Below are positions 1-64,000 of a stretch of 64,000 bases of DNA, piece by piece. The stretch is from Nitrosomonas eutropha. Its GTDB lineage: Bacteria > Pseudomonadota > Gammaproteobacteria > Burkholderiales > Nitrosomonadaceae. Within the stretch, counting starts at the first letter, position 1, and every line of letters starts with the position of its first letter. A model generated the notes under the pieces. That model was not told where the DNA came from and made no database searches. It worked only from the letters and a program-made list of their open reading frames with translations. The translations under genes were made by a program, and so were the position numbers. The DNA lies in NCBI RefSeq assembly GCF_900116685.1, contig NZ_FPBL01000002.1, positions 186,001 through 250,000 on the forward strand. The letters run 5' to 3'.

Positions 1-142
1 TGCGTTGGCACTCACCATTGGCATTTTGTTCGGTATCTATTCTTCCATTATGATTGCCAGCCCGATACTTATATTGTTAGGGGCTAAACGAGAGGATCTG
101 GTCAAAATTGAGCGTAAACCTCAGGAAGAAGCTGTGCCATGA
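1..142 (+). CDS. secF: SecF, C-terminal end (partial)
   Basis: Open frame from base 2 to a TGA at 140-142 gives the last 47 residues of a membrane protein. A hydrophobic helix (GILFGIYSSIMIASPILILL) is followed by a short charged tail rich in Lys and Glu. The pattern of a final helix with FGIYSS-(I/M)-(I/M)ASP is typical of the SecF/SecD export subunit, which uses the proton gradient to help the Sec translocon. The 5' part lies outside the window, so the identity rests on this tail only. Confidence 0.75.
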   Translation, partial: ALALTIGILFGIYSSIMIASPILILLGAKREDLVKIERKPQEEAVP

Positions 143-180
143 TGTTATTTTTGATGTCTTGAATAAAAAATTCCAATTTT

Positions 181-558
181 ATGGCCGGACTCAATCCACA
201 AACGCCCATTCCCACAGAGTTAAAGCTGCACCGTAAATCAGGGATGTTGAGTGTAACCTTCAATGATGGAAAATCTTTCAGCTTCCCGTGTGAATTCCTG
301 CGAGTTTACTCTCCTTCTGCTGAGGTACGTGGCCACGAGCCTGGTCAGGAAGTTTTGCAAACCGGTAAAAAAGACGTAACTATCACGCATATTGAACCGG
401 TTGGCCGGTATGCTGTTAGGCTGGATTTTTCTGATAGCCACAATACTGGATTGTATTCATGGGACTTGCTTTATGATTATGGCTTGAACCAGGGAATCAT
501 GTGGCAAGATTACCTGCAACGACTGGAAGCTTCCGGCAGCAGCCGCGAAGTAAAATAG
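181..558 (+). CDS. DUF971 (gamma-butyrobetaine hydroxylase N-terminal-like) protein
   Basis: A 125-residue protein that matches the stand-alone DUF971 fold. It has the segment FPCEFLRVYSPSAEVRGH near residues 36-53 and the C-terminal signature DSHNTGLYSWDLLYDYG around 85-101. The domain resembles the small N-terminal domain of gamma-butyrobetaine hydroxylase; in bacteria its role is not established, though an Fe-S or metal role has been suggested for relatives. It sits 52 bp upstream of ubiE on the same strand, a common arrangement in betaproteobacteria. ATG start. Confidence 0.8.
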   Translation: MAGLNPQTPIPTELKLHRKSGMLSVTFNDGKSFSFPCEFLRVYSPSAEVRGHEPGQEVLQTGKKDVTITHIEPVGRYAVRLDFSDSHNTGLYSWDLLYDYGLNQGIMWQDYLQRLEASGSSREVK

Positions 559-610
559 TAATACTTTTTACCAGACATAAATTACTCATTCGGAATATAT
601 CTCCAGAACA

Positions 611-1342
611 ATGAATACCACACACTTTGGTTTCGCAACTGTTTCAGAAACAGAGAAAGCTCGTAAGGTTGCAGAAGTCTTCCACTCAGTAGCGGCACGT
701 TATAATCTGATGAACGATCTGATGTCCATGGGATTGCACCGTTTGTGGAAGAAATTTGCAATCGATGTCAGCGGTGCAAAAAGAGGTGACAAGGTATTGG
801 ATATCGCCGGTGGAACCGCTGATTTAACTGCTTTGTTCCGGGAGAAAGTGGGGGACACGGGGGAAGTCTGGCTGACCGACATCAACAATTCCATGCTGTC
901 GATTGGCCGTGATCGTATGCTGAATGATGGTAAGAGTGTGCCGGTGGCTCAATGTGATGCTGAAAAGCTACCCTTCCCGGATAATTATTTTGATCGAGTT
1001 TGTGTCGCTTTTGGTTTGAGGAACATGACGCACAAAGATATTGCTCTCCGGGAAATGTGGCGTGTGTTATCTCCAGGTGGTTCGCTCATCGTGCTGGAAT
1101 TCTCCAAAGTGTGGAAACCACTGCAGCCTTTATATGATACTTACTCCTTTAAGGCCCTCCCGTTCATGGGGAAAATTGTTACCCGTGACGATGCTAGTTA
1201 CCGCTACCTCGCGGAATCCATTCGGATGCATCCCTCCCAGGAAGATCTAAAACAGATCATGCAGCAGGTTGGATTTGAACGGGTTGAATATTTCAATCTG
1301 ACAGCGGGTGTTGTAGCACTGCATCGCGGATACAAATTCTGA
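611..1342 (+). CDS. ubiE: Ubiquinone/menaquinone C-methyltransferase UbiE
   Basis: This 243-residue class I SAM-dependent methyltransferase is full length for UbiE. The N-terminal segment with [19 protein letters not shown], the SAM-binding motif [12 protein letters not shown] (about residues 62-73) and the signature AFGLRNMT near 137 are all present. It methylates C-2 of the demethoxy-ubiquinol precursor on the inner membrane side of quinone synthesis. Ubiquinone feeds the bc1 complex encoded later in the window. It follows the DUF971 gene and is convergent with speB. Confidence 0.95.
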
Positions 1343-1371
1343 TCTCGTTGATTATTATATTCAAACAGGAT

Positions 1372-2343
1372 TTACAACAACCCCTCAGCTTTGCGTTTTG
1401 CCAGCAGACAAATCAGATCACAAGCAATATGTGCCGCAGCCAGTGCGGTTATCTGGCTGTGATCGTAGGGCGGAGATACTTCTACGATATCCATTCCAAT
1501 CAGGTTGATCGCAGTAAGCCCACGAATGATTGATAACGCTTGTGCAGTTGATAGCCCCCCACAAACCGGCGTGCCTGTACCCGGTGCATAAGCTGGATCA
1601 AGGCAATCGATATCAAACGTAAAATATGCTGGCTGATTACCAACGATACGTTTAATTTCTGCAACCACCGCATCTGTCCCCTGCCGATGTACTCGATCAG
1701 CATCCAGAATATTAATCCCCATGAAATTATCATTCCAGGTACGAATGCCAATCTGTACTGAATGCTCGATATCAATCAAACCATCCTGTACCGCCTTGTA
1801 AAACATGGAACCATGATTCAGTGAAGCGGGTGAATCATCCGGCCAGGTATCGCAATGCGCATCAAAATGGATTAAAGACAGTGGAGTTCCAGTTTTCTCT
1901 ACATATGCTTCCAACAACGGATAAGAAATAGAGTGATCACCACCGAACGTCAACATGCGTGCACCAGATGCCAGAATATGTCGGGCATGATCGATAATCG
2001 CCTCATGAATCGTCATTGGATTATGCACATCAAGAAAGCAGTCTCCAAAATCGATCACAGCAAGATTTTCGAATGGATCAAATCCCCATGGATAAGGTTT
2101 GAGCGAAGCCACTTCAGCAGAAGCCTGGCGAATTCCCAGCGGTCCGAAGCGGGCGCCAGAGCGATAAGATACCGCTAGATCCAGTGGAATGCCGCTAATC
2201 ACCAGCTCGGCACCTGTCAAGTCTTTCTGAAAACTGCAACGCATAAAAGAAAGCATGCCTGAAAATGTTGGTTCCCGCAGCATGCCATAAGGTGTTTTGC
2301 GTACTATCGCTCCATCAACTTTGACAGGGTTGTCGTTCGACAT
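1372..2343 (-). CDS. speB: Agmatinase-type ureohydrolase
   Basis: A 323-residue member of the arginase/agmatinase/formiminoglutamase family. The binuclear manganese ligands are visible: GGDHS, DAHCD and FDIDCLDPAYAPGTGTP. Agmatinase splits agmatine to putrescine and urea; the FDIDCLDP context with PGTGTP fits agmatinase better than arginase, but substrate cannot be fixed from sequence alone. Urea release would be relevant for an ammonia oxidiser, which is inference. The gene is convergent with ubiE, with only 29 bp between them and no clear terminator. Confidence 0.85.
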   Translation of the reverse strand: MSNDNPVKVDGAIVRKTPYGMLREPTFSGMLSFMRCSFQKDLTGAELVISGIPLDLAVSYRSGARFGPLGIRQASAEVASLKPYPWGFDPFENLAVIDFGDCFLDVHNPMTIHEAIIDHARHILASGARMLTFGGDHSISYPLLEAYVEKTGTPLSLIHFDAHCDTWPDDSPASLNHGSMFYKAVQDGLIDIEHSVQIGIRTWNDNFMGINILDADRVHRQGTDAVVAEIKRIVGNQPAYFTFDIDCLDPAYAPGTGTPVCGGLSTAQALSIIRGLTAINLIGMDIVEVSPPYDHSQITALAAAHIACDLICLLAKRKAEGLL

Positions 2344-2508
2344 GATCCAGTTTTGTTTCCTTTATCGTTGAATGTGTTTGTATGACGTGATTAGAATCTT
2401 GCTGCCATGACGGTATCCTGATAATAGGTAGGAGAGACCATTGATCCTAATACGCGGCAGGGTGAATCAGCTCGCGCTGATCACAGATAAATCCCTGAAG
2501 ATTCTGTC

Positions 2509-2994
2509 TCACCCTCCCCGAATGGAATCATTCTGTCTGTTTATAACCCCGTCCAGAATCAGCAAGCACGCTCCACAGACTATGGCCGAATCGGCAAAAT
2601 TAAATGCTGGCCAATGATAGCCACTCACATGGAAATCCAGAAAATCGACAACATGCCCCAGCATAATCCGATCCCAGAGATTACCCAATGCCCCCCCCAG
2701 AATAAAGCTCAACGCAATACAAAATAGCCGGTTTGTTGTGTTTTTGTACAGCAGATAAATAATCAGAGCTGATACAAGAAGAGCAATTGCACTCAAAAAC
2801 CAGCGCTGCCAGCCAGAGGCATCACTCAGAAAACTGAAGGCCGCTCCTGCATTGTAAGCAAGTACAAGGTTGAAGAATTCGGTGACAACAATCTGCTGAC
2901 CATACGATAAATTAAGCTCAACCCAGCGTTTGCTGAGCAAATCCAGCATCAGGATGACTGTGGCCAAACTCAGACTGAAATACAGCTTCATCAC
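2509..2994 (-). CDS. lspA: Lipoprotein signal peptidase II
   Basis: A 161-residue inner-membrane aspartyl protease with four hydrophobic segments. The family signatures are present: NAGAAFSFL (about residues 49-57), and GNLWDRI followed by VVDFLDFH, which carry the two catalytic aspartates. It removes signal peptides from diacylated prolipoproteins. It is the last gene of ribF-ileS-lspA, starting 38 bp after ileS, a gene order conserved in many proteobacteria. Several predicted lipoproteins in this window (MlaA, the DUF2959 protein) would be substrates. Confidence 0.95.
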   Translation of the reverse strand: MMKLYFSLSLATVILMLDLLSKRWVELNLSYGQQIVVTEFFNLVLAYNAGAAFSFLSDASGWQRWFLSAIALLVSALIIYLLYKNTTNRLFCIALSFILGGALGNLWDRIMLGHVVDFLDFHVSGYHWPAFNFADSAIVCGACLLILDGVINRQNDSIRGG

Positions 2995-3032
2995 GTACTC
3001 CTATATATTTTTCCAGTGATTCTTCACGGAAA

Positions 3033-5840
3033 TCAGGCATAGCGCCGGTATTCACCAGGCCCCGAAAGATTGATCACACAGCGGCCACACAGTGACGGAT
3101 GTTCAGCGATTGATCCTACATCCTGCCGATAATGCCAGCAACGCTCACATTTCTGATAAGAGCTGGCAGTTACAATAATTGTTTCTTCAGTCGCATTATC
3201 CACGCACTGTAAATGGACTTCGGACGTGATCAGTACGAATCTGAGATCGTCTTCCAGTGAATCGAGCAATGTATAGTTTTCCCCGATTGTGCGAATTTCT
3301 ACTGTAGCGGCAAGCGATGAACCAATTTTTCCCTGAATACGCGCATCTTCCAGTTGTTTCAACACCCGAGCGCGCAACTCACGCAGCTGCTGCCAGCGCT
3401 GGATCAGAATTTGCGCATCTCCCGGCTGCTCCGGGAAGCGATGCCAGGTATGTAAAAAAACACTGTCATCCGTCGATCCACTCAGTTGCTGCCAGACTTC
3501 TTCTGCGGTAAAGCTTAGCGCTGGTGCAAGCAGACGTGCGAGACTGTGCACAATGTGATAGAGCGCATTCTGGGCAGAGCGTCGTGGAATCCCACCCGCC
3601 ATCGTGGTATAGAGACGATCTTTGAGGATATCCAGATAGAACCCTCCCAGATCTTCGGAGCAAAAATGATGTAACCGGGCAACCGCCTGATGGAATTCAT
3701 AACGTTCATAAAGCTGGATAAGCTCATTCTGCAATGCTTCAGTATAGACGAGCATGTAGCGGTCAATTTCTATCCATTCCTGTAGTGGCAATGCATCTGT
3801 AACCAGGTTGAAATCAGCCAGATTGGCCAGCAGAAAACGCAAAGTATTGCGGATGCGTCGATAGGTTTCAACCGTGCGCTTAAGAATTTCATCAGAAATG
3901 GACAATTCCCCAGAGTAATCGGTAGAAGCTACCCACAGCCGCAAAATATCAGCACCAAGCGTATCAGCAATTTTTTGCGGAGCAATGACGTTACCTTTCG
4001 ATTTACTCATTTTGTAACCTTGCCCATCTACTACAAAACCATGCGTAAGCAGGGCGGAGTAAGGTGCACAGCTGTCAATTGCACACCCTGTCAGCAGCGA
4101 CGACTGAAACCAGCCACGATGCTGATCAGAGCCTTCCAGGTAAAGATCAGCCGGGTGCTTTAACTGTGGATTCGTTTTTAGTACAGTTTCATGCGTGGTG
4201 CCAGAATCAAACCAGACATCCAGTGTGTCTGTCAGCTTTAGGTAATGTTGTGCTTCTTCTCCCAGCAACTCAGCCGCATCAAGGCTAAACCATGCTTCAA
4301 TCCCCTGTTTCTCAACCAAATCGGCCACTTTCTCCAGCAATTCTTGTGTCCGGGGATGCAATGCATGCGTTTCCTTGTGGATAAAAAAGGTCATCGGTAC
4401 TCCCCAGTTGCGCTGGCGAGAAATACACCAGTCAGGGCGGTTCCCAATCATTGCTTCCAGCCGCGCCCTGCCCCATGCTGGATAAAAACGGGTGAGTTCC
4501 ACTGAGCGAAGAGCAAGGTCACGTAATGATTTTTCGGGAGAGTGCGAATCAGCGGATTGCTGCATACCAATGAACCACTGCGGTGTCGCACGAAAAATAA
4601 TTGGTGTTTTATGGCGCCAGCAGTGCGGGTAACTATGCTCAATTTCTTCCGCATGCAACAGATGGTCGTCGGCTTGCAGTGCATCAATTACAACAGCATT
4701 GGCTTTCCAGACAAACAACCCACCAACCAGTGGAGTTTCCTCCCGGAATTTACCATCCCCCTTGACCGGGCTGTCGCTGGGCAATCCATATCGCTGACCA
4801 ACAAAATAGTCATCCAGGCCGTGCGCAGGTGCGGTATGAACAAGACCTGTGCCGGCTTCCAGCGTTACATGTCGCCCGCAGATTATTTTAATGGGACGAT
4901 CTGCAAAAGGATGACGCAAGGGTAACCCTTCCAGCGCCTGCCCCTTGCAAGTTGCCATCACCTGCCCTTCAAGCTGGTAACGGGCAAGACAGATATCCAC
5001 CAGCTCGGAAGCCAGCAACAGCCACCCCTGGGCAGTACTGATCAGACTGTACTCAAACTCGGGATGCACACATACCGCCTGATTGGCAGGAAGCGTCCAC
5101 GGCGTTGTCGTCCAGATCACGGCAAGAATACGGGCATCAGCTGGTATCTGTGCATGCATTGCTGCGGCAAGCTGGTGATAAGTACTCTGCTCGTTTGTCA
5201 CTTCAAAGCCAACATCAATCGCTGGAGAACGCTTGTTTTCATACTCCACCTCAGCTTCTGCCAAGGCTGAGCCACAGTCGATACACCAATTGACCGGTTT
5301 TTGCCCCTGATAAAGATGACCATTACGATAAATTTTCCCAAGCGCACGGATAATGCCTGCCTCAGTTGCATAATTCATCGTAAGGTAAGGATGTTCCCAG
5401 CCACCCAGTACCCCTAGCCGTATGAAATCAGCTTTTTGTCGATCCACCTGTTGCTGCGCGAAGGCTCGGCACAGCTTGCGCACCTGATCTGCCGGCAGAT
5501 GTTTGCCATGCTTCTTCTCAATCTGGTGCTCGATTGGCAGACCATGACAATCCCAGCCTGGAATATAAGGTGCATCAAAGCCAGATAGGGTTTTACTCTT
5601 GACAATGATGTCCTTGAGAATTTTATTGACAGCGTGGCCAATATGAATATCACCATTCGCGTAGGGTGGACCGTCATGCAGAATAAATTTCGGCCGCCCC
5701 TGACTGGCAACCCTGATTTTCTGGTAAAGATTCTTTTCCTGCCAGGCCTTGAGCATGACGGGTTCACGCCGAGCCAAATCTCCGCGCATAGGAAAAGGTG
5801 TATCAGGCAGGTTAAGTGTTTTCTTATAATCGTTCGTCAT
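3033..5840 (-). CDS. ileS: Isoleucyl-tRNA synthetase
   Basis: Class I aminoacyl-tRNA synthetase, 935 residues from the ATG at 5840. The HIGH signature is near residues 66-69 (NGDIHIGHA) and the second signature is [10 protein letters not shown]-terminal zinc ribbon has CERCWH and LCGRC. An in-frame start 25 codons upstream exists, but it would overlap ribF. The start at 5840 begins [12 protein letters not shown], matches the family N-terminus, and lies one base after the ribF stop (TGA-T-ATG), suggesting translational coupling. It charges tRNA-Ile and edits valine. Confidence 0.97.
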
Positions 5841-5841
5841 A

Positions 5842-6849
5842 TCAGCAATCCAGGCAAGCTGTTGCGTGCATGGAAGAATCCATTTGGGAAAAATAGGCCC
5901 TGGCACGGACAGCATCCTGCTCTATTTGTTTCACCAACGTTTCCATATCCGGAAATTTTTCCTCATCCCTAAGTTTTTGTAGAAACTCGATTCGCAATCG
6001 TTGCCCGTAAATATCTTCATCAAAATCAAATAAATGTACTTCAAGTACGGGTTGGGCATATTCGAGAACAGTTGGCCGAACCCCCAGACTGGCCACTCCC
6101 CTTGCCCGTCGTGTGAAACCGGAACCATCACCATCGCGCCAACTTGCTTCCACCACAAAAATACCATTTAACAATGGATAATGATCCTTGAGTTGAATAT
6201 TGGCGGTTGGAAACCCCAGTTTCTTGCCCAGCTTCAAACCATCCACAACCCGCCCGCCCATGGTAAAAGGGCGCCCAAGGAGCTCTGCTGCCAAATCAAG
6301 ATCATCAGACGCTAGCGCATGACGAACTGCCGTACTTGAGACTCTCAGCTCATCCAATGCAACTGGGGACATTACCTCCAGTTCCCTCTCGCCTGATTCC
6401 GAAAAGAATTTCTGCAACAAGGCAATATCTCCTGACCGCCGGGCACCGAAGCGAAAATCTTCTCCTATCAGTAACCAGCGGACATTCATTTCCTGCAACA
6501 AAATGCGTGTAATGAACAATTCCGCGCTGATTTTCGCAAATGCATGGTTGAAACGATAGATCTGCACCCGATCCACACCCAGATTCGCCAACAATTCAAG
6601 TTTTTCATGCAAATTTGTCAATCGAGCAGGGGCACGATCAGGCATCAGAAGCTCCCGAGGATGCGGCTCAAATGTCATAACGCAAGATGCAACCCCCAGA
6701 CGACGCGCGGCGCGCTTCAATCGCGCAATCATCGCCTGGTGGCCAAGATGAACACCATCGAAATTCCCTATAGTCAGAGCAACTGGCTCCTCCCTGCTGG
6801 CTGCAGCCCGCCTGGTTATACGCATATCAACAATTCGATGACTGATCAA
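5842..6849 (-). CDS. ribF: Bifunctional riboflavin kinase / FAD synthetase
   Basis: The protein is about 335 residues. The N-terminal nucleotidyltransferase domain carries [12 protein letters not shown] (about residues 26-37), the FMN adenylyltransferase motif; the C-terminal riboflavin kinase domain carries [11 protein letters not shown]. It converts riboflavin to FMN and FAD. An alternative ATG at 6825 (MRITRR) matches family N-termini slightly better and would shorten the protein by eight residues. It is the first gene of ribF-ileS-lspA. ribD lies elsewhere in this window at 55.3-56.4 kb. Confidence 0.95.
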
Positions 6850-6933
6850 GCAGAAATATAACCTGATTGAACAGCTACCTCGTGATAGCCTGATGATTGT
6901 TCCATGACGATCAGTAGCGTGGATTTATTATTT

Positions 6934-7365
6934 TTATACCTCTACAGTATTAAGACCAACCGGCTCACGATGCGGGAAATGACTCATCTGATAGCCCATC
7001 CAGAGACGTCCGGCGATAAATTCAGCGACAGTATCCGCGTGCTGCTTCAGATCCGGATTTCCCAGTTCATGGGTCGTTTCCCGGAAAAGCTGCAACCAGC
7101 GTCTAAATAATGCTGCGCTGAGCTCAGGTAAAGCAACATGCTTGGGCATGGGCGCACCACGAAAACGGCTGGTGCCACGCAACTGTGCTGACCAGAAATT
7201 GATCATCTGCACAAAATGTGCATCCCAATCAATCACATGCTCCTCAAAGATGGGGCCCAATGCAGCATCTTTTCTCGCCTTGGCATAAAATTCGTGCACC
7301 AGTTTTGAAACTTCTTCTTCGGTATACAGATCGGGGCTAGGTTCCGGAATAGGACGAGGTATCAT
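6934..7365 (-). CDS. Group III truncated hemoglobin
   Basis: A 143-residue single-domain globin with the truncated 2-on-2 pattern. The N-terminal helix has LVHEFYAKARKDAALGPIFEEH, the middle has FWSAQLRGTSRFRGAPMPKH, and the next helix holds RRWLQLF with the conserved Trp. The FRG(A)PMPKH segment is typical of group III, where the His is the proximal haem ligand. Group III globins are linked to peroxide or NO/redox chemistry in other bacteria, but no function is fixed. It is a single gene, divergent from the transporter gene at 7.5 kb. Confidence 0.85.
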   Translation of the reverse strand: MIPRPIPEPSPDLYTEEEVSKLVHEFYAKARKDAALGPIFEEHVIDWDAHFVQMINFWSAQLRGTSRFRGAPMPKHVALPELSAALFRRWLQLFRETTHELGNPDLKQHADTVAEFIAGRLWMGYQMSHFPHREPVGLNTVEV

Positions 7366-7498
7366 GATGTTGTGTTTAATATATTCATTGGATTAAAGTT
7401 CGCACAGATCGGATAGTTTGGATAACGATCCGGCAGCCTGAAACGCCTATTTTCTCATATTTGCAATATAGCTTCGAGCCTTTGTATATAAAGCCCGG

Positions 7499-9775
7499 AT
7501 GTTATTTAACCTCCCTCAATCGTTCATGAAAAGAAACTGGATGCGGGTAATTGACGCGAATTGCTTTTCTGCACTGGTCGGCTTCTGCCTGAAAGTGAAA
7601 TTTAATAAAATATGCCACATCAGCTTGTTAATACCGTGCCTAATATCATCCGGCTGCTCAGATACCTGGAACAACCCATACCCGGTTTCGGATTCTGGTA
7701 AAAACATTCTTTACAATGCTTTTGCTGAGCGTCCAAAACACCTGGATCCTGTACAATCGTACAGTTCAAATGAAATCCTGTTCACCGCCCAGATTTATCA
7801 ACCACCTTTGCAATACCATTTTTTGAAACGCCCGCTGGTTCTGGTTCCTCAAACGGCCAGCAAAATACCCGTTGTAAGCTATCAGGATGACAATGGCGTG
7901 CAACTGCCTTCCAATTCGGCTGACACTCGTGTTGCCTACTCTGTTTACAAAATTACCATCAGACCCGGTATTCTTTATCAACCTCACCCGGCATTCGCGC
8001 AGGATAAGCATAAACACCTGCTTTACCATACATTAACTCGGCAAGATATACAGGCAGTCCAAAAAATCAGTGATTTTGAGCACGCAGGGACACGAGAACT
8101 GATTGCTGACGATTTTATCTACCAAATCAAGCGGCTGGCCCATCCTCGGCTGCACTCCCCTATCTTTGGCCTAATGGCAGATTACATTGTGGGGCTGCGC
8201 GAATATGCTGACACTTTAAGAGATCAGGACAAAACCCAACCCCCAAACAGCTTCCTGGATTTACGCAAATTTCCTTTGGCCGGAGTCGAACGGATAGATG
8301 ATTACACTTACCATATTCGTATCAAGGGTAAATATCCGCAGTTTATCTACTGGCTGACCATGGCATTCTTTGCACCAGTTCCATGGGAAGCCGATCACTT
8401 CTTCTCACAACCGGGCATGACCGAGAAGAATTTTACGCTTGACTGGCATCCGGTCGGAACCGGCCCGTACATGCTAACTGAAAACAACCCGAACCGGATT
8501 ATGGTGCTGGAGCGCAACCCGAACTTCAAAGGCGAGTACTATCCGGATGAGGGTATGCCGGAAGATATGGAAAATGGCTTGCTGCGTGATGCCGGTAAAG
8601 CATTGCCATTCATAGATAAAATCATATTCAGCCGCGAAAAGGAAAGTATCCCCTACTGGAATAAATTTTTGCAGGGATATTACGATGCCTCCAGTATTGG
8701 CTCGGATAGCTTTGATCAAGCGGTACAAATAACCGGACAAGGTGAAGCAGCTATCACCGAAGAAATGGAGGCACAAGGTATTCGCCTTGGAACAGAAGTA
8801 GCCCCATCCACCTATTACATGGGGTTCAATATGCTTGATCCAGTGGTAGGTGGTCGTACTCCAGAAGAGAAAGCGGCAGCGCGCAAACTGCGTCAGGCCA
8901 TTTCTATAGCTGTCAATTATGAAGAATTTTTGACTATCTTTGCCAATGGCCGGGGTATTGCTGCGCAAGGTCCCATTCCACCGGGCATTGAAGGCTATCA
9001 TGAAGGTGAAGCGGGCATAAACCCGGTTTCCTATGAATGGCATAACGGGGAAGCCCGACGTAAATCCATCAAACAGGCACAAGCATTGCTTGCAGAAGCC
9101 GGTTATCCCGGAGGAATCAGTCGTAAAACCGGTAAACCGCTTGTACTGTATTATGATGTCACCGCACGCAGTGCAGATGACAGATCAATCCTGGACTGGA
9201 TGCGGATGCAGTTTCAGAAACTCAATATCCAGCTGGTAGTGCGCAGTACTGATTACAATCGTTTCCAGGACAAGATACGCAAGGGAAACGCACAGATTTT
9301 TGAATGGGGCTGGAATGCAGATTATCCGGATCCGGAAAACTTTCTGTTTTTATTGTATGGGCCGCAGCGAAAAGTGGAAAATAGTGGTGAAAACGCGGCC
9401 AATTACGATAATGCTGAATACAATCGGCTGTTCGAGCAGATGAAAAATATGGAACATGGCCCGCAGCGCATACAGATTATTGATCGGATGGTTGCTATTT
9501 TACGGGAAGACGCTCCCTGGTTATGGGGCTATCATCCAAAAATATTCGCTTTGTATCATGCCTGGTATCAGAACGTGAAGCCTAACAGAATGGCGTATAA
9601 CACACTCAAGTATTATCGGATTGATCCTGAATTGCGTGATCAAAAGCGCCATGAATGGAATACACCGATAGTATGGCCAATTGGCGCAGGAATAGTACTA
9701 TTGATAATCGTTCTATTCCCGGCATGGGCAACTTATCGCCGTAAAGAGCAACGCAGAATATTGCAAAGCAGATAG
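7499..9775 (+). CDS. ABC transporter substrate-binding protein (peptide type) with C-terminal membrane anchor
   Basis: A 758-residue member of the family 5 extracellular solute-binding proteins (OppA/DppA type). A hydrophobic N-terminal stretch ends in ISSGC, a poor lipobox, so this may be a lipoprotein or a secreted protein. The first ATG is not certain; an ATG at 7526 (MKRNWMRV) is also possible. The binding-domain core has WHPVGTGPYML, RKLRQAISIAVNYEEF and WGWNADYPDPENFLFLLYG. Unusually, the last 48 residues form a membrane helix (WPIGAGIVLLIIVLFPAWA) and a basic tail. It ends 9 bp before a cognate permease gene. Confidence 0.88.
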   Translation: MLFNLPQSFMKRNWMRVIDANCFSALVGFCLKVKFNKICHISLLIPCLISSGCSDTWNNPYPVSDSGKNILYNAFAERPKHLDPVQSYSSNEILFTAQIYQPPLQYHFLKRPLVLVPQTASKIPVVSYQDDNGVQLPSNSADTRVAYSVYKITIRPGILYQPHPAFAQDKHKHLLYHTLTRQDIQAVQKISDFEHAGTRELIADDFIYQIKRLAHPRLHSPIFGLMADYIVGLREYADTLRDQDKTQPPNSFLDLRKFPLAGVERIDDYTYHIRIKGKYPQFIYWLTMAFFAPVPWEADHFFSQPGMTEKNFTLDWHPVGTGPYMLTENNPNRIMVLERNPNFKGEYYPDEGMPEDMENGLLRDAGKALPFIDKIIFSREKESIPYWNKFLQGYYDASSIGSDSFDQAVQITGQGEAAITEEMEAQGIRLGTEVAPSTYYMGFNMLDPVVGGRTPEEKAAARKLRQAISIAVNYEEFLTIFANGRGIAAQGPIPPGIEGYHEGEAGINPVSYEWHNGEARRKSIKQAQALLAEAGYPGGISRKTGKPLVLYYDVTARSADDRSILDWMRMQFQKLNIQLVVRSTDYNRFQDKIRKGNAQIFEWGWNADYPDPENFLFLLYGPQRKVENSGENAANYDNAEYNRLFEQMKNMEHGPQRIQIIDRMVAILREDAPWLWGYHPKIFALYHAWYQNVKPNRMAYNTLKYYRIDPELRDQKRHEWNTPIVWPIGAGIVLLIIVLFPAWATYRRKEQRRILQSR

Positions 9776-9784
9776 CCTGATTCA

Positions 9785-10762
9785 ATGCTAAATTACATTA
9801 TTCGCCGGCTGTTTTATGCGATTCCGATACTTGTTGGCGTCAATCTCATCACATTTGCACTTTTCTTTGTAGTGAACACTCCTGACGATATGGCTCGCAT
9901 GCATCTGGGGACGAAACACGTTACAGAAGAAGCTATCTGGAAGTGGAAACAAGAGCATGGGTACAACAAGCCACTGCTCTACAACAACGCTGCTTACGGA
10001 ATCGAAAAGTTCACCGACACTATTTTTTTTGAAAAATCCGTTTCAATGTTTGCTTTCGATTTTGGCCGTGCCGATGACGGGCGTGATATCGCTCACGAAA
10101 TTCAATCACGCATGTGGCCCAGCCTGGCTATTGCATTACCTGTATTTTTGCTTGGGTTACTGGTCTATATTACCTTCGCATTGATAATGGTTTTCTTTCG
10201 GGCTACCTACATTGATTTCTGGGGCATCGTTCTGTGTGTCATGCTCATGTCCATCTCCAGCCTGTTTTATATCATCGCCGGCCAATTTCTGATCGGCAAG
10301 CTATGGCACTTGGTACCCATATCCGGATACGGCAGTGGGCTGGATACCACCCGCTTTCTTTTATTGCCGATTATTGTGGGTGTCATCAGCAGTGCTGGTG
10401 CCAATACGCGCTGGTATCGCACCCTTTTCATGGAAGAAATCAATAAAGAATATGTACGAACAGCCCGAGCCAAGGGATTATCAGAAAATATAGTATTGTT
10501 CAGGCATGTGCTCAGGAATGCGATGATTCCTATATTAACCGGGGCAGTTGTTGTCATTCCATTGTTATTTCTTGGGGGATTGATTACTGAATCATTTTTT
10601 GGCATTCCCGGATTGGGCAGCTACACCATTGACGCCATTCAATCACAGGATTTTGCAGTAGTACGCGCAATGGTGTTTTTGGGATCATTGTTGTATATCG
10701 CGGGATTAGTACTGACAGATATTTCCTATACCCTTGCAGATCCAAGAGTACGATTGGGATAA
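9785..10762 (+). CDS. ABC transporter permease, OppB/DppB type
   Basis: A 325-residue inner-membrane permease that starts MLNYIIRRLFYAIPILVGVN, a typical DppB/OppB N-terminus. It has several hydrophobic helices and the EAA cytoplasmic loop, seen as YVRTARAKGLSE followed by HVLRNAMIPIL, which docks on the ATPase. The gene starts 9 bp after the substrate-binding protein. No OppC-type second permease or OppD/OppF ATPase follows, so a complete importer would need partners elsewhere in the genome. Confidence 0.9.
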   Translation: MLNYIIRRLFYAIPILVGVNLITFALFFVVNTPDDMARMHLGTKHVTEEAIWKWKQEHGYNKPLLYNNAAYGIEKFTDTIFFEKSVSMFAFDFGRADDGRDIAHEIQSRMWPSLAIALPVFLLGLLVYITFALIMVFFRATYIDFWGIVLCVMLMSISSLFYIIAGQFLIGKLWHLVPISGYGSGLDTTRFLLLPIIVGVISSAGANTRWYRTLFMEEINKEYVRTARAKGLSENIVLFRHVLRNAMIPILTGAVVVIPLLFLGGLITESFFGIPGLGSYTIDAIQSQDFAVVRAMVFLGSLLYIAGLVLTDISYTLADPRVRLG

Positions 10763-10887
10763 TTGTTTTTGCTATTGTTTTATCCCTTTCTCCAAACAAC
10801 TGTCAATACCTCCGTAATTGGCATGAAGCGCTGGCTGCAAATATCAAGCAATACTATTTTTATCATTTTATGATGGTTTAACTCATC

Positions 10888-12540
10888 TTGAGACCGGTTC
10901 TGTACAGTATAAAAAGCAAGATTGTGATTTTTGCTGTGATTGCCACTTTGCTACCTACAATCGGTCTCGGGCTATTGTCGTTCAAGCAGAATGAAGCACT
11001 GATCAGCGACAGCGTTACCCGTGAACTGCGCATACTTGCTGACAACATCAACCGCCAACTAGATCAATGGGCAGGAGAAAATACGCTTGCCATCCGTGCA
11101 TTATCAACATCCAATCCCGTTATTGAGGGGCTAGCCACTTTAAAACGGTTTTCAGATAGCGAGAATACTAATGCCGTAAAACAGACGCAATCTGTCATGA
11201 CCAGTTATTTGCGCTCGGTGGAGATGAAATTGGACGAAGTACTTGAATTAACTGTTTTCGATAACACCCGAAAAATTGTGGCAAGCAGCGCTAGTACACC
11301 TGAAGTGCGCGAACCTCCTGAACAATGGACGCATGCTTCCCTTACCTCGGGAACCATTGCCACCCCCCCCGCCTGGAACAATCGCTTTGCTACGGCAACC
11401 ATCAGTATTATTTATCCAGTGCTGTCGTATGACAGCCAGTTAATAGGCGCCATCGCTGCTACTCTGGATTTGGGAACCTTCAAAAACAGATTAATTGAAA
11501 TTAAAAAATTTTCATCCGGTGAAATTGCCATACTGGATCGGAATGGCAAGGTATTGCTGGGTAGCGCCCCTGGCGTTGATCACCAGGCAGCATTAAGTCC
11601 ACATCAATGGGAATTAATTCAGATGTTCGACGAGTCAATATCCTATGATGGATTGTCTTACCCCAAAGCAATCGGCCTGGCTTATACATCAGAAAATATT
11701 CCCGTAACGATTCTGGTAGAGCAGGATCACAGCGCCATACAAGCTGCATGGATAAAGTTACGTAATCGTTTTCTTGAGTTTGTCGGCATACTTATCATTA
11801 TCGTAACCGGCGTAGCCTTGTATATGGGGCATTCTATCGTTACACCACTAAAACAGCTGATTAACGCCGTAAAAGGGATTGTGGAAGGTAATTTGGATAT
11901 TTATCTGCCAGCCAAGCGAAGAGATGAAGTCGGGCAGCTTACCGACATGTTCAATCAAATGACGGATGCATTACGCAACAAGCATACAGAAATCATGACC
12001 GCCAATCAGGCTATGCAACAACAAAACCAGCTGCTGCAGAAACTCTCGATCACAGATGGCCTGACGGGTCTGTATAACCGCACAAAACTCAATACTATCC
12101 TGTCAGAACAACTGGCCAGATTCAAGCGCCATGATCGCCCCTTCTGCCTGCTGATGATAGACGTTGATTATTTCAAAACTATAAATGATAAACTTGGCCA
12201 CATTGTAGGGGACAGGATTCTGGTCACGGTAGCTTCCGTCCTGCTGAAATCGATCAGAACAATAGACTATGCCGCACGTTATGGGGGGGATGAGTTCATG
12301 GTTATTCTGACTGAAACCAGCTCCAGCGCAGCGATCAAAACAGCAGAACGAATCCGGGCTGAAGTCAGTTCTGCCTGCCTTACATTCAAGGAACACCCAG
12401 TCCACATTACTCTGAGTATCGGTATTACCCAAAGTCGTCACGACGATATAACACCGAATGATCTGATTGCTCGCGCAGATGCAGCACTGTATGAAGCCAA
12501 GGAATCTGGGCGCAACCGAGTACACTGTGCTGATGCATAA
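10888..12540 (+). CDS. Membrane diguanylate cyclase with periplasmic sensor, HAMP and GGDEF
   Basis: A 550-residue protein starting at TTG (10888). It has an N-terminal membrane helix (about residues 10-30), a periplasmic sensor region of the Cache type, a second helix near 290-312, a HAMP linker, and a GGDEF domain (about 385-548). The active-site motif YGGDEF is near residue 466. An RxxD inhibitory site (RTID) sits five residues before the motif, so product inhibition by c-di-GMP is expected. c-di-GMP typically controls biofilm matrix, which links in principle to the polysaccharide and amyloid clusters here; this is inference. The preceding 125 bp lacks a gene. Confidence 0.92.
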   Translation: MRPVLYSIKSKIVIFAVIATLLPTIGLGLLSFKQNEALISDSVTRELRILADNINRQLDQWAGENTLAIRALSTSNPVIEGLATLKRFSDSENTNAVKQTQSVMTSYLRSVEMKLDEVLELTVFDNTRKIVASSASTPEVREPPEQWTHASLTSGTIATPPAWNNRFATATISIIYPVLSYDSQLIGAIAATLDLGTFKNRLIEIKKFSSGEIAILDRNGKVLLGSAPGVDHQAALSPHQWELIQMFDESISYDGLSYPKAIGLAYTSENIPVTILVEQDHSAIQAAWIKLRNRFLEFVGILIIIVTGVALYMGHSIVTPLKQLINAVKGIVEGNLDIYLPAKRRDEVGQLTDMFNQMTDALRNKHTEIMTANQAMQQQNQLLQKLSITDGLTGLYNRTKLNTILSEQLARFKRHDRPFCLLMIDVDYFKTINDKLGHIVGDRILVTVASVLLKSIRTIDYAARYGGDEFMVILTETSSSAAIKTAERIRAEVSSACLTFKEHPVHITLSIGITQSRHDDITPNDLIARADAALYEAKESGRNRVHCADA

Positions 12541-12590
12541 TACACTCTAACCAGCTTCAACATAACTTACTCCATCCGGGTACAACAGAA

Positions 12591-13535
12591 ATGGAATACA
12601 AGGATTACTATCAGATTATGGGTATCCCGCGTGATGCAACGCAGGATGATATCAAACGCGCATATCGCAAACTGGCGCGTAAATACCATCCCGATGTCAG
12701 CAAAGAGCCGGAAGCTGAGGCACGTTTCAAGGAAATCGGTGAAGCGTACGAGGTACTTAAGGATCCTGAAAAACGGGCAGCTTATGATCGCCTGGGAACA
12801 CGCTGGAAAAGTGGACAGGAATTTCAACCCCCGCCTGAATGGGATCAGGGATTTGAATTTCATGGCGGTGAATTTACACAATCTGCCGCTTCACAATTCA
12901 GCAGTTTTTTCGAAGCACTATTTGGGAAAAACCAGAGTAGTCAGCGGCATGGTAATCAAGGATTCAATTTGCAGGGAGAAGATTCTCATGCAAAAATTTC
13001 GATAGATCTCGAAGATTCCTTCAATGGGGGCGTTCGTAGCCTGACTCTGCAACATACGGAACCCGGCCAGGATGGAAGGCCACACATCCGGGAACGCACA
13101 TTAAATGTTCGTATACCCAAAGGGATACAGCAGGGGCAGCATATTCGGCTGGCCGGCCAGGGAAGCCCCGGGGCAGGCCGAGGCAAGGCGGGTGATCTAT
13201 ATCTCGAAATTGTATTCAAGTCTCATCCGTACTTTAGCGTGGAAGGTAAAGATATTTTCATGGAGTTACCTGTCGCACCCTGGGAAGCTGCGCTGGGCAC
13301 AACCATTTCGATCCCGACCCCTGCCAGCAAGGTTGATCTAAAAATTCCAGCCAATTCCCGTTCAGGACAAAAATTGCGCTTGAAAGGACGTGGAATCCCG
13401 AGCAAATTACCGGGTGATCTATATGTAGTTTTGCAGATTGTTTTGCCCGCTGCTGATAGCGAGCAAGCTCGAACATTTTATCGCGATATGGAGCAGAAAC
13501 TCGCATTCAACCCAAGAGCCAGATTCAATACCTGA
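12591..13535 (+). CDS. cbpA: DnaJ-class co-chaperone CbpA
   Basis: A 314-residue DnaJ-type protein. The N-terminal J domain carries YHPDVSKEP with the HPD tripeptide near residues 33-35. It is followed by a G/F-like linker and two C-terminal peptide-binding beta domains. There is no central CxxCxGxG zinc finger, which separates it from canonical DnaJ and fits CbpA. It stimulates DnaK ATPase activity and may bind curved DNA. The gene directly precedes its modulator, 13 bp away. Confidence 0.93.
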   Translation: MEYKDYYQIMGIPRDATQDDIKRAYRKLARKYHPDVSKEPEAEARFKEIGEAYEVLKDPEKRAAYDRLGTRWKSGQEFQPPPEWDQGFEFHGGEFTQSAASQFSSFFEALFGKNQSSQRHGNQGFNLQGEDSHAKISIDLEDSFNGGVRSLTLQHTEPGQDGRPHIRERTLNVRIPKGIQQGQHIRLAGQGSPGAGRGKAGDLYLEIVFKSHPYFSVEGKDIFMELPVAPWEAALGTTISIPTPASKVDLKIPANSRSGQKLRLKGRGIPSKLPGDLYVVLQIVLPAADSEQARTFYRDMEQKLAFNPRARFNT

Positions 13536-13548
13536 TTACCTGACACAT

Positions 13549-13845
13549 ATGGAGCACGGCATATTAAATGGCATTATTATTGAAGAAAATGAAGAGATTT
13601 CACTGCTTGAACTCTGCCAGATTTGCAAGGTCGATACTGAATGGGTAACAGCACTGGTGCATGAAGGCATTCTCGAACCTGTTGGAGCCGAGCCGGAACA
13701 CTGGTTTTTCAGTGGGGTTTCTTTGAGACGTGTGTTGATTGTTAATCGTCTGCAGCATGATCTGGATATTAACCTGGCAGGCGCTGCGCTAGTGGTGAGG
13801 TTACTGGAAGAAAGGGATGCCCTGCTTGCTAAAACAAATTTGTAA
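13549..13845 (+). CDS. cbpM: Chaperone modulator CbpM
   Basis: A 98-residue protein from the ATG at 13549; an upstream in-frame start inside cbpA is unlikely. The sequence has a MerR-like short helical region (LLELCQICKVDTEWVTALVHEGIL) and a C-terminal segment ending LLEERDALL. This matches CbpM, which binds the CbpA J domain and inhibits it. The adjacent order cbpA-cbpM on the same strand supports the call. Confidence 0.88.
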   Translation: MEHGILNGIIIEENEEISLLELCQICKVDTEWVTALVHEGILEPVGAEPEHWFFSGVSLRRVLIVNRLQHDLDINLAGAALVVRLLEERDALLAKTNL

Positions 13846-13932
13846 TCGCTCGTAATTGTATTAAAAGCAGTCTCATAAAACCACCAAGCCCCCATTGAAC
13901 GGCTGGTTGATTTCATACAATACCCGATCGTT

Positions 13933-14796
13933 ATGTCCAATACCCAGTTAAAAATTCGCATCCGGCTAGATCAGCCAATTGATCACTCTGCAACTGAGCA
14001 AGACTTGCTGGAACTAGCGGAAGAATCTGTATTGCCAGTCCCTCCCCCTATTTATGTATATAACTGGCCCAGAATCATTGGTGCATCGCTGGTACTGCTG
14101 CTTGTATTGGCAGTACTTTTCCGGCTGGCTTCAGACTGGATATCTGGCGATAAAGAATCCGGGATAAATCCAGCTAAAATATCCTCATCAGCAGCACTTT
14201 CAACCAACCCCGATATTCCTCCTATTCCGCCAGCACAATCTATTTCAGCCATAACCGAGCTTTCGCCCAACCAGTCATCCGGAAACAATCCAGAAGCCGA
14301 CGAACTCGCTGGTATACATACCGAACTCGAGCATATTGAAGATATACCCAGTCCGATATTCGATTCAATTTCTGCAGCCACATCGGAGCCACCAACCAGA
14401 CCAGGATCCAAGCCTGGGAGCATTACTTTTCAATCCACAGAAAGTGGTACACAAAAAATCAATTATCCTGTTGGTTTGGTTAAAGCACAGCTGACTTCAA
14501 ATATTCGACAAAGAGCTCCGGTTGATGACATCAACAGGATTTCACTCACAGGAAAGTCAAGCCGACCAATCTTCCTCTTTTTACATTTTAATAAATTCAA
14601 AGGTGGAAAAATATTTATCAATTGGTACTATCGTGACAAACGTGTCGCCAAGGTTATGCTTCCGGTTAGCAACAATGACTGGCGCACTTATTCCAGCAAG
14701 ATACTTAATCAGAACAGATTGGGTTCGTGGCGTGTTACAGCCACAGATCAATCAGGCAAATGGCTTGCTGAATTCAAATTCAGAGTAACACGTTAA
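13933..14796 (+). CDS. Membrane-anchored DUF2914-like protein
   Basis: A 287-residue protein with one membrane helix near residues 51-71 (ASLVLLLVLAVLFRLA). It has an acidic, Pro/Ser/Glu-rich linker of about 100 residues, then a folded C-terminal domain (about 170-287) resembling DUF2914. That domain has features such as RPIFLFLHF, INWYYRDKRVAKVML, WRTYSSK and GSWRVTATDQSGKWLAEF. The domain is expected in the periplasm. Function is unknown. It lies between the cbpAM pair and a Nudix gene on the same strand; the gaps of 87 and 16 bp allow co-transcription. Confidence 0.7.
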   Translation: MSNTQLKIRIRLDQPIDHSATEQDLLELAEESVLPVPPPIYVYNWPRIIGASLVLLLVLAVLFRLASDWISGDKESGINPAKISSSAALSTNPDIPPIPPAQSISAITELSPNQSSGNNPEADELAGIHTELEHIEDIPSPIFDSISAATSEPPTRPGSKPGSITFQSTESGTQKINYPVGLVKAQLTSNIRQRAPVDDINRISLTGKSSRPIFLFLHFNKFKGGKIFINWYYRDKRVAKVMLPVSNNDWRTYSSKILNQNRLGSWRVTATDQSGKWLAEFKFRVTR

Positions 14797-14812
14797 TTAC
14801 ATCTTTCTAGAC

Positions 14813-15352
14813 ATGAAATTTTGTAGCGAATGTGGCAGCAAAGTTGTTTTACGTATTCCGGAAGGTGACACACTGCCACGCTACATCTGCTCAAACTGTC
14901 ACGCCATCCATTATCAGAACCCCAAAGTAATTGTTGGGTGTATTCCAGAATGGGAAAACAAGATCCTGTTATGCAAACGAGCAATTGCACCTCATCGGGG
15001 TAAGTGGACATTGCCTGCAGGATTCATGGAAAATAATGAAACTCTGGCTCAGGGTGCAACGCGGGAGACTTTCGAAGAAGCCAATGCCCGAGTAGAAATT
15101 CGCGAACTCTATGCAATTTATAGTTTGCCGCATATCAGTCAGGTTTACCTTTTATTCCAGGCAAAATTACTGGATCTTGATTTTTCCCCGGGAATCGAAA
15201 GTCTAGAAGTCAGGCTTTTCGAAGAACAGGAAATTCCTTGGGACGATATCGCTTTTCGTGTAATTCATGATCCACTAAAACGTTATCTGAAAGAACGACA
15301 TCACGGACAACCTGAGCCTCACATAGGAATAATCGACAAACGCCAGGATTAA
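14813..15352 (+). CDS. Nudix hydrolase with N-terminal zinc ribbon
   Basis: A 179-residue hydrolase. It begins with a CxxC...CxxC zinc ribbon (FCSECGSK and ICSNCHAIHYQNP, about residues 2-40). A Nudix box follows: GFMENNETLAQGATRETFEE near residues 71-90, with the REtxEE core intact. Members hydrolyse nucleoside diphosphates linked to another group, often ADP-ribose or NADH-like substrates; the substrate cannot be told here. It starts 16 bp after the DUF2914 gene. Confidence 0.88.
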   Translation: MKFCSECGSKVVLRIPEGDTLPRYICSNCHAIHYQNPKVIVGCIPEWENKILLCKRAIAPHRGKWTLPAGFMENNETLAQGATRETFEEANARVEIRELYAIYSLPHISQVYLLFQAKLLDLDFSPGIESLEVRLFEEQEIPWDDIAFRVIHDPLKRYLKERHHGQPEPHIGIIDKRQD

Positions 15353-15550
15353 CACTGCTTAATCAAATAGGAAGTTGGAAAATTTTAAAAAACTAGAGAT
15401 CAATTTCAATCAATTTTCTTTGACAGGAAGCTAAATGGAATAACTCATTAGATTATCCGGATTAAAATCAGTAAACCATGGCTGGTATTTAATACTAAGA
15501 AATTATCATTTGACTAAAATTAATTCTTGCTTTAAAGTTACAAGTTCAGT

Positions 15551-15627
<77 letters not shown>

Positions 15628-15976
15628 CTTTCCCACTATCAAACCCCTTGGTCATTTGATACGATTTATAGAAATCGTCAGTAATATTTGCGCATCCTTA
15701 CAGGACGACCCATCAATAGTTTACAATTGCTGTTTTTAACAGACGGCTGAAGTACTACTCTTGTTATCGAACTCAGATTTACCACAGACTAGTAATTTCT
15801 TCTGAGCCAGTTACTTATTGTCGTAGCAAAGAAAAAACCCAGGCTACAAACAGACAAGCACCTGTAATTTCACCGCTTCTGATTATTAGTCTGCTGTATT
15901 TCCTACACCCTTGACTTGCCTGAGAAAAGAAAATGACGAGACATTTGTCGCGAGCCTGACTAATTCCATTTACCGA
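15628..15976. other. Non-coding stretch between tRNA-fMet and the IS630 element
   Basis: I see no ORF with coding character, no clear terminator with a U-tract and no repeat here. It appears to be ordinary spacer DNA. Confidence 0.6.
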
Positions 15977-17061
15977 TCAATAATGTAGTAATTTTTTTAT
16001 CATTAAGACACGGATGAGGTAATGTATGTCACGCTCCCCCCTGCGAGGCCAAGAGGTACTTGATGACGCACTCCGTGCCCTGGCCTCGGCCACAACGATT
16101 GAGCAACTACGGCAAGCACAGGCGGTTGTTTTGCCGCCCCAATATGGCATGAGCCTGGAACAAACGGCACAGGCCACCGGATTATCCAAAGGTTGGGTGT
16201 GTCGTATGCGTAACAAATTCATTACAGGCGAGGCAGTCGGCGATCAAGGCAAATCTGTGCACGGAGGGCGGCACAGAGAGAACTTTACTCCTGAGCGCGA
16301 GGCCGAACTGCTCAAACCGTTCCTGGAATCTGCTGGTGTCGGCGGTATTTTGGTGGTCGGCCAGATCAAAACTCCAACTCGAAGCGGCGCTGGGATGGAA
16401 GATGGCGTTGTCGTCAGTGTACAAGTTGCTGCATCGGCATAACTGGCGCAAACTCGCTCCTGACAAAAGACACCCGCAAAGCGATCCTGTACGCAGGAAG
16501 ACTGGAAAAAAACTCGCCGAAATCCGCCAGAACTGGGCCCAAGACGAGCCTGTCCGATTGATGTTCCAGGACGGAGCACGTTTTGAGCGCATCAACGACG
16601 TGCGCCGATGCCGGGCTCCCAAGCCCATCCGCCCGCTATGCCAAGCCATGCTGACCCACGAGTACGCCTATGCGGCAGTGGAGGCCAAAGCGGTGAGCTC
16701 GATTCTTTGATCTTGCCGCATGTCAACAGCGCGTGTATGCAACTGTTTCTGAACGAGGTGGGAGCATGCCACCCTAATGAGAAGATCGTTATGGTGCTTG
16801 ACGGCGCAGGCTGGCACACCAGTGGATCGCTCAAGCCGCTACTGAACATGAAACTGCTGCCCTTGCCACCCTATGCGCCTGAACTCAACCCAGTCGGGCA
16901 TGTATGGGATGAATTGCGCGAGAAGCACTTTCACAACAAAGTCTTCGATAGTCTTGATGCGCTTGAAAATCAACTGGAAGTTGCCCTACGAGCATTCGAA
17001 AACAACACATCAGCGGTTAAGTCCATTGTGACATGGAATTGGATTATTACTGCTTTATTGA
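15977..17061 (+). mobile_element. IS630-family insertion sequence, degenerate
   Basis: An imperfect terminal inverted repeat of 16 bases (14 matching) is found at 15977-15992 (TCAATAATGTAGTAAT) and, reversed, at 17046-17061. It encloses a transposase reading frame broken by two frameshifts. The transposase resembles IS630-type DDE enzymes that insert at TA. A clean TA duplication was not found, so the exact ends are approximate; the reading frame's stop lies just outside the right repeat. Confidence 0.7.
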
Positions 17062-17066
17062 ATTAG
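16026..17066 (+). pseudogene. IS630-family transposase, broken by two frameshifts
   Basis: Three pieces in two frames align end to end with an IS630-type transposase. Piece 1 (16026 to about 16360) has the helix-turn-helix with LSKGWVCRMRNKF. Piece 2 (about 16360-16700) has YKLLHRHNWRKLAPDKRHPQ and the first catalytic aspartate region, LMFQDGARF. Piece 3 (about 16700-17066) has the second aspartate (MVLDGAGWH) and the glutamate region (LPPYAPELNPVGHVWDELR). The shift near 16360 moves frame and the shift near 16690 moves it back. All catalytic residues survive, so the break is probably recent. Confidence 0.85.
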
Positions 17067-17375
17067 AAATTGAATAACTCACACTTACTGAAGCAGGCCT
17101 ATGGAACTCTGGTATAAATAATGGCAATCAACAATAATCTGAACTAGCACCTGAATGAATGAAAAAATTTTGAATTAGCCCACTTGCCGGTTGGCACTAC
17201 GAGACAGAATCATCAAGTGATATTAGGCAGACGGAGAAGAGCAGCTTGGTCATGCGAGTGTTACCATGACAAAGACATATATTGGAGACAGGAAAGGTGA
17301 TGAAATCTCCCCGACAAAATAGAGAATTGTGGAAATGCCACAACAAGTAAAATACATACAATCATTTGATTTATA
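17067..17375. other. Non-coding stretch right of the IS630 element
   Basis: About 309 bases between the transposase remnant and tRNA-Asn. No gene, repeat or convincing regulatory site was seen. Confidence 0.6.
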
Positions 17376-17451
17376 TGGCTCCCCGACCTGGGCTCGAACC
17401 AGGGACCTGCGGATTAACAGTCCGTCGCTCTACCGACTGAGCTATCGGGGA
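17376..17451 (-). tRNA. tRNA-Asn (anticodon GUU)
   Basis: A 76-base cloverleaf on the minus strand with an encoded CCA (17376-17378 read in reverse). The acceptor stem TCCCCGA pairs with TCGGGGA. The anticodon GUU is at 17416-17418, with the loop CTGTTAA. The T arm has GGTTCGAGCC. Confidence 0.96.
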
Positions 17452-17626
17452 ATATGGGCAATCACTACAAGCGCGGTATGTTAGACTTTTATGTCGTTCT
17501 GGTCAACTTTTCTTGTAGTCAGTTATGGGATCAATAATACCATTTGCCGGACTAAACTGATTTGTTAAAAAACGGTGCTAAATTCGGTTATTTCATTGAA
17601 TTGACCTTTTTATATGTCGAGAGTCA

Positions 17627-17929
17627 ATGTCTGCATGTACCCCAGAAAAACCTTCTATCCGAATGAAAAAAAAATCACTAAGCAAAGAGGAATCGGCATT
17701 ACTTGCTCCCCCGGAAAATTTCGAAACAGCCACTACTGAACTGGAACAGATTGTGGCAAATATGGAAACCGGGCAAATGTCTTTGGAAGATGCTCTTTCT
17801 GCGTACAAACGCGGAGCGGAATTGTTACAATACTGCCAAAATATGCTGAAAGACTCACAGCAACAGATAAAAATACTTGAAGCAAACATTTTGAAAAATT
17901 TTTCTACTACCGAACACGATGCACCCTGA
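17627..17929 (+). CDS. xseB: Exonuclease VII small subunit
   Basis: A 100-residue protein. The core FETATTELEQIVANMETGQMSLEDALSAYKRG matches XseB, followed by a helix with LQYCQNML. The first 30 residues are a variable basic extension; the in-frame ATG at 17663 is an alternative start. XseB forms a complex with XseA (29.2 kb in this window) that degrades single-stranded DNA. It overlaps ispA by 11 bp, the standard xseB-ispA-dxs arrangement. Confidence 0.93.
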   Translation: MSACTPEKPSIRMKKKSLSKEESALLAPPENFETATTELEQIVANMETGQMSLEDALSAYKRGAELLQYCQNMLKDSQQQIKILEANILKNFSTTEHDAP

Positions 17930-18812
17930 TTTCCAGCTGTGGGCAGCTGAATGCCTTGCTGTAATTGAATCTTTCCTGGAGAAGGATCTTCCTGCCACGA
18001 ATTGTGCTCCTGCACGCCTGCATGAAGCAATGCGTTACGCGGTACTGAATGGGGGTAAGCGAGTACGGCCACTGCTATCCTTTGCCGCTGGAGAACTCAG
18101 TGGAGCTGATAAAACACAAGTTGTTGCTGCCAGTGCAGCAGTAGAGTTAATTCATGCCTACTCCCTAGTACATGACGATCTTCCTTGTATGGATAATGAT
18201 GTACTCCGGCGCGGCAAACCAACCTGCCACATCAGATATGACGAACCTACCGCCTTGCTGGTAGGAGATAGCCTGCAAAGTCTGGCTTTTCAATTATTGG
18301 CTGAACCTGCTCTGATCGAAGATCCTCGTACACAGCTGGAAATGATTCGGCATCTCGCATTCGCTGCCGGATCTCGAGGTATGGCCGGAGGGCAGGCAAT
18401 TGACTTAGACAGTGTTGGCAAAACACTCAGCCTTCCGGAACTCGAATTCATGCACATTCATAAAACTGGTGCACTGATCCGGGCTGCGGTAATACTTGGA
18501 GCCCGCTGCGGCAGCAGATTGAATGAAGACCAATTTAAGCAGTTGGACCACTTTGCCAAAAGTATCGGCCTGGCATTTCAGGTAGTAGATGATATTCTCG
18601 ATGCAGAAGCCTCCACTACCGCACTCGGCAAAACCGCAGGAAAGGATGCAGAAAACAACAAACCTACCTATGTTAGTATACTGGGTATCAAACAAGCCCG
18701 AGAACTTGCACACGAGCTTCAGCGCGAAGCCAGCGGAGTGCTGGATAAATTTGGTTCCAAAGCCCTGCGTTTGCAGCAAATCACTGATTTCATTGTACAG
18801 CGTGAGTTTTAG
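17919..18812 (+). CDS. ispA: Farnesyl diphosphate synthase
   Basis: A 297-residue short-chain polyprenyl synthase. The first aspartate-rich motif is DDLPCMDND (about residues 88-96) and the second is VVDDILD near 228. Substrate-binding GGKRVRP is near 46-52. It condenses IPP with DMAPP/GPP to FPP, the precursor of squalene for the hopanoid genes here and of quinones. Its start overlaps xseB by 11 bp, and dxs follows 62 bp later. Confidence 0.95.
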   Translation: MHPDFQLWAAECLAVIESFLEKDLPATNCAPARLHEAMRYAVLNGGKRVRPLLSFAAGELSGADKTQVVAASAAVELIHAYSLVHDDLPCMDNDVLRRGKPTCHIRYDEPTALLVGDSLQSLAFQLLAEPALIEDPRTQLEMIRHLAFAAGSRGMAGGQAIDLDSVGKTLSLPELEFMHIHKTGALIRAAVILGARCGSRLNEDQFKQLDHFAKSIGLAFQVVDDILDAEASTTALGKTAGKDAENNKPTYVSILGIKQARELAHELQREASGVLDKFGSKALRLQQITDFIVQREF

Positions 18813-18874
18813 TTTTACGCTACTAATCCAATCTTTACCAATCTTTACGTTACCCACTCTTAGCTACAATTCGC

Positions 18875-20722
18875 ATGTATCCATTACTCGATCGCATTGA
18901 GATACCCGCACAGTTACGTACCCTGAAACGCAGCCAATTGCCACAGTTAGCAGATGAACTGCGAAACTTTCTGGTCGAATCCGTAGCGAAAACCGGTGGA
19001 CATCTGTCTTCCAATCTCGGGACAGTCGAACTGACCATCGCGCTGCACTATATATTTGATACACCCTTTGATCGACTGGTATGGGATGTCGGGCATCAAA
19101 CCTATGCACATAAAATACTAACAGGTCGACGAACGGGAATGGCTCATTTGCGCATGCAGGGAGGCATTGCAGGATTTCCCAGAAGAGATGAGAGTGAATA
19201 TGACGCTTTCGGCACAGCACATTCCAGTACCTCTATTAGCGCCGCGCTGGGTATGGCTGTCGCAGCGCGAATCAATAAAATAAAACAGCACGCAATTGCG
19301 GTTATCGGTGATGGTGCGATGAGTGCGGGAATGGCTTTTGAAGCGCTAAACAATGCCGGTGTAATGGATGCAGACTTGCTGGTTATCCTGAATGACAATG
19401 ACATGTCTATCTCCCCTCCCGTGGGAGCACTCAACCACTATCTGGCCAAACTGATGTCAGGTCGTTTTTATGCCACTGCAAGACGCGCAGGAGAAAAAAT
19501 GCTGGGTGTAGTTCCTCCAGTACTGGAGCTGGCGAAGCGTGCCGAGGAGCATGTTAAAGGCATGGTAACTCCAAGCACACTGTTCGAGGAATTTGGTTTC
19601 AACTATATTGGCCCAATTGATGGCCACGATCTGGATATCCTGCTCACTACGCTAAATAACATCAAGCAGCTTGATGGGCCGCAATTCCTGCACATTGTGA
19701 CACGCAAGGGCAAAGGCTACAAACCGGCAGAAGAAGATCCTGTTTTGTATCACGGGGTTGGAAAATTCGAGCCAAGGCAGGGAATTGTACCGAAACCATC
19801 TAGCAGGCCAGCTTATACCCAAATATTTGGTGACTGGTTATGTGATATGGCAGCTAAAGATCCACGACTGATTAGCATAACACCCGCCATGAGAGAAGGC
19901 TCTGGGCTTATCCGTTTTTCAAAAGAATACCCGGATCGCTATTTTGATGTGGGCATTGCTGAACAACATGCCGTAACATTTGCTGCCGGTGCGGCCTGCG
20001 AAGGATTGAAACCAGTTGTGGCAATTTACTCAACGTTCCTGCAACGTGCCTACGATCAGCTGATTCATGATGTTGCCATTCAGAATTTACCAGTTGTTTT
20101 CGCGATTGACCGGGCCGGACTTGTCGGTGCAGATGGCCCGACTCATGCAGGAAGTTTTGATTTGAGTTATTTACGTTGTATCCCCAATATCACAGTGATG
20201 ACACCTGCTGATGAGAATGAATGTCGTCAGATGCTCTATACCGCCTTCCAGCTCGACACCCCCACTGCCGTCCGGTATCCGCGTGGCACTGGCCCTGGTG
20301 TGCAAATAAAACAGGAGATGCGGATCGTTCCACTGGGCAAAGGTGAAATTCGCCGTCAGGGTAATAAACGCATTGCATTACTTGCATTCGGCAGCATGCT
20401 GGCCCCCTGTCTTGAAGCAGGGGATGAATTGGATGCTACGGTCGTCAATATGCGTTTTGTAAAACCACTAGATCAGGAATTGGTTATAACACTTGCGGCC
20501 GAACACGAATTACTTGTGACTGTTGAAGAAAATACGATTATGGGAGGGGCAGGCAGTGCTGTGCTGGAATGCCTTGCTAGTCAGGGTATGAATGTCAGAT
20601 TACTGCAACTAGGTTTGTCAGATAGTTTCCTTGATCAGGGTGATCCTGCTCAAATGTTATCTGATTGCGGATTGGATAAAACCGGGATCATTAAATCAGT
20701 AAAAGAAAGACTCTCTCTATAG
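18875..20722 (+). CDS. dxs: 1-deoxy-D-xylulose-5-phosphate synthase
   Basis: A 615-residue TPP-dependent transketolase-like enzyme. The TPP/Mg motif is [18 protein letters not shown]...NDNDMSIS (about residues 148-180), and the transketolase part has [16 protein letters not shown] with the catalytic Glu. The C-terminal domain ends in [11 protein letters not shown]. It makes DXP from pyruvate and glyceraldehyde-3-phosphate, the first step of the MEP pathway. Its place after xseB-ispA is conserved in proteobacteria. Confidence 0.97.
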
Positions 20723-20820
20723 TGCTCGCATACGTAACAAATTAGCAGCAAAGCTGGCGAGCTCTACTCCTTACCGGTTGCTCCAATACTTTTATACAGC
20801 TTCACAGCCAGATAATCTGG

Positions 20821-20830
20821 ACAGGAAGGA
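20821..20830 (+). promoter_or_regulatory. Ribosome binding site that fixes the folE2 start
   Basis: The sequence ACAGGAAGGA lies 7 bases before the ATG at 20838 and has a strong AGGAAGGA Shine-Dalgarno match. The alternative ATG 60 bases upstream has none, so the start at 20838 is preferred. Confidence 0.75.
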
Positions 20831-20837
20831 ATTTTTT

Positions 20838-21644
20838 ATGAAAAAACATACTGATCAGCCTATCGCTGACGTGCAGGGCTCACTAGATACCCGACATATC
20901 GCAATTGACAGAGTCGGAATCAAAGCAATTCGTCATCCAGTTCTCGTCGCTGATAAGGATGGCGGTTCCCAGCACACTGTGGCGCAATTTAATATGTACG
21001 TCAATCTGCCACATAACTTCAAAGGGACACATATGTCCCGTTTTGTGGAGATACTAAATAGCCACGAACGTGAAATTTCGGTTGAATCATTTGAAGAAAT
21101 TTTGCGCTCCATGGTCAGCAGACTGGAATCTGATTCCGGCCATATTGAAATGACTTTTCCCTACTTCGTCAGTAAATCAGCCCCTATCTCAGGTGTAAAA
21201 AGCTTGCTGGATTATGAGGTAACCTTTATTGGTGAGATTAAACATGGCAATCAATATGGATTTACCATGAAAGTAATCGTTCCTGTTACCAGCCTGTGCC
21301 CCTGCTCCAAGAAAATATCCGATTATGGTGCACATAACCAGCGTTCACATGTCACTATTTCCGTGCACACCAACAGCTTCATCTGGATTGAGGACGTGAT
21401 CAGAATTGCGGAAGAACAGGCCTCATGCGAACTGTTCGGTCTGCTGAAGCGGCCGGATGAAAAATATGTCACAGAAAAGGCCTACAATAATCCAAAATTT
21501 GTCGAAGATATCGTCCGTGATGTCGCCGAAATACTTAATCATGATGACCGGATAGATGCCTATGTTGTTGAATCAGAAAATTTTGAATCCATACATAATC
21601 ACTCTGCATATGCGCTGATAGAGCGCGACAAGCGAAAGCAATAA
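20838..21644 (+). CDS. folE2: GTP cyclohydrolase FolE2 (type IB)
   Basis: A 268-residue protein of the COG1469 family. The signature [19 protein letters not shown] (about residues 151-169) contains the conserved metal-binding cysteine. It converts GTP to 7,8-dihydroneopterin triphosphate, the first step of folate and related pterin pathways, as a substitute for zinc-dependent FolE. FolE2 can use metals other than zinc and is often Zur-controlled elsewhere; no clear Zur box was recognised here. It lies downstream of dxs, with a 115 bp gap, and near a pteridine-reductase-like gene. Confidence 0.93.
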
Positions 21645-21807
21645 GTCAGGGCTACTGTGTCTCTGGTATACAACAGCAATTCCAAAACTACGGTAATGAA
21701 TATACTTAACTTTGGCAGCCTTCTTACTGTGATAATTTTAAAGTAACAATCTTCGCATTTGCCTGTTGTCATGGTAATCTTTTGCGCTTTTCAGGAAACA
21801 GATCACC

Positions 21808-22428
21808 ATGCAACAGGATCATGATACCCCTCCTCCTTCAAAACGAATATCCTCTATCGCTTACTTCCTGTTTCTGTCTCGCTGGTTACAGCTACCTTTA
21901 TATTTGGGACTGGTGCTGGCGCAGTGTGTCTATGTATATCACTTCTGGATCGAGCTATCAGATCTGATTGGCGCCGTATTTTCTAACCAGAATGCTTTAC
22001 AGCATGTCCTTGATATGGTGGCAGTCAAAGGAACAGAAAGGACCGAGAAGGATCTGACCGAAACAGCCATTATGCTGGTAGTACTCGGTTTGATTGATGT
22101 GGTAATGATTTCGAACTTACTCATCATGGTAATTATCGGTGGATATGAAACCTTCGTTTCACGCATGAATCTTGAGGGTCATCCCGATCAGCCGGAATGG
22201 CTGTCACATGTCAACGCTTCGGTATTAAAGGTCAAACTGGCAACTGCTATTATCGGTATTTCATCGATTCACCTGCTAAAGACATTTATCAACGCTACTG
22301 CTCATGATGAAAAAACATTGATTGCGCAGACTGCTATTCACCTTGCATTTCTGCTCTCAGCGCTCGCAATAGCGTATTGCGACCGGATCATTTCACAAAC
22401 TATACAGTATCCCGGCGAGCACGAATGA
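21808..22428 (+). CDS. YqhA/UPF0114 family membrane protein
   Basis: A 206-residue inner-membrane protein with four hydrophobic segments. The first has LYLGLVLAQCVYVYHFW and another MLVVLGLIDVVMISNLLIMVIIGGYETFVSRM. These match the UPF0114 (YqhA/TIGR00645) family. Its function is unknown. The ATG at 21808 lacks a strong ribosome site. It stands alone between folE2 and the convergent SDR gene. Confidence 0.85.
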   Translation: MQQDHDTPPPSKRISSIAYFLFLSRWLQLPLYLGLVLAQCVYVYHFWIELSDLIGAVFSNQNALQHVLDMVAVKGTERTEKDLTETAIMLVVLGLIDVVMISNLLIMVIIGGYETFVSRMNLEGHPDQPEWLSHVNASVLKVKLATAIIGISSIHLLKTFINATAHDEKTLIAQTAIHLAFLLSALAIAYCDRIISQTIQYPGEHE

Positions 22429-22454
22429 GAAGCTAATATACAGCCAGCACGATG

Positions 22455-23201
22455 TCAAAGGTTAATACTGCGTCCGCCATCGACAGCAATAATCTGCCCG
22501 GTAATAAAGGGAGCATCTTCAATCAGAAAGCTGACAGCTCGTGCGATATCATCCGGCTCCCCCATACGTTTGAGTAGCGTCCTATCAATAATATGTGCGC
22601 GTGTTACTTCATCCTGCCACTCACCTGCTTCCGGCCATAGAATTGGCCCGGGTGAAATACCGTTGACACGGATTTGCGGCGCAAGCTCCATGGCCAGTGA
22701 ACGTGTTAATGCTGCCAGCCCGCCTTTGGCAGTATTGTAAATAACATAACGTTTGAGGGGTTGATCGGCGTGAATATCAATAATATTGACAATACTTCCC
22801 TGGTTTTTTTTTAAGTGGGGGGCCGCTGCCTGGGATAAAAAAAGTGGGGCCTTCAGATTACTGCCAATCAAATCATCCCAAGCCTGTTCAGTACATTCCC
22901 CAACAGGGGTTGGAAAGAAGCTGGAGGCATTGTTAACCAGAGTGTCCAGTCTGCCAAATTGTGAAATAGCCCGATCAATCAATGTCGGAATTCCGTCGAT
23001 ATCCAGCAAATCACCCTGCAGTAATGCAACCGAATCCGGGCGTTCCTGCTCAAGCTCCTGTTTCAACAGTTGTGCGTCAGCAGATGAATTGCGATAATGA
23101 ACCACAAGCTTGGCACCCTCGCGATGCAATCGCTTACAGATGGCAGCACCCACTCGCCGCGCCCCTCCCGTCACCAAAATTATTTTATCTTTCACGAACA
23201 C
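22455..23201 (-). CDS. Pteridine reductase-like short-chain dehydrogenase
   Basis: A 248-residue classical SDR. The nucleotide-binding motif is TGGARRVG (about residues 11-18), whose TGxxxRxG form is the hallmark of pteridine reductases (FolM/PTR1) rather than the usual TGxxxGxG. The catalytic Tyr-x-x-x-Lys is in YVIYNTAKGG, and ITGQIIAVDGGRSINL ends the protein. It would reduce dihydrofolate or dihydropterins with NADPH. The nearby folE2 is consistent. ATG start at 23201. Confidence 0.85.
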   Translation of the reverse strand: MFVKDKIILVTGGARRVGAAICKRLHREGAKLVVHYRNSSADAQLLKQELEQERPDSVALLQGDLLDIDGIPTLIDRAISQFGRLDTLVNNASSFFPTPVGECTEQAWDDLIGSNLKAPLFLSQAAAPHLKKNQGSIVNIIDIHADQPLKRYVIYNTAKGGLAALTRSLAMELAPQIRVNGISPGPILWPEAGEWQDEVTRAHIIDRTLLKRMGEPDDIARAVSFLIEDAPFITGQIIAVDGGRSINL

Positions 23202-23268
23202 TCCTTCTGTTTACGCTACACTTCAGCACTACAATCTACCATAAACTTTTTTGCTGCTAAAAACACCC

Positions 23269-24444
23269 GTGACTCTACCCCTACCGAATTCTCCCGAACA
23301 AAAATACAGCGATACTCTGAAAACCATACTTCACAATCGAATCTCCCTTTCCGGTGGCTGGATTTCATTCGCGGATTACATGGAAGCTGTTTTGTATACG
23401 CCTGAAACAGGATATTACAGTGGTGGTGCAGCTAAATTTGGCGCAGCAGGTGATTTTGTCACGGCGCCTGAAGTCTCTCCGTTATTTGGTCAAACACTGG
23501 CGCGACAGGTCGCACAAGTACTAAGATCAGTAAATCATGGTTCAATCCTGGAGTTTGGTGCAGGTTCAGGGAAATTGGCTGTTGATCTGCTATTGGCGCT
23601 TGAGGCACTGGAAAGTCTGCCGGAGTACTACAACATCCTTGATCTCAGCGCAGATTTACAGCAACGACAGCAAGCAATCATCGAACAGCAAATTCCACAT
23701 TTAGCCACACGGGTACACTGGCTTACCGCCCTGCCAGATCAGTTCAATGGGCTGATACTTGCTAACGAAGTGCTTGATGCCATGCCCGTCCACCTAGTTA
23801 TCTGGCAAAACGGTAACATTGCAGAACGCGGCGTAATCTGGAAAGATCACGGGTTGGCATGGCAAGATCAGCCTCTGGCAGAAGGTGAACTACTCGATAT
23901 CGCCCGACAACTTCCTCCATCTGATCAACCTTCCCTCCCCCATCCCTATGTCAGTGAAATCAGCCTTGCCAACCGGCATTTTATCCACTCCCTTGCAAGC
24001 ATATTGCAACAAGGATCCATTCTGTTGGTTGATTATGGATTTGGTCAAAGCGAGTACTACCACCCGCAACGTCATCAGGGCACGCTAATGTGCCATTATC
24101 GACATCATGCTCATGATGACCCGTTTTTTTTGCCGGGGTTACAGGACATCACCAGTCATGTCGATTTCAGCGCCATTTCCCGGATCGCACTGGATTCCGG
24201 GTTGCAGTTAGCTGGCTATACTACGCAGGCGCATTTCCTGATTAACTGCGGAATTACTGATTTACTGGCACGCACACCAGCAGACCAACCGGGGGATTAC
24301 CTGCCGCTGGTCAGCCAGGTACAGTGCCTGATCAGCCCAGCTGAAATGGGAGAATTGTTCAAAGTCATGACTTTAAGTAAGGCTATCAACATTGATACCA
24401 CCTCTTGCGGTTTCGTGCGGGGAGACTTACGGCGTCTGCTTTAG
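23269..24444 (+). CDS. MidA/NDUFAF7-type SAM-dependent protein methyltransferase
   Basis: About 391 residues from a GTG at 23269 (MTLPLPNSPEQ), which fits family N-termini; a TTG at 23251 is the longer option. The N-terminal region has GGWISFADYMEAVLYTPETGYYSGG, then LEFGAGSGKLAVDLL as the SAM motif, and LANEVLDAMPVHL. The C-terminal part has LLVDYGFGQSEYYHPQRHQGTLMCHYRHHAHDDP. Mitochondrial NDUFAF7 methylates a complex I subunit; the bacterial substrate is not established. The gene overlaps the end of hpnG by 4 bp, convergent. Confidence 0.88.
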   Translation: MTLPLPNSPEQKYSDTLKTILHNRISLSGGWISFADYMEAVLYTPETGYYSGGAAKFGAAGDFVTAPEVSPLFGQTLARQVAQVLRSVNHGSILEFGAGSGKLAVDLLLALEALESLPEYYNILDLSADLQQRQQAIIEQQIPHLATRVHWLTALPDQFNGLILANEVLDAMPVHLVIWQNGNIAERGVIWKDHGLAWQDQPLAEGELLDIARQLPPSDQPSLPHPYVSEISLANRHFIHSLASILQQGSILLVDYGFGQSEYYHPQRHQGTLMCHYRHHAHDDPFFLPGLQDITSHVDFSAISRIALDSGLQLAGYTTQAHFLINCGITDLLARTPADQPGDYLPLVSQVQCLISPAEMGELFKVMTLSKAINIDTTSCGFVRGDLRRLL

Positions 24445-25181
24445 TTGAAGCGCTGATTACTGGTAGCTTGCCCTTTCCGACCCAGTTCATGCCGGGCAGA
24501 CTGGGCAACCTGTTTCAAGGTCCTGCAGGCTGCCTGCATACCGGGTACAAGATGCAACAATTCATTCAGATTGAGTGAGCGCTTTAGCAATAAGGTCAGC
24601 AAAGGAATTGGCTTGACGCTGCCATCCGGCTGCAGTGCATCCATCAGTACAGTAGGGGGAGAAAACTGTACCGGATCTGAAATGGCCCGTATTACCAGAA
24701 ATGAAATTCCTTTTTCCGCTGCAACCGCAGCAATAGCTCCACTTTCCATATCAACTGCACACCCGCCGCTTTGTAATGCCAGCATACGTTTGGCAGCTTC
24801 TGTGGTCAGCACTTCATCGCTGGTTGCCAACGGATCACAGGTCACATTGATGTGATCCGGCAGGCAATGCTGGACTCGTGTACGCCACATATCATCTGTT
24901 GGATAATTCTTGTCCGCCAACACCGATTCCGGCAAAACCAGATGGCCAGGTTGCAGACCATCATCCAGTGCACCTGCCACGCCAAAACTGATCAGTCCGG
25001 TAACTCCCGCCTGATTACATAAATCGGCTGCTGCGCGGCGAGCAGCTGCGCCACCCATACCGCATATTCTGATCGTCAGACTTTCATCCAATGCTACTGC
25101 TCGATCAAAAGCCAAACGGCGCGGCGTGATACATCTGGCCTCTGCTCGCAAGGCAACAATGATGCCAACACGACTACTCAT
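24441..25181 (-). CDS. hpnG: Hopanoid-associated phosphorylase HpnG
   Basis: A 246-residue nucleoside phosphorylase-like protein. Family features are LISFGVAGALDDGLQPGHLVLP and CAVDMESGAIAAVAAEKGISFLVIRAISD. HpnG cleaves adenine from adenosylhopane to form ribosylhopane in bacteriohopanepolyol synthesis. Its stop region overlaps no gene, but its start lies within 4 bp of the shc stop, so it is translationally coupled to squalene-hopene cyclase. This supports HpnG over a generic MTA/SAH nucleosidase. Confidence 0.85.
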   Translation of the reverse strand: MSSRVGIIVALRAEARCITPRRLAFDRAVALDESLTIRICGMGGAAARRAAADLCNQAGVTGLISFGVAGALDDGLQPGHLVLPESVLADKNYPTDDMWRTRVQHCLPDHINVTCDPLATSDEVLTTEAAKRMLALQSGGCAVDMESGAIAAVAAEKGISFLVIRAISDPVQFSPPTVLMDALQPDGSVKPIPLLTLLLKRSLNLNELLHLVPGMQAACRTLKQVAQSARHELGRKGQATSNQRFN

Positions 25182-27202
25182 GCGGCAGATCTACTACTTA
25201 GTGTGCGATATCTATTCAGTGCCCATAGTGGGAAATATTTGGAGTAACCGTGATATTTCAGGTAGAAAACCCTTGGGAAGCCGGGCGCGGTGAACCATGG
25301 CTCTTCCCATAACCCGGTAGCAATCTGGGTACGCAGCAGATAATCAATCCCTTTTCTCACTGCTGTATTTTCCACCTCTCCAGCAGCCATCAGTCCAAGC
25401 ACAGCCCACGCGGTCTGGAAGGAAGTGCTGGCTTCCAGTTGTCCGGCCAATTGTGGATCGAGATATGAATTATTGGTTTCTCCCCATCCACCATCGGCAC
25501 GCTGTACCGATTCCAGCCATTGAATAGCACGCTGCACTGCCTGATGGCCTTGATCCACACGCGCCAGCCTGAATGCTTCCAATACGGACCAGGTGCCATA
25601 AATGTAGTTACTGCCCCAGCGCCCAAACCATGCCCCGGATAATTCCTGTTCCTTGAACAGAAAATCCAGGCCGCGCTTCACAGCTTCCTGATGTCTCACC
25701 TCGCCATTCAAGGCAAGCAGGCCTACACAACGTGCTGATACATCGCTTGTGGGCGGATCCAGCAATGCGCCATGATCTGCGAACGGAATTTCATTCAGGT
25801 AATAATACGCATTGTCTATATCAAATGCAGCAAAGCCACCATTACTCGATTGCATACCCGCCAGCCAGTCTGCTGCCCGGGTAATACTGACACGGTAATC
25901 TTCCGCACCAGTCTGGATTAATGCCCACGCTACAGCAGCTGTATCATCCAGATCCGGATAATGCGGGTTAGCGTACTGGAATGCCCAGCCACCTCCTGAC
26001 AGATTGGGCCGGCTATCGCGCCAGTCACCCGGTTCGTCAAGTATTTGCAGGGGCACAATCCAGTCGAGTGCACGACGAATCGGCTCGCTATCAACCTGTT
26101 TATCTTCCTGCAGCGCCAAGGTGGCCAGCACAGTATCCCACACGGGAGATACACAAGGCTGACACCAGGTAATCTCTTCCCCTTCATCCACCAGCAGCTC
26201 ACGTAAAGATTGGCGACATTGTTGAAGTAGCGGGTGATCACGATCATGACCCAACAATGTCAATGCCTCATAGGCATTAACCATCGCCGGAAAAATTGCC
26301 CCCAGACCATCTTTGCCATTAAGACGTTCGATTATCCATTGTTCAGCCTTTTTCAAAGCCCTGCGACGGATGAACGATGGAATAAGCGGCTCCAGCTTTG
26401 AAGCCAATCGCTCCACATACAGCAACAAACGATTAAGAGAGGTACGTACCGGGAAGTAGTTTTTTTCCTTCTCCGGATCAACAGTAAACAGTTCTTGTAC
26501 ATGCACATTGCGAGGATTGATTGCCTTGGCTTTCAGCGTGCATAGAATAGAAAGCGGTACCATCACCGTACGTGACCAGTACGCCACTTTGCTCAGGTGA
26601 AAAGGAAACCAGCGTGGTAACAGCATGATTTCAGCTGGAATAAACGGTACTCCACGCCATGGAATCTGCCGATACATGGCAAGCAACAAACGGGTAAATA
26701 CATTCGAGCACACCGCCCCCCCTCGCTCCAGTATGGCGTTACGGGCATGAACCATATGTGCTGCTTCCGGCGAGTCTCCAGCCAGCTTCAAAGCGTAATA
26801 GGTCTTAACACTGCAACTCATGTCAAAATCACCGCCATAGTATAGTGGCCAGCCACCATGCCCATCGGTTACCTGCCGGGCGCGCAAGAAATTTGCAATT
26901 TTGCGCTCCAGCACAATGTCCACTTCATCCATGAAATGCATCATCAGGATATATTCAGCTGGAATTGTACAGTCTGCTTCCAGTGGAAAGCACCAGTGAC
27001 CATCTTCCCGCTGCTGCACTAGCAAAGCTGTGCATGCGCGGGCAATGGCACTATCCAGTGAAATAGCAGGAATACTATTCATCCCGTTATCAATTGCATC
27101 AGCTGACGGATAATCGTGTAATGAAGATTTTTGTATCGGAGATCCGGAAAATATTTTAAAAATGGACATAAAGCGTAAAGCCCTCATTTGGTAAGTTGGC
27201 AC
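25178..27202 (-). CDS. shc: Squalene-hopene cyclase
   Basis: A 674-residue triterpene cyclase with multiple QW repeats (such as DGHGGWPLYYGGDFDMSCSV, WLAGMQSSNGGFAAFDID and SVQRADGGWGETNNSYLDP). The catalytic aspartate motif DLDDTAAV is near residue 415. It cyclises squalene to hopene, a membrane hopanoid. Alternative starts at 27187 or 27169 remove up to 11 residues. The first 20 residues are not conserved in the family, so the exact start is uncertain. hpnG follows with a 4 bp overlap. Confidence 0.96.
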   Translation of the reverse strand: MPTYQMRALRFMSIFKIFSGSPIQKSSLHDYPSADAIDNGMNSIPAISLDSAIARACTALLVQQREDGHWCFPLEADCTIPAEYILMMHFMDEVDIVLERKIANFLRARQVTDGHGGWPLYYGGDFDMSCSVKTYYALKLAGDSPEAAHMVHARNAILERGGAVCSNVFTRLLLAMYRQIPWRGVPFIPAEIMLLPRWFPFHLSKVAYWSRTVMVPLSILCTLKAKAINPRNVHVQELFTVDPEKEKNYFPVRTSLNRLLLYVERLASKLEPLIPSFIRRRALKKAEQWIIERLNGKDGLGAIFPAMVNAYEALTLLGHDRDHPLLQQCRQSLRELLVDEGEEITWCQPCVSPVWDTVLATLALQEDKQVDSEPIRRALDWIVPLQILDEPGDWRDSRPNLSGGGWAFQYANPHYPDLDDTAAVAWALIQTGAEDYRVSITRAADWLAGMQSSNGGFAAFDIDNAYYYLNEIPFADHGALLDPPTSDVSARCVGLLALNGEVRHQEAVKRGLDFLFKEQELSGAWFGRWGSNYIYGTWSVLEAFRLARVDQGHQAVQRAIQWLESVQRADGGWGETNNSYLDPQLAGQLEASTSFQTAWAVLGLMAAGEVENTAVRKGIDYLLRTQIATGLWEEPWFTAPGFPRVFYLKYHGYSKYFPLWALNRYRTLSSRSAA

Positions 27203-27294
27203 GAAATGATTGTGTAGCCACCAATTGTGAAAGATAGCTCAACCACCTATGAAGTTGTATTTTTTGAAAAAAATTATATAACAAACCACAACGT

Positions 27295-28164
27295 TTAAGA
27301 GGTGGGACTGGTTTCTGTGGGATCCGCTTCTATCGGATTGATTTCTGCGGGGTCATCCAGATCGTCAGTCAGCAAATCATCGTAATGACTGATGGGAGGA
27401 TTCCCATCATATATCTGGTACTCACGCTGCTGCATATAACCTTCGCGAACAAATAGATAAGGATCTAATGCCGATTCATCACGTATTTTCATTGGCCCTG
27501 AGAAGCTAGCTCTTTTTTCAATGATACGCAAAATAGCCAGCGGAATGATTACCGGCCCACTCAGCACATAGGCCAGATAAAAAAGCCCATCTGCAAACAC
27601 ACTCACCGGTATATCCGCCACATCACGTGAATTGCTCGGGCCATAAGCGGGAATGAAGAGATAAGGTCCGCTATCCATTCCCCACACTGCCAATGTCTGC
27701 CCGAAGTCCTCATTATGCTCCTCAAACCCCATGTGCCCGGCCATGTCGGAAAGTCCTCCAACACCAATCGTAGTATTAATCACAAAACGCATCGTATCCG
27801 AAAATCCCTGGCGTATTTTTCCCTGCAGGAAACTGTTCAAAACTACGCTTGGATAGGAGAGGTTACGGTAAAAATTACTGACAGGGCGCTGTATTGCTTC
27901 CGGTACATATTCGATATATATATCGGCAGCTGGCTCAATCAATCTGCGATCAAGCTCATCAGTAAAATGGTAGGACTTACGGTTCAGTGACTCATACGGA
28001 TCATACACATTCACCTGATTTTCTTCTCTTGGCACCGAGCTGCAACTTACGCAAAAAAATACAATGCACAGAAAAATATATCGCAAGTAACTCGACCCAA
28101 TTTCAGATATAAAGCTCTCTCTATTCCTGATTGTATTGCTGCTATTTTTCACGTAAAAATTCAA
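27295..28164 (-). CDS. mlaA: MlaA/VacJ-type outer-membrane lipoprotein
   Basis: A 289-residue protein. A hydrophobic N-terminal segment ends in a lipobox around Cys-41 (FFCVSCSS). The MlaA core includes YDPYESLNRKSYHFTDELDRRL, NTTIGVGGLSDMAGHMGFEEHNEDFGQTLAVWG and GPYLFIPAYGPSNSRDV. MlaA removes phospholipids from the outer leaflet of the outer membrane. The C-terminal tail is acidic and Pro/Thr-rich. No other mla genes are adjacent; it lies between shc and an exbB-type gene, as in some hopanoid loci. The 40-residue leader is long, so the start may be internal. Confidence 0.9.
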   Translation of the reverse strand: MNFYVKNSSNTIRNRESFISEIGSSYLRYIFLCIVFFCVSCSSVPREENQVNVYDPYESLNRKSYHFTDELDRRLIEPAADIYIEYVPEAIQRPVSNFYRNLSYPSVVLNSFLQGKIRQGFSDTMRFVINTTIGVGGLSDMAGHMGFEEHNEDFGQTLAVWGMDSGPYLFIPAYGPSNSRDVADIPVSVFADGLFYLAYVLSGPVIIPLAILRIIEKRASFSGPMKIRDESALDPYLFVREGYMQQREYQIYDGNPPISHYDDLLTDDLDDPAEINPIEADPTETSPTS

Positions 28165-28318
28165 AGTACTTTCCTGAAAAGAGGGTAATTGGTTCTATCT
28201 ATATAATTATCCGAGATAAGATAGCAACCAGGAGCCCGTCAGATTTGAGTAATTGAGTGAACCAGGTGAAGAAATCAGGGACCGTTATTTGTAATTCCGA
28301 TGCATGGTCTGTAGACTT

Positions 28319-28927
28319 CTAGACGCGCCTTTCGCCAAGCACTATCTCAACCAGTTTCAAGGCCTGCAATTCCATTTCCAGAACCAGCTCATCCACTTTA
28401 GCTCTAAAATAACGATAAAAAATAATGCTCGGAATCGCAACCAGAATACCGAATGCGGAATTATACAGAGCGACTGAAATTCCATGGGCCAGTTGTACTG
28501 GATTACTGCCAGTTGGTGTGCCTGATCCAAAGATCTCAATCATACCGATCAATGTACCAAACAGCCCCATTAACGGACTTAGGGAAGCAATTGTTCCCAG
28601 TGTGGTAAGGTAACGCTCCAGCTCATGGGCCGCTACTCGCCCGGCCTCTTCGATCGAATCCTTCATAATTTCTCGCGGACTATCGATGTTTTTCAATCCT
28701 GCTACCAGCACCTGTCCGAGTGGAGAATGTGCCTGTAAACGAGTGAGCGTATCAGCATGCACACCAGAGCGACGATATTCCTGCAACACCCTCGGTAATA
28801 AATCTCTCGGTGAAACTTTTGACAGACGCAGACTCCACAAACGTTCACCGATAATACCCACTGCTATGACAGAAGCCAGTATTATCGGCCATATCGGCCA
28901 TCCTGCTGCCTGAATAATTGAAAACAC
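28319..28927 (-). CDS. MotA/TolQ/ExbB proton-channel family protein, orphan
   Basis: A 202-residue protein with three membrane segments. The family core is seen in PLGQVLVAGLKN, ELERYLTTLGTIASLSPLMGLFGTLIGMI and GISVALYNSAFGILVAIPSIIFYRYF. It would form the proton channel that energises an outer-membrane or envelope partner. No ExbD/TolR gene lies downstream, where mlaA follows 154 bp later. It is divergent from xseA across a DnaA-box-rich region. Confidence 0.88.
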   Translation of the reverse strand: MFSIIQAAGWPIWPIILASVIAVGIIGERLWSLRLSKVSPRDLLPRVLQEYRRSGVHADTLTRLQAHSPLGQVLVAGLKNIDSPREIMKDSIEEAGRVAAHELERYLTTLGTIASLSPLMGLFGTLIGMIEIFGSGTPTGSNPVQLAHGISVALYNSAFGILVAIPSIIFYRYFRAKVDELVLEMELQALKLVEIVLGERRV

Positions 28928-29226
28928 GAATTAATCCCCTTAGTTGTAGTGAAATCACTGCATTATATTTTGCAACACCAATATGCTTTGCTCAACCAGT
29001 AGTTTTTACTGAAAGGTTATACACAATTCCTGTGGATAACTGTGTGAATAAATCATGGACAAGTTGGATAAGTGTCATTGAAGACATGGGATTTTCTGAG
29101 CTGCCTGATTTTTAGGCTAAATAAAATTTTTAAAAACAAATGTTTATTTTAAACTATTGTTATCGTACAAACTTTTCTATTCATAATGTAATAACCAAAT
29201 GTCATTGTGGATGATTATAAACCGGC
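28928..29226. other. Non-coding region with a cluster of DnaA boxes and an AT-rich tract
   Basis: Three sites match the DnaA consensus TTATNCACA exactly: TTATACACA at 29017-29025 (+), TTATCCACA at 29031-29039 (-) and TTATTCACA at 29043-29051 (-). Weaker sites are TTATCCAAC at 29063-29071 (-) and TCATCCACA at 29206-29214 (-). An AT-rich tract at about 29112-29160 lies alongside. The region separates divergent exbB-like and xseA genes and could be a replication-origin-like or DnaA-controlled site. Confidence 0.6.
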
Positions 29227-30573
29227 ATGACTGATAGCAACCTTTTTCCCGAGCCAAAGAAAATAGTGTGGCGGGTCAGTGAATTAAACTGGAATGTTCG
29301 TGTAATACTCGAACAGACTTTTCCATTGTTATGGGTAAACGGAGAAATTTCCAATCTGAAACGCTATCCGTCGGGACATTGGTACTTTTCGCTCAGGGAT
29401 GATAATGCGCAGGTACGATGTGTCATGTTTCGCCATAAAAATATGTACCTGGATTGGGTGCCGCAGGACGGTGCTCAAGTAGAAGCTCAGGCACTGATTA
29501 CGCTATATGAAGCACGCGGAGAATTTCAACTAACAATTGAGCAGCTGCGCCACGCTGGATTAGGTGTTTTATTTGAAGCGTTTGAGCGGCTCAAAACCAA
29601 ACTTCAGCAAGAAGGACTGTTCAATCCCGAATACAAGCAGCTAGTTCCCCCTTACCCTCAACAAATCGGAATCATCACTTCAACCAATACTGCTGCGCTG
29701 AGAGATGTACTCACGACGCTGCAGCGGCGTTTACCCTCGTTACCTGTCGTTATTTATCCTGTACCGGTACAAGGTAAAGAGGCTGCTGCTGCAATTGTGA
29801 CTGCACTACAAATCGCCATACGGCGAAGTGAATGCGATGTATTGATCCTGTGTCGTGGAGGAGGCTCAATAGAAGATTTATGGGCATTCAATGAAGAAAT
29901 CGTTGCGCGAGCGGTTGCTGCCTGCCCAATTCCAATCATAACAGGTATCGGTCATGAAACCGACTTCACCATTGCTGATTTTGTAGCAGATATTCGCGCA
30001 CCGACACCTACCGGTGCCGCTCAGTTAGCAACCCCGGACAGACAAGACATTCTGCATCGTCTGCGGTACTGGCAGCACCGCTTGCAACAGGCGATAGAAC
30101 GAAATATTGAACACCGTATGCAAGCAACTGATTTGCTTACTCACCGTCTGATTCACCCTGGAGAGAGAATCCGCTACCAGCTAATCCATCTGTCGCAATT
30201 ACGCAACCGTTTACTACATGCATGGAGCAAACAACAGGAAGTTTACAAATGGCGAATCGAAGCATTCAGACAACGTATACAATTCACCAAACCCAATATC
30301 AATGCTGGGAAAAGGCATCAGCAAGAACTGGCTACGCGGTTGCAACGAGCGATGGTGTATCGGCTGGAAAGCCTGCAGATTCAACTCACCCAACATCAAC
30401 AGCATCTTGCTCATCTCGACCCGAAAGCAGTGCTGGCACGCGGTTACAGTATCACCTATACTGCCCGGGGTGAAATTCTGCAAGATAGTCAGCAGATTCA
30501 TACTGGCGATAACGTACAGATAGTCTTTGCCAAAGGATCGGCCAAGGCAAATATCACTGAAGCAAACGAATGA
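29227..30573 (+). CDS. xseA: Exonuclease VII large subunit
   Basis: A 448-residue protein. The N-terminal OB-fold has LLWVNGEISNLKRYPSGHWYFSLRD. The nuclease domain contains GIITSTNTAALRDVL, RGGGSIEDLWAFNEE and GIGHETDFTIADFVADIRAPTPTGAA, typical of XseA. It is followed by coiled-coil segments and the terminal ARGYSI motif. With XseB it degrades single-stranded DNA to oligonucleotides. The gene is far from xseB (17.6 kb) and is transcribed away from the DnaA-box region. Confidence 0.95.
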   Translation: MTDSNLFPEPKKIVWRVSELNWNVRVILEQTFPLLWVNGEISNLKRYPSGHWYFSLRDDNAQVRCVMFRHKNMYLDWVPQDGAQVEAQALITLYEARGEFQLTIEQLRHAGLGVLFEAFERLKTKLQQEGLFNPEYKQLVPPYPQQIGIITSTNTAALRDVLTTLQRRLPSLPVVIYPVPVQGKEAAAAIVTALQIAIRRSECDVLILCRGGGSIEDLWAFNEEIVARAVAACPIPIITGIGHETDFTIADFVADIRAPTPTGAAQLATPDRQDILHRLRYWQHRLQQAIERNIEHRMQATDLLTHRLIHPGERIRYQLIHLSQLRNRLLHAWSKQQEVYKWRIEAFRQRIQFTKPNINAGKRHQQELATRLQRAMVYRLESLQIQLTQHQQHLAHLDPKAVLARGYSITYTARGEILQDSQQIHTGDNVQIVFAKGSAKANITEANE

Positions 30574-30640
30574 CCCAGAGCAGACTTTTTATCCTCGTTC
30601 TTATCACACTTCACTTTATTAACCAGGAGTTCAACCAATA

Positions 30641-31021
30641 ATGTCCAGAATCTTTCTTGCGTTGGGGGCATTGAATGCATTTCTGTGTGTGGCACTGGGT
30701 GCCTTGGGAGCACATGGCCTTAAACCTATACTGACACCCGACATGCTTACCAATTTTCAGGTCGGTGTACAATATCACTTCTACCATTCAATCGGGCTGA
30801 TACTGGTTGGACTGGCGCTAGAACGATTCCCGCAAGCGCGCGCATTAAAATTTTCCGGCATTCTAATGATAACGGGAATTCTGTTATTCTCCGGCACATT
30901 GTATGTTGTCAGCCTCACCGGGTGGAAAGGATTGAGTATGACCGCTCCACTGGGCGGAATGTCCTACATGAGTGCCTGGCTTCTGTTTGCCTATGCTGTC
31001 TGGAGGAACAAACAGGCGTGA
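30641..31021 (+). CDS. DUF423 (YgdD-like) inner-membrane protein
   Basis: A 126-residue protein with four predicted helices. The family core FLCVALGAFGAHGLK is seen as FLCVALGALGAHGLKP (about residues 14-29), then QYHFYHSIGLILVG, and GGMSYMSAWLLFAYAVW at the end. Its function is unknown. It follows xseA by 67 bp on the same strand. Confidence 0.88.
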   Translation: MSRIFLALGALNAFLCVALGALGAHGLKPILTPDMLTNFQVGVQYHFYHSIGLILVGLALERFPQARALKFSGILMITGILLFSGTLYVVSLTGWKGLSMTAPLGGMSYMSAWLLFAYAVWRNKQA

Positions 31022-31081
31022 AACCATATTCCGGATTTCTACTACCAACCGCTATAAGATTGCAAAACAACAAAAAGTAAA

Positions 31082-32254
31082 ATGACAGAACGTTTCTTCG
31101 CTCCCTGTCCGCGTGGGTTGGAATCTGTTCTGGCAACAGAACTTGAACGTCTTGAAGCGACCTCTATTGAAATTTCACCCGGAGGAGTAGCTTTCCGTGG
31201 AAGCTGGCTAACCTGTTACCAGGCCAATCTTGAAAGTCGCATCGCCAGCCGCATTTTGTGGCAAGTAGCCAGAGATCAGTACCGTAGTGAAACCGACATT
31301 TATGACATCACGCATGGCTTGTCCTGGCTCGACTGGTTTGAGCCACGATTGACAATAAAGATCAATCTGGCTGCAATTAAATGTCCGCTACGCAGTCTTG
31401 ATTTCATTACACTCCGAATCAAGGATGCAATCTGCGACAAATTTCGCGCCACCTGCGGCAAACGTCCTGACATCGACACCGCTACCCCCAATATGCGTAT
31501 TCACGGTTTTCTTGATGCGCGGCAATTTACCCTTTACCTGGATACTTCAGGCGAAGCATTATTCAAACGGGGGCTGCGTCAAACCCAGGGAGATGCTCCT
31601 TTGCGTGAAAACCTAGCTGCTGGCATCCTGGCACTGGCTGGCTGGCAACCTGGCATTCCATTGCTTGATCCAATGTGTGGTAGCGGAACTCTGTTACTGG
31701 AAGCAGCACAAATTGCCTGCCAGATTGCACCCGGCGCCGGGCGGCAATTTGCATTCGAAAATCTGAAGCTGTTTGATACCAACTCCTGGAAAAAACTTAA
31801 ACAAACAGCTACAAACCGCCAACGTGAACGTACATTCCAATCCATTTATGGCAGTGATCTGTACGGCAATGCACTGGTTAATGCTCGTGACAATCTGGCA
31901 ACAGCAGGATTAGCCGACTGCGTCGCGCTGAAACAGGCAAACGTTTTGGAAATTTCTCCTCCAGCCGAAACCGGCATGTTGATCAGTAATCCACCGTACG
32001 GCGTACGCGTTGGAGATCACCAGACATTGGCCAAATTTTATCCCCAATTGGGAAATGTACTGAAACAACGATTCAGTGGCTGGCAGGCTTTTCTACTGAC
32101 TGCTGATCCCCTGCTGGCAAAATCTATTCGGCTTACACCTTCGCGCCGAATTCCACTTTTTAATGGCACACTGGAATGTCGTTTATTCGAATACAGACTG
32201 GTTACCGGCAGCATGCGCAGAGAGAAACCACTAAATGAATCAAGCAAAAAATAG
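31082..32254 (+). CDS. THUMP-domain RNA methyltransferase (RlmL N-terminal/YpsC-like)
   Basis: A 390-residue protein. It begins FFAPCPRGLESVLATEL, a typical RNA methyltransferase N-terminus, followed by a THUMP domain (about residues 50-160). The Rossmann methyltransferase part has LLDPMCGSGTLLLEAA (SAM motif) and the catalytic ISNPPYGVRVGD (NPPY). The closest known role is guanine-N2 methylation of 23S rRNA. It lacks the second methyltransferase domain of the bifunctional E. coli RlmKL. Confidence 0.9.
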   Translation: MTERFFAPCPRGLESVLATELERLEATSIEISPGGVAFRGSWLTCYQANLESRIASRILWQVARDQYRSETDIYDITHGLSWLDWFEPRLTIKINLAAIKCPLRSLDFITLRIKDAICDKFRATCGKRPDIDTATPNMRIHGFLDARQFTLYLDTSGEALFKRGLRQTQGDAPLRENLAAGILALAGWQPGIPLLDPMCGSGTLLLEAAQIACQIAPGAGRQFAFENLKLFDTNSWKKLKQTATNRQRERTFQSIYGSDLYGNALVNARDNLATAGLADCVALKQANVLEISPPAETGMLISNPPYGVRVGDHQTLAKFYPQLGNVLKQRFSGWQAFLLTADPLLAKSIRLTPSRRIPLFNGTLECRLFEYRLVTGSMRREKPLNESSKK

Positions 32255-32276
32255 TTATAAACTTTAAGACAGAGTT

Positions 32277-32765
32277 ATGAGAATAATCTTTCTACTGATT
32301 TTTTTTGCCTGTGCCGGATTAATTGGCTATGCACTTTATCTGCAACTAATAGATGGATTGCTACCCTGCCCGTTATGCATCTTCCAGCGCATTGCCTACT
32401 GGCTGATCGGGATTACTGCTTTATTTACATTCATACATAATACACAATCACTGGGACGACATATCTACTGTGGATTAATCGTTTTATTTTCACTGGCAGG
32501 TGCTACCGTTGCCGGCCGACAAGCCTGGTTAATACGTTTTCCTGAAGCATTCGAATGCGGCATCAGCCCGGAAGAAGCTTTTTTGAACGAATTGCCTCTC
32601 GCACAATGGTGGCCGGATATGTTTGAAGCCAACGGTGACTGCAGTGATAGCACCTGGCAATTCCTATCATTGATGCTGCCTGACTGGTCATTACTCATAT
32701 TTTTGGCATTCGGAATTATTGTAGGATTACTCTGGCACAAGAAATATAACTTTATTAATCAATAA
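32277..32765 (+). CDS. dsbB: Disulfide bond formation protein DsbB
   Basis: A 162-residue membrane protein with four helices. The redox CPLC pair is at about residues 32-35 (LLPCPLCIFQR). The second periplasmic pair is formed by Cys in FECGISPEE and in NGDCSDS. It reoxidises DsbA and passes electrons to quinone. It starts 22 bp after the RNA methyltransferase gene. Confidence 0.93.
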   Translation: MRIIFLLIFFACAGLIGYALYLQLIDGLLPCPLCIFQRIAYWLIGITALFTFIHNTQSLGRHIYCGLIVLFSLAGATVAGRQAWLIRFPEAFECGISPEEAFLNELPLAQWWPDMFEANGDCSDSTWQFLSLMLPDWSLLIFLAFGIIVGLLWHKKYNFINQ

Positions 32766-33104
32766 CACGGCAGCCTGATTCATATCAATCCGGGATCCAG
32801 AAGGCTAACGGCCTCAAGGTTAATAGAAAAATATATGGAGTAGGTTTTGCGTACTTGAACTATTACTTACAAATAATTGGTGATGCGTTAAAAATCGAGG
32901 GATACATTCGGTTTATGTGAGCCGTGTAAACGCTAGTCTCTCTGGCAGCTTTTCCCAACCAGGAATAACATCTGCTTCCATTGAAATAACCTTACAGTGC
33001 ATAAAGTTTCTTGTAAGCAACTTTACATCTACTGCGATTAATAATCAGTAATAACAGTATAGTATCCTGCATAAGCTCTTCAACTAATAAAAGGATAGCA
33101 TGTC
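32766..33104. other. Non-coding stretch between dsbB and the RidA gene
   Basis: About 339 bases. No gene with coding character was seen. A probable ribosome site (AAAGGA) lies just before the RidA start at 33105; otherwise I see nothing I can name. Confidence 0.6.
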
Positions 33105-33494
33105 ATGACGCGTAAACTTATTAGCTCAGGTTCTACATTTGAAAAGGAAATTGGTTATTCGCGTGCAGTTGTCGTAGATAACTGGATATTAGTATCCGGT
33201 ACAACAGGTTTCGATTACAGCAAAATGATTATTTCTGATGATTTGCTGGAACAGGCGGAGCAGTGTTTCAAAAATATTGAAATCGCACTCAATCAGGCAG
33301 AATCGAGCATGAAAGATGTGGTACGAGTTACTTATGTATTTCCTGAAACAGAAGATTTTGAGAAATGTTGGCCAGTAATGCGTAAATATCTGGGAGATAT
33401 CAGGCCATCCGCCATGATGCTAACCGCAGCTTTATCAGATCCACGCATGAAAATAGAGATTCAGGTGACAGCTTATCGCAATACTAAAACTTGA
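33105..33494 (+). CDS. RidA/YjgF/YER057c family protein
   Basis: A 129-residue protein. Family features are GYSRAVVVDNWILVSGTTGFD and the region VRVTYVFPETEDFEKCWPVM, followed by RPSAMMLTAALSDPRMKIEIQVTAYR. RidA-type members hydrolyse reactive enamine/imine intermediates, but this subfamily, with a less conserved catalytic Arg context, may have another role. It has its own ribosome site and stands alone on the plus strand. Confidence 0.88.
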   Translation: MTRKLISSGSTFEKEIGYSRAVVVDNWILVSGTTGFDYSKMIISDDLLEQAEQCFKNIEIALNQAESSMKDVVRVTYVFPETEDFEKCWPVMRKYLGDIRPSAMMLTAALSDPRMKIEIQVTAYRNTKT

Positions 33495-33700
33495 TCTTTC
33501 CATTCAAGCATTCAGGATGAAGAGTGTTTACTAAAAAAACAACTCAACGTCCCGATAGGCTGCTTATACAGTAAGCCAGCCCTAAATAACTGCAGTATTC
33601 ATGGCTTCACGCCAAGATCTGTTGAGATTCGATATCCGTTGTATAGCGGATTGTGCCTCAACCTAAATTTGTCCATCAAGCGTAAATTCTATGGGTTTCT

Positions 33701-34056
33701 AATGGATTATTGGGGATATGAACGGAGGCGCGGCGAGCAAAGATAGAGCCACATTGTTTGGGCAAGACAGGCATCTGGGACGCAGCGGTACGAACAATTA
33801 ATTGCCAGTTTGCAGATACATATGCACAAGCAATCCTTGGCGTGACTTATCAGCTGAATTTGGCAAATGGAACACGATCTTTTTAACCGCTTTCGGGACT
33901 AGAGCAGGGTTGGCCTGTGTATTCAAACGTTTGTTCAACGCCATCAGTAACCAATCGGATATAGAATGCGCAATGATTAAGCCACAATTGACTGACATCG
34001 AGGATTGCAGAGGCACAATCACGATCTGGGGTATACATAAAATATGGACAAGCTGA
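33701..34056 (+). pseudogene. IS5-family (IS427 group) transposase remnant
   Basis: Translated pieces resemble the N-terminal part of an IS5-family transposase. One frame gives RIEPHCLGKTG-like sequence near 33745, another GRSGTNN near 33778, and a third WRDLSAEFGKWNTIF, VFKRLFNAIS and DIECAMI over 33837-33980. The order matches the family, but frames change and the catalytic domain is missing. It is an old, truncated insertion. No inverted repeats were located. Confidence 0.7.
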
Positions 34057-34265
34057 CATATACAGGCTGTTGTGGCATGCATTGCATTATAGGAGCTAAG
34101 CAGCTGGAAGTCGGCAAGAGATGGTAAAGAGATATGTTCATCTTTCCAGCAACTATTTAGCCAAATATGCGGAAAAAATGAGCGGAGAAATTCACTGACT
34201 GGTTACGTTTTTGGGGACAGGTAATAATACAAATAATAAATAAATACCGTAACCTATTGATTTAA
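34057..34265. other. Non-coding stretch before tRNA-Thr, probably IS-derived
   Basis: About 209 bases after the IS5 remnant hold no ORF with coding character and no recognisable transposase. Together with 33495-33700 it forms a long gene-poor gap left by the decayed element. Confidence 0.45.
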
Positions 34266-34341
34266 TGGTGCCGGCAGCAAGAATTGAACTCGCGACCTTC
34301 TGATTACAAATCAGCTGCTCTACCAACTGAGCTATGCCGGC
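34266..34341 (-). tRNA. tRNA-Thr (anticodon UGU)
   Basis: A 76-base cloverleaf on the minus strand with an encoded CCA at 34266-34268. The acceptor GCCGGCA pairs with TGCCGGC. The anticodon stem-loop CTGATTTGTAATCAG places UGU in the loop. The T arm has GTTCAATTC. Confidence 0.95.
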
Positions 34342-34349
34342 AAATAACA

Positions 34350-34778
34350 CTATTTTACAATTTTTAAAAAAGCTTTATTTTGTTGTTTATTTTCAATGGA
34401 TAAAGCCTGGTCTTTCTGTAAAATAGAGTCATCTACGCAACTTTCCTTAATCCGTTCCATATTAATCTCCGGAATAAAGGTAAGTCCTTGCCCTGATTCT
34501 CGCGCAAATACTGCAGATACAGCTTCAATCATGATCCTGATTTTTTTTGGTACTCCATTAAATCGAGTTACAAATTGAATTATTGTATTATCAATTTGTA
34601 AATCATTCACTGATTGGCTGCTTATATTAAGTATAATTTCTTTATTCTTAAATAACTCAGTCGGAATACCAGAACATCCATCTTCTAATACTGAGATATA
34701 AGGGCAATATTCATTATTAATACACCACTCATGGACTGCATGTATTAAATAAGGTTTGATTGAAGAGACATTATTCAT
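34350..34778 (-). CDS. sspB: ClpXP protease specificity-enhancing factor SspB
   Basis: A 142-residue protein. The fold region has KPYLIHAVHEWCINNEYCPYISV, GIPTELFKNKEIILNISSQSVNDLQI and the beta strand with FNGVPKKIRIMI and VFARESGQG. SspB tethers ssrA-tagged proteins to ClpX. The C-terminal tail is less conserved. Its start overlaps the sspA stop by 4 bp, a conserved pair. Confidence 0.92.
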   Translation of the reverse strand: MNNVSSIKPYLIHAVHEWCINNEYCPYISVLEDGCSGIPTELFKNKEIILNISSQSVNDLQIDNTIIQFVTRFNGVPKKIRIMIEAVSAVFARESGQGLTFIPEINMERIKESCVDDSILQKDQALSIENKQQNKAFLKIVK

Positions 34779-35374
34779 TTACGCATCAATTTTTCAGCTG
34801 GAGTCAATGCTTCAATAAATAGCGGTCTGCTAAAAAGCCTTTCAGCATACTTTAGCAACGCAGCAGCCTGCTTTGGTAGCTTGATCCCATAGTGATCAAG
34901 TCTCCACAATAACGGAGCAATTACCACATCCAGCATGGTATATTCATCTCCCAGCATATATCTCTGTTTGTCAAAGATAGGGGCAATCATTGTCAATCCA
35001 TTCGTAATTTCTATGCGAATTTTGTCTGCTGCTTTTTGATTGCCCTGCTCCAGAGACTCAACATGGCAGAAAAGTTCTTTCTCAAATCGGTGTAATAATA
35101 ATCTTGCGCGAGCACGCATCACTGGTTCCGCAGGCATTAATTGCGGATGGGGGAAACGATCATCAATATATTCATTGATGATGTTTGCTTCGTACAATAC
35201 AAGATCTCTTTCAACCAGGATTGGTACTTTTCCGTGTGAACTAATTACAGCGATATCCTCAGGTATATTATTAGGATCAACATCGATAACCTGAAAATCC
35301 ATGTCCTTTTCATGCAATACAATTCGACAACGATGGCTGAAAGGACAAGTTGCTGTTGAATATAATGTCATCAT
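34775..35374 (-). CDS. sspA: Stringent starvation protein A (GST fold)
   Basis: A 199-residue GST-like protein: LYSTATCPFSHRCRIVLHEKDMDFQVIDVD, then GKVPILVERDLVLYEANIINEYIDDRFPHP, the thioredoxin-fold half, and an all-helical C-terminal half. SspA binds RNA polymerase in starvation. The order petA-petB-petC-sspA-sspB on the same strand is the usual arrangement in proteobacteria. Confidence 0.93.
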   Translation of the reverse strand: MMTLYSTATCPFSHRCRIVLHEKDMDFQVIDVDPNNIPEDIAVISSHGKVPILVERDLVLYEANIINEYIDDRFPHPQLMPAEPVMRARARLLLHRFEKELFCHVESLEQGNQKAADKIRIEITNGLTMIAPIFDKQRYMLGDEYTMLDVVIAPLLWRLDHYGIKLPKQAAALLKYAERLFSRPLFIEALTPAEKLMRK

Positions 35375-35425
35375 AGCTTCTGTATAACAAATAATTAACT
35401 CACAGAAGATAACTCTGAAGAATCT

Positions 35426-36130
35426 TCAATGTATATCTCTCCAGTATTCTTTCTTAAGTAGATAGGTTAACCCAAGCATACCAAACAGAAACAGCAATAC
35501 GATGATTCCAAGCTCTTTACGATAAGATGCATGTGGTTCACCTAAATAAACCATATAATTTACTAAATCAGCTACAAATTTATCGTATTCCTCTTTTGTC
35601 ATCGTCCCCGATTTTGTTAAAGCCAAGTTCTTGGTTCCCGGCTCCAGTGTCTGCCATCCCTGCAAATGATGCAGAACGTGAGGCATTGCAACTTTGTCAA
35701 AAATTAGGTTATTCCAACCGCTATAAGTGGACGTGTCCTGATAAAAAGTACGCAAATAAGTATACAACCAATCTGCTCCACGGGATCGAGCGATAACAGA
35801 TAAATCTGGAGGAGCCACACCAAACCATTGCTCAGCCTCTTTCTTTCTCATAGCTGCTTCCATAAGATCGCCAGTCTTTTGTCCGGTACGAATAAGTTCC
35901 GTACGAATATCATCCTCACTCATCCCGATATCACGATGTCGGTTATAGCGCATAAAATCAGCGCCATGACACGTAAGACAGTATTCAACGAAACTATTGG
36001 CACCGCGTTTCAGCGATTCCTTATCAGTTCTATCTATAGGAGCTTTGTCTAACTCAACTTCCTGCCCGGAAGAATGTGCGACAAAAGGAGTTAGTAATAC
36101 AGCCAGTAATAAAATTTTTATCATTCTCAT
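35426..36130 (-). CDS. petC: Cytochrome c1 of the bc1 complex
   Basis: A 234-residue c-type cytochrome. A signal peptide leads to SSGQEVELDKAP, and haem is bound covalently by the CLTCH motif (about residues 51-55). The axial Met is likely in the later MPHVLHHLQ region. A C-terminal helix (LGIIVLLFLFGMLGLTYLL) anchors it. It passes electrons from the Rieske protein to soluble cytochromes. Its start overlaps the petB stop by 4 bp. Confidence 0.95.
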   Translation of the reverse strand: MRMIKILLLAVLLTPFVAHSSGQEVELDKAPIDRTDKESLKRGANSFVEYCLTCHGADFMRYNRHRDIGMSEDDIRTELIRTGQKTGDLMEAAMRKKEAEQWFGVAPPDLSVIARSRGADWLYTYLRTFYQDTSTYSGWNNLIFDKVAMPHVLHHLQGWQTLEPGTKNLALTKSGTMTKEEYDKFVADLVNYMVYLGEPHASYRKELGIIVLLFLFGMLGLTYLLKKEYWRDIH

Positions 36131-37374
36131 TTTGTTACATTCTCTGGTTCAGGTTTAACTTTATCTATTTTGCTATACCACGGCATCAGCAGAAAGAAAG
36201 CAAAATAAATCGTAGTAAAGATTTGTGCCAGTAAAGTATGCAAAGGTGTTACCGATTTAGTTCCCAACCATCCGAGAACAAAAAAGCTGATCACAAAAAG
36301 AGTCAACGCAATTTTAAAATAAGGCCCTTTATAACGGATTGATTTAACCGGACTGCGATCCAGCCAAGGCAGGAAACAAAAGATAACCACAGCCGCCGCC
36401 ATTAAAATCACACCCCATAACTTGGCATCCACACCCAAAAAATTCACTGTCACTGCACGCAACATGGAGTAATACGGGGTGAAATACCATACCGGGGCAA
36501 TATGATCCGGGGTATGCAAAGGATTAGCTGGTATAAAATTATTATCTTCCAGAAAATACCCACCCATTTCTGGCGCAAAGAAAATAATCCCACAGAATAC
36601 AATCAAAAACCCAACTACCCCAAAGATATCCTTAACCGTGTAATAAGGATGAAATGGTATGCCATCGACCGGAATCCCGGTTTGTGGATCTTTGTTAACC
36701 TTAATCTCTATACCATCAGGATTATTGGATCCCGTTTCGTGCAAAGCAATGATATGCACAAACACCAGCACTACAATCAAAACAGGAAGTGTGACCACGT
36801 GATAAGCAAAAAACCGGTTTAAAGCTGCATCCGACAACATGAAGTCGCCGAGAATCCAGTTTGACAAGGTGTCGCCTATAAGTGGTATTGCTCCAAACAT
36901 ACTGACGATAACCTGAGCTCCCCAATAGGACATTTGACCCCATGGCAAAATATATCCTGTAAAGGCCAGGCTCATCAGAACAAAAAATATAGCCATACCT
37001 ATCAACCACAGCAGTTCACGAGGCTTTCGGTAAGATCCGTACATCATTCCGCGAAACATGTGTAGATAAACCACCACAAAAAACATGGAAGCGCCAGTTG
37101 AATGCATATACCTGATCAACCAGCCAAAATCTACATCTCGCATGATATATTCAACCGATGCAAAAGCCATTCCAGCATCAGGCTTATAACTCATGGTCAG
37201 AAAAATACCTGTCAGTAGCTGATTAACCAGCACCAATAGCGCTAACGATCCAAAGTAATACCAAAAATTGAAATTCTTGGGAGCATAATATTCAGATAGG
37301 TGCGCTTTCCAGGTAATTGTCAAAGGAAAACGCTTGTCTATCCATTCCATCATTGAATTTTGCTGTTTATTCAT
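36127..37374 (-). CDS. petB: Cytochrome b of the bc1 complex
   Basis: A 415-residue integral membrane protein from the ATG at 37374 (MNKQQNSMMEW). An upstream start would overlap petA. Eight or so helices include LIRYMHSTGASMFFVVVYLHMFRG and the Qo-site PEWY-type region, here as PVWYFTPYYSMLRA. Two pairs of His coordinate the b haems. It is the quinol-oxidising core of the complex. ATG lies one base after the petA stop (TAA-A-ATG). Confidence 0.96.
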   Translation of the reverse strand: MNKQQNSMMEWIDKRFPLTITWKAHLSEYYAPKNFNFWYYFGSLALLVLVNQLLTGIFLTMSYKPDAGMAFASVEYIMRDVDFGWLIRYMHSTGASMFFVVVYLHMFRGMMYGSYRKPRELLWLIGMAIFFVLMSLAFTGYILPWGQMSYWGAQVIVSMFGAIPLIGDTLSNWILGDFMLSDAALNRFFAYHVVTLPVLIVVLVFVHIIALHETGSNNPDGIEIKVNKDPQTGIPVDGIPFHPYYTVKDIFGVVGFLIVFCGIIFFAPEMGGYFLEDNNFIPANPLHTPDHIAPVWYFTPYYSMLRAVTVNFLGVDAKLWGVILMAAAVVIFCFLPWLDRSPVKSIRYKGPYFKIALTLFVISFFVLGWLGTKSVTPLHTLLAQIFTTIYFAFFLLMPWYSKIDKVKPEPENVTK

Positions 37375-37375
37375 T

Positions 37376-37981
37376 TTAGGCGGACTCTTTACTGTCAGAA
37401 CCAACTAAAAGTTGGTTATCACTTAAATAGGTATAAGGAGGTACTACCAGGTTGGTAGGAGCCGGTACGTTTTTATAGACACGACCAGCTAAGTCAAACT
37501 TGGATCCATGACAAGGGCAAAAAAACCCTCCTAACCAGTCTGCACCCAGATCAGCAGGCGCTATATCCTTCCGATACACCGGGGAACATCCAAGATGTGT
37601 ACAAACTCCCAGCACAACCAGTATCTCGGGTTTAATTGATCTTGTCGGGTTTTGCGCGTAAGGAGGCTGTTGATCCCGCTCAGAGTTTGGGTCAGCCAGC
37701 TGGTCATTTAATTTCTTCAGATCATCCAGCATTTCAGAAGTACGCTTAAGCACCCAAACAGGCTTTCCTCGCCACTCAGCTGTTAGCAACATGCCTGATT
37801 CCAGCTTGCTGATATCCACTTCAACCGGCGCCCCCGCAGCTTTAGCTCGTTCACTAGGCATCATGCTACGTAAAAAAGGTGTTGCCACACCCGCGCCAGC
37901 AACTACCCCAGCAACCGAAGTGGCCACCAGTAAAAAGCGACGTCGCCCGCTCATCTTTCCGTTATCACCACTGTCTGTCAT
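37376..37981 (-). CDS. petA: Rieske iron-sulfur subunit of the bc1 complex
   Basis: A 201-residue protein. A twin-arginine-type N-terminus (GRRRFLLVATSVAGVVAGAG) is followed by the soluble [2Fe-2S] domain. The cluster motifs are CTHLGCSPV and CPCHGSKFDLAGRV. It shuttles electrons from the quinol site to cytochrome c1. It is the first gene of petABC and is tightly coupled to petB. Confidence 0.96.
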   Translation of the reverse strand: MTDSGDNGKMSGRRRFLLVATSVAGVVAGAGVATPFLRSMMPSERAKAAGAPVEVDISKLESGMLLTAEWRGKPVWVLKRTSEMLDDLKKLNDQLADPNSERDQQPPYAQNPTRSIKPEILVVLGVCTHLGCSPVYRKDIAPADLGADWLGGFFCPCHGSKFDLAGRVYKNVPAPTNLVVPPYTYLSDNQLLVGSDSKESA

Positions 37982-38152
37982 TTTCTAACAATTCCATTTC
38001 ATTAATTACCAGCTAATCAATAACACACTTAACTCCGGCACCTTAAAGCACACGAATTTCTAAAAATGGCACCCTTTTAAAAAGCGCAATTATTTTAGCA
38101 CAGACTATACTCGCCAAGATAGATTGATTACTATCGACTAATTAACATAACC

Positions 38153-40882
38153 TTAATCTAATCTACCATGACATTGCTTATATTTCTTGCCTGATCCACA
38201 AGGACATGGATCATTCCGTCCAATCTTGTCATTTTTACGTACAAATGGTTGTTGCTTGGCTTCGTGACTCTCCACAACCGATTGTTGCTCCTCTTCTGCC
38301 TCACTATAAGCAGCATGATGATATTGCAAATTTCTCGGAGTTGAGGTTTCCGCTACTGATTCAACCTGCTGCTCACTACGGATTTGCACGGTCATAAGAA
38401 TCTTTGTTACATCAGCTTTAATCGCATCGAGCATCCCTGCAAACAGCTCAAAAGCTTCTCTTTTATATTCCTGCTTAGGATTCTGTTGAGCATAGCCGCG
38501 CAAATGAATCCCTTGTCTCAAATGATCCAGCGCAGCCAAGTGTTCACGCCAATGTGAGTCCATACTGTGCAGCATCACCATACGCTCATATTGATTCATG
38601 ATGGATGCACCCACCTGCTCAACTTTACCCTGATAGCCGGTATTCACGGATTCCATAATACGACCACGCAGGTTTTCTTCATGCAGCTCACTATCGGCTT
38701 CCAACCATTCCTGCACGGGAATTCGCAAGTGAAACTCACTGGCCAGGGCTTTCTCCAGCCCAGGAACATCCCATTGCTCTTCTATGCTTTGTGCAGGAAT
38801 ATAAAGGCTAACAAGTTGATTTACTACACTCTCACGAATAGCGCTAACAGTTTCTGAAATACCTTGCTCGGCATCCAGCAACTCGTTGCGCTGCTGATAA
38901 ATAACCTTGCGCTGATCATTGGCCACATCGTCATATTCCAGTAATTGCTTGCGAATATCAAAATTTCTGGCCTCGACCTTTTTCTGAGCATTTTCTATGG
39001 CACGCGTCACCCATGGGTGCTCGATTGCTTCTCCCTCTGGCATTTTAAGACGCGTCATAATATTGGCCACCCGATCGGAAGAAAAAATACGTAATAGTGG
39101 ATCTTCCAAGGAAAGATAAAAACGACTGGAGCCCGGATCACCCTGCCGGCCGGAACGTCCACGCAGCTGATTATCAATCCGGCGTGATTCATGCCGTTCA
39201 GTGCCAATGATATGCAATCCTCCCAGCTTGATTACCTCATCATGCCTGACTTGCCACGCTTGGCGGGTTTCCTTTGTTTTTTCTGTTTTGGTCATATCAT
39301 CAAGAGCATCATCTACCCGAATACGATTGATTACCTGCTCCAGATTTCCGCCCAGCACAATATCTGTTCCTCGACCAGCCATATTAGTCGCTATGGTCAC
39401 CATCTTCGATTGCCCTGCCTGAGCGATGATATCGGCCTCTCGTTCATGCTGCTTGGCGTTGAGAACCTGATGAGGCAACTTTTCCTTTGTTAGCATGGTT
39501 GAGAGCAATTCATTGTTTTCGATTGAGCCAGTTCCAACCAGGACTGGCTGTCCACGCTCGTAACAGTTCTTGATATCCGCAATAATCGCCTGATATTTTT
39601 CTCGTGCCGTACGAAAAACCTGATCCATACGATCTTCTCGCGCGATCGGACGGTGGGTTGGAATTATAACTGTCTCCAATCCATAGATTTGCTGAAACTC
39701 AAATGCCTCCGTATCAGCAGTACCGGTCATACCGGCAAGTTTTTCATACATCCTGAAATAATTCTGGAAAGTGATAGATGCTAAAGTTTGATTTTCTTTC
39801 TGAATGGAAACATTTTCTTTAGCTTCAACGGCCTGGTGCAATCCCTCTGACCACCGTCTTCCCGGCATTAAACGACCGGTAAATTCATCTACAATAACTA
39901 CTTCATCATTCTGCACAACATAATGCTGATCACGGTTGTATAACGCATGCGCACGCAATCCCGCATTAAAATGATGAATCAAGGTAATGTTAGCCGGATC
40001 ATACAAACTGGATTCTGCTGGCAGCAAACCAACCTCACCCAATAATTTCTCAGCATGTATAAATCCTTCTTCGCTCAGTAATACCTGTTGTGTTTTCTCA
40101 TCCACACTATAGTCACCCGGACTATTTTCATCCTTCTGCCGAGTAAGCCGGGGAATCAATACGTCAACACGTTTATAAACCTCGGTATCCCCTTCAGCCA
40201 TGCCGGAAATGATCAAAGGCGTTCGAGCTTCATCAATAAGGATCGAATCAACCTCGTCCACAATTGCAAAGTTAAGCACGCGTTGCACTCGTTCTGCGCT
40301 ATGCCCCACCATATTGTCACGCAGGTAATCAAAGCCATATTCGTTGTTCGTACCGTAAGTTATATCTGCACCATAAGCAGCCTGCTTGTCTTCATGAGGC
40401 ATCTGCGATAGAACCACCCCGACACTCAATCCGAGGAATTGATAAATCTGTCCCATCCATTCAGCATCACGCTTCGCCAAATAATCGTTGACCGTAACAA
40501 TATGTACTCCCTTTCCGGAAAGGGCATTAAGATAGATTGGCAGGGTGGCCATCAATGTCTTTCCCTCACCGGTACGCATCTCGGCGATTTTCCCTTCATG
40601 CAGCACCATTCCGCCGATTAGCTGTACATCGAAATGACGCATGCCAAGTACACGTTTGCTCGCCTCCCTGACTACAGCAAACGCTTCTGGCAGCAACTGA
40701 TCCAGTTTCTCACCATTTGAGATGCGTTGCTTGAACTCGCTCGTCTTGTTACACAGCTCCTCATCCGACAGCGGTGAAATGACAGCTTCCAGCTCATTGA
40801 TGGTGCGGACAATCCTTGAATATTGTTTTACCAACCGATCGTTACGACTACCAAAAATACCTTTTAGTAAATTGCTCAGCAT
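38153..40882 (-). CDS. secA: Preprotein translocase ATPase SecA
   Basis: A 909-residue motor. The Walker A motif is MRTGEGKTL (about residues 100-110), and the DEAD-like motif is in [23 protein letters not shown]. Later motifs [37 protein letters not shown] and a C-terminal zinc-binding [14 protein letters not shown] are present. It drives Sec-dependent export, including the secreted amyloid candidates below. It is divergent from the DUF721 gene. Confidence 0.97.
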
Positions 40883-41372
40883 GGGAAATTGTTGTTTATC
40901 TATTGATGTAAAAATGCACTGTAATACAGATCAACTATTAAACATGATCTATTTCACAGCAGGGGAAGCAGAGGAGCGCTGAAATTGCTTGCTGGTTGAC
41001 TCATGATCAGACCAGAATAACGTCATAGAAAATGCATGCAAGTGCATAATAGTTGCAGATATGTAACAAGGATAAATGGCACACATTATATTTGGATTCA
41101 GTGCGTTAAGTAGTGTTTGCTATGATCCGCACTTTTTTGTTTACACAATCACTTATCTGGCTGAGCATCAGCTGATCTAACTCATCGTACGTTAGGATAA
41201 ATTCCGCAGCGACACATCAAATCGTTGCGATAATAAAGTCTGACCATACTACCATAATCGAAATGATCAGCAGAAAAGACAATGGCTGTTTTAGTACCAG
41301 GTGCACCGCCCCAAACCCTGATTATCCAGCATAATCTTCAGTATTTATAATACGCATACAAAGTAAAATAGC
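40883..41372. other. Non-coding region between divergent secA and the DUF721 gene
   Basis: 490 bases without a gene. It must hold the promoters of both. I see no secM-like leader, no riboswitch and no strong repeat. Confidence 0.6.
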
Positions 41373-41828
41373 ATGTCCATCCTTAATCTAAGCAACTATC
41401 TGACAGCTCTGAGTAACACGCCCGATTATGATCAATTATTTATTAAGGCAAGGCATCTGACAGAGGTGCAGAAATACCTGCTGGATATCATTCCATCCCA
41501 ATTCAGAAATCGATGCACGGCGGGGCAACATACCGCTGACGGTCTCTTGGTTATTTATGTGGATAACGGTGCCGTTGCCACCTGGTTACGCAACTTTGCC
41601 CCATCAATTCAGCAAAAAATGAATACAGCCGGAATTAAGGTTGAAGATATAAGGTTTCGCATCCAGCCGCAGTCGTATTCCCAGGAATCTGAAGACACTC
41701 GTGAAATTAAGCGTTTACTGAGCCAGACTGCCATTGAGCATCTGAACAGGCTATCCGGTTCACTGCCAGCCGAATCCCTTCTGCAATCTTCCCTCAAAGC
41801 TTTGCTGGCAAACAGCCGTCACGAATAG
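41373..41828 (+). CDS. DUF721 (DciA-like) protein
   Basis: A 151-residue protein. The first 90 residues have a DUF721 pattern: QKYLLDIIPSQFRNRCTAG, followed by LLVIYVDNGAVATWLRNFAPSIQQKM, and IKVEDIRFRIQP. Some relatives (DciA) help load the replicative helicase; others are uncharacterised. The genes are commonly next to secA in proteobacteria, as here. It is convergent with the DUF2959 gene. Confidence 0.75.
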   Translation: MSILNLSNYLTALSNTPDYDQLFIKARHLTEVQKYLLDIIPSQFRNRCTAGQHTADGLLVIYVDNGAVATWLRNFAPSIQQKMNTAGIKVEDIRFRIQPQSYSQESEDTREIKRLLSQTAIEHLNRLSGSLPAESLLQSSLKALLANSRHE

Positions 41829-41838
41829 AAACCGCTGT

Positions 41839-42486
41839 TTAACTCTTCTCCATATTGCTGATAAACGCATTGGCTTCATTTATAGATTTTTCCATTGCAG
41901 TAACCAGAGTTGAGACATTCGATTGCAGTGTTTTCAATTCTCCTTTCAACGAGGCAATTGCCCGGGCATTCAGGTTGTGTTTAAGATACATGACTTGATC
42001 ATTAAAAACTGTCAATACAGGTTGTATTCTGGATTCAGCATTCTTCATGGCAGCAACAAGCTGTCTGTAATATAACTTTGTTGTATCGAGCTTTTCCTGG
42101 CTGCTTCGTTTCAAAGCCGAGTTTGAATATTGTGTAATCTCCTGTTCCCACTCCCTGAATAACGCAGCCGAAACACTTTCGATATCCTCTATCCGGCTTC
42201 TGACTTCTTTTGCTTTATCCACACTTGCTTCGTATTCACGATTCAGCTTTTTATAGACTCCCTCAAGATCACCACCTTTAAAATTTGTGGCAGCAGAAAA
42301 CTGCTCCAAGGCTGATTTGAATTGTTCTCTGGTTTCTTCTTGCGTATCCCTCGCCTTTTCCACGCGATAAACCAATACATCTCGTTTCGGGATGCCAACT
42401 TTCTCAAGCCCACTGTAATACATGGTGGAACAAGCAGTCAGAAAAACTGCAAAACCTATAACAAAAATTTGATTTGAGTATTTCAT
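41839..42486 (-). CDS. DUF2959 lipoprotein
   Basis: A 215-residue protein. A signal peptide ends in a lipobox, VFLTACSTMYY, with Cys at about residue 19. The rest is predicted coiled-coil helices (QEETREQFKSALEQFSAATNF, ESVSAALFREWEQEITQYS) and matches the DUF2959 family. Function unknown. It is the last gene transcribed after the lipid cluster, 59 bp from the TAM41-like gene, so may share the mRNA. Confidence 0.75.
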   Translation of the reverse strand: MKYSNQIFVIGFAVFLTACSTMYYSGLEKVGIPKRDVLVYRVEKARDTQEETREQFKSALEQFSAATNFKGGDLEGVYKKLNREYEASVDKAKEVRSRIEDIESVSAALFREWEQEITQYSNSALKRSSQEKLDTTKLYYRQLVAAMKNAESRIQPVLTVFNDQVMYLKHNLNARAIASLKGELKTLQSNVSTLVTAMEKSINEANAFISNMEKS

Positions 42487-42545
42487 TGTCGCTCCCTAAT
42501 AAATCTCATAAACCCTCGGGAGAACCCGGAATATGGATATTAATC

Positions 42546-43514
42546 TCACCGCAGTACACCACGCCGCAGTAATTGCCACATCACCTTATAGCCCCAGAGT
42601 ATCGGATGACGCCTCAACATCGGCGTAATCTCCACCTTGATGCCTGTATGCCGCTCAATTTTCCACGCGGCATAATCTAGACAATCCCGGAAAGTTATCG
42701 TCGCCTTGCTCAGGCGTAGTATCGATAAAACTCTTCCCTGCCAGCGCCGCAATCGCCACTGGATACGTGTACTTAATTTCTTTAGAGGGGTTACCGCTCC
42801 AACATGATATTGCTCATCAGTTTGCAAACTCAGCAATGGGCTCAAGGCAGGTACGGCTGCTACGGTTAATCGGTTGTAGAACTCGGGATCAAGCTGTACT
42901 AAATGTTGAGCGCGTCCCTTACGCTCAGCACGCAGCTCGGCCGCATAAGTCAGCATCAGCCCGGAGGTCCAAATTGTCTCCAGATTACTGGAGCCTGATT
43001 CAAGTACAGGCAATGTCGAGCTGATAAATTTAAGTATGGCATGCGCTTGCGCACGGTGGATACGTTTCTGAATCTGGTCATCACGTGTATAAAGCAATCT
43101 GGCCGGTTGCGCAAAACGCGCCCAGATATAGGGATGAAACCAGTGACGAGTACCACGTTCAAAATCTGCTGTGGATATAACTGCATACTTTGCACGCAGC
43201 ACACCAGTTGAAACGGGAATCTCCAGATAAAAGACATTCGGTGGCAACCAGGCATTCAGATAGGCCAGCAAATGACCGGAATAAGCCAGTCGGTAATCAC
43301 TGACCAGCACATAAAAATCGGCAATACCTTCGGCCAGATCAGAAGTATGCAGGCATGAGCCATATAGAATGACTGCATCTAGAGCTTCCCCGAAATGCTG
43401 TCTCAATGCATCAGTAAAGCCTTGGAATAACGGGTGTACAGGCTGGGCATCCTGGATCGCTATTTCCTGTATCAGAAGGCCGGGGATACTTTGTAAATCA
43501 ACGGAATTGCCCAT
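42546..43514 (-). CDS. TAM41-like nucleotidyltransferase (possible CDP-diacylglycerol synthase)
   Basis: A 322-residue protein. A nucleotidyltransferase motif LYGSCLHTSDLAEGIADFYVLV (residues about 45-66) is followed by LPPNVFYLEI and AKYAVISTADFERGTRHWFHPYIWARF. The order and spacing resemble Tam41/Mmp37, the mitochondrial CDP-DAG synthase (GS...DF-hydrophobic, then KYGVV-S/T). The resemblance is my reading, not a search result, and one of the acidic positions is a Tyr. Neighbours encode DAG kinase and CDP-alcohol transferase. It starts 13 bp after the DAG kinase stop. Confidence 0.5.
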   Translation of the reverse strand: MGNSVDLQSIPGLLIQEIAIQDAQPVHPLFQGFTDALRQHFGEALDAVILYGSCLHTSDLAEGIADFYVLVSDYRLAYSGHLLAYLNAWLPPNVFYLEIPVSTGVLRAKYAVISTADFERGTRHWFHPYIWARFAQPARLLYTRDDQIQKRIHRAQAHAILKFISSTLPVLESGSSNLETIWTSGLMLTYAAELRAERKGRAQHLVQLDPEFYNRLTVAAVPALSPLLSLQTDEQYHVGAVTPLKKLSTRIQWRLRRWQGRVLSILRLSKATITFRDCLDYAAWKIERHTGIKVEITPMLRRHPILWGYKVMWQLLRRGVLR

Positions 43515-43527
43515 TCAGATCTCTCTT

Positions 43528-44511
43528 TTAGAAAACACGAAACAGAATCGGGCCATCAGCCGTAATTTTCACTGGTCCGTACTGACTGGAAGCATGATAA
43601 AGCTCGCCATCCACAATATATTCATCATCCAGCCACAGTTCAACTGAAGCTGCGTTATAACTGATATAACCTTCCTCTCTTTTCAAATGGTGGCCGTGCC
43701 CTGCGATCAACGGCCAGATATTTCGCCAGAAGTGCTTACTGTATTGTCCGACAAACGTTGCACGTAACGGCGCAGGTTCCTGCCCCCAATAAGGGCGAAT
43801 GCCAAGCAATAACTTTTCCAGCGTACTGATGAGCGCAAACAGATATACTTTTTCGCTCAAAGTACCCGTGTTATCTTTTTGAGTAATACGCACCGGGGCC
43901 CACTCAGTTTGCGAGCGTCCCAGAAAGGAACCCACCAATGAACGCAGTACGATCAACACTGTAAAGACGTTACCGGTAATCCCCGTTTGCTTAATCTGAC
44001 TGTGTGAAAATTTCACGCCACGAGCAATCAAACCAAGGCCGAATATCATTCCGTATACATTTCTTGTACCGGCCTGTTCAATCCGCAATACTGGCCTCTT
44101 TACCCGCTTCACCTCACCAGGTTGGTGCACATATTGCCTGATTCTGGTCAAAATCTGCTCTGCCTGCCCATTCGTCCCCAGATCCAGCGCGGTCATGTTG
44201 GTTGTTCCAGCCGGCACAATGGTGATTTCCGGCCATCTATCCGGCGGCAAGTATTCAAATAAACAACTGATCACGCCTTGCAGAGTGCCGTCCCCCCCCA
44301 CAACAACCAGCCATTCAATCTTCGCTTCGATTATAGCGATAACAGCCTGCTCAAACTCAACCGGGTTGGTTGCCCGAATTTGTCTGATTTCCGGCAATGT
44401 TGCCAGAAGGCTTTGCATCCGTGCAGCATGTTTACGAAACCAGCCTCCCAGCGGGTTGTAGATCAAACCTACCTTGGCAGGCACGAAATCCCCCACAGAG
44501 TTATTGACCAT
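43528..44511 (-). CDS. Diacylglycerol kinase catalytic-domain protein (YegS/DgkB-like)
   Basis: A 327-residue protein. It has VGLIYNPLGGWFRKHAARMQSLLA and a nucleotide-binding loop WLVVVGGDGTLQGVISCL (about residues 69-86), with GGDGT as the DAGK signature. It continues with TIVPAGTTNMTALDLG. Members phosphorylate lipids such as diacylglycerol, ceramide or sphingosine. The substrate is unknown here. Its start overlaps the next upstream gene's end by 11 bp, so it is part of one operon. Confidence 0.85.
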   Translation of the reverse strand: MVNNSVGDFVPAKVGLIYNPLGGWFRKHAARMQSLLATLPEIRQIRATNPVEFEQAVIAIIEAKIEWLVVVGGDGTLQGVISCLFEYLPPDRWPEITIVPAGTTNMTALDLGTNGQAEQILTRIRQYVHQPGEVKRVKRPVLRIEQAGTRNVYGMIFGLGLIARGVKFSHSQIKQTGITGNVFTVLIVLRSLVGSFLGRSQTEWAPVRITQKDNTGTLSEKVYLFALISTLEKLLLGIRPYWGQEPAPLRATFVGQYSKHFWRNIWPLIAGHGHHLKREEGYISYNAASVELWLDDEYIVDGELYHASSQYGPVKITADGPILFRVF

Positions 44512-45730
44512 CTAATGTTGGCCTGACATATTGCTGGGGAAGAGGCAGTCGGGTAAATACTCTGACTGCAAATTGCTGCCTGTCACGAACGGGATCAATA
44601 CCCTCCATCCAGGAGTGAAGTACGCCATCCCGGGATCGACTTTGCCAGGCGATAAACAGCCTGCAAATAAGGAAGAAGGTAGACAGTAAATGCCATAGCA
44701 CGACCAGAATGAATCCAATATCCAGCCTATCAACCATCCAGCCAGCAGTTAACAGGATCAAATTCGGATTGCGCCGTGCGGTAATCAGGCGGTGAAATGA
44801 ATCAACTTTACGCCAGATAAAAATATCGAAAGAGGCCAGCCAGAACTGGAAGGCACCTTCGCAAAGACGACCACCTATATAGCCAATAAACATTAACCAA
44901 GTCAATAATTCGAGATCAGCCAACGATGTGGCGGCAGTCGTGAGACCAACACCCCAAGCCAGATACCATAAGGGTGGATGGATAATATCCAGGCCGTGAT
45001 CTAATACATCGCCCACCTTGCTTGATGTCAGTGTGACCCGTGCCAGTTTGCCATCGACCGTATCCAGAAAAGTCATCAGCCATGCCATGATCAGGCCGAT
45101 ACCAAACGCCCCATACCAGAATGCCACGCCCGCCAGCACAGCTAGAACCAGGCTAAATAATGTTACATGATTAGGTTTCAGGCCCAGCTGCACACATAGA
45201 CGTGTGGTCATAAACGCTGGCCAGGGCCATAGCCATTTAGTGACCAGATCAGTCACACCTTTATAGGAGGCTGCAAAAAGCTCGGATTCAAGCTCGGCCT
45301 GGTTGCAACGTAAAATCGGCAATACATAAGGCGGATCTTTCTTTTTCAGATTTTGCTGCACCTGAATCGGGAGGTCTTTTAAGGTGCAGCGTGGAAAATC
45401 ATCAGGTATCGACCGTTTCTTGCTCAATACTTCACACATCACACTGGCGTTGTTTCCGTCTGTCCGGATCGCCACCGGAATTTCATCTACAGATGTAACA
45501 AGTGCCATGTGTTTATCCAACACCATCAGGGCATTGATCACTCTGGCATCGAACAGATAATCAGCTCGCAGCAACAACACGAAATCCACCCCAGTCAATT
45601 GTGACAAATCCTCCACCACAACAGCTGTCCTGATTGTGCCCAGCATCCGTTCAAGGCGGGTACGCCCACTCATCCCCCACAAATTAGCTTTACTATTGCC
45701 GACAATATGAACAAAGAAAGTTGCAGACAT
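44501..45730 (-). CDS. CDP-alcohol phosphatidyltransferase with extra N-terminal domain
   Basis: A 409-residue protein from the ATG at 45730 (MSATFFVHIVG). Residues about 1-160 look like a degenerate nucleotidyltransferase fold (LTGVDFVLLLRADYLFD, LDKHMALVTSVDEIPVAIR). The C-terminal membrane domain has the full CDP-alcohol motif DTVDGKLAR...G...D...D (TFLDTVDGKLARVTL and GDVLDHGLD). This two-part layout recalls DIPP synthases that join an alcohol-NDP to another alcohol. An upstream start would overlap the LptG-like gene. Confidence 0.8.
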   Translation of the reverse strand: MSATFFVHIVGNSKANLWGMSGRTRLERMLGTIRTAVVVEDLSQLTGVDFVLLLRADYLFDARVINALMVLDKHMALVTSVDEIPVAIRTDGNNASVMCEVLSKKRSIPDDFPRCTLKDLPIQVQQNLKKKDPPYVLPILRCNQAELESELFAASYKGVTDLVTKWLWPWPAFMTTRLCVQLGLKPNHVTLFSLVLAVLAGVAFWYGAFGIGLIMAWLMTFLDTVDGKLARVTLTSSKVGDVLDHGLDIIHPPLWYLAWGVGLTTAATSLADLELLTWLMFIGYIGGRLCEGAFQFWLASFDIFIWRKVDSFHRLITARRNPNLILLTAGWMVDRLDIGFILVVLWHLLSTFFLICRLFIAWQSRSRDGVLHSWMEGIDPVRDRQQFAVRVFTRLPLPQQYVRPTLDGQ

Positions 45731-45737
45731 GTTTATC

Positions 45738-46805
45738 TCAAAAAGTTCGTCGTAACAGCCAATATGCTGCAATAACAATCAGAATTGATCCGGGCGCAAT
45801 TGAAACGATAATGGGATTCAACTGAAATACCAGCCCAATATTAGCGATAATCTGATCGAGCAAATAAATACTGATCCCCATCAATGAAGCCAGAACCAGC
45901 TTTCCTCCCAATCCTTCACGCACCGAGCCAAAAATGAAGGGAATTGCTATCAAAATCATTGCAATAGTCATCACTACACTACCGACCTTGCGCCACAAAG
46001 CCATAACATAGGCATCCGCTTTCTGACCGGTCATCTTCAAGAATTCAGCATGGTGCAGTAACTCCAATGGGGTCAGGCTTTCAGGTGGTTTGGTCAGTGT
46101 CGCAATATCTTCAGGACCGAGAAACGAGTGCCACTGAAGCGTGTGTACTTTTCTGGAAAGGATACGATCCGGGGCAAACATACGTACAGTAACATCATGC
46201 AATTTCCAAATACTTTTATCGAAAATATCCGCATATTGCGCATGTATATGGGCAGTCATCAGTCCCTGTTTATCAAAATGCATGACTTCGATATCCATTG
46301 CCCGCCCTTTATGCAGCATTTCACCAATACGTAATATATTCTGCTCATTACGCGTCCAGATTCCGAGCCCCCTCCCTAGCTCCGCACCCTGTTCCAATGC
46401 CACAGCACGCAATACAATTGCCTGCTGTTGAAATTGTGGTGCCACCAAATACTCAAGTGCTATGGTTGAGGTGATAAGCCCCCCCCCAATTCCAATCGGA
46501 GCAAGGCTGATCATCAAAGGAGAAAATCCTGCCACACGCATCGCCACCAATTCCAAGTTGACTGCTAACCCACCCAGCGCCCCCACTGTCCCCAGCAGCG
46601 CAATGAAAGGCGCAATCTGGATAAATCTGCGAGGCATGAGCATTGCCGTATACAGGAAAGCATCTCGGGTGGTATATGTCCCCTTCCCCACATCATCCAG
46701 CTGATCAAGCAGATCAAAAAAACTGAACAAGGGCAACAGCACTACAGTAGCGATAATCATCCCTGTCAAAACTTGCAAGGCGATGTGGCGATAACAGATC
46801 TTCAC
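45738..46805 (-). CDS. LptG-like permease of the LptF/LptG (YjgP/YjgQ) family
   Basis: A 355-residue protein from GTG at 46805 (ICYRHIALQVLTGM). Its N-terminal helix region LLPLFSFFDLLDQLDDVGKGTYTTRDAFLY matches LptG (LFSFFDLLDELDDVGKG). It has three N-terminal helices, a periplasmic beta-jellyroll and three C-terminal helices (FIFGSVREGLGGKLVLASLMG). The GTG overlaps the LptF-like stop by one base (TAGTG), showing translational coupling. No lptB or lptA is nearby, so it may be a paralogue that exports another lipid. Confidence 0.85.
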   Translation of the reverse strand: MKICYRHIALQVLTGMIIATVVLLPLFSFFDLLDQLDDVGKGTYTTRDAFLYTAMLMPRRFIQIAPFIALLGTVGALGGLAVNLELVAMRVAGFSPLMISLAPIGIGGGLITSTIALEYLVAPQFQQQAIVLRAVALEQGAELGRGLGIWTRNEQNILRIGEMLHKGRAMDIEVMHFDKQGLMTAHIHAQYADIFDKSIWKLHDVTVRMFAPDRILSRKVHTLQWHSFLGPEDIATLTKPPESLTPLELLHHAEFLKMTGQKADAYVMALWRKVGSVVMTIAMILIAIPFIFGSVREGLGGKLVLASLMGISIYLLDQIIANIGLVFQLNPIIVSIAPGSILIVIAAYWLLRRTF

Positions 46806-47878
46806 TATTTTCTTGCAGACAAGAACAATCTGAGCTCGGGCAGGCGCAATACAACAACTATGAAAAGTAATCCATATACCCACCAGATCCCCGGCACAGT
46901 AGCAACAACGCCCTGCTCCACCCAGGTTTTGGCCAATCCACTAAGGTTGTAATAAACAGCGAATACCAGTGCTGCAACAATAAATGTTCTGTCAGCTTTA
47001 TCTTTACGTGGCGCTGTCCGGGTAAAAGAAACCGCGATTAAAGCCAGCAGAATAGTTGCGGCTGGCCGGGAAAGCCGCCACTGTAATTCCGCGATTTCCT
47101 GTGGTTGCTCAGAATTCCATAATGATTGCGTTGATGCAGCCTTGCGTCGATAGTTTTGAGCTTGATCGTTTTCATTGAAGTAAATCATCTTTTCAAACTG
47201 AACGGTACTATCCCTGACTGCATCATATCCAAGACGATAGATTTTTCCATCCAGCAATTCGATATGCGGCCATTGCTCCTGTGTCATGGGCCGTTGGTAG
47301 CCTTCTCGGGATACGATAATCTCTCTATTTTCAGCTGTTCTGATGTAGTGAAAAACGCCTTCCATGCGTTTTTCAAGATCATCTTTTCTCCGGATAAAGA
47401 TGACCCGGCCACTTTTCTCGCTGCCGTAAAATCTCCCGGGCTGAAATCGATCAGTATTCAACTCGGCTTCAGCTTGTGCATTCATCACATAGCTTTCTGC
47501 ATACGCCCACGGGCGAGCATAAATGGAAAGGGCTCCGCTGAGGATGGCAATGGGCAGGGAAATTATGAAAACAGTACGAATGATCTGGTTGTCACCATAG
47601 CCGACGGAACGCAACACATTAATTTCCTGATCACGGTTCATTCGGCTTAAACCATGGATTACCGCAACATAAAAAGCAATCGGCACCAACACTTCCAGCG
47701 CAATAATAGTTTTCAGCCCCACCAGCTTAAACATGGCTATAGCACCCAGGGTCTCAGCCACCGCCCCGGTTAAAAAACGTGCAACGCTGAAACTTACGAA
47801 AAGCCCGATCAGGATGATGGTTACTACAAAGAAAGGAAGTAACAGCTCCCGTGAAATATATCTTTCAATAATTCCCAT
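46805..47878 (-). CDS. LptF-like permease of the LptF/LptG (YjgP/YjgQ) family
   Basis: A 357-residue membrane protein with MGIIERYISRELLLPFF, then GLSRMNRDQEINVLRSVGYG as the cytoplasmic coupling region of LptF, a periplasmic domain with GRFYGSEKSGRVIFI, and three C-terminal helices. It pairs with the LptG-like gene that starts at its stop codon. In the canonical system LptBFG extracts lipopolysaccharide. Here the lipid-synthesis neighbours suggest a dedicated cargo, an inference. Confidence 0.85.
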   Translation of the reverse strand: MGIIERYISRELLLPFFVVTIILIGLFVSFSVARFLTGAVAETLGAIAMFKLVGLKTIIALEVLVPIAFYVAVIHGLSRMNRDQEINVLRSVGYGDNQIIRTVFIISLPIAILSGALSIYARPWAYAESYVMNAQAEAELNTDRFQPGRFYGSEKSGRVIFIRRKDDLEKRMEGVFHYIRTAENREIIVSREGYQRPMTQEQWPHIELLDGKIYRLGYDAVRDSTVQFEKMIYFNENDQAQNYRRKAASTQSLWNSEQPQEIAELQWRLSRPAATILLALIAVSFTRTAPRKDKADRTFIVAALVFAVYYNLSGLAKTWVEQGVVATVPGIWWVYGLLFIVVVLRLPELRLFLSARK

Positions 47879-47896
47879 GAAAGTCAGCTGTCCGTT

Positions 47897-48712
47897 CTAC
47901 ACCGGTGGATGTATCGATATTGCTTTGGCCAGAACAGATTTTACCAGCTGTAAATCTTCCACTTTATCAACATCAATACCTGCTTCAGGAAATGGCAAAA
48001 TTACCGAGCGCACCTGAACACCTGTTTTTTCTGAAACTTCCTGTAGCGCCTGATCAAGCGTTAAACGCCCGAGCAGATATGACCAGACAGCTCGCCAGCC
48101 CAGCACTCGGCTAATCAGTTTCCAGGGGCGTTTGCGCAATGCTTCTGCCTGCTGCCAGAAATCCACCAATACACGTCCTTGTGAATTGAATGTAAACAGA
48201 TTACAGCCACAGAAATTTCCATCACGCAGACGAATTACCGTGCGCCTGGCATTACCATACCTGTTTTGCAAAGTCTCGTACCGGATGACCCCGACAGTCA
48301 CATCACATTCCAAATGACGGGAGGCTCGCAGGAAATATTCCACAATTTCCGGTGTCAGCAGGGCGTGATCGGCTGTTGTCAGCAAAATTCGTTGATGTAT
48401 ATCAATTTGCGAGAGCCCATGAACAGCACTGCGGGCGGGTGAGTCCATATTCTCTACCCAATCTACCTGCCTGTTTTCTATACGTTGTTTGAGTTCTTCA
48501 CATGCAGATAACAGCGATTCAGGCGGGCCGCACAAAAGAATGGATTTTATTTTGTTACAGCTGCTCAAGGCATCGAGCACCCGGATAACCATTGGTTTTC
48601 CGCAAATAGGGGCATAAGCCTTGCAGACCGCTCCCGTATACTTTGCCACAGGATCCTGATCACCCCGGTCGGCAGCCAATACCAAGGCAGCAAATTGATC
48701 GTTATTGCACAT
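47897..48712 (-). CDS. Nucleotidyltransferase-fold (MobA/GlmU-like) protein
   Basis: A 271-residue protein from ATG at 48712. It begins FAALVLAADRGD-like and continues YAPICGKPMVIRVLDAL (about residues 36-52), a GT-A nucleotidyltransferase pattern in which the usual KPM/L-type lysine is present (GKPM). A DHALLTPEIVEYF segment follows. It likely activates a small alcohol or sugar phosphate as an NDP derivative, perhaps the headgroup for the CDP-alcohol transferase. Substrate not determinable. Confidence 0.7.
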   Translation of the reverse strand: MCNNDQFAALVLAADRGDQDPVAKYTGAVCKAYAPICGKPMVIRVLDALSSCNKIKSILLCGPPESLLSACEELKQRIENRQVDWVENMDSPARSAVHGLSQIDIHQRILLTTADHALLTPEIVEYFLRASRHLECDVTVGVIRYETLQNRYGNARRTVIRLRDGNFCGCNLFTFNSQGRVLVDFWQQAEALRKRPWKLISRVLGWRAVWSYLLGRLTLDQALQEVSEKTGVQVRSVILPFPEAGIDVDKVEDLQLVKSVLAKAISIHPPV

Positions 48713-48763
48713 CGCGGGCAAAGCGGGACTTTGTCTTGCTGGATTGATTTAATCGCACCCTGA

Positions 48764-49924
48764 TCATGCCAGCGTTTTCTCATAAATACGATAACGCTTG
48801 TACTCTTTCCCTCCTATTCTTTCGAGAATAGTACGCATGGGTAAATTGTCCTCAAGTATCCAGGATAATTCAACGTGCTGAATACCCCTAGTTCGGGCTA
48901 TTTTTCTTGGTGCATCAATAATCTTGAAGGCTAATGCTATCCCGGGAAGCGTATGATGAAATTGCTTGCGAACACCCATTAAGGGAACTCTTCCGGTGGT
49001 AATTGAATTGGATTTCAGTTTATTAACCAGGTGAAGCCAGCCCAGAGGGAAAAGATTTCCATTCAAATCTGGTAGCACTTCATTCAGATTTGGCAGCGCT
49101 GCCATGAAAGCGACAGGCTCTCCATCCATTTCTGCTATCTGGACGAATTCATCCGGAACCAACCAACGTAAAGAGCTACCCAGTTCAGCGAATTCTTCCA
49201 GCGTAAAGGGAACAAACCCCCAATTCTCCGACCATGCATCATTAAATATGTTTCGCATGATCTCGATTTCCTCACTGAACCGATCACGTCGCAGTGTTCT
49301 GATCTGTATTCGATGCTGATATTTATGGTCGATAGCCTGCTGCATGGCGGAAGGTGATTCAAAATCTGTTTCAAGCCAGTAAGCCAGCAAATCCTTGCTG
49401 GGATGATAACCATTTTGTTCCAGCAGATTGACATACCACCGAGGTGAATACGGCATCATGAAAACAGGGGGGGTATCAAACCCTTGAACTAGCAGGCCAC
49501 ACTCCTGGTTAATAGAAAAATTGAATGGTCCGCTAATCTGACGCGCTCCCCGTTTAACCAACCAATCTTCAGCCACCTGTATCAGCTCACTAAAAACAGC
49601 TTCATCATTAATTGATTCCAGCATACCAAAGTGCCCGGTATCTGGCCCGTATCGCTGCCGATGCAGTTCATCTATTTGCGCACTGATTCTGCCAACAGGC
49701 TGATTATTACGGTAGGCGATCCATCCTTGCCACTGGGCATGCTTGAAATAGGGATTAAATCTGGAGAAGTGCAGCCGTCGTTCCAGCCGAAGAGGAGGCA
49801 CCCACAGCGGATCATCTGTATATATCCGCCAGGGAACATCGATAAATTTCCCTATCCCGCGAAAACCAGAAATCGGGAGGATTTTGATTTTTCCGTCTGA
49901 TGGATGATCCGGGAATATTCTCAT
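48764..49924 (-). CDS. GNAT-like protein of the lipid cluster
   Basis: A 386-residue protein. It has a GNAT-like N-terminal half: FIDVPWRIYTDDPLWVPPLRLERRLHF, WQGWIAYRNNQPVGRISAQID and FGMLESINDE. A second half has ISGPFNFSINQECGLLVQGFD, PYSPRWYVNLLEQNGY and HVELSWILEDNLPMRTILERIGG. The tandem GNAT-like layout is found in uncharacterised proteins of many proteobacteria. It may acylate a lipid or headgroup. It is the first gene of the seven-gene minus-strand cluster. Confidence 0.6.
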   Translation of the reverse strand: MRIFPDHPSDGKIKILPISGFRGIGKFIDVPWRIYTDDPLWVPPLRLERRLHFSRFNPYFKHAQWQGWIAYRNNQPVGRISAQIDELHRQRYGPDTGHFGMLESINDEAVFSELIQVAEDWLVKRGARQISGPFNFSINQECGLLVQGFDTPPVFMMPYSPRWYVNLLEQNGYHPSKDLLAYWLETDFESPSAMQQAIDHKYQHRIQIRTLRRDRFSEEIEIMRNIFNDAWSENWGFVPFTLEEFAELGSSLRWLVPDEFVQIAEMDGEPVAFMAALPNLNEVLPDLNGNLFPLGWLHLVNKLKSNSITTGRVPLMGVRKQFHHTLPGIALAFKIIDAPRKIARTRGIQHVELSWILEDNLPMRTILERIGGKEYKRYRIYEKTLA

Positions 49925-50013
49925 GTATCCATGAATAAACAGGCTCGTTCAAGCCAAAGTAACGACTTGCCCGATAAATTGAACACTTCCTCCCGGATAT
50001 AATTGCAACCTGA

Positions 50014-50493
50014 TTATTTTTTAAATTGATCAGTATAAGCTAGCAAATCTGCAGCCATTTTCTGGAAAATCTGTTGCTGTTGATGCTGATCGGGCTGTTC
50101 CGCAGTAAAGTCCTGTGCAGTTCCTGCAGGTAAGCCTGCCTGCTCATTTCCACCTAAACGTGAAAATTGGTAGAATCGGTTCCACGTAGCGTTATATTCA
50201 CGCAACTGATTTTGTGGAATAAAGTTTCTCAGAACTTCAAAGGCATCACGCAAAACAGGCAGGCGAGGCTGCATATAAGCCACCAGATCATCCGGCCAGC
50301 GGGTAATCGCAGGATACAGGCCAATTAGTTCCTCATGAAAAACGGAGTCGAAATATTCCATTGCTCCCATTCGACGCCGGTGATTAATAACATCTACCCC
50401 CACTCCCACAACCAGAACCAAACCCAGCAGAGTAAATGGCCAAATCGGGGCATCGTGAATATAGAGTGATACCTGCTCAATAAATTTTTCCAA
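50014..50493 (-). CDS. Membrane-anchored hypothetical protein
   Basis: A 159-residue protein not recognised as a named family. A membrane helix at about residues 15-35 (IWPFTLLGLVLVVGVGVDVI) is followed by a cytoplasmic helical part (EYFDSVFHEELIGLYPAITRWPDD, YMQPRLPVLRDAFEVLRNFI). A Gln-rich tail (DQHQQQQIFQ) follows. It lies alone between the lipid cluster and the exoD-like gene on the opposite strand. Coding looks real from codon use and a clear ATG. Confidence 0.6.
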   Translation of the reverse strand: MEKFIEQVSLYIHDAPIWPFTLLGLVLVVGVGVDVINHRRRMGAMEYFDSVFHEELIGLYPAITRWPDDLVAYMQPRLPVLRDAFEVLRNFIPQNQLREYNATWNRFYQFSRLGGNEQAGLPAGTAQDFTAEQPDQHQQQQIFQKMAADLLAYTDQFKK

Positions 50494-50769
50494 AATATCC
50501 TCGTCTTTCCTCTAAAAGAGATAACGTTCAAGATAACTGATATTTGCCACTGCAACCAATTGATATTGCCACAGGTCACCAGCGGTCGCAATGCTTTACA
50601 ATTCGGTAGTTTCGCACACGGCCTCTACAGGAAGCAAATTCATAGAAACAATAAAGGACATGATAAATCACCCGTTGCCATATGCCTGTATTACCAAAAC
50701 CCGGTAGAAAAGTAATCCTGATAACAGAAATGGCCTGAATTTTATATCGAAACAGCCAAGGAGGGAGTA

Positions 50770-51390
50770 GTGGAGGACAAAGAAAAAAATACGTCTGAAT
50801 TATTACAACTGATTGTTATACAAAATAACAATCAGATGATCTCTGTCGATCAGATCAAACATTCCCTGGATGAACGGGGATTTGCCGTATTGCTGGCTAT
50901 TGCAACCTTACCAATTTGTCTTCCTATCCCCGCCCCACCTGGTTTTACGACTATTTTTGCTATTCCACTTTTTATCTTTTCGATACAGATGATATGCGGC
51001 ATGAGGGCGCCTTGGATTCCCCAGTGGCTGGCAAGGAAAGTAATGCGAAAAAAAGTACTGGATAAACTGATCAACGGGATCACACCATGGTTGCGAAAAA
51101 TAGAAAGTCACATGCACCCACGGCTAACCTACATCAGTGTGCATGCCTGGGAACGCATCATTGGCCTCTTCTCATTTATTTTTTCAATTTCTATTGCACT
51201 GCCCATTCCCTTGATCAATTTTTTGCCAGGCTGGGGCATTCTTATTATGTCGCTCGGATTACTCAGCAAAGATGGCCTGACTATTTTCGCCGGCATGATC
51301 GTCGGCACCATCGGCGTTGGGATAGCTCTGATAATCGTTGCACTGTTATGGATGGGAGTTCCGATACCCTTCCTGCATCCGGCTGATTAA
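50770..51390 (+). CDS. ExoD family exopolysaccharide synthesis protein
   Basis: A 206-residue membrane protein starting at GTG (50770) with a strong ribosome site (AAGGAGGG) 4 bases upstream. Features of ExoD are QIKHSLDERGFAVLLAIATLPICLPIPAPPGFTTIFAIPLFIFSIQMICG and LPGWGILIMSLGLLSKDG. ExoD affects exopolysaccharide production in rhizobia by an unknown mechanism. It is convergent with the CapK-like gene. Confidence 0.88.
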   Translation: MEDKEKNTSELLQLIVIQNNNQMISVDQIKHSLDERGFAVLLAIATLPICLPIPAPPGFTTIFAIPLFIFSIQMICGMRAPWIPQWLARKVMRKKVLDKLINGITPWLRKIESHMHPRLTYISVHAWERIIGLFSFIFSISIALPIPLINFLPGWGILIMSLGLLSKDGLTIFAGMIVGTIGVGIALIIVALLWMGVPIPFLHPAD

Positions 51391-51391
51391 T

Positions 51392-52771
51392 TCAACCTGC
51401 AGCTACTTTGCTGATCACATAGCGAAACTTACCTGATTTTTCGGCTGAAATTTCGGATACCTGCTCTATTTTGATTATTACATCCTGGCCCAGCCTGGCC
51501 TGGAACGACGCAGTAATCTGATCTATATCCACCTGACTCAGGCTGCCTTCAGTAACGATCAGCACGCGGGTAAGATCTATACTTTCCTGTATGATTTTAA
51601 ACGTTTTTATCTGCGACATATCTCGCAGGATGTAAATCAGTGCCAGGCCATGCATAACTGCACCATCCCGGGCGACGATGAAATCAGTGCTGCGGCCCTG
51701 TATTTCCCTGATCAGCGGCAAGCCACGTCCACAATCACACACTTTGTCATCAAGCGTGCCAATATCACCCGTTCGATAACGGATAAAAGGAAAGTCCCTG
51801 CTGGCCAGATGAGTCACGACAATCTCACCTGACTCCCCATATGGAAGAAGATGGCCGTGAGAGTCGATAATTTCAACAATAATATCCTCAGCGGTAATAT
51901 GTATCCCGCCTGCAGGACATTCATGCGCAATAAAACCTGCATCCCGGCTGCCATAGCCATTTGCTACCCGGCAGCCAAACGTATCGCTGATCTGCCTGCA
52001 CTGATCGTCATACAACCGTTCAGACGTCACAAATGCCACCTTAATACCCAGATCGCGCATGATGATACCGGTTTTATCAGCATATTTCGCGATATGGGAT
52101 AAAGCCGAGGGATAGCCAAACAGCATTTTGGGTCGAAATTCACGGATAGTACTGAGAAAACTCTCTACTTTTTGATCAGACATTTCAAATGCCGGCAACA
52201 ATTTGCTGCGAAACAGGCGATCGCGCACGGCACGTAATTCATCCTGTGCCCCCAGCTCGATTGGAGAGCCCCACACCACAATTTCCGGATCTCCTATATC
52301 CACTCCCCACCAGCGTGTAGCACGCCACTTGGCAGCGATATCGTGACTGACACGCTCTTTCCCGATAAAAAATACCAGCGGCTCACCACTTGATCCACCT
52401 GTATTGAAGCGGGCCAGATGACGCGCCTGATTAGATCTAAGTGCCTCCAGATTGGCACGAATAGCTGGTTTATCCAGAAAAGGCAGATACTGCAAATCAG
52501 CCAACACATTCAGTTTCTCCGGCTGAAAATTTAACCCGGCAAATAATTTTTGGTAATAAGGAACATGAGTATTCGCGTAGATGAGCAACTGACGCAATCT
52601 TCCAATCTGTAACTGTGTAATCTTTTCAGGAGAAAACCACTGGGTTTTCTCCATAGATTTACGCACATCGACACTGGTATGCCTCTTGAGATATTCATGG
52701 ACTGGAAAAAACAATCCTGATATACATGTGGTGTAAATACTTGAACGCTCCTTTAGCAGATCATGCTCCAT
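51392..52771 (-). CDS. CapK/PaaK-like AMP-ligase family protein in an exopolysaccharide cluster
   Basis: A 459-residue adenylate-forming-type protein. The region TQWFSPEKITQLQIGRLRQLLIYANTHVPYYQKLF is typical of CapK-like proteins. The core has FNTGGSSGEPLVFFIGKER, and RYRTGDIGTLDD as the AMP-binding signature. Members occur in capsule and PEP-CTERM/exosortase polysaccharide loci, with an unknown role. It follows the GT4 genes by 7 bp. Confidence 0.85.
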   Translation of the reverse strand: MEHDLLKERSSIYTTCISGLFFPVHEYLKRHTSVDVRKSMEKTQWFSPEKITQLQIGRLRQLLIYANTHVPYYQKLFAGLNFQPEKLNVLADLQYLPFLDKPAIRANLEALRSNQARHLARFNTGGSSGEPLVFFIGKERVSHDIAAKWRATRWWGVDIGDPEIVVWGSPIELGAQDELRAVRDRLFRSKLLPAFEMSDQKVESFLSTIREFRPKMLFGYPSALSHIAKYADKTGIIMRDLGIKVAFVTSERLYDDQCRQISDTFGCRVANGYGSRDAGFIAHECPAGGIHITAEDIIVEIIDSHGHLLPYGESGEIVVTHLASRDFPFIRYRTGDIGTLDDKVCDCGRGLPLIREIQGRSTDFIVARDGAVMHGLALIYILRDMSQIKTFKIIQESIDLTRVLIVTEGSLSQVDIDQITASFQARLGQDVIIKIEQVSEISAEKSGKFRYVISKVAAG

Positions 52772-52778
52772 CTCTCAC

Positions 52779-53960
52779 TTACCTTGGTACTGATGATTTT
52801 TCAAATACCTGCAGCGCTTGCTGATAGACAACAAGCAACCGATCGCGCACTTCAGGCCATGCATAATGTCGCACCAATTCGACTCCCTCCGCAATAAGCT
52901 GACCTGCCAGGATCTGATTACTTAATAATACCAAGGCAGCATCCGCCATAGCTCTTGGCTGGCCAGGAGGCACCAGCAACGCACTCTTCTCATGTGTAAC
53001 CAGAAAAGGCACCCCCCCAACATCAGTACTAACGACCGGCACACCACTTGCCAGTGCCTCCAGAATCGAAATCGGCATGTTATCAACCAGACTCGGATTA
53101 ATCATTAGATCTGCATCCTGATAAAGTGCAATGATTGCCGTGTTGTCCATGCGTCCCGTAAAACGAACACTGTCACCTAATCCAAGATTAGCCACCAGGT
53201 TTTCTAGCAAAGCACGCTCCGGGCCGGAACCGGCAATGGTTAACCTAGCTGTCGGCATGACCGATCTGACATGATTAAACGCATGAATCGCCGTTGTAAT
53301 ATCATAAATTGGCTCAAGGTTGCGGGTGATAATGATATGCGGTCCATCCGCTTTTTTCTTCTTCCTAACGGATATAGAAAAACGGCCAAGATCAATAATA
53401 TTGGGAACGATCGTGCTTTTGAATCCGTGCTTCTCAAAAACATGCTCCAGGAAACCTGACGGCACAACAATGATCTGAGTGCGTTTCAGACTTGGCTTAA
53501 TCCAGAAAAAAGAGCGACTGAAAAATGTTTCAGCTTCCCCACCCCGATAATTGATGATAACGGGTTTCCGCCGTACCCGAGCAATCCAGATAACAGGCGC
53601 AGCATACAAATGCCAGGACCATCCGGAGTTAGCCATGACATGATACAGTTGAACCGTTTTTGCTGACTTCCATAGATGAACCAAATAAGGCACCAACCGG
53701 AATATCGCTCGTACTCCCTTCATTTTTCCCACCCAGGCTGGAGAATAAGGAACATTAACTTGGATCAGCGTGACGGCAATACCTTCTTGTTGTAATAACC
53801 CGGCCAGCTGTTTAGTTTGATTGGCCATTCCACCTGAGGGCGGTGGCAAAGGGCCAACCAAACCAATATGTAACTCGGCAATTCCTGGCAGAGACTTTTC
53901 AGAACAGCTATTGCCAATAGCCAAAGAACAAGGCGCTGAATGTGAACTGAATCTATCCAC
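52779..53960 (-). CDS. Glycosyltransferase family 4
   Basis: A 393-residue GT-B glycosyltransferase starting at GTG (53960). The N-terminal half has HIGLVGPLPPPSGGMANQTKQLAGLL. The C-terminal sugar-nucleotide half has RFTGRMDNTAIIALYQDADLMINPSL and ILEALASGVPVVSTDVGG with the EX7E motif. It adds a sugar to a lipid-linked intermediate. It lies 5 bp after the next GT4 gene and before the CapK-like gene. Confidence 0.9.
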   Translation of the reverse strand: MDRFSSHSAPCSLAIGNSCSEKSLPGIAELHIGLVGPLPPPSGGMANQTKQLAGLLQQEGIAVTLIQVNVPYSPAWVGKMKGVRAIFRLVPYLVHLWKSAKTVQLYHVMANSGWSWHLYAAPVIWIARVRRKPVIINYRGGEAETFFSRSFFWIKPSLKRTQIIVVPSGFLEHVFEKHGFKSTIVPNIIDLGRFSISVRKKKKADGPHIIITRNLEPIYDITTAIHAFNHVRSVMPTARLTIAGSGPERALLENLVANLGLGDSVRFTGRMDNTAIIALYQDADLMINPSLVDNMPISILEALASGVPVVSTDVGGVPFLVTHEKSALLVPPGQPRAMADAALVLLSNQILAGQLIAEGVELVRHYAWPEVRDRLLVVYQQALQVFEKSSVPR

Positions 53961-53965
53961 AAATA

Positions 53966-55183
53966 CTACCCATCCTTCTGTTTATCGAGCAGACCATGAT
54001 AGATTGGCTGGTATCTAGCCACACTTTTCCGCCAGTTGCGTTCGGTCTCTACAAACTCCCGTCCTGCTCTGCGCAGTGCTTCCCATTGCCGAGGGGTATT
54101 CAGAAGCGCTCCGACTTTTTCTGCCAATGAATGGGGATCACCAGCTTTAAACAAGATACCATTATGATCGTCGCGAATCAGCTCCCGGTGGCCACCGACA
54201 TCCGAGGCAGCCAGCACTCTGCCCTGTGCCATAGCTTCCAGCGGTTTTAAAGGAGTGACGAGATCGGTAAGGCGCATGGAAAGGCGGGGATAGACCAGCA
54301 CATCAATCAGGTCATAATAATATTGAACTTGATCATGTGGCACACGACCGGTGAAGATAACCTTATCTTCTATACCAAGCTGGCTGGCCAATTGCCGCAA
54401 CTGTTTATCCTGTGGCCCGCCTCCAACCAGTAGCACGCGCAAATCAGGATGATGTGGCGACATGAGCGGCAAGGCTTGTAGCAGGATATCCAGGCCTTCA
54501 TAGGCATAGAACGAGCCAATAAAACCAATAACTTGCTTGTGCTTGAGCCCCAATCGTTCTCTCAGCGATTCATCAGCAGGATATGTCGATGCAAACTGCT
54601 CAATATCGACAGCATTGGGGACGGTAGTAATTTTTTCCGGTGCAATCCCCCGCCCGATCATGTCGTTGCGCAACCCTTCGCAAATTGTGGTGATTGCATC
54701 CACATGCCGTAATGCATAATTTTCCAGGCTGCGCGTTAGACGATAGCGCATACCCCATTCCCGGCTGGTACCGTGATCCACGGCCGCATCTTCCCAAAAA
54801 GCTCTCACTTCATAAACAACTGGGATACCGGATTGACGGGCAACGCGCAAAGCAGGAATAGCATTCAGCGCCGGAGAATGGGCATGCAAAATATCAGGTT
54901 TGATAGATTGAACCAGCTCTGCAAGACGATTAGTTAAACCATCTATTACAGAGATCTGGTTCAAAATGGGTAATCTGTTGACGAAATTCGTATGCTTAGG
55001 TGTCCGGAAGAAACGCCAGTCATCTACATCTTCTTCCAGCACGGCCGAGCCAGCATGTTTGGCACTCGTCACATGAAATGTCTCCCAGCCAAGAGCACGT
55101 TGTTCTTTTAAAATTGCCAGGGTACGAAATGTATAACCGCTGTGTAACGGAATGGAGTGATCCAGAATGTGCAGAATACGCAT
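53966..55183 (-). CDS. Glycosyltransferase family 4, exosortase A/PEP-CTERM-associated type
   Basis: A 405-residue GT-B enzyme. The N-terminus MRILHILDHSIPLHSGYTFR matches the TIGR04063 type of glycosyltransferase, known from PEP-CTERM/XrtA polysaccharide loci. The C-terminal half has IGFIGSFYAYEGLDILLQALP and LKPLEAMAQGRVLAASDVGGHRELI. The match to TIGR04063 is from memory of the motif. The first gene of the GT4-GT4-CapK group; no exosortase gene is in the window. Confidence 0.88.
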   Translation of the reverse strand: MRILHILDHSIPLHSGYTFRTLAILKEQRALGWETFHVTSAKHAGSAVLEEDVDDWRFFRTPKHTNFVNRLPILNQISVIDGLTNRLAELVQSIKPDILHAHSPALNAIPALRVARQSGIPVVYEVRAFWEDAAVDHGTSREWGMRYRLTRSLENYALRHVDAITTICEGLRNDMIGRGIAPEKITTVPNAVDIEQFASTYPADESLRERLGLKHKQVIGFIGSFYAYEGLDILLQALPLMSPHHPDLRVLLVGGGPQDKQLRQLASQLGIEDKVIFTGRVPHDQVQYYYDLIDVLVYPRLSMRLTDLVTPLKPLEAMAQGRVLAASDVGGHRELIRDDHNGILFKAGDPHSLAEKVGALLNTPRQWEALRRAGREFVETERNWRKSVARYQPIYHGLLDKQKDG

Positions 55184-55289
55184 AATTTAGTTTTCAGCCG
55201 GATAAAATTCAGATAACAGTACTATCAATGTTTTCTCCAACGACAAAAATCCTTCTTTCTTTATTACCACGCAATTTTTGTATTCTTTC

Positions 55290-56381
55290 TTATTTTATGA
55301 ATCTTGCCACTAGACGAATATCTGTTCCGATTTTCTGAATATCAGTTATCCGTAAATTATATTTCTCTGATAAATCCGTAATTTCGGGTAGTACCAGCAT
55401 TGCTTGCGCCGAATTACCCAACAGGCTGGGGGCAAAATAAAAAATAATCTCATCTATCAATCCGACTGCTACCAACGCCCCGTTCAACACTGAACCTGCC
55501 TCAACCAGCAACTCATTGATACCCAATCCAGCCAGTTTCGTTATCATTGCTTTAAGATCAACTTTACCAGCCAGATCAGGCAGAACAACGACATGAGCGC
55601 CTGCGTCCTCCAGAGGATGTATTTTCTTCCTGTCAGTCTGCACCGTAAAAATCCAGGTTGTATCTGCACTTTCCAGCAATTTTGCCTGCAGGGGAATTTC
55701 CAGATTCGAATCTAGAACAATACGTATGGGTTGTCTGGATGTCTCGATATATCGCACTGTCAACAGTGGATCATCCACCTTTACTGAATTGACTCCCGTT
55801 AATATCGCACATGAACGGGCACGCCACCTGTGGCTATCCTGTCGAGCTGGTTCACCTGTAATCCACTGACTCTTACCATTTTTCAATGCAATCCTGCCAT
55901 CCAGGCTGGCCGCTATTTTAGTTCGTATCCACGGTCGGTTATGGTGCATTCGGGTAACAAATCCAATATTCAACTGCTGTGCTTCATCCTCCAACAAACC
56001 TGTGTGCACCTCAACCCCGGCTTTCTGCAGCTTCTCCTTTCCTTGACCGTCTACATGAGGATTAGGGTCATCCATTGCCATAATCACCCTGCGTACCTCG
56101 GCGCAAATCAAAGCTTCAATGCAAGGCGGTGTACGACCATGATGGCTACAAGGCTCCAGTGTTACGTAAACTGTGGCGCCTCTGGCCAAATCCCCCGCTT
56201 CCCGCAACGCATTGATTTCCGCATGCGGTTCCCCCGCTCGCTCATGCCACCCGGTTCCGACTACCTTGCCATCATTTACAATCACACACCCTACCCGCGG
56301 ATTCGGGCTTGTGGTAAACAGCCCTCTTTCTGCCAGCTGTAAAGCATGCGACATATGCACATAATCAGAAGCAGTAAACAT
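55290..56381 (-). CDS. ribD: Riboflavin biosynthesis deaminase/reductase
   Basis: A 363-residue bifunctional protein. The N-terminal deaminase domain has GEPHAEINALREAGDLA with HAE, and VTLEPCSHHGRTPPC with the zinc cysteines. The C-terminal reductase domain has GRIALKNGKSQWITGEPAR and LLVEAGSVLNGAL. It deaminates and reduces the pyrimidine intermediate of riboflavin. It is a single gene away from other rib genes, except ribF at 6 kb. Confidence 0.95.
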   Translation of the reverse strand: MFTASDYVHMSHALQLAERGLFTTSPNPRVGCVIVNDGKVVGTGWHERAGEPHAEINALREAGDLARGATVYVTLEPCSHHGRTPPCIEALICAEVRRVIMAMDDPNPHVDGQGKEKLQKAGVEVHTGLLEDEAQQLNIGFVTRMHHNRPWIRTKIAASLDGRIALKNGKSQWITGEPARQDSHRWRARSCAILTGVNSVKVDDPLLTVRYIETSRQPIRIVLDSNLEIPLQAKLLESADTTWIFTVQTDRKKIHPLEDAGAHVVVLPDLAGKVDLKAMITKLAGLGINELLVEAGSVLNGALVAVGLIDEIIFYFAPSLLGNSAQAMLVLPEITDLSEKYNLRITDIQKIGTDIRLVARFIK

Positions 56382-56594
56382 CAGTTCATCATTCCTTCAA
56401 TGAAGGATAAATCGATAATGCATAATCACTCCAATTATCAGCATGACCTATCCCTCCTTTTAGTAACTTAAAAAATCAATCGCCAGATCTAGTTAGGAAA
56501 CTATCATCATTCGCACAATTTATATCAGCCCTTTTACCCGCCCCGGTATTCATGCTACGATTTTCACACATTACTATTACAGTTGGAGGTAGAA

Positions 56595-57125
56595 ATGCTT
56601 TTTGTGAGGACAATTATCACCCTTCTCGCCTTATTGTCGACAAGCTGGGTGTCCGCTAAAGATCAGGTACCGTATGCTACGCAGGTTAATGATCTGATGC
56701 GCTATTATCGTGTTACTCCTCAAATTGCCACTTCTGGAGCTCTTACTCATGACAGCATTCAAGAACTGGTTAAGCACAGCTTCAACACTGTAATAGATTT
56801 ACGTATTGAATCGGAAGGTACGCCAAATGAAAAGAAAGCTGTCGAAGCAGCCGGAATGACCTATATCAACATCCCCATTACCAATGACGGCGTAAATGAA
56901 TCACAATTGACAGCCTTCAAGCGGGTACTGGAACAAGCATCCCCTCCTTTTTTGGTACATTGCGCAACTGGCAACCGGGCAGGCGCCATGTGGACGGCTT
57001 ACCGACTGAAGGAAGGTATTTCTCCAGAAATTGCCCTCAAGGAAGGGCGTGCTGCCGGTATGAATGCCGGCATGGAAGAAAAAATCAAAAAATACTGGTG
57101 TGTAAAGATTGAGGGTGGGTGTTAA
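56595..57125 (+). CDS. Periplasmic dual-specificity-type (HCX5R) phosphatase
   Basis: A 176-residue protein from ATG at 56595, chosen for the SD GGAGGT just upstream; TTG at 56583 is the longer option. A Sec signal peptide leads to SAKDQ. The catalytic P-loop is HCATGNRAG (HCX5R) near residues 126-134, and the preceding segment FNTVIDLRIESEGTPNEKKAVEAAGMTYINIPI matches DUF442/tyrosine-phosphatase-like proteins. It is convergent with the FapF-like gene, sharing the terminator at 57.15 kb. Confidence 0.8.
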   Translation: MLFVRTIITLLALLSTSWVSAKDQVPYATQVNDLMRYYRVTPQIATSGALTHDSIQELVKHSFNTVIDLRIESEGTPNEKKAVEAAGMTYINIPITNDGVNESQLTAFKRVLEQASPPFLVHCATGNRAGAMWTAYRLKEGISPEIALKEGRAAGMNAGMEEKIKKYWCVKIEGGC

Positions 57126-57148
57126 GCAGATCTATCCATCATTTCGCA

Positions 57149-57176
57149 ACAGGGAGTACCCACCTCCCTGTTTTTT
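57149..57176. terminator. Bidirectional rho-independent terminator
   Basis: An 8 bp perfect stem, ACAGGGAG at 57149-57156 with CTCCCTGT at 57164-57171, a 7-base loop, and a TTTTTT run after it on the plus strand. It lies between the convergent phosphatase gene and the FapF-like gene and ends the former; the minus-strand tract is poorer. Confidence 0.8.
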
Positions 57177-57180
57177 GTAC

Positions 57181-58515
57181 CTAAAACACCATGGGTATTC
57201 TAAAACTGAGTCTGACATCCTGTGCATCATTGGTTGTACCTATAGCAACAGAGAAATTCAAGGTGGTCCGCTGCGAATATTTAAATGCATAGCCAAGCAG
57301 TAACTGTCCTATATCCAGCTGACTACCTTTCAATGTACGATTATTTATTTTGGTGTTAAAAATGTGGCGATGGCCATACCCTATATTGAAAGACGAGCGC
57401 TCGTTAATCCCGAACCCCATACCAAAAGTCATACCCACCGCATAACCTGGATCGACCTTAAATTTATCACCTGATCCATCAAGTGCCTTTTCCTTAGTGC
57501 CCATATTATAGTTATAGGCCAGATTTGCGAAAAATACAGCCGGGTCAGTCGCGTAAAGTGCAGTCACACTTGGCTCAAAGCTGAAGAAACCAGATCCTGT
57601 AGGAACCTCAGTAGGAAATATAGCTCCAGGAACTCCTTGTGCCTGTGCATATTTAATATCAAAAGGGCCTTTGCCCGTAGGTGCTGTAGCTCGCATATTT
57701 CCCACCAGAATAGGCCACCCCCCCGCTCCTGAGTTAAGCTGATAGCGAGCAGCAAATTCAATGTCTCCCAAACCATTTCCAGATGCGTTGAATGTTTCAT
57801 CAATCCCTGCACCAATGCTGACTGGCCTGGAGCGTTGCTCATCAAAACGTGCACGATAAGGAACCCTTGCTTCGATCTCAAGACGGTCTGTCACACCGTA
57901 ACGAGCCCCAATGCTTGCCATCATGCTGTGTTGATCTACCTGGCGGATATCTATCAAACCGATGGCAATTGCTGGAATAAATGTAAATGCATCCAGAAAA
58001 ACCCGATTGCTGTCTGTAAAAGCATATTCCAGCGCAGGCTCAATCACAATTTTTCCTTGGCGTGTCAGCACCCCTCCTACTGCGTCACTCAACCTGGGCA
58101 TTTCAGGTGGTCTTGGTTTTTCATCCTGTTTTGGGGGGGCCTGTCCTACCGGTTTTGATGGAAGATTACTGGATTCTGCACGCGCCTGAACATGATCAGT
58201 ATTCTTATTAATCGGTTTAGCAGCCGTCGTCTTCGGTGGGGAAGATTGTGATGGGTAGGATGCTCCATTCTTGGTGGCAGCATTTCCAGAGGAATTACGA
58301 TCAGCTGATTGCGAGGTAATCAAAGAATCCAAGCGAGCTTTCAGATTTTCAATTTCCTTTCCCTGCTCAATAATAGTCTGCCGCTGCTTCTCAAATTCCT
58401 TCTGTTGCTGTGTAAAAAGAGATTTATACTGCTCAAGCACTTCATCTGCCGATTTTCCTGCTTGAGCGTAAATGACGAGAAATACTGTGAGACAGCCTGC
58501 GAATAACTTGTGCAT
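57181..58515 (-). CDS. FapF-like outer-membrane amyloid secretion protein (coiled coil plus beta barrel)
   Basis: A 444-residue protein from ATG at 58515 (MHKLFAGCLTVFLVIYAQA), chosen because the signal peptide begins there; the ATG at 58563 adds 16 residues. After the signal come a coiled coil (QYKSLFTQQQKEFEKQRQTI, GKEIENLKARLDSL), a Pro/Lys/Ser-rich linker, and a C-terminal barrel (LTRQGKIVIEPALEYAF, LEIEARVPYRARF, LGDIEFAARYQLN, VAIGTTNDAQDVRLSFRIPM). The barrel ends in Phe. This coiled coil-linker-barrel order matches FapF, the amyloid exporter of Pseudomonas. Identity is inferred with the C39 neighbour. Confidence 0.75.
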   Translation of the reverse strand: MHKLFAGCLTVFLVIYAQAGKSADEVLEQYKSLFTQQQKEFEKQRQTIIEQGKEIENLKARLDSLITSQSADRNSSGNAATKNGASYPSQSSPPKTTAAKPINKNTDHVQARAESSNLPSKPVGQAPPKQDEKPRPPEMPRLSDAVGGVLTRQGKIVIEPALEYAFTDSNRVFLDAFTFIPAIAIGLIDIRQVDQHSMMASIGARYGVTDRLEIEARVPYRARFDEQRSRPVSIGAGIDETFNASGNGLGDIEFAARYQLNSGAGGWPILVGNMRATAPTGKGPFDIKYAQAQGVPGAIFPTEVPTGSGFFSFEPSVTALYATDPAVFFANLAYNYNMGTKEKALDGSGDKFKVDPGYAVGMTFGMGFGINERSSFNIGYGHRHIFNTKINNRTLKGSQLDIGQLLLGYAFKYSQRTTLNFSVAIGTTNDAQDVRLSFRIPMVF

Positions 58516-58586
58516 TATATTACCCGTCAACTGACCAGCCTCTTTAGACACATCTCTTTTCATATTTAGCAACGTAAATGATCAAG

Positions 58587-59087
58587 CTATCGCAGCAATG
58601 CCGGAGCCAGAAATTCAGTAAAAACCCGATGATTACTGCCATTTGCCATCACTTCCTTCAAGTTGCTAACTTCTATGTTGATTTTTGTCAGGGCATCAAT
58701 ATGCTGACTATCCAGCGTGTTCTGAATAAAAGAACTGAGTTGTGGCATCGCAACAGAATCAGGTGCCAAATTTTGCATACCCGTCTGTAAAACTACACTT
58801 TCTCCAGGAACTTGCATGGAGGATGAATGTACCAACATATCATTCAAATGAATAAATTTTTCCAGATTCATATCAATGTGTATGCCGTTTGGAAGGATAA
58901 ACCCCCCTCTCAATGTTGAAAGCTCTTCATCTGTTGCTCGTTCCCATTCCTGGTGGAAATGATCCTGTGTCAACGTTCTAGTATTCAGATCCTCTGCATA
59001 TGCCGCAACCATAGAACAAGACAGTATCAGCATAGCAAGACATGATTGAATATTTTTAACCATCAGACGAAAACTCTTGATTCTCAT
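58587..59087 (-). CDS. Secreted small protein with a double-glycine-like motif, amyloid locus
   Basis: A 166-residue protein with a Sec signal peptide ending near AYAED (about residue 31). Shortly after is DEELSTLRGGF (about residues 53-63): EEL at -9 to -7, L at -4 and GG at -2/-1 match the leader cleaved by C39 peptidases. The rest is helical and has no known domain (SSFIQNTLDSQHIDALTKINIEVSNLKEVM). It sits between the C39 peptidase and the FapF-like gene, in the place of fapE or fapA. A small purine-rich ribosome site precedes the ATG at 59087. Confidence 0.65.
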   Translation of the reverse strand: MRIKSFRLMVKNIQSCLAMLILSCSMVAAYAEDLNTRTLTQDHFHQEWERATDEELSTLRGGFILPNGIHIDMNLEKFIHLNDMLVHSSSMQVPGESVVLQTGMQNLAPDSVAMPQLSSFIQNTLDSQHIDALTKINIEVSNLKEVMANGSNHRVFTEFLAPALLR

Positions 59088-59111
59088 TTTTCCCCCGCAC
59101 CATATGAATTA

Positions 59112-59804
59112 TCAAAAATCCCAAGGGCCTGGGTGCAATACATTAAAAACCCCTAAACTTGATCGATCAACAGCCTCACCCAGCGGAGCCACTCTGCCCA
59201 CCCATTCCTGATGTATTTTTTGATAGCTTACTTCAGGATCGCGATTATCATGGATCAGAAATAAAATACGATTCCCCCACATTTCTTCAAATTCGGAACG
59301 ATCCATGGATTTAACACCCTGAGCCGGATCACCTAATAAAATTTTGTATTCATCCACTCCCTTAATGATGACAAAGTGCATGTAACCATTGTGGTTGATG
59401 ATGGTAATAGCGGGATTTCCAGTAGAACGTAATTTATTCAGATCAATCTTGAAACCATCCGAACGATATCCTCTGCGCTCAAGATACAGTTTCATATCCA
59501 GCATGGAAAACCCTTCCCGTTTTATTTTCTCCTGATTCCCATGCTGAAACATATCGACAAATACAGATTGTTCGTCAACCATATCGTCATAATGAAAAGT
59601 AAGCAGGCTCGCCAGAGCAGCAGAACCACAGCTGAAATCATACTGTTGCCGATAAACAGTATTGAAACGCCGTTCTGCAAAACTTTTTACTTGTATATTA
59701 AAGTTGGCACCGCCTACCATATCGATCATATCCATCCCTGATACTTCACTACAAGGAATTATCAGGATCTCTAATAGAGCAAACGTGATCAGAGACAGTT
59801 TCAT
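59112..59804 (-). CDS. FapD-like C39-family peptidase
   Basis: A 230-residue protein from ATG at 59804; a TTG start upstream is less likely. A signal peptide (LSLITFALLEILIIPCSEVS) suggests export. The C39 catalytic residues are seen: Gln and Cys in QYDFSCGSAALASLL, His in NGYMHFVII and Asp in LLGDPAQG. In the Fap system FapD is a C39-type protease required for amyloid export. There is no ABC transporter or membrane domain, unlike bacteriocin exporters. It lies 24 bp upstream of the double-glycine gene. Confidence 0.82.
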   Translation of the reverse strand: MKLSLITFALLEILIIPCSEVSGMDMIDMVGGANFNIQVKSFAERRFNTVYRQQYDFSCGSAALASLLTFHYDDMVDEQSVFVDMFQHGNQEKIKREGFSMLDMKLYLERRGYRSDGFKIDLNKLRSTGNPAITIINHNGYMHFVIIKGVDEYKILLGDPAQGVKSMDRSEFEEMWGNRILFLIHDNRDPEVSYQKIHQEWVGRVAPLGEAVDRSSLGVFNVLHPGPWDF

Positions 59805-59930
59805 ATGCGATTTTGTCCTGGAGTAACTAAAATTGCTTACCACCTCATGCAATAAATCTCAAGAAACTGGCAAAACAATAAATTGTGGGCACTATGCTAT
59901 CGGCTGCCCCCTCAAAATATTCAGTCTAAA

Positions 59931-60299
59931 TCAAGGTAATATCGTTACATTAATAATTGTCGAGTCCTGAATAAGAACATTGTTACCCGAATTCTGAATC
60001 ACTGAAAACATACCTCCCGATCCAGCAAAAGAACCGTTGTCAATCATATTAAAGCCGCTAGCATTGTTCGTTGCCGTATTGCCCGAAAGAAGTGCGCGAA
60101 CATTCAAATTGTTCACGGCCGTTACATCAATACCCTCTCGGCCTGTCGTCCCATCAAGCTCCTCCAGGGAAGCTCTTTCCGCATGAGGAAGGTATGTATC
60201 CTCGACCGCCATCAATTCCGTACCGGATGCTGCGTAAATCATGCCAACAGGCATGAATAATGCAAACGCAACCAAGCCTTTTCTGATATTGGCTTTCAT
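59931..60299 (-). CDS. Small amyloid-subunit-like secreted protein (FapB-like candidate)
   Basis: A 122-residue protein from the ATG at 60299; GGAG sits 6 bases upstream, so the GTG at 60311 is rejected. A signal peptide ends at IYAASG. The C-terminal part GMFSVIQNSGNNVLIQDSTI resembles the end of the repeat protein (GLNQVAQNLGSSSLVQQQVSF) at matching positions (G...V.QN.G...L.Q). An Asn-rich tract precedes it (TATNNASGFNMIDNGSFAGSG). It lies between a terminator and the C39 gene, matching a minor amyloid subunit. Confidence 0.65.
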   Translation of the reverse strand: MKANIRKGLVAFALFMPVGMIYAASGTELMAVEDTYLPHAERASLEELDGTTGREGIDVTAVNNLNVRALLSGNTATNNASGFNMIDNGSFAGSGGMFSVIQNSGNNVLIQDSTIINVTILP

Positions 60300-60342
60300 A
60301 CTAATCTCCACATATTGCTGATATTTATATCTTCTGTTTTAG

Positions 60343-60382
60343 CAAAAAAAACTGGCAAGCAATATCGTTACTGCTTGCCAGT
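60343..60382 (-). terminator. Strong terminator after the repeat-protein gene
   Basis: On the minus strand a hairpin has an 11 bp perfect stem, ACTGGCAAGCA (60351-60361) with TGCTTGCCAGT (60372-60382), a 10-base loop, and then a TTTTTTT run (60344-60350, as A on plus). It lies 48 bp after the repeat gene's stop and 44 bp before the small subunit's start. Confidence 0.88.
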
Positions 60383-60430
60383 CAGAAGAGTTACATCATT
60401 AACCCAAGTTGTAATTATCCAAACTTACAA

Positions 60431-61486
60431 TTATTGGTTAACGTTTACATTACCCTGGAAGGAAACTTGCTGTTGAACTAGCGAGCTGGATCCAAGGTTT
60501 TGAGCAACCTGATTCAGGCCTGCACCATTGAACGAATCAGAAATGTTGTTGCTTAAATTTCCACCTGCAAGTGCAACAGCTTCTTCAACTGATAAACCGC
60601 CAGCTGACTGACCTGTTACAGATCCTTCCAATGCTGAATTGTTAACAGAATAGGTAGCTGTTGCATCGCCACCATTGGATGCTGCACTGCCATTTTTTGC
60701 AGTAGTTTGGCTGTTATCGCTGTTATTGGTATTGTCTACAGTTGCAGTACCGCCATTGTTGGCAGCTGCAGATTGACCTTCAGCAGATGCGGAGCTGTTG
60801 TCGCTGTGATCACTGTTGTCAACCGTGGCTGTACTACCATTGTTAGCTGCAGCACTGCCTTGACCACTCGCATCAGCCAAGCTGTTGTCACTGTTATCGC
60901 TGTTGTCGCTGTTGTCGCTGTTGTCAGCAGTAGCGGTACTTCCATTATTGGCAGCGGCACCATAGCCGTCAGCATACGCAGAGCTGTTGTCGTTATTGCT
61001 GTCAGCGGTGTTGGTGCTGTTGTTGCTGCTGTCGTTATTGCTGTCAGCAGTGTTGGTGCTGTTGTTGCTGCTGTCGTTATTGCTGTCAGCAGTGTTGGTG
61101 CTGTTGTCGTTACCGTTGTTGTCAGCAGTGCTCGAGTTGGTGCTGTTGTCATTACCGTTGTTGTCAGCAGTGCTTGAGCTGGTGCTGTTGTCGTTACCGT
61201 TGTTGTCAGCAGTGCTTGAGCTGGTGCTGTTGTCATTACCGTTGTTGTCAGCAGTGCTTGAGTTGGTGCTGTTGTCGTTACCGTTGTTGTCAGCAGTGCT
61301 TGTGTTGCCATCAGCGGAGGTTGTATTGCCGTTAGCTGTGCTTGCAGTACTTCCATCACCTTTGACGCCAGCAGAGTCAGCTATAGACAACGGTGACGGT
61401 ACCGCTTCAACTGCCCAAGCATTACCTGCAAAACCAAACGCCAGAACGATACTGGCAGCCAGAATTTTTTTAGAAAATTGATCCAT
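60431..61486 (-). CDS. Low-complexity repeat protein, candidate major functional amyloid (FapC-like)
   Basis: A 351-residue protein from the ATG at 61486, with AAGGA 7 bases upstream; a longer start lacks a site. A Sec signal ends in AWAVEA. After it come about five 14-residue units (STADNNGNDNSTNS), three TADSNNDSSNNSTN units, an NSD tract and three longer units with AAANNGSTATVDNSD. The protein is rich in Asn, Asp, Ser and Thr with almost no aromatics. The C-terminal 40 residues (FNGAGLNQVAQNLGSSSLVQ) match those seen in bacterial surface amyloid and adhesin proteins. No catalytic site. Confidence 0.75.
   Translation of the reverse strand: MDQFSKKILAASIVLAFGFAGNAWAVEAVPSPLSIADSAGVKGDGSTASTANGNTTSADGNTSTADNNGNDNSTNSSTADNNGNDNSTSSSTADNNGNDNSTSSSTADNNGNDNSTNSSTADNNGNDNSTNTADSNNDSSNNSTNTADSNNDSSNNSTNTADSNNDNSSAYADGYGAAANNGSTATADNSDNSDNSDNSDNSLADASGQGSAAANNGSTATVDNSDHSDNSSASAEGQSAAANNGGTATVDNTNNSDNSQTTAKNGSAASNGGDATATYSVNNSALEGSVTGQSAGGLSVEEAVALAGGNLSNNISDSFNGAGLNQVAQNLGSSSLVQQQVSFQGNVNVNQ
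60980..61300 (-). repeat. 42-bp tandem repeats in the repeat-protein gene
   Basis: Two arrays of 42-base units encode 14-residue repeats. Array 1 (about 61094-61300) has five units of STADNNGNDNSTNS with few changes; array 2 (about 60980-61093) has three units of TADSNNDSSNNSTN. A 9-base NSD/DNS tract follows at about 60881-60922. The near identity of units suggests length change by recombination. Confidence 0.9.
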
Positions 61487-62044
61487 GGTATTTTCCTTTA
61501 ATATCAACTATTTAATTAAACATAGATATTGCATAACATCTATTGCGTTACTCCAACAAGGCAAACATTGTGAATCAACCACAACCCTTGTTGAGACGAG
61601 ATACTAAAGAGATCACCATCACAAGGGCAATACTGCAATTGCATACAAGCTATAATTCCAATACAAACAAATAAAAATGCTGCGCGGTTGATAAAAGTTT
61701 TTTATGCAATTGTTCCCCAGCCGCATTTGTTTATTTCTTTCTCAGAACAGGTTCTAACATACTCAGAAAAAAATATATTTGCCCCACAGAGCTCACGTAA
61801 TACTATGTCGGAAAATTTAACAATTACCAATAAAATACTTTATAAAATTAAACATTCACATTAAAAATCAATATATTACATAGCTTGGCATAATTTTTGC
61901 TTATTAATCTGTATATACTTACGAATACCGAAGCATTCAGGGAGTACTGCTTTGTAGCGAATCAAGCCTTAAAAATAGCATTCATAACCGCTCGCAAATA
62001 GCAGTAACCAGAACAAAGCCTCGATAAAATTGGAATGAAGTTTT
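61487..62044. other. AT-rich intergenic control region of the amyloid locus
   Basis: About 558 bases between the divergent repeat gene and the LuxR-type gene. It is AT-rich and holds a sigma-54 promoter-like site at 61885-61901 reading toward the LuxR gene. No other gene was found. Confidence 0.6.
61885..61901 (+). promoter_or_regulatory. Candidate sigma-54 promoter upstream of the LuxR-type gene
   Basis: TTGGCATAATTTTTGCT has the GG and GC dinucleotides at 61887-61888 and 61899-61900 with 10 bases between, as in TGGCAC-N5-TTGCA/T. The -24 element differs from consensus in one base (T instead of C). A start near 61912 would give a leader of about 130 bases. Confidence 0.5.
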
Positions 62045-62317
62045 ATGGACTATGAAAAATATAAGCGCCTGCCCAGATCGCATTACACCTTGCTTGAGGC
62101 CAGCCGTGAAAAGAAAACAACCAATACAAAAATCCTCGCACAACACCTCAATCGATCTCCGGCAACCATTCGAACCCAGTTTCAGAGAATCATGGCATTT
62201 CTTGAGGTTCACTGCAGATATGAAGCACTGCGTAAAGCAGAGGAGAAAGGTTTGATCAGGCAAAATAGACGCCTCCCCCCTGCCTGTACAGAAGAGAGTA
62301 GTTCACCGCAAGCCTAG
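62045..62317 (+). CDS. Small LuxR-type helix-turn-helix regulator
   Basis: A 90-residue protein consisting of little more than a DNA-binding domain. The helix-turn-helix is seen as LAQHLNRSPATIRTQFQRIMAFLEVHCRYEALRKAEEKGLI, in line with LuxR/NarL (LxxSxxTVxxHxxxIxxKLxV). It lacks a receiver or ligand domain. It is divergent from the repeat gene and probably controls it; this is inference from position. Start ATG at 62045. Confidence 0.75.
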   Translation: MDYEKYKRLPRSHYTLLEASREKKTTNTKILAQHLNRSPATIRTQFQRIMAFLEVHCRYEALRKAEEKGLIRQNRRLPPACTEESSSPQA

Positions 62318-62499
62318 GAGATAAATCTGGAAAGCCCTCGTCAACTACAGTAAGTTATGCTTACCAAAGATGACTCAAAGCAGAGAAGATTTTTTAGTGA
62401 AGACTGTACAATTTATCGACAACCGGTTACTGTCACTCTCCGCCACATTGCGATGACCTGATAAAAACAGGTATCACTCAATACAGGTTAAGAAGCGGG

Positions 62500-63693
62500 T
62501 CAACCCAGTAAACTGGCGATACGTCTGACAGCCTCCCGGAGATTTTCCATAGAAGTCGCAAACGATAACCGCATATAACCCTCGCAACCGAAGGCTGATC
62601 CTGGCACAACAGCCACTTCAGCCTGTTCCAGAAGATAACTGCAAAAAGTAACGTCACTGCTGTCCTGCAATACTTGTTGGGATTGCAACCGGCTGATTGC
62701 CTGCCTTGCATCCGCAAAAGCATAAAAAGCCCCCTCGGATAATAAACAGTGAATACCTGTTATGGAATTCAGCGCATCTGTCAGAAACTGATTGCGCTCC
62801 TTGAAAGCCTCCACCATTGGAATCATGCAGGATTGATCGCCATTTAATGCAGCCTCGGCTGCCATTTGAGCGATAGAGTTCGGGTTGGATGTACTTTGTG
62901 ACTGGATATTCTCCATCGCGGTAATGATTGTTGCCGGCCCGCCACAATAGCCAATTCGCCAGCCGGTCATGGCATAAGCTTTGGAAACACCATTGAGGAC
63001 AACGGTGCGTGCTTTCAGATCGGGGCAGGCGTTCAGAATATTGACGAACCTATCACCGGTCAGGAGGATATGCTCATACATATCATCAGTAGCGATCAGA
63101 ATTTCCGGGTGTTTACGCAATACTGCCCCTAATGCCTGCAATTCCTCCTGGCTGTAGACACCACCGGAAGGGTTTCCCGGGCTGTTGAGAATAAACATGC
63201 GGGTTCTGGATGTTATTGTTTTCTCCAGCTGATCAGCTGATATTTTGAATTTCTCTTCAATCCCAGTATTGATAAATACAGGTTTCCCCTGTGCAATCAA
63301 GACCATATCCGGATAGGAAACCCAATATGGTGCCGGGATAATGACTTCATCACCTGGATCAATCGTAGCCAGAATCAGGTTGAAAAAACTTTGTTTCCCT
63401 CCACTGGAGACCAGAATCTCTCCGGCAGTAAAATTCAGAGAATTTTCCCGCTTGAATTTCGAGATAATTGCCTGCTTTAAAGATGCGGTGCCACCCACAG
63501 CCGTATATTTTGTAAAACCATTGCGGATTGCTGTAATCGCCGCATCCTTGATATGCAACGGCGTATCGAAATCCGGCTCACCCGCACCCAGACCAATAAT
63601 ATTTTTCCCTTCCGCCTTGAGCCTGGCCGCTTTGGCAGTCACTGCCAAGGTGGGCGAAGGTTTGATAGCCTGAACGCGTTGCGAGAGTTTCAC
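62500..63693 (-). CDS. PLP-dependent aminotransferase, aspartate aminotransferase type
   Basis: A 397-residue fold type I aminotransferase. The start MKLSQRVQAIKPSPTLAVTAKA is typical of AspC/AatA of the I-gamma type. The PLP lysine is in NGVSKAYAMTGWRIGY. Other marks are IGLGAGEPDFDTP, SPGNPSGGVYS and LSFATSMENLREA. It transfers amino groups between aspartate/glutamate and 2-oxoacids. It is a single gene, divergent from uvrB. Confidence 0.93.
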   Translation of the reverse strand: MKLSQRVQAIKPSPTLAVTAKAARLKAEGKNIIGLGAGEPDFDTPLHIKDAAITAIRNGFTKYTAVGGTASLKQAIISKFKRENSLNFTAGEILVSSGGKQSFFNLILATIDPGDEVIIPAPYWVSYPDMVLIAQGKPVFINTGIEEKFKISADQLEKTITSRTRMFILNSPGNPSGGVYSQEELQALGAVLRKHPEILIATDDMYEHILLTGDRFVNILNACPDLKARTVVLNGVSKAYAMTGWRIGYCGGPATIITAMENIQSQSTSNPNSIAQMAAEAALNGDQSCMIPMVEAFKERNQFLTDALNSITGIHCLLSEGAFYAFADARQAISRLQSQQVLQDSSDVTFCSYLLEQAEVAVVPGSAFGCEGYMRLSFATSMENLREAVRRIASLLG

Positions 63694-63771
63694 GAGACAG
63701 CTCCTGATGTGTGTGATTTGCGCATGTTAGAATTAAAAAATAATTAAATTTCGAGTACAGCGATCAAACCT

Positions 63772-64000
63772 GTGATTATTACCTTTCCAGACAGTCCTTA
63801 CAAGCTCAATCAGGCATTTCAGCCAGCGGGTGATCAATCAGATGCCATCCGCAAGCTGGTGGATGGAATGGAATCAGGCTTATCATTCCAGACGTTGTTA
63901 GGCGTAACCGGATCCGGAAAAACGTTCACCATCGCCAATATGATTGCGCAACTCGGGCGCCCGGCCATTATCATGGCCCCGAACAAGACGCTGGCCGCGC
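63772..64000 (+). CDS. uvrB: UvrB, N-terminal part (partial, runs off the window)
   Basis: From GTG at 63772: the translation reads [20 protein letters not shown], then [17 protein letters not shown], with Walker A near residue 45, and ending APNKTLAA. This is the N-terminus of UvrB, the helicase-like subunit of nucleotide excision repair. The window cuts it after about 76 residues. Confidence 0.93.

Follow-up and report, generated by a model that had tools for sequence, protein, structure and literature searches.

A divergent Fap-like export locus with a conserved double-glycine-like leader in Nitrosomonas eutropha

A locus of Nitrosomonas eutropha, lying in the 64,000-nucleotide stretch of DNA analysed here (the window), quite probably encodes a divergent, self-contained Fap-type export system, for which the label 'type II Fap' is coined in this analysis. 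Computation reveals FapF and FapD homology, a conserved operon, a conserved leader and a motif shared among the subunits. Five consecutive minus-strand ORFs (57181-61486) encode a low-complexity repeat protein (351 aa), a small subunit (122 aa), a C39 peptidase (230 aa), another small secreted protein (166 aa) and an outer-membrane (OM) protein with a helix and a barrel (444 aa), as described in the original prediction; each N-terminus appears Sec-like by eye, as had also been claimed, that of the peptidase being the least clear. The product is a putative functional amyloid, a label drawn from homology to Fap. The guess that an ammonia oxidiser harbours a divergent Fap type is borne out by a separate FapD clade and by subunits that appear distantly Fap-like in profile searches.

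The gene order is C-B-D-E-F, without FapA, and is the commonest among type II Fap loci (31 of 107, duplicates counted). The five families recur in identical order in 10 further Nitrosomonas genomes (L021-L030, the repeat gene being matched in part only in L022 and L028), so the arrangement is not a product of chance; at another locus (L020) the last three families are present and the contig begins there. Overall, a strong peptidase homologue was found in 12 of 61 Nitrosomonas genomes, and to the extent that each contig covers them the neighbouring genes follow in that order. The locus is also present in a N. europaea strain (L117), in methanotrophs, Burkholderiales, Colwellia and Geobacteraceae. 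Match score and the search that had retrieved them decided the assignment of the 107 type II loci, of which 99 have a distinct FapD, with 31 checked by tree; one locus among them (L084) lacks E and B and is probably a classic fragment. The named loci are the best 80 matches to a type II query alignment, so that the frequency of other types cannot be read from them, and eight weaker and two further matches were left out of the locus set. Divergent to the operon is a small ORF of 90 aa (62045..62317, plus strand), which is kept beside it in part of the genus, appears helix-turn-helix-like by eye and had no Pfam match; it is possibly a regulator of the operon. Rfam at gathering thresholds detected three tRNAs, none close to the locus.

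The most downstream gene encodes the FapF-like OM exporter (P0001, 57181..58515, minus strand). This protein matches the NCBIfam FapF model at 2.8e-40 (138 bits against a cut-off of 700) and FapF among PDB sequences at 3e-26. In the predicted model, an N-terminal helix extends to residue 70 (putative periplasmic coiled-coil region, 58306..58455, minus strand); residues 74-147 form a disordered linker, and the barrel begins at residue 156. A test set beforehand had asked whether the protein is a FapF-type barrel preceded by an N-terminal helix or a porin of another family, and the former holds, as ranks 1-18 of the Foldseek search against PDB structures are all FapF (TM to target 0.81-0.85). 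Moreover, its PTG motifs (279-281 and 305-307) lie 26 residues apart, the same spacing as P233 and P259 of Pseudomonas FapF (PMC5557850). The barrel may trimerise as FapF does. Among hold-out standalone FapD genes, 60 of 62 were accompanied by a FapF-like gene within their stretch.

The FapD-like exported peptidase (P0003, 59112..59804, minus strand) matches Pfam C39 at 6.4e-20 and NCBIfam FapD at 1.8e-38 (132 bits against a cut-off of 330). The expected FapD-type C39 peptidase is thus firmly supported by homology and by the presence of the catalytic residues C59, H143 and D159, the roles of the His and Asp presumably being those of the C39 family. The catalytic Cys is kept in all 99 distinct type II loci, and the His and Asp each in 98, with one gap each. 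A second copy was found in the genome neither for this peptidase nor for the small subunit.

The FapE-position protein (P0002, 58587..59087, minus strand) comprises a signal peptide, a pro-region of about 30 residues, an RGG leader and a mature part with an IQN motif. The C39-type leader DEELSTLRGG (58902..58931, minus strand) has a predicted FapD cut after G62, and R60, G61 and G62 are unvarying in all 20 aligned rows. The cleavable-looking motif noted earlier in this protein, the most telling element of the locus, is a conserved C39-type leader, with the correction that in part of the loci the small subunit has one too. L...RGG occurred in 121/498 ORFs that were near and on the same strand, compared with 2/545 near opposite-strand, 23/2517 far and 1/498 shuffled ORFs; some of the matches fall in overlapping reading frames that probably do not represent genes. 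With patterns fixed in writing before the hold-out test, the type II form was recovered in 35/142 near ORFs versus 7/783 elsewhere (23 of 25 FapD genes; P 7e-24), and the classic form, L...RG[GRK], in 19/112 versus 15/738 (16 of 22 FapD genes; P 1.6e-9). This putative double-glycine-like leader behind a signal peptide, in the FapE-position protein and sometimes in the small subunit, is a new observation, and its conservation leads us to nominate it as the FapD cleavage site; that FapD cuts the FapE-position protein there, and at this position, we infer from sequence. The protein matches a FapE profile at 2.1e-6 (probability 89%) with the leader and at E 0.11 (probability 0.5%) once the leader is removed, and FapE homology beyond the leader was accordingly rejected as not significant; its NCBIfam FapE match has an E of 0.048. 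A third pattern, also fixed beforehand and aimed at FapD/FapF pairs that lack recognisable Fap subunits, failed its hold-out (0/15 FapD genes, near 0/63), which used ORFs of at least 90 aa with the planned secretion filter not applied. In an exploratory, post hoc observation, some neighbours of such pairs carry L...[ST]GQ at equal spacing, and looser L...[ST]G[QAG] forms occur beside some other FapD/FapF pairs.

The two candidate fibre subunits lie upstream of the peptidase gene. The FapB-position protein (P0004, 122 aa, 59931..60299, minus strand), an ORF with a family in the genus, has a signal peptide, a degenerate leader motif (SLEELDGTTGREG, 60132..60170, minus strand) and a C-terminal VIQNSGNNVLIQ motif, and is a candidate minor subunit or nucleator. 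A full L...RGG was present in the B-position protein of 33 of the 89 loci with a called B, and the protein of the window lacks RGG. Its conserved amyloid-like motif (residues 82-116, 59952..60056, minus strand) forms a beta hairpin in a low-confidence model (pLDDT 59, pTM 0.23), which was too weak for a fold search. The FapC-position protein (P0005, 351 aa, 60431..61486, minus strand), with homologues in the genus, is a candidate major subunit in which an apparent signal peptide (by eye) precedes N/D/S/T-rich tandem repeats, with N, D, S or T making up 72% of residues 41-265, and a conserved C-terminal motif (FNGAGLNQVAQNLGSSSLVQQQVSFQGNVNVNQ, 60434..60532, minus strand). The repeats derive from arrays of 42-bp units (60983..61307, minus strand; 5.1 copies at 95% match and 3.0 copies at 97% match), and copies are more numerous in a close relative (L021). 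A terminator-like hairpin with a 15-pair stem and a T run (60350..60383, minus strand) separates the C- and B-position genes here; a terminator 3' of the major-subunit gene was ruled out as a general feature, since 9 of 42 C-B gaps were terminator-like (shuffled, 10 of 840).

The original prediction that the subunits are not obvious sequence matches holds for family models, as neither matched any Pfam or NCBIfam family, no locus protein matched NCBIfam FapA, FapB or FapC at E up to 10, and curlin gave no Pfam match to either at E up to 10; in profile searches the subunits appear distantly Fap-like. The C-terminal profile of the repeat protein also retrieves the small-subunit family, and that of the small subunit gave 36 matches at E up to 10 when run on 2552 ORFs from classic loci. 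The 26 best-ranked (E up to 2.6) are all encoded on the same strand as FapD and no more than 2.6 kb away from it; 16 lie upstream and 10 downstream, corresponding to 16 FapB/FapC-position proteins (14 with three domains) and 10 FapE-position proteins; the best reached 3.7e-7, and most were individually weak, with E < 0.03 for 8 of the 26.

Could the locus be an ordinary Fap family member, diverged in sequence only and not different in kind? It has the same FapD/FapF core and near-collinear order, and the available text of Dueholm 2013 (PMC3792158) describes operons without fapA in 6 of 16 genera, this absence being the commonest deviation within Fap, and a Vibrio FapB with one repeat. However, in a quick tree of 68 rows with SH-aLRT support only, type II FapD falls outside the classic Fap clade, the two lying on either side of one branch (SH-aLRT 99 and 98), and both kinds occur together in one genome (G072; loci L066 and L091). 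In addition, the leader ends in RGG in type II and in RG[RK] in classic FapE, and searches with the B and E families at E 0.01 retrieved none of the curated Fap models, all of which makes this reading unlikely.

Somewhat less likely still is a role in peptide export, in which FapD and FapF would process small peptides with a GG leader (microcin-like or signalling) and release them, leaving the repeat protein as a passive surface protein. The resemblance to a double-glycine leader, a weak match of the FapE-position protein to a mediterrocin bacteriocin (E 0.048) and the existence of other FapD/FapF pairs without recognisable Fap subunits are consistent with this, but the C39 protein is free and not joined to an ABC exporter, and the small subunit and repeat protein have a motif in common that also occurs in classic FapB/FapC- and FapE-position proteins. 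An uptake channel of COG4313 type with unrelated neighbours is barely credible: 4rl8 is the best structure match after FapF, yet all 18 better matches are FapF chains, and pairing with a C39 peptidase is seen repeatedly in different families.

If the locus is indeed a divergent Fap-type system, all five proteins would reach the periplasm or envelope via Sec. The FapD-like peptidase would then trim the FapE-position protein of its short pro-region at ELSTLRGG; the FapB-position protein might be cut likewise, at the degenerate form of the site that it carries. Such cleavage would license the FapF coiled coil to recruit them, after which the FapC- and FapB-position subunits might leave through the FapF barrel. 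Outside the cell, their common V.QN.G.N...Q motifs would stack: the small subunit would act as the seed, and most of the resulting N/D/S-rich cell-surface fibre would consist of the repeat protein. Both this order of export and the cross-beta nature of the fibres are proposals. More broadly, we lean modestly towards FapD-family periplasmic C39 peptidases serving a general route from Sec through C39 to a FapF-type barrel, whose substrates would bear the double-glycine-like leader as a second address label, the substrate of FapD being FapE, cut at RG[RKG]. The FapD target has been described as unclear, with Fap proteins lacking canonical C39 sites (Rouse 2017, in part), and the substrate as yet to be determined (Rouse 2018, in part); counting against the present reading, published mass spectrometry of Pseudomonas found FapA to FapD to be unprocessed (PMC5557850). 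No FapD substrate was found in open-access titles and abstract beginnings on FapD-FapE cleavage since 2018 or on C39 leaders. As the leader is conserved across an extensive sister class and recurs in classic FapE with a different residue at -1, the substrate question becomes directly testable. Moreover, the locus is a genetic candidate for the amyloid-like matrix of granules in which ammonia oxidisers abound, as reported in PMC6291783; among the matches listed, that paper was the sole open-access one naming both Nitrosomonas and functional amyloid. No account of this locus was found among the open-access papers listed for Nitrosomonas with amyloid, nor any description of locus and leader, including in the accessible text of PMC3792158, PMC5557850, PMC6173800 and PMC6291783, and nothing was found on FilB.

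The system most closely resembles Pseudomonas Fap (fapABCDEF), with which it shares a FapF-like barrel that follows an N-terminal helix and has two PTG motifs, a Sec-exported FapD-like C39 peptidase, a motif in the subunits that appears FapB-like and an L...RG leader in the FapE-position protein. Pseudomonas FapF is a 12-stranded OM barrel with an N-terminal coiled coil, to which the homology and model of the protein here correspond. The Fap-like order claimed originally stands in being near-collinear, but FapB and FapC are swapped and FapA is absent. The two also differ in that the repeat protein here combines one conserved C-terminal motif with N/D/S repeats, the leader is RGG rather than RG[RK], the FapD clade is separate, and all scores fall below curated NCBIfam cut-offs, which a Pseudomonas-like control locus passed for 6 of 6 genes. 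The Fil system of Acinetobacter likewise pairs a C39 peptidase with a FapF-type barrel (NCBIfam FilB 1.9e-36, FilC 1.8e-15, with no other Fil model matching the locus proteins), although the barrel here matches FapF far better than FilC. Curli (type VIII secretion), in which an N/Q-rich motif is common to the major and minor subunits and a dedicated OM exporter is used, works alike in outline, but its exporter is of another kind and a C39 peptidase is present here. Finally, C39-containing ABC exporters (bacteriocin type I secretion) share the C39 domain and a double-glycine-like substrate leader, whereas the peptidase here is a free, Sec-exported protein of 230 aa with no ABC transporter fusion, and its putative substrates carry a signal peptide ahead of the leader.

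Inspection of open reading frames places five consecutive minus-strand genes at 57181-61486, in agreement with the coordinates of the original prediction. Their products, taken in order of transcription and lettered here by analogy with Fap, are C, a 351-aa repeat protein; B, a small secreted protein of 122 aa; D, a C39 peptidase of 230 aa; E, another small secreted protein, of 166 aa; and F, a 444-aa protein with a helix and a barrel. The signal peptides of all five were assigned by eye. The 444-aa protein matches the NCBIfam FapF model (2.8e-40) and the FapF sequence in the PDB (3e-26). In its AlphaFold model (mean pLDDT 77.6) a long helix at the N-terminus leads through a disordered linker into a barrel, and FapF chains occupy ranks 1-18 of its PDB structure matches, with a COG4313 channel behind. 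The protein carries two PTG motifs 26 residues apart, the same spacing as in Pseudomonas FapF (Rouse 2017, PMC5557850). The peptidase, which shares 97% identity with its counterpart in Nitrosomonas eutropha Nm 57, matches NCBIfam FapD (1.8e-38) and Pfam C39 (6.4e-20). Across the loci of type II, our label for the divergent Fap-type class that includes this locus, Cys59 is conserved in 99/99, His143 in 98/99 and Asp159 in 98/99, the remainder being gaps. An exported C39-type, FapD-like peptidase with its Cys, His and Asp kept, and a FapF-like outer-membrane protein with helix and barrel, are present as had been proposed; the HMM search and the structure prediction for the latter both returned FapF, with no porin of another family ahead. 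The FapF-like and FapD-like proteins both score well under the curated NCBIfam cut-offs; in the Pseudomonas-like control locus L196, six of six genes score above them.

The subunits had been described as lacking obvious sequence similarity to Fap, and this held: no Fap family in Pfam or NCBIfam was matched at E 0.01. At that threshold the FapE-position family (20 members) had no match in either library; for the 50 members of the small-subunit family, the sole match per library was to an unrelated model, through one member. A profile of the small-subunit C-terminus was run on 2552 ORFs of classic (Pseudomonas-type) fap loci. The top 26 ORFs have E values from 3.7e-7 to 2.6, and every one lies on the FapD strand within 2.6 kb. 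Of these, 16 are upstream of FapD in the FapB/FapC position, 14 of them having three domains, and the other 10 are downstream in the FapE position; four of the ten weaker matches are on the opposite strand, and FapB of L196 was absent among the matches. The C-terminal motif is common to the small subunit and the C-terminus of the repeat protein, and the repeat proteins of two loci, L078 and L079, contain four copies of it. Because of this ranking in classic loci and the motif common to both proteins, the repeat protein and the small protein are read from sequence as FapC-like and FapB-like, respectively.

The repeat gene contains 42-bp tandem units. Its product has 351 aa in the window (60431-61486) and about 450 aa in a close relative (L021:5514-6890), with a strongly different repeat number, which suggests that its length may change rapidly among close relatives. 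Two repeat-protein genes were called in the Nitrosomonas loci L027, L030, L120, L126, L127 and L129 (L030 and L126 being the same contig), and in L026/L119, from one MAG, the small-subunit frame is apparently broken near the C-terminus. A strong terminator-like hairpin at 60350-60383 (-) lies between the repeat-protein and small-subunit genes, and could set the ratio of major to minor subunit; such hairpins occur in the C-B gaps of 4/14 Nitrosomonas loci and 5/28 others. Divergent from the operon is a small ORF at 62045-62317 (+), helix-turn-helix-like by eye and a possible regulator; it had no match in a Pfam search. Among 35 loci searched it gave 10 matches beside the operon, with four genomes counted twice; the six further genomes that have it include N. 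europaea, eutropha and nitrosa. Convergent with the operon, 56583-57125 (+) encodes a dual-specificity phosphatase-like protein (Pfam 3.1e-11) with an N-terminus that is signal-like by eye.

Strong homologues of the peptidase (58-100% identity) were found in 12 of the 61 genomes of the genus searched, with the same surrounding gene order as far as contigs extend. In a scan of named genomes with the type II alignment, the best 80 of at least 564 loci include nitrifiers and methanotrophs (Nitrosomonas eutropha, europaea and others, Methylobacter, Methylomonas), Colwellia, Paraglaciecola, Massilia, Duganella, Paraburkholderia and Ralstonia, together with Geobacteraceae, Desulfopila and an Ignavibacteria MAG. 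The commonest arrangements among 107 type II loci, duplicates included, are CBDEF (31) and BDEF (22), followed by two in which F is inverted, BDE (11) and CBDE (10); the C profile was made from genus sequences, and loci without a called C may hold a divergent one. In a FapD tree of 68 rows, made by a quick search with SH-aLRT as its only support measure and containing some long branches outside both groups, type II and classic Fap each form one side of a supported branch (SH-aLRT 99 and 98). FapD of the locus falls outside the classic clade, in keeping with the divergent Fap type originally suggested. Both kinds, a classic fap and a type II locus, are present in genome G072 (L066 and L091).

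A leader motif is conserved after the signal peptide. The 20 aligned FapE-position proteins share R-G-G with a nearly invariant Leu at -7, and in the training set L...RGG occurs within the first 170 residues of 121/498 near same-strand ORFs, against 2/545 near opposite-strand, 23/2517 far and 1/498 shuffled ORFs, and is present in 92/99 loci. The patterns were fixed in writing before 60 further stretches were fetched as a hold-out, whose FapD genes were classed by nearest training FapD. There the type II pattern was found in 35/142 near ORFs versus 7/783 elsewhere (23/25 FapD genes; P 7e-24), and L...RG[GRK] for classic Fap in 19/112 versus 15/738 (16/22 genes; P 1.6e-9), FapE of L196 among them; a few matches are overlapping frames or other genes, for which the controls allow. 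With training and hold-out combined, L...RG[GRKAQ] with Y, F or I next to it occurs in a FapE-size ORF downstream of 28/37 classic FapD genes. The motif is in E in 85/97 loci with a called E, in B in 33/89 with a called B, and in both in 26; in the window, E carries DEELSTLRGG and B a degenerate form only, LEELDGTTGREG. A third pre-fixed pattern, for FapD/FapF pairs without recognisable Fap subunits, failed in the hold-out (0/15 FapD genes). In ten loci of that kind (L031, L094, L097, L107, L228, L229, L232, L249, L250 and L252), small secreted neighbours show, following the signal, forms such as L...TGQ or [LM]D.[VI][TS][AG]G, and a conserved protein of ~530 aa, FadL-like by eye, adjoins the Pseudomonas-like ones.

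Double-glycine leaders have the consensus LSxxELxxIxGG, which the leader positions outside the pattern match in part. Enrichment of E at -8 is 12-fold in training and 10-fold in the hold-out, and that of F at +1 is 20-fold in both. Position -12 has V, A or L and position -6 has D or A; at -4 the training set favours L and M, and the hold-out M, Y and Q along with L.

Secretion of FapC has been shown to require FapD and its Cys; mass spectrometry found no N-terminal peptides of FapE, and FapA to FapD looked unprocessed. FapE was suspected in that account, which called the FapD target unclear and canonical C39 sites absent (Rouse 2017, PMC5557850). The conserved leader offers a candidate for the missing cut site: FapE, with its signal peptide and short pro-region, would be cut after RGG or RG[RK], and recruitment by FapF, seeding by the small subunit and fibre growth would follow as in the Fap system. 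Pairs of fapD and fapF have also been described in five further phyla (Rouse 2018, PMC6173800, section 6).

A cross-beta, amyloid-like matrix has been reported in ammonia-oxidiser-enriched granules by an article that also noted curli proteins for Nitrosomonas marina and whose main text lacks the word "Fap" (Lin 2018, PMC6291783); the five-gene locus is another candidate source of this matrix. The homology of FapF and FapD and the gene set support the Fap-like reading originally given to the locus; the locus is kin to Fap and by analogy would work like it. Since the curated cut-offs, gene order and FapD clade all fail to agree with curated Fap, the locus is filed as a variant of the Fap kind outside the curated Fap family.
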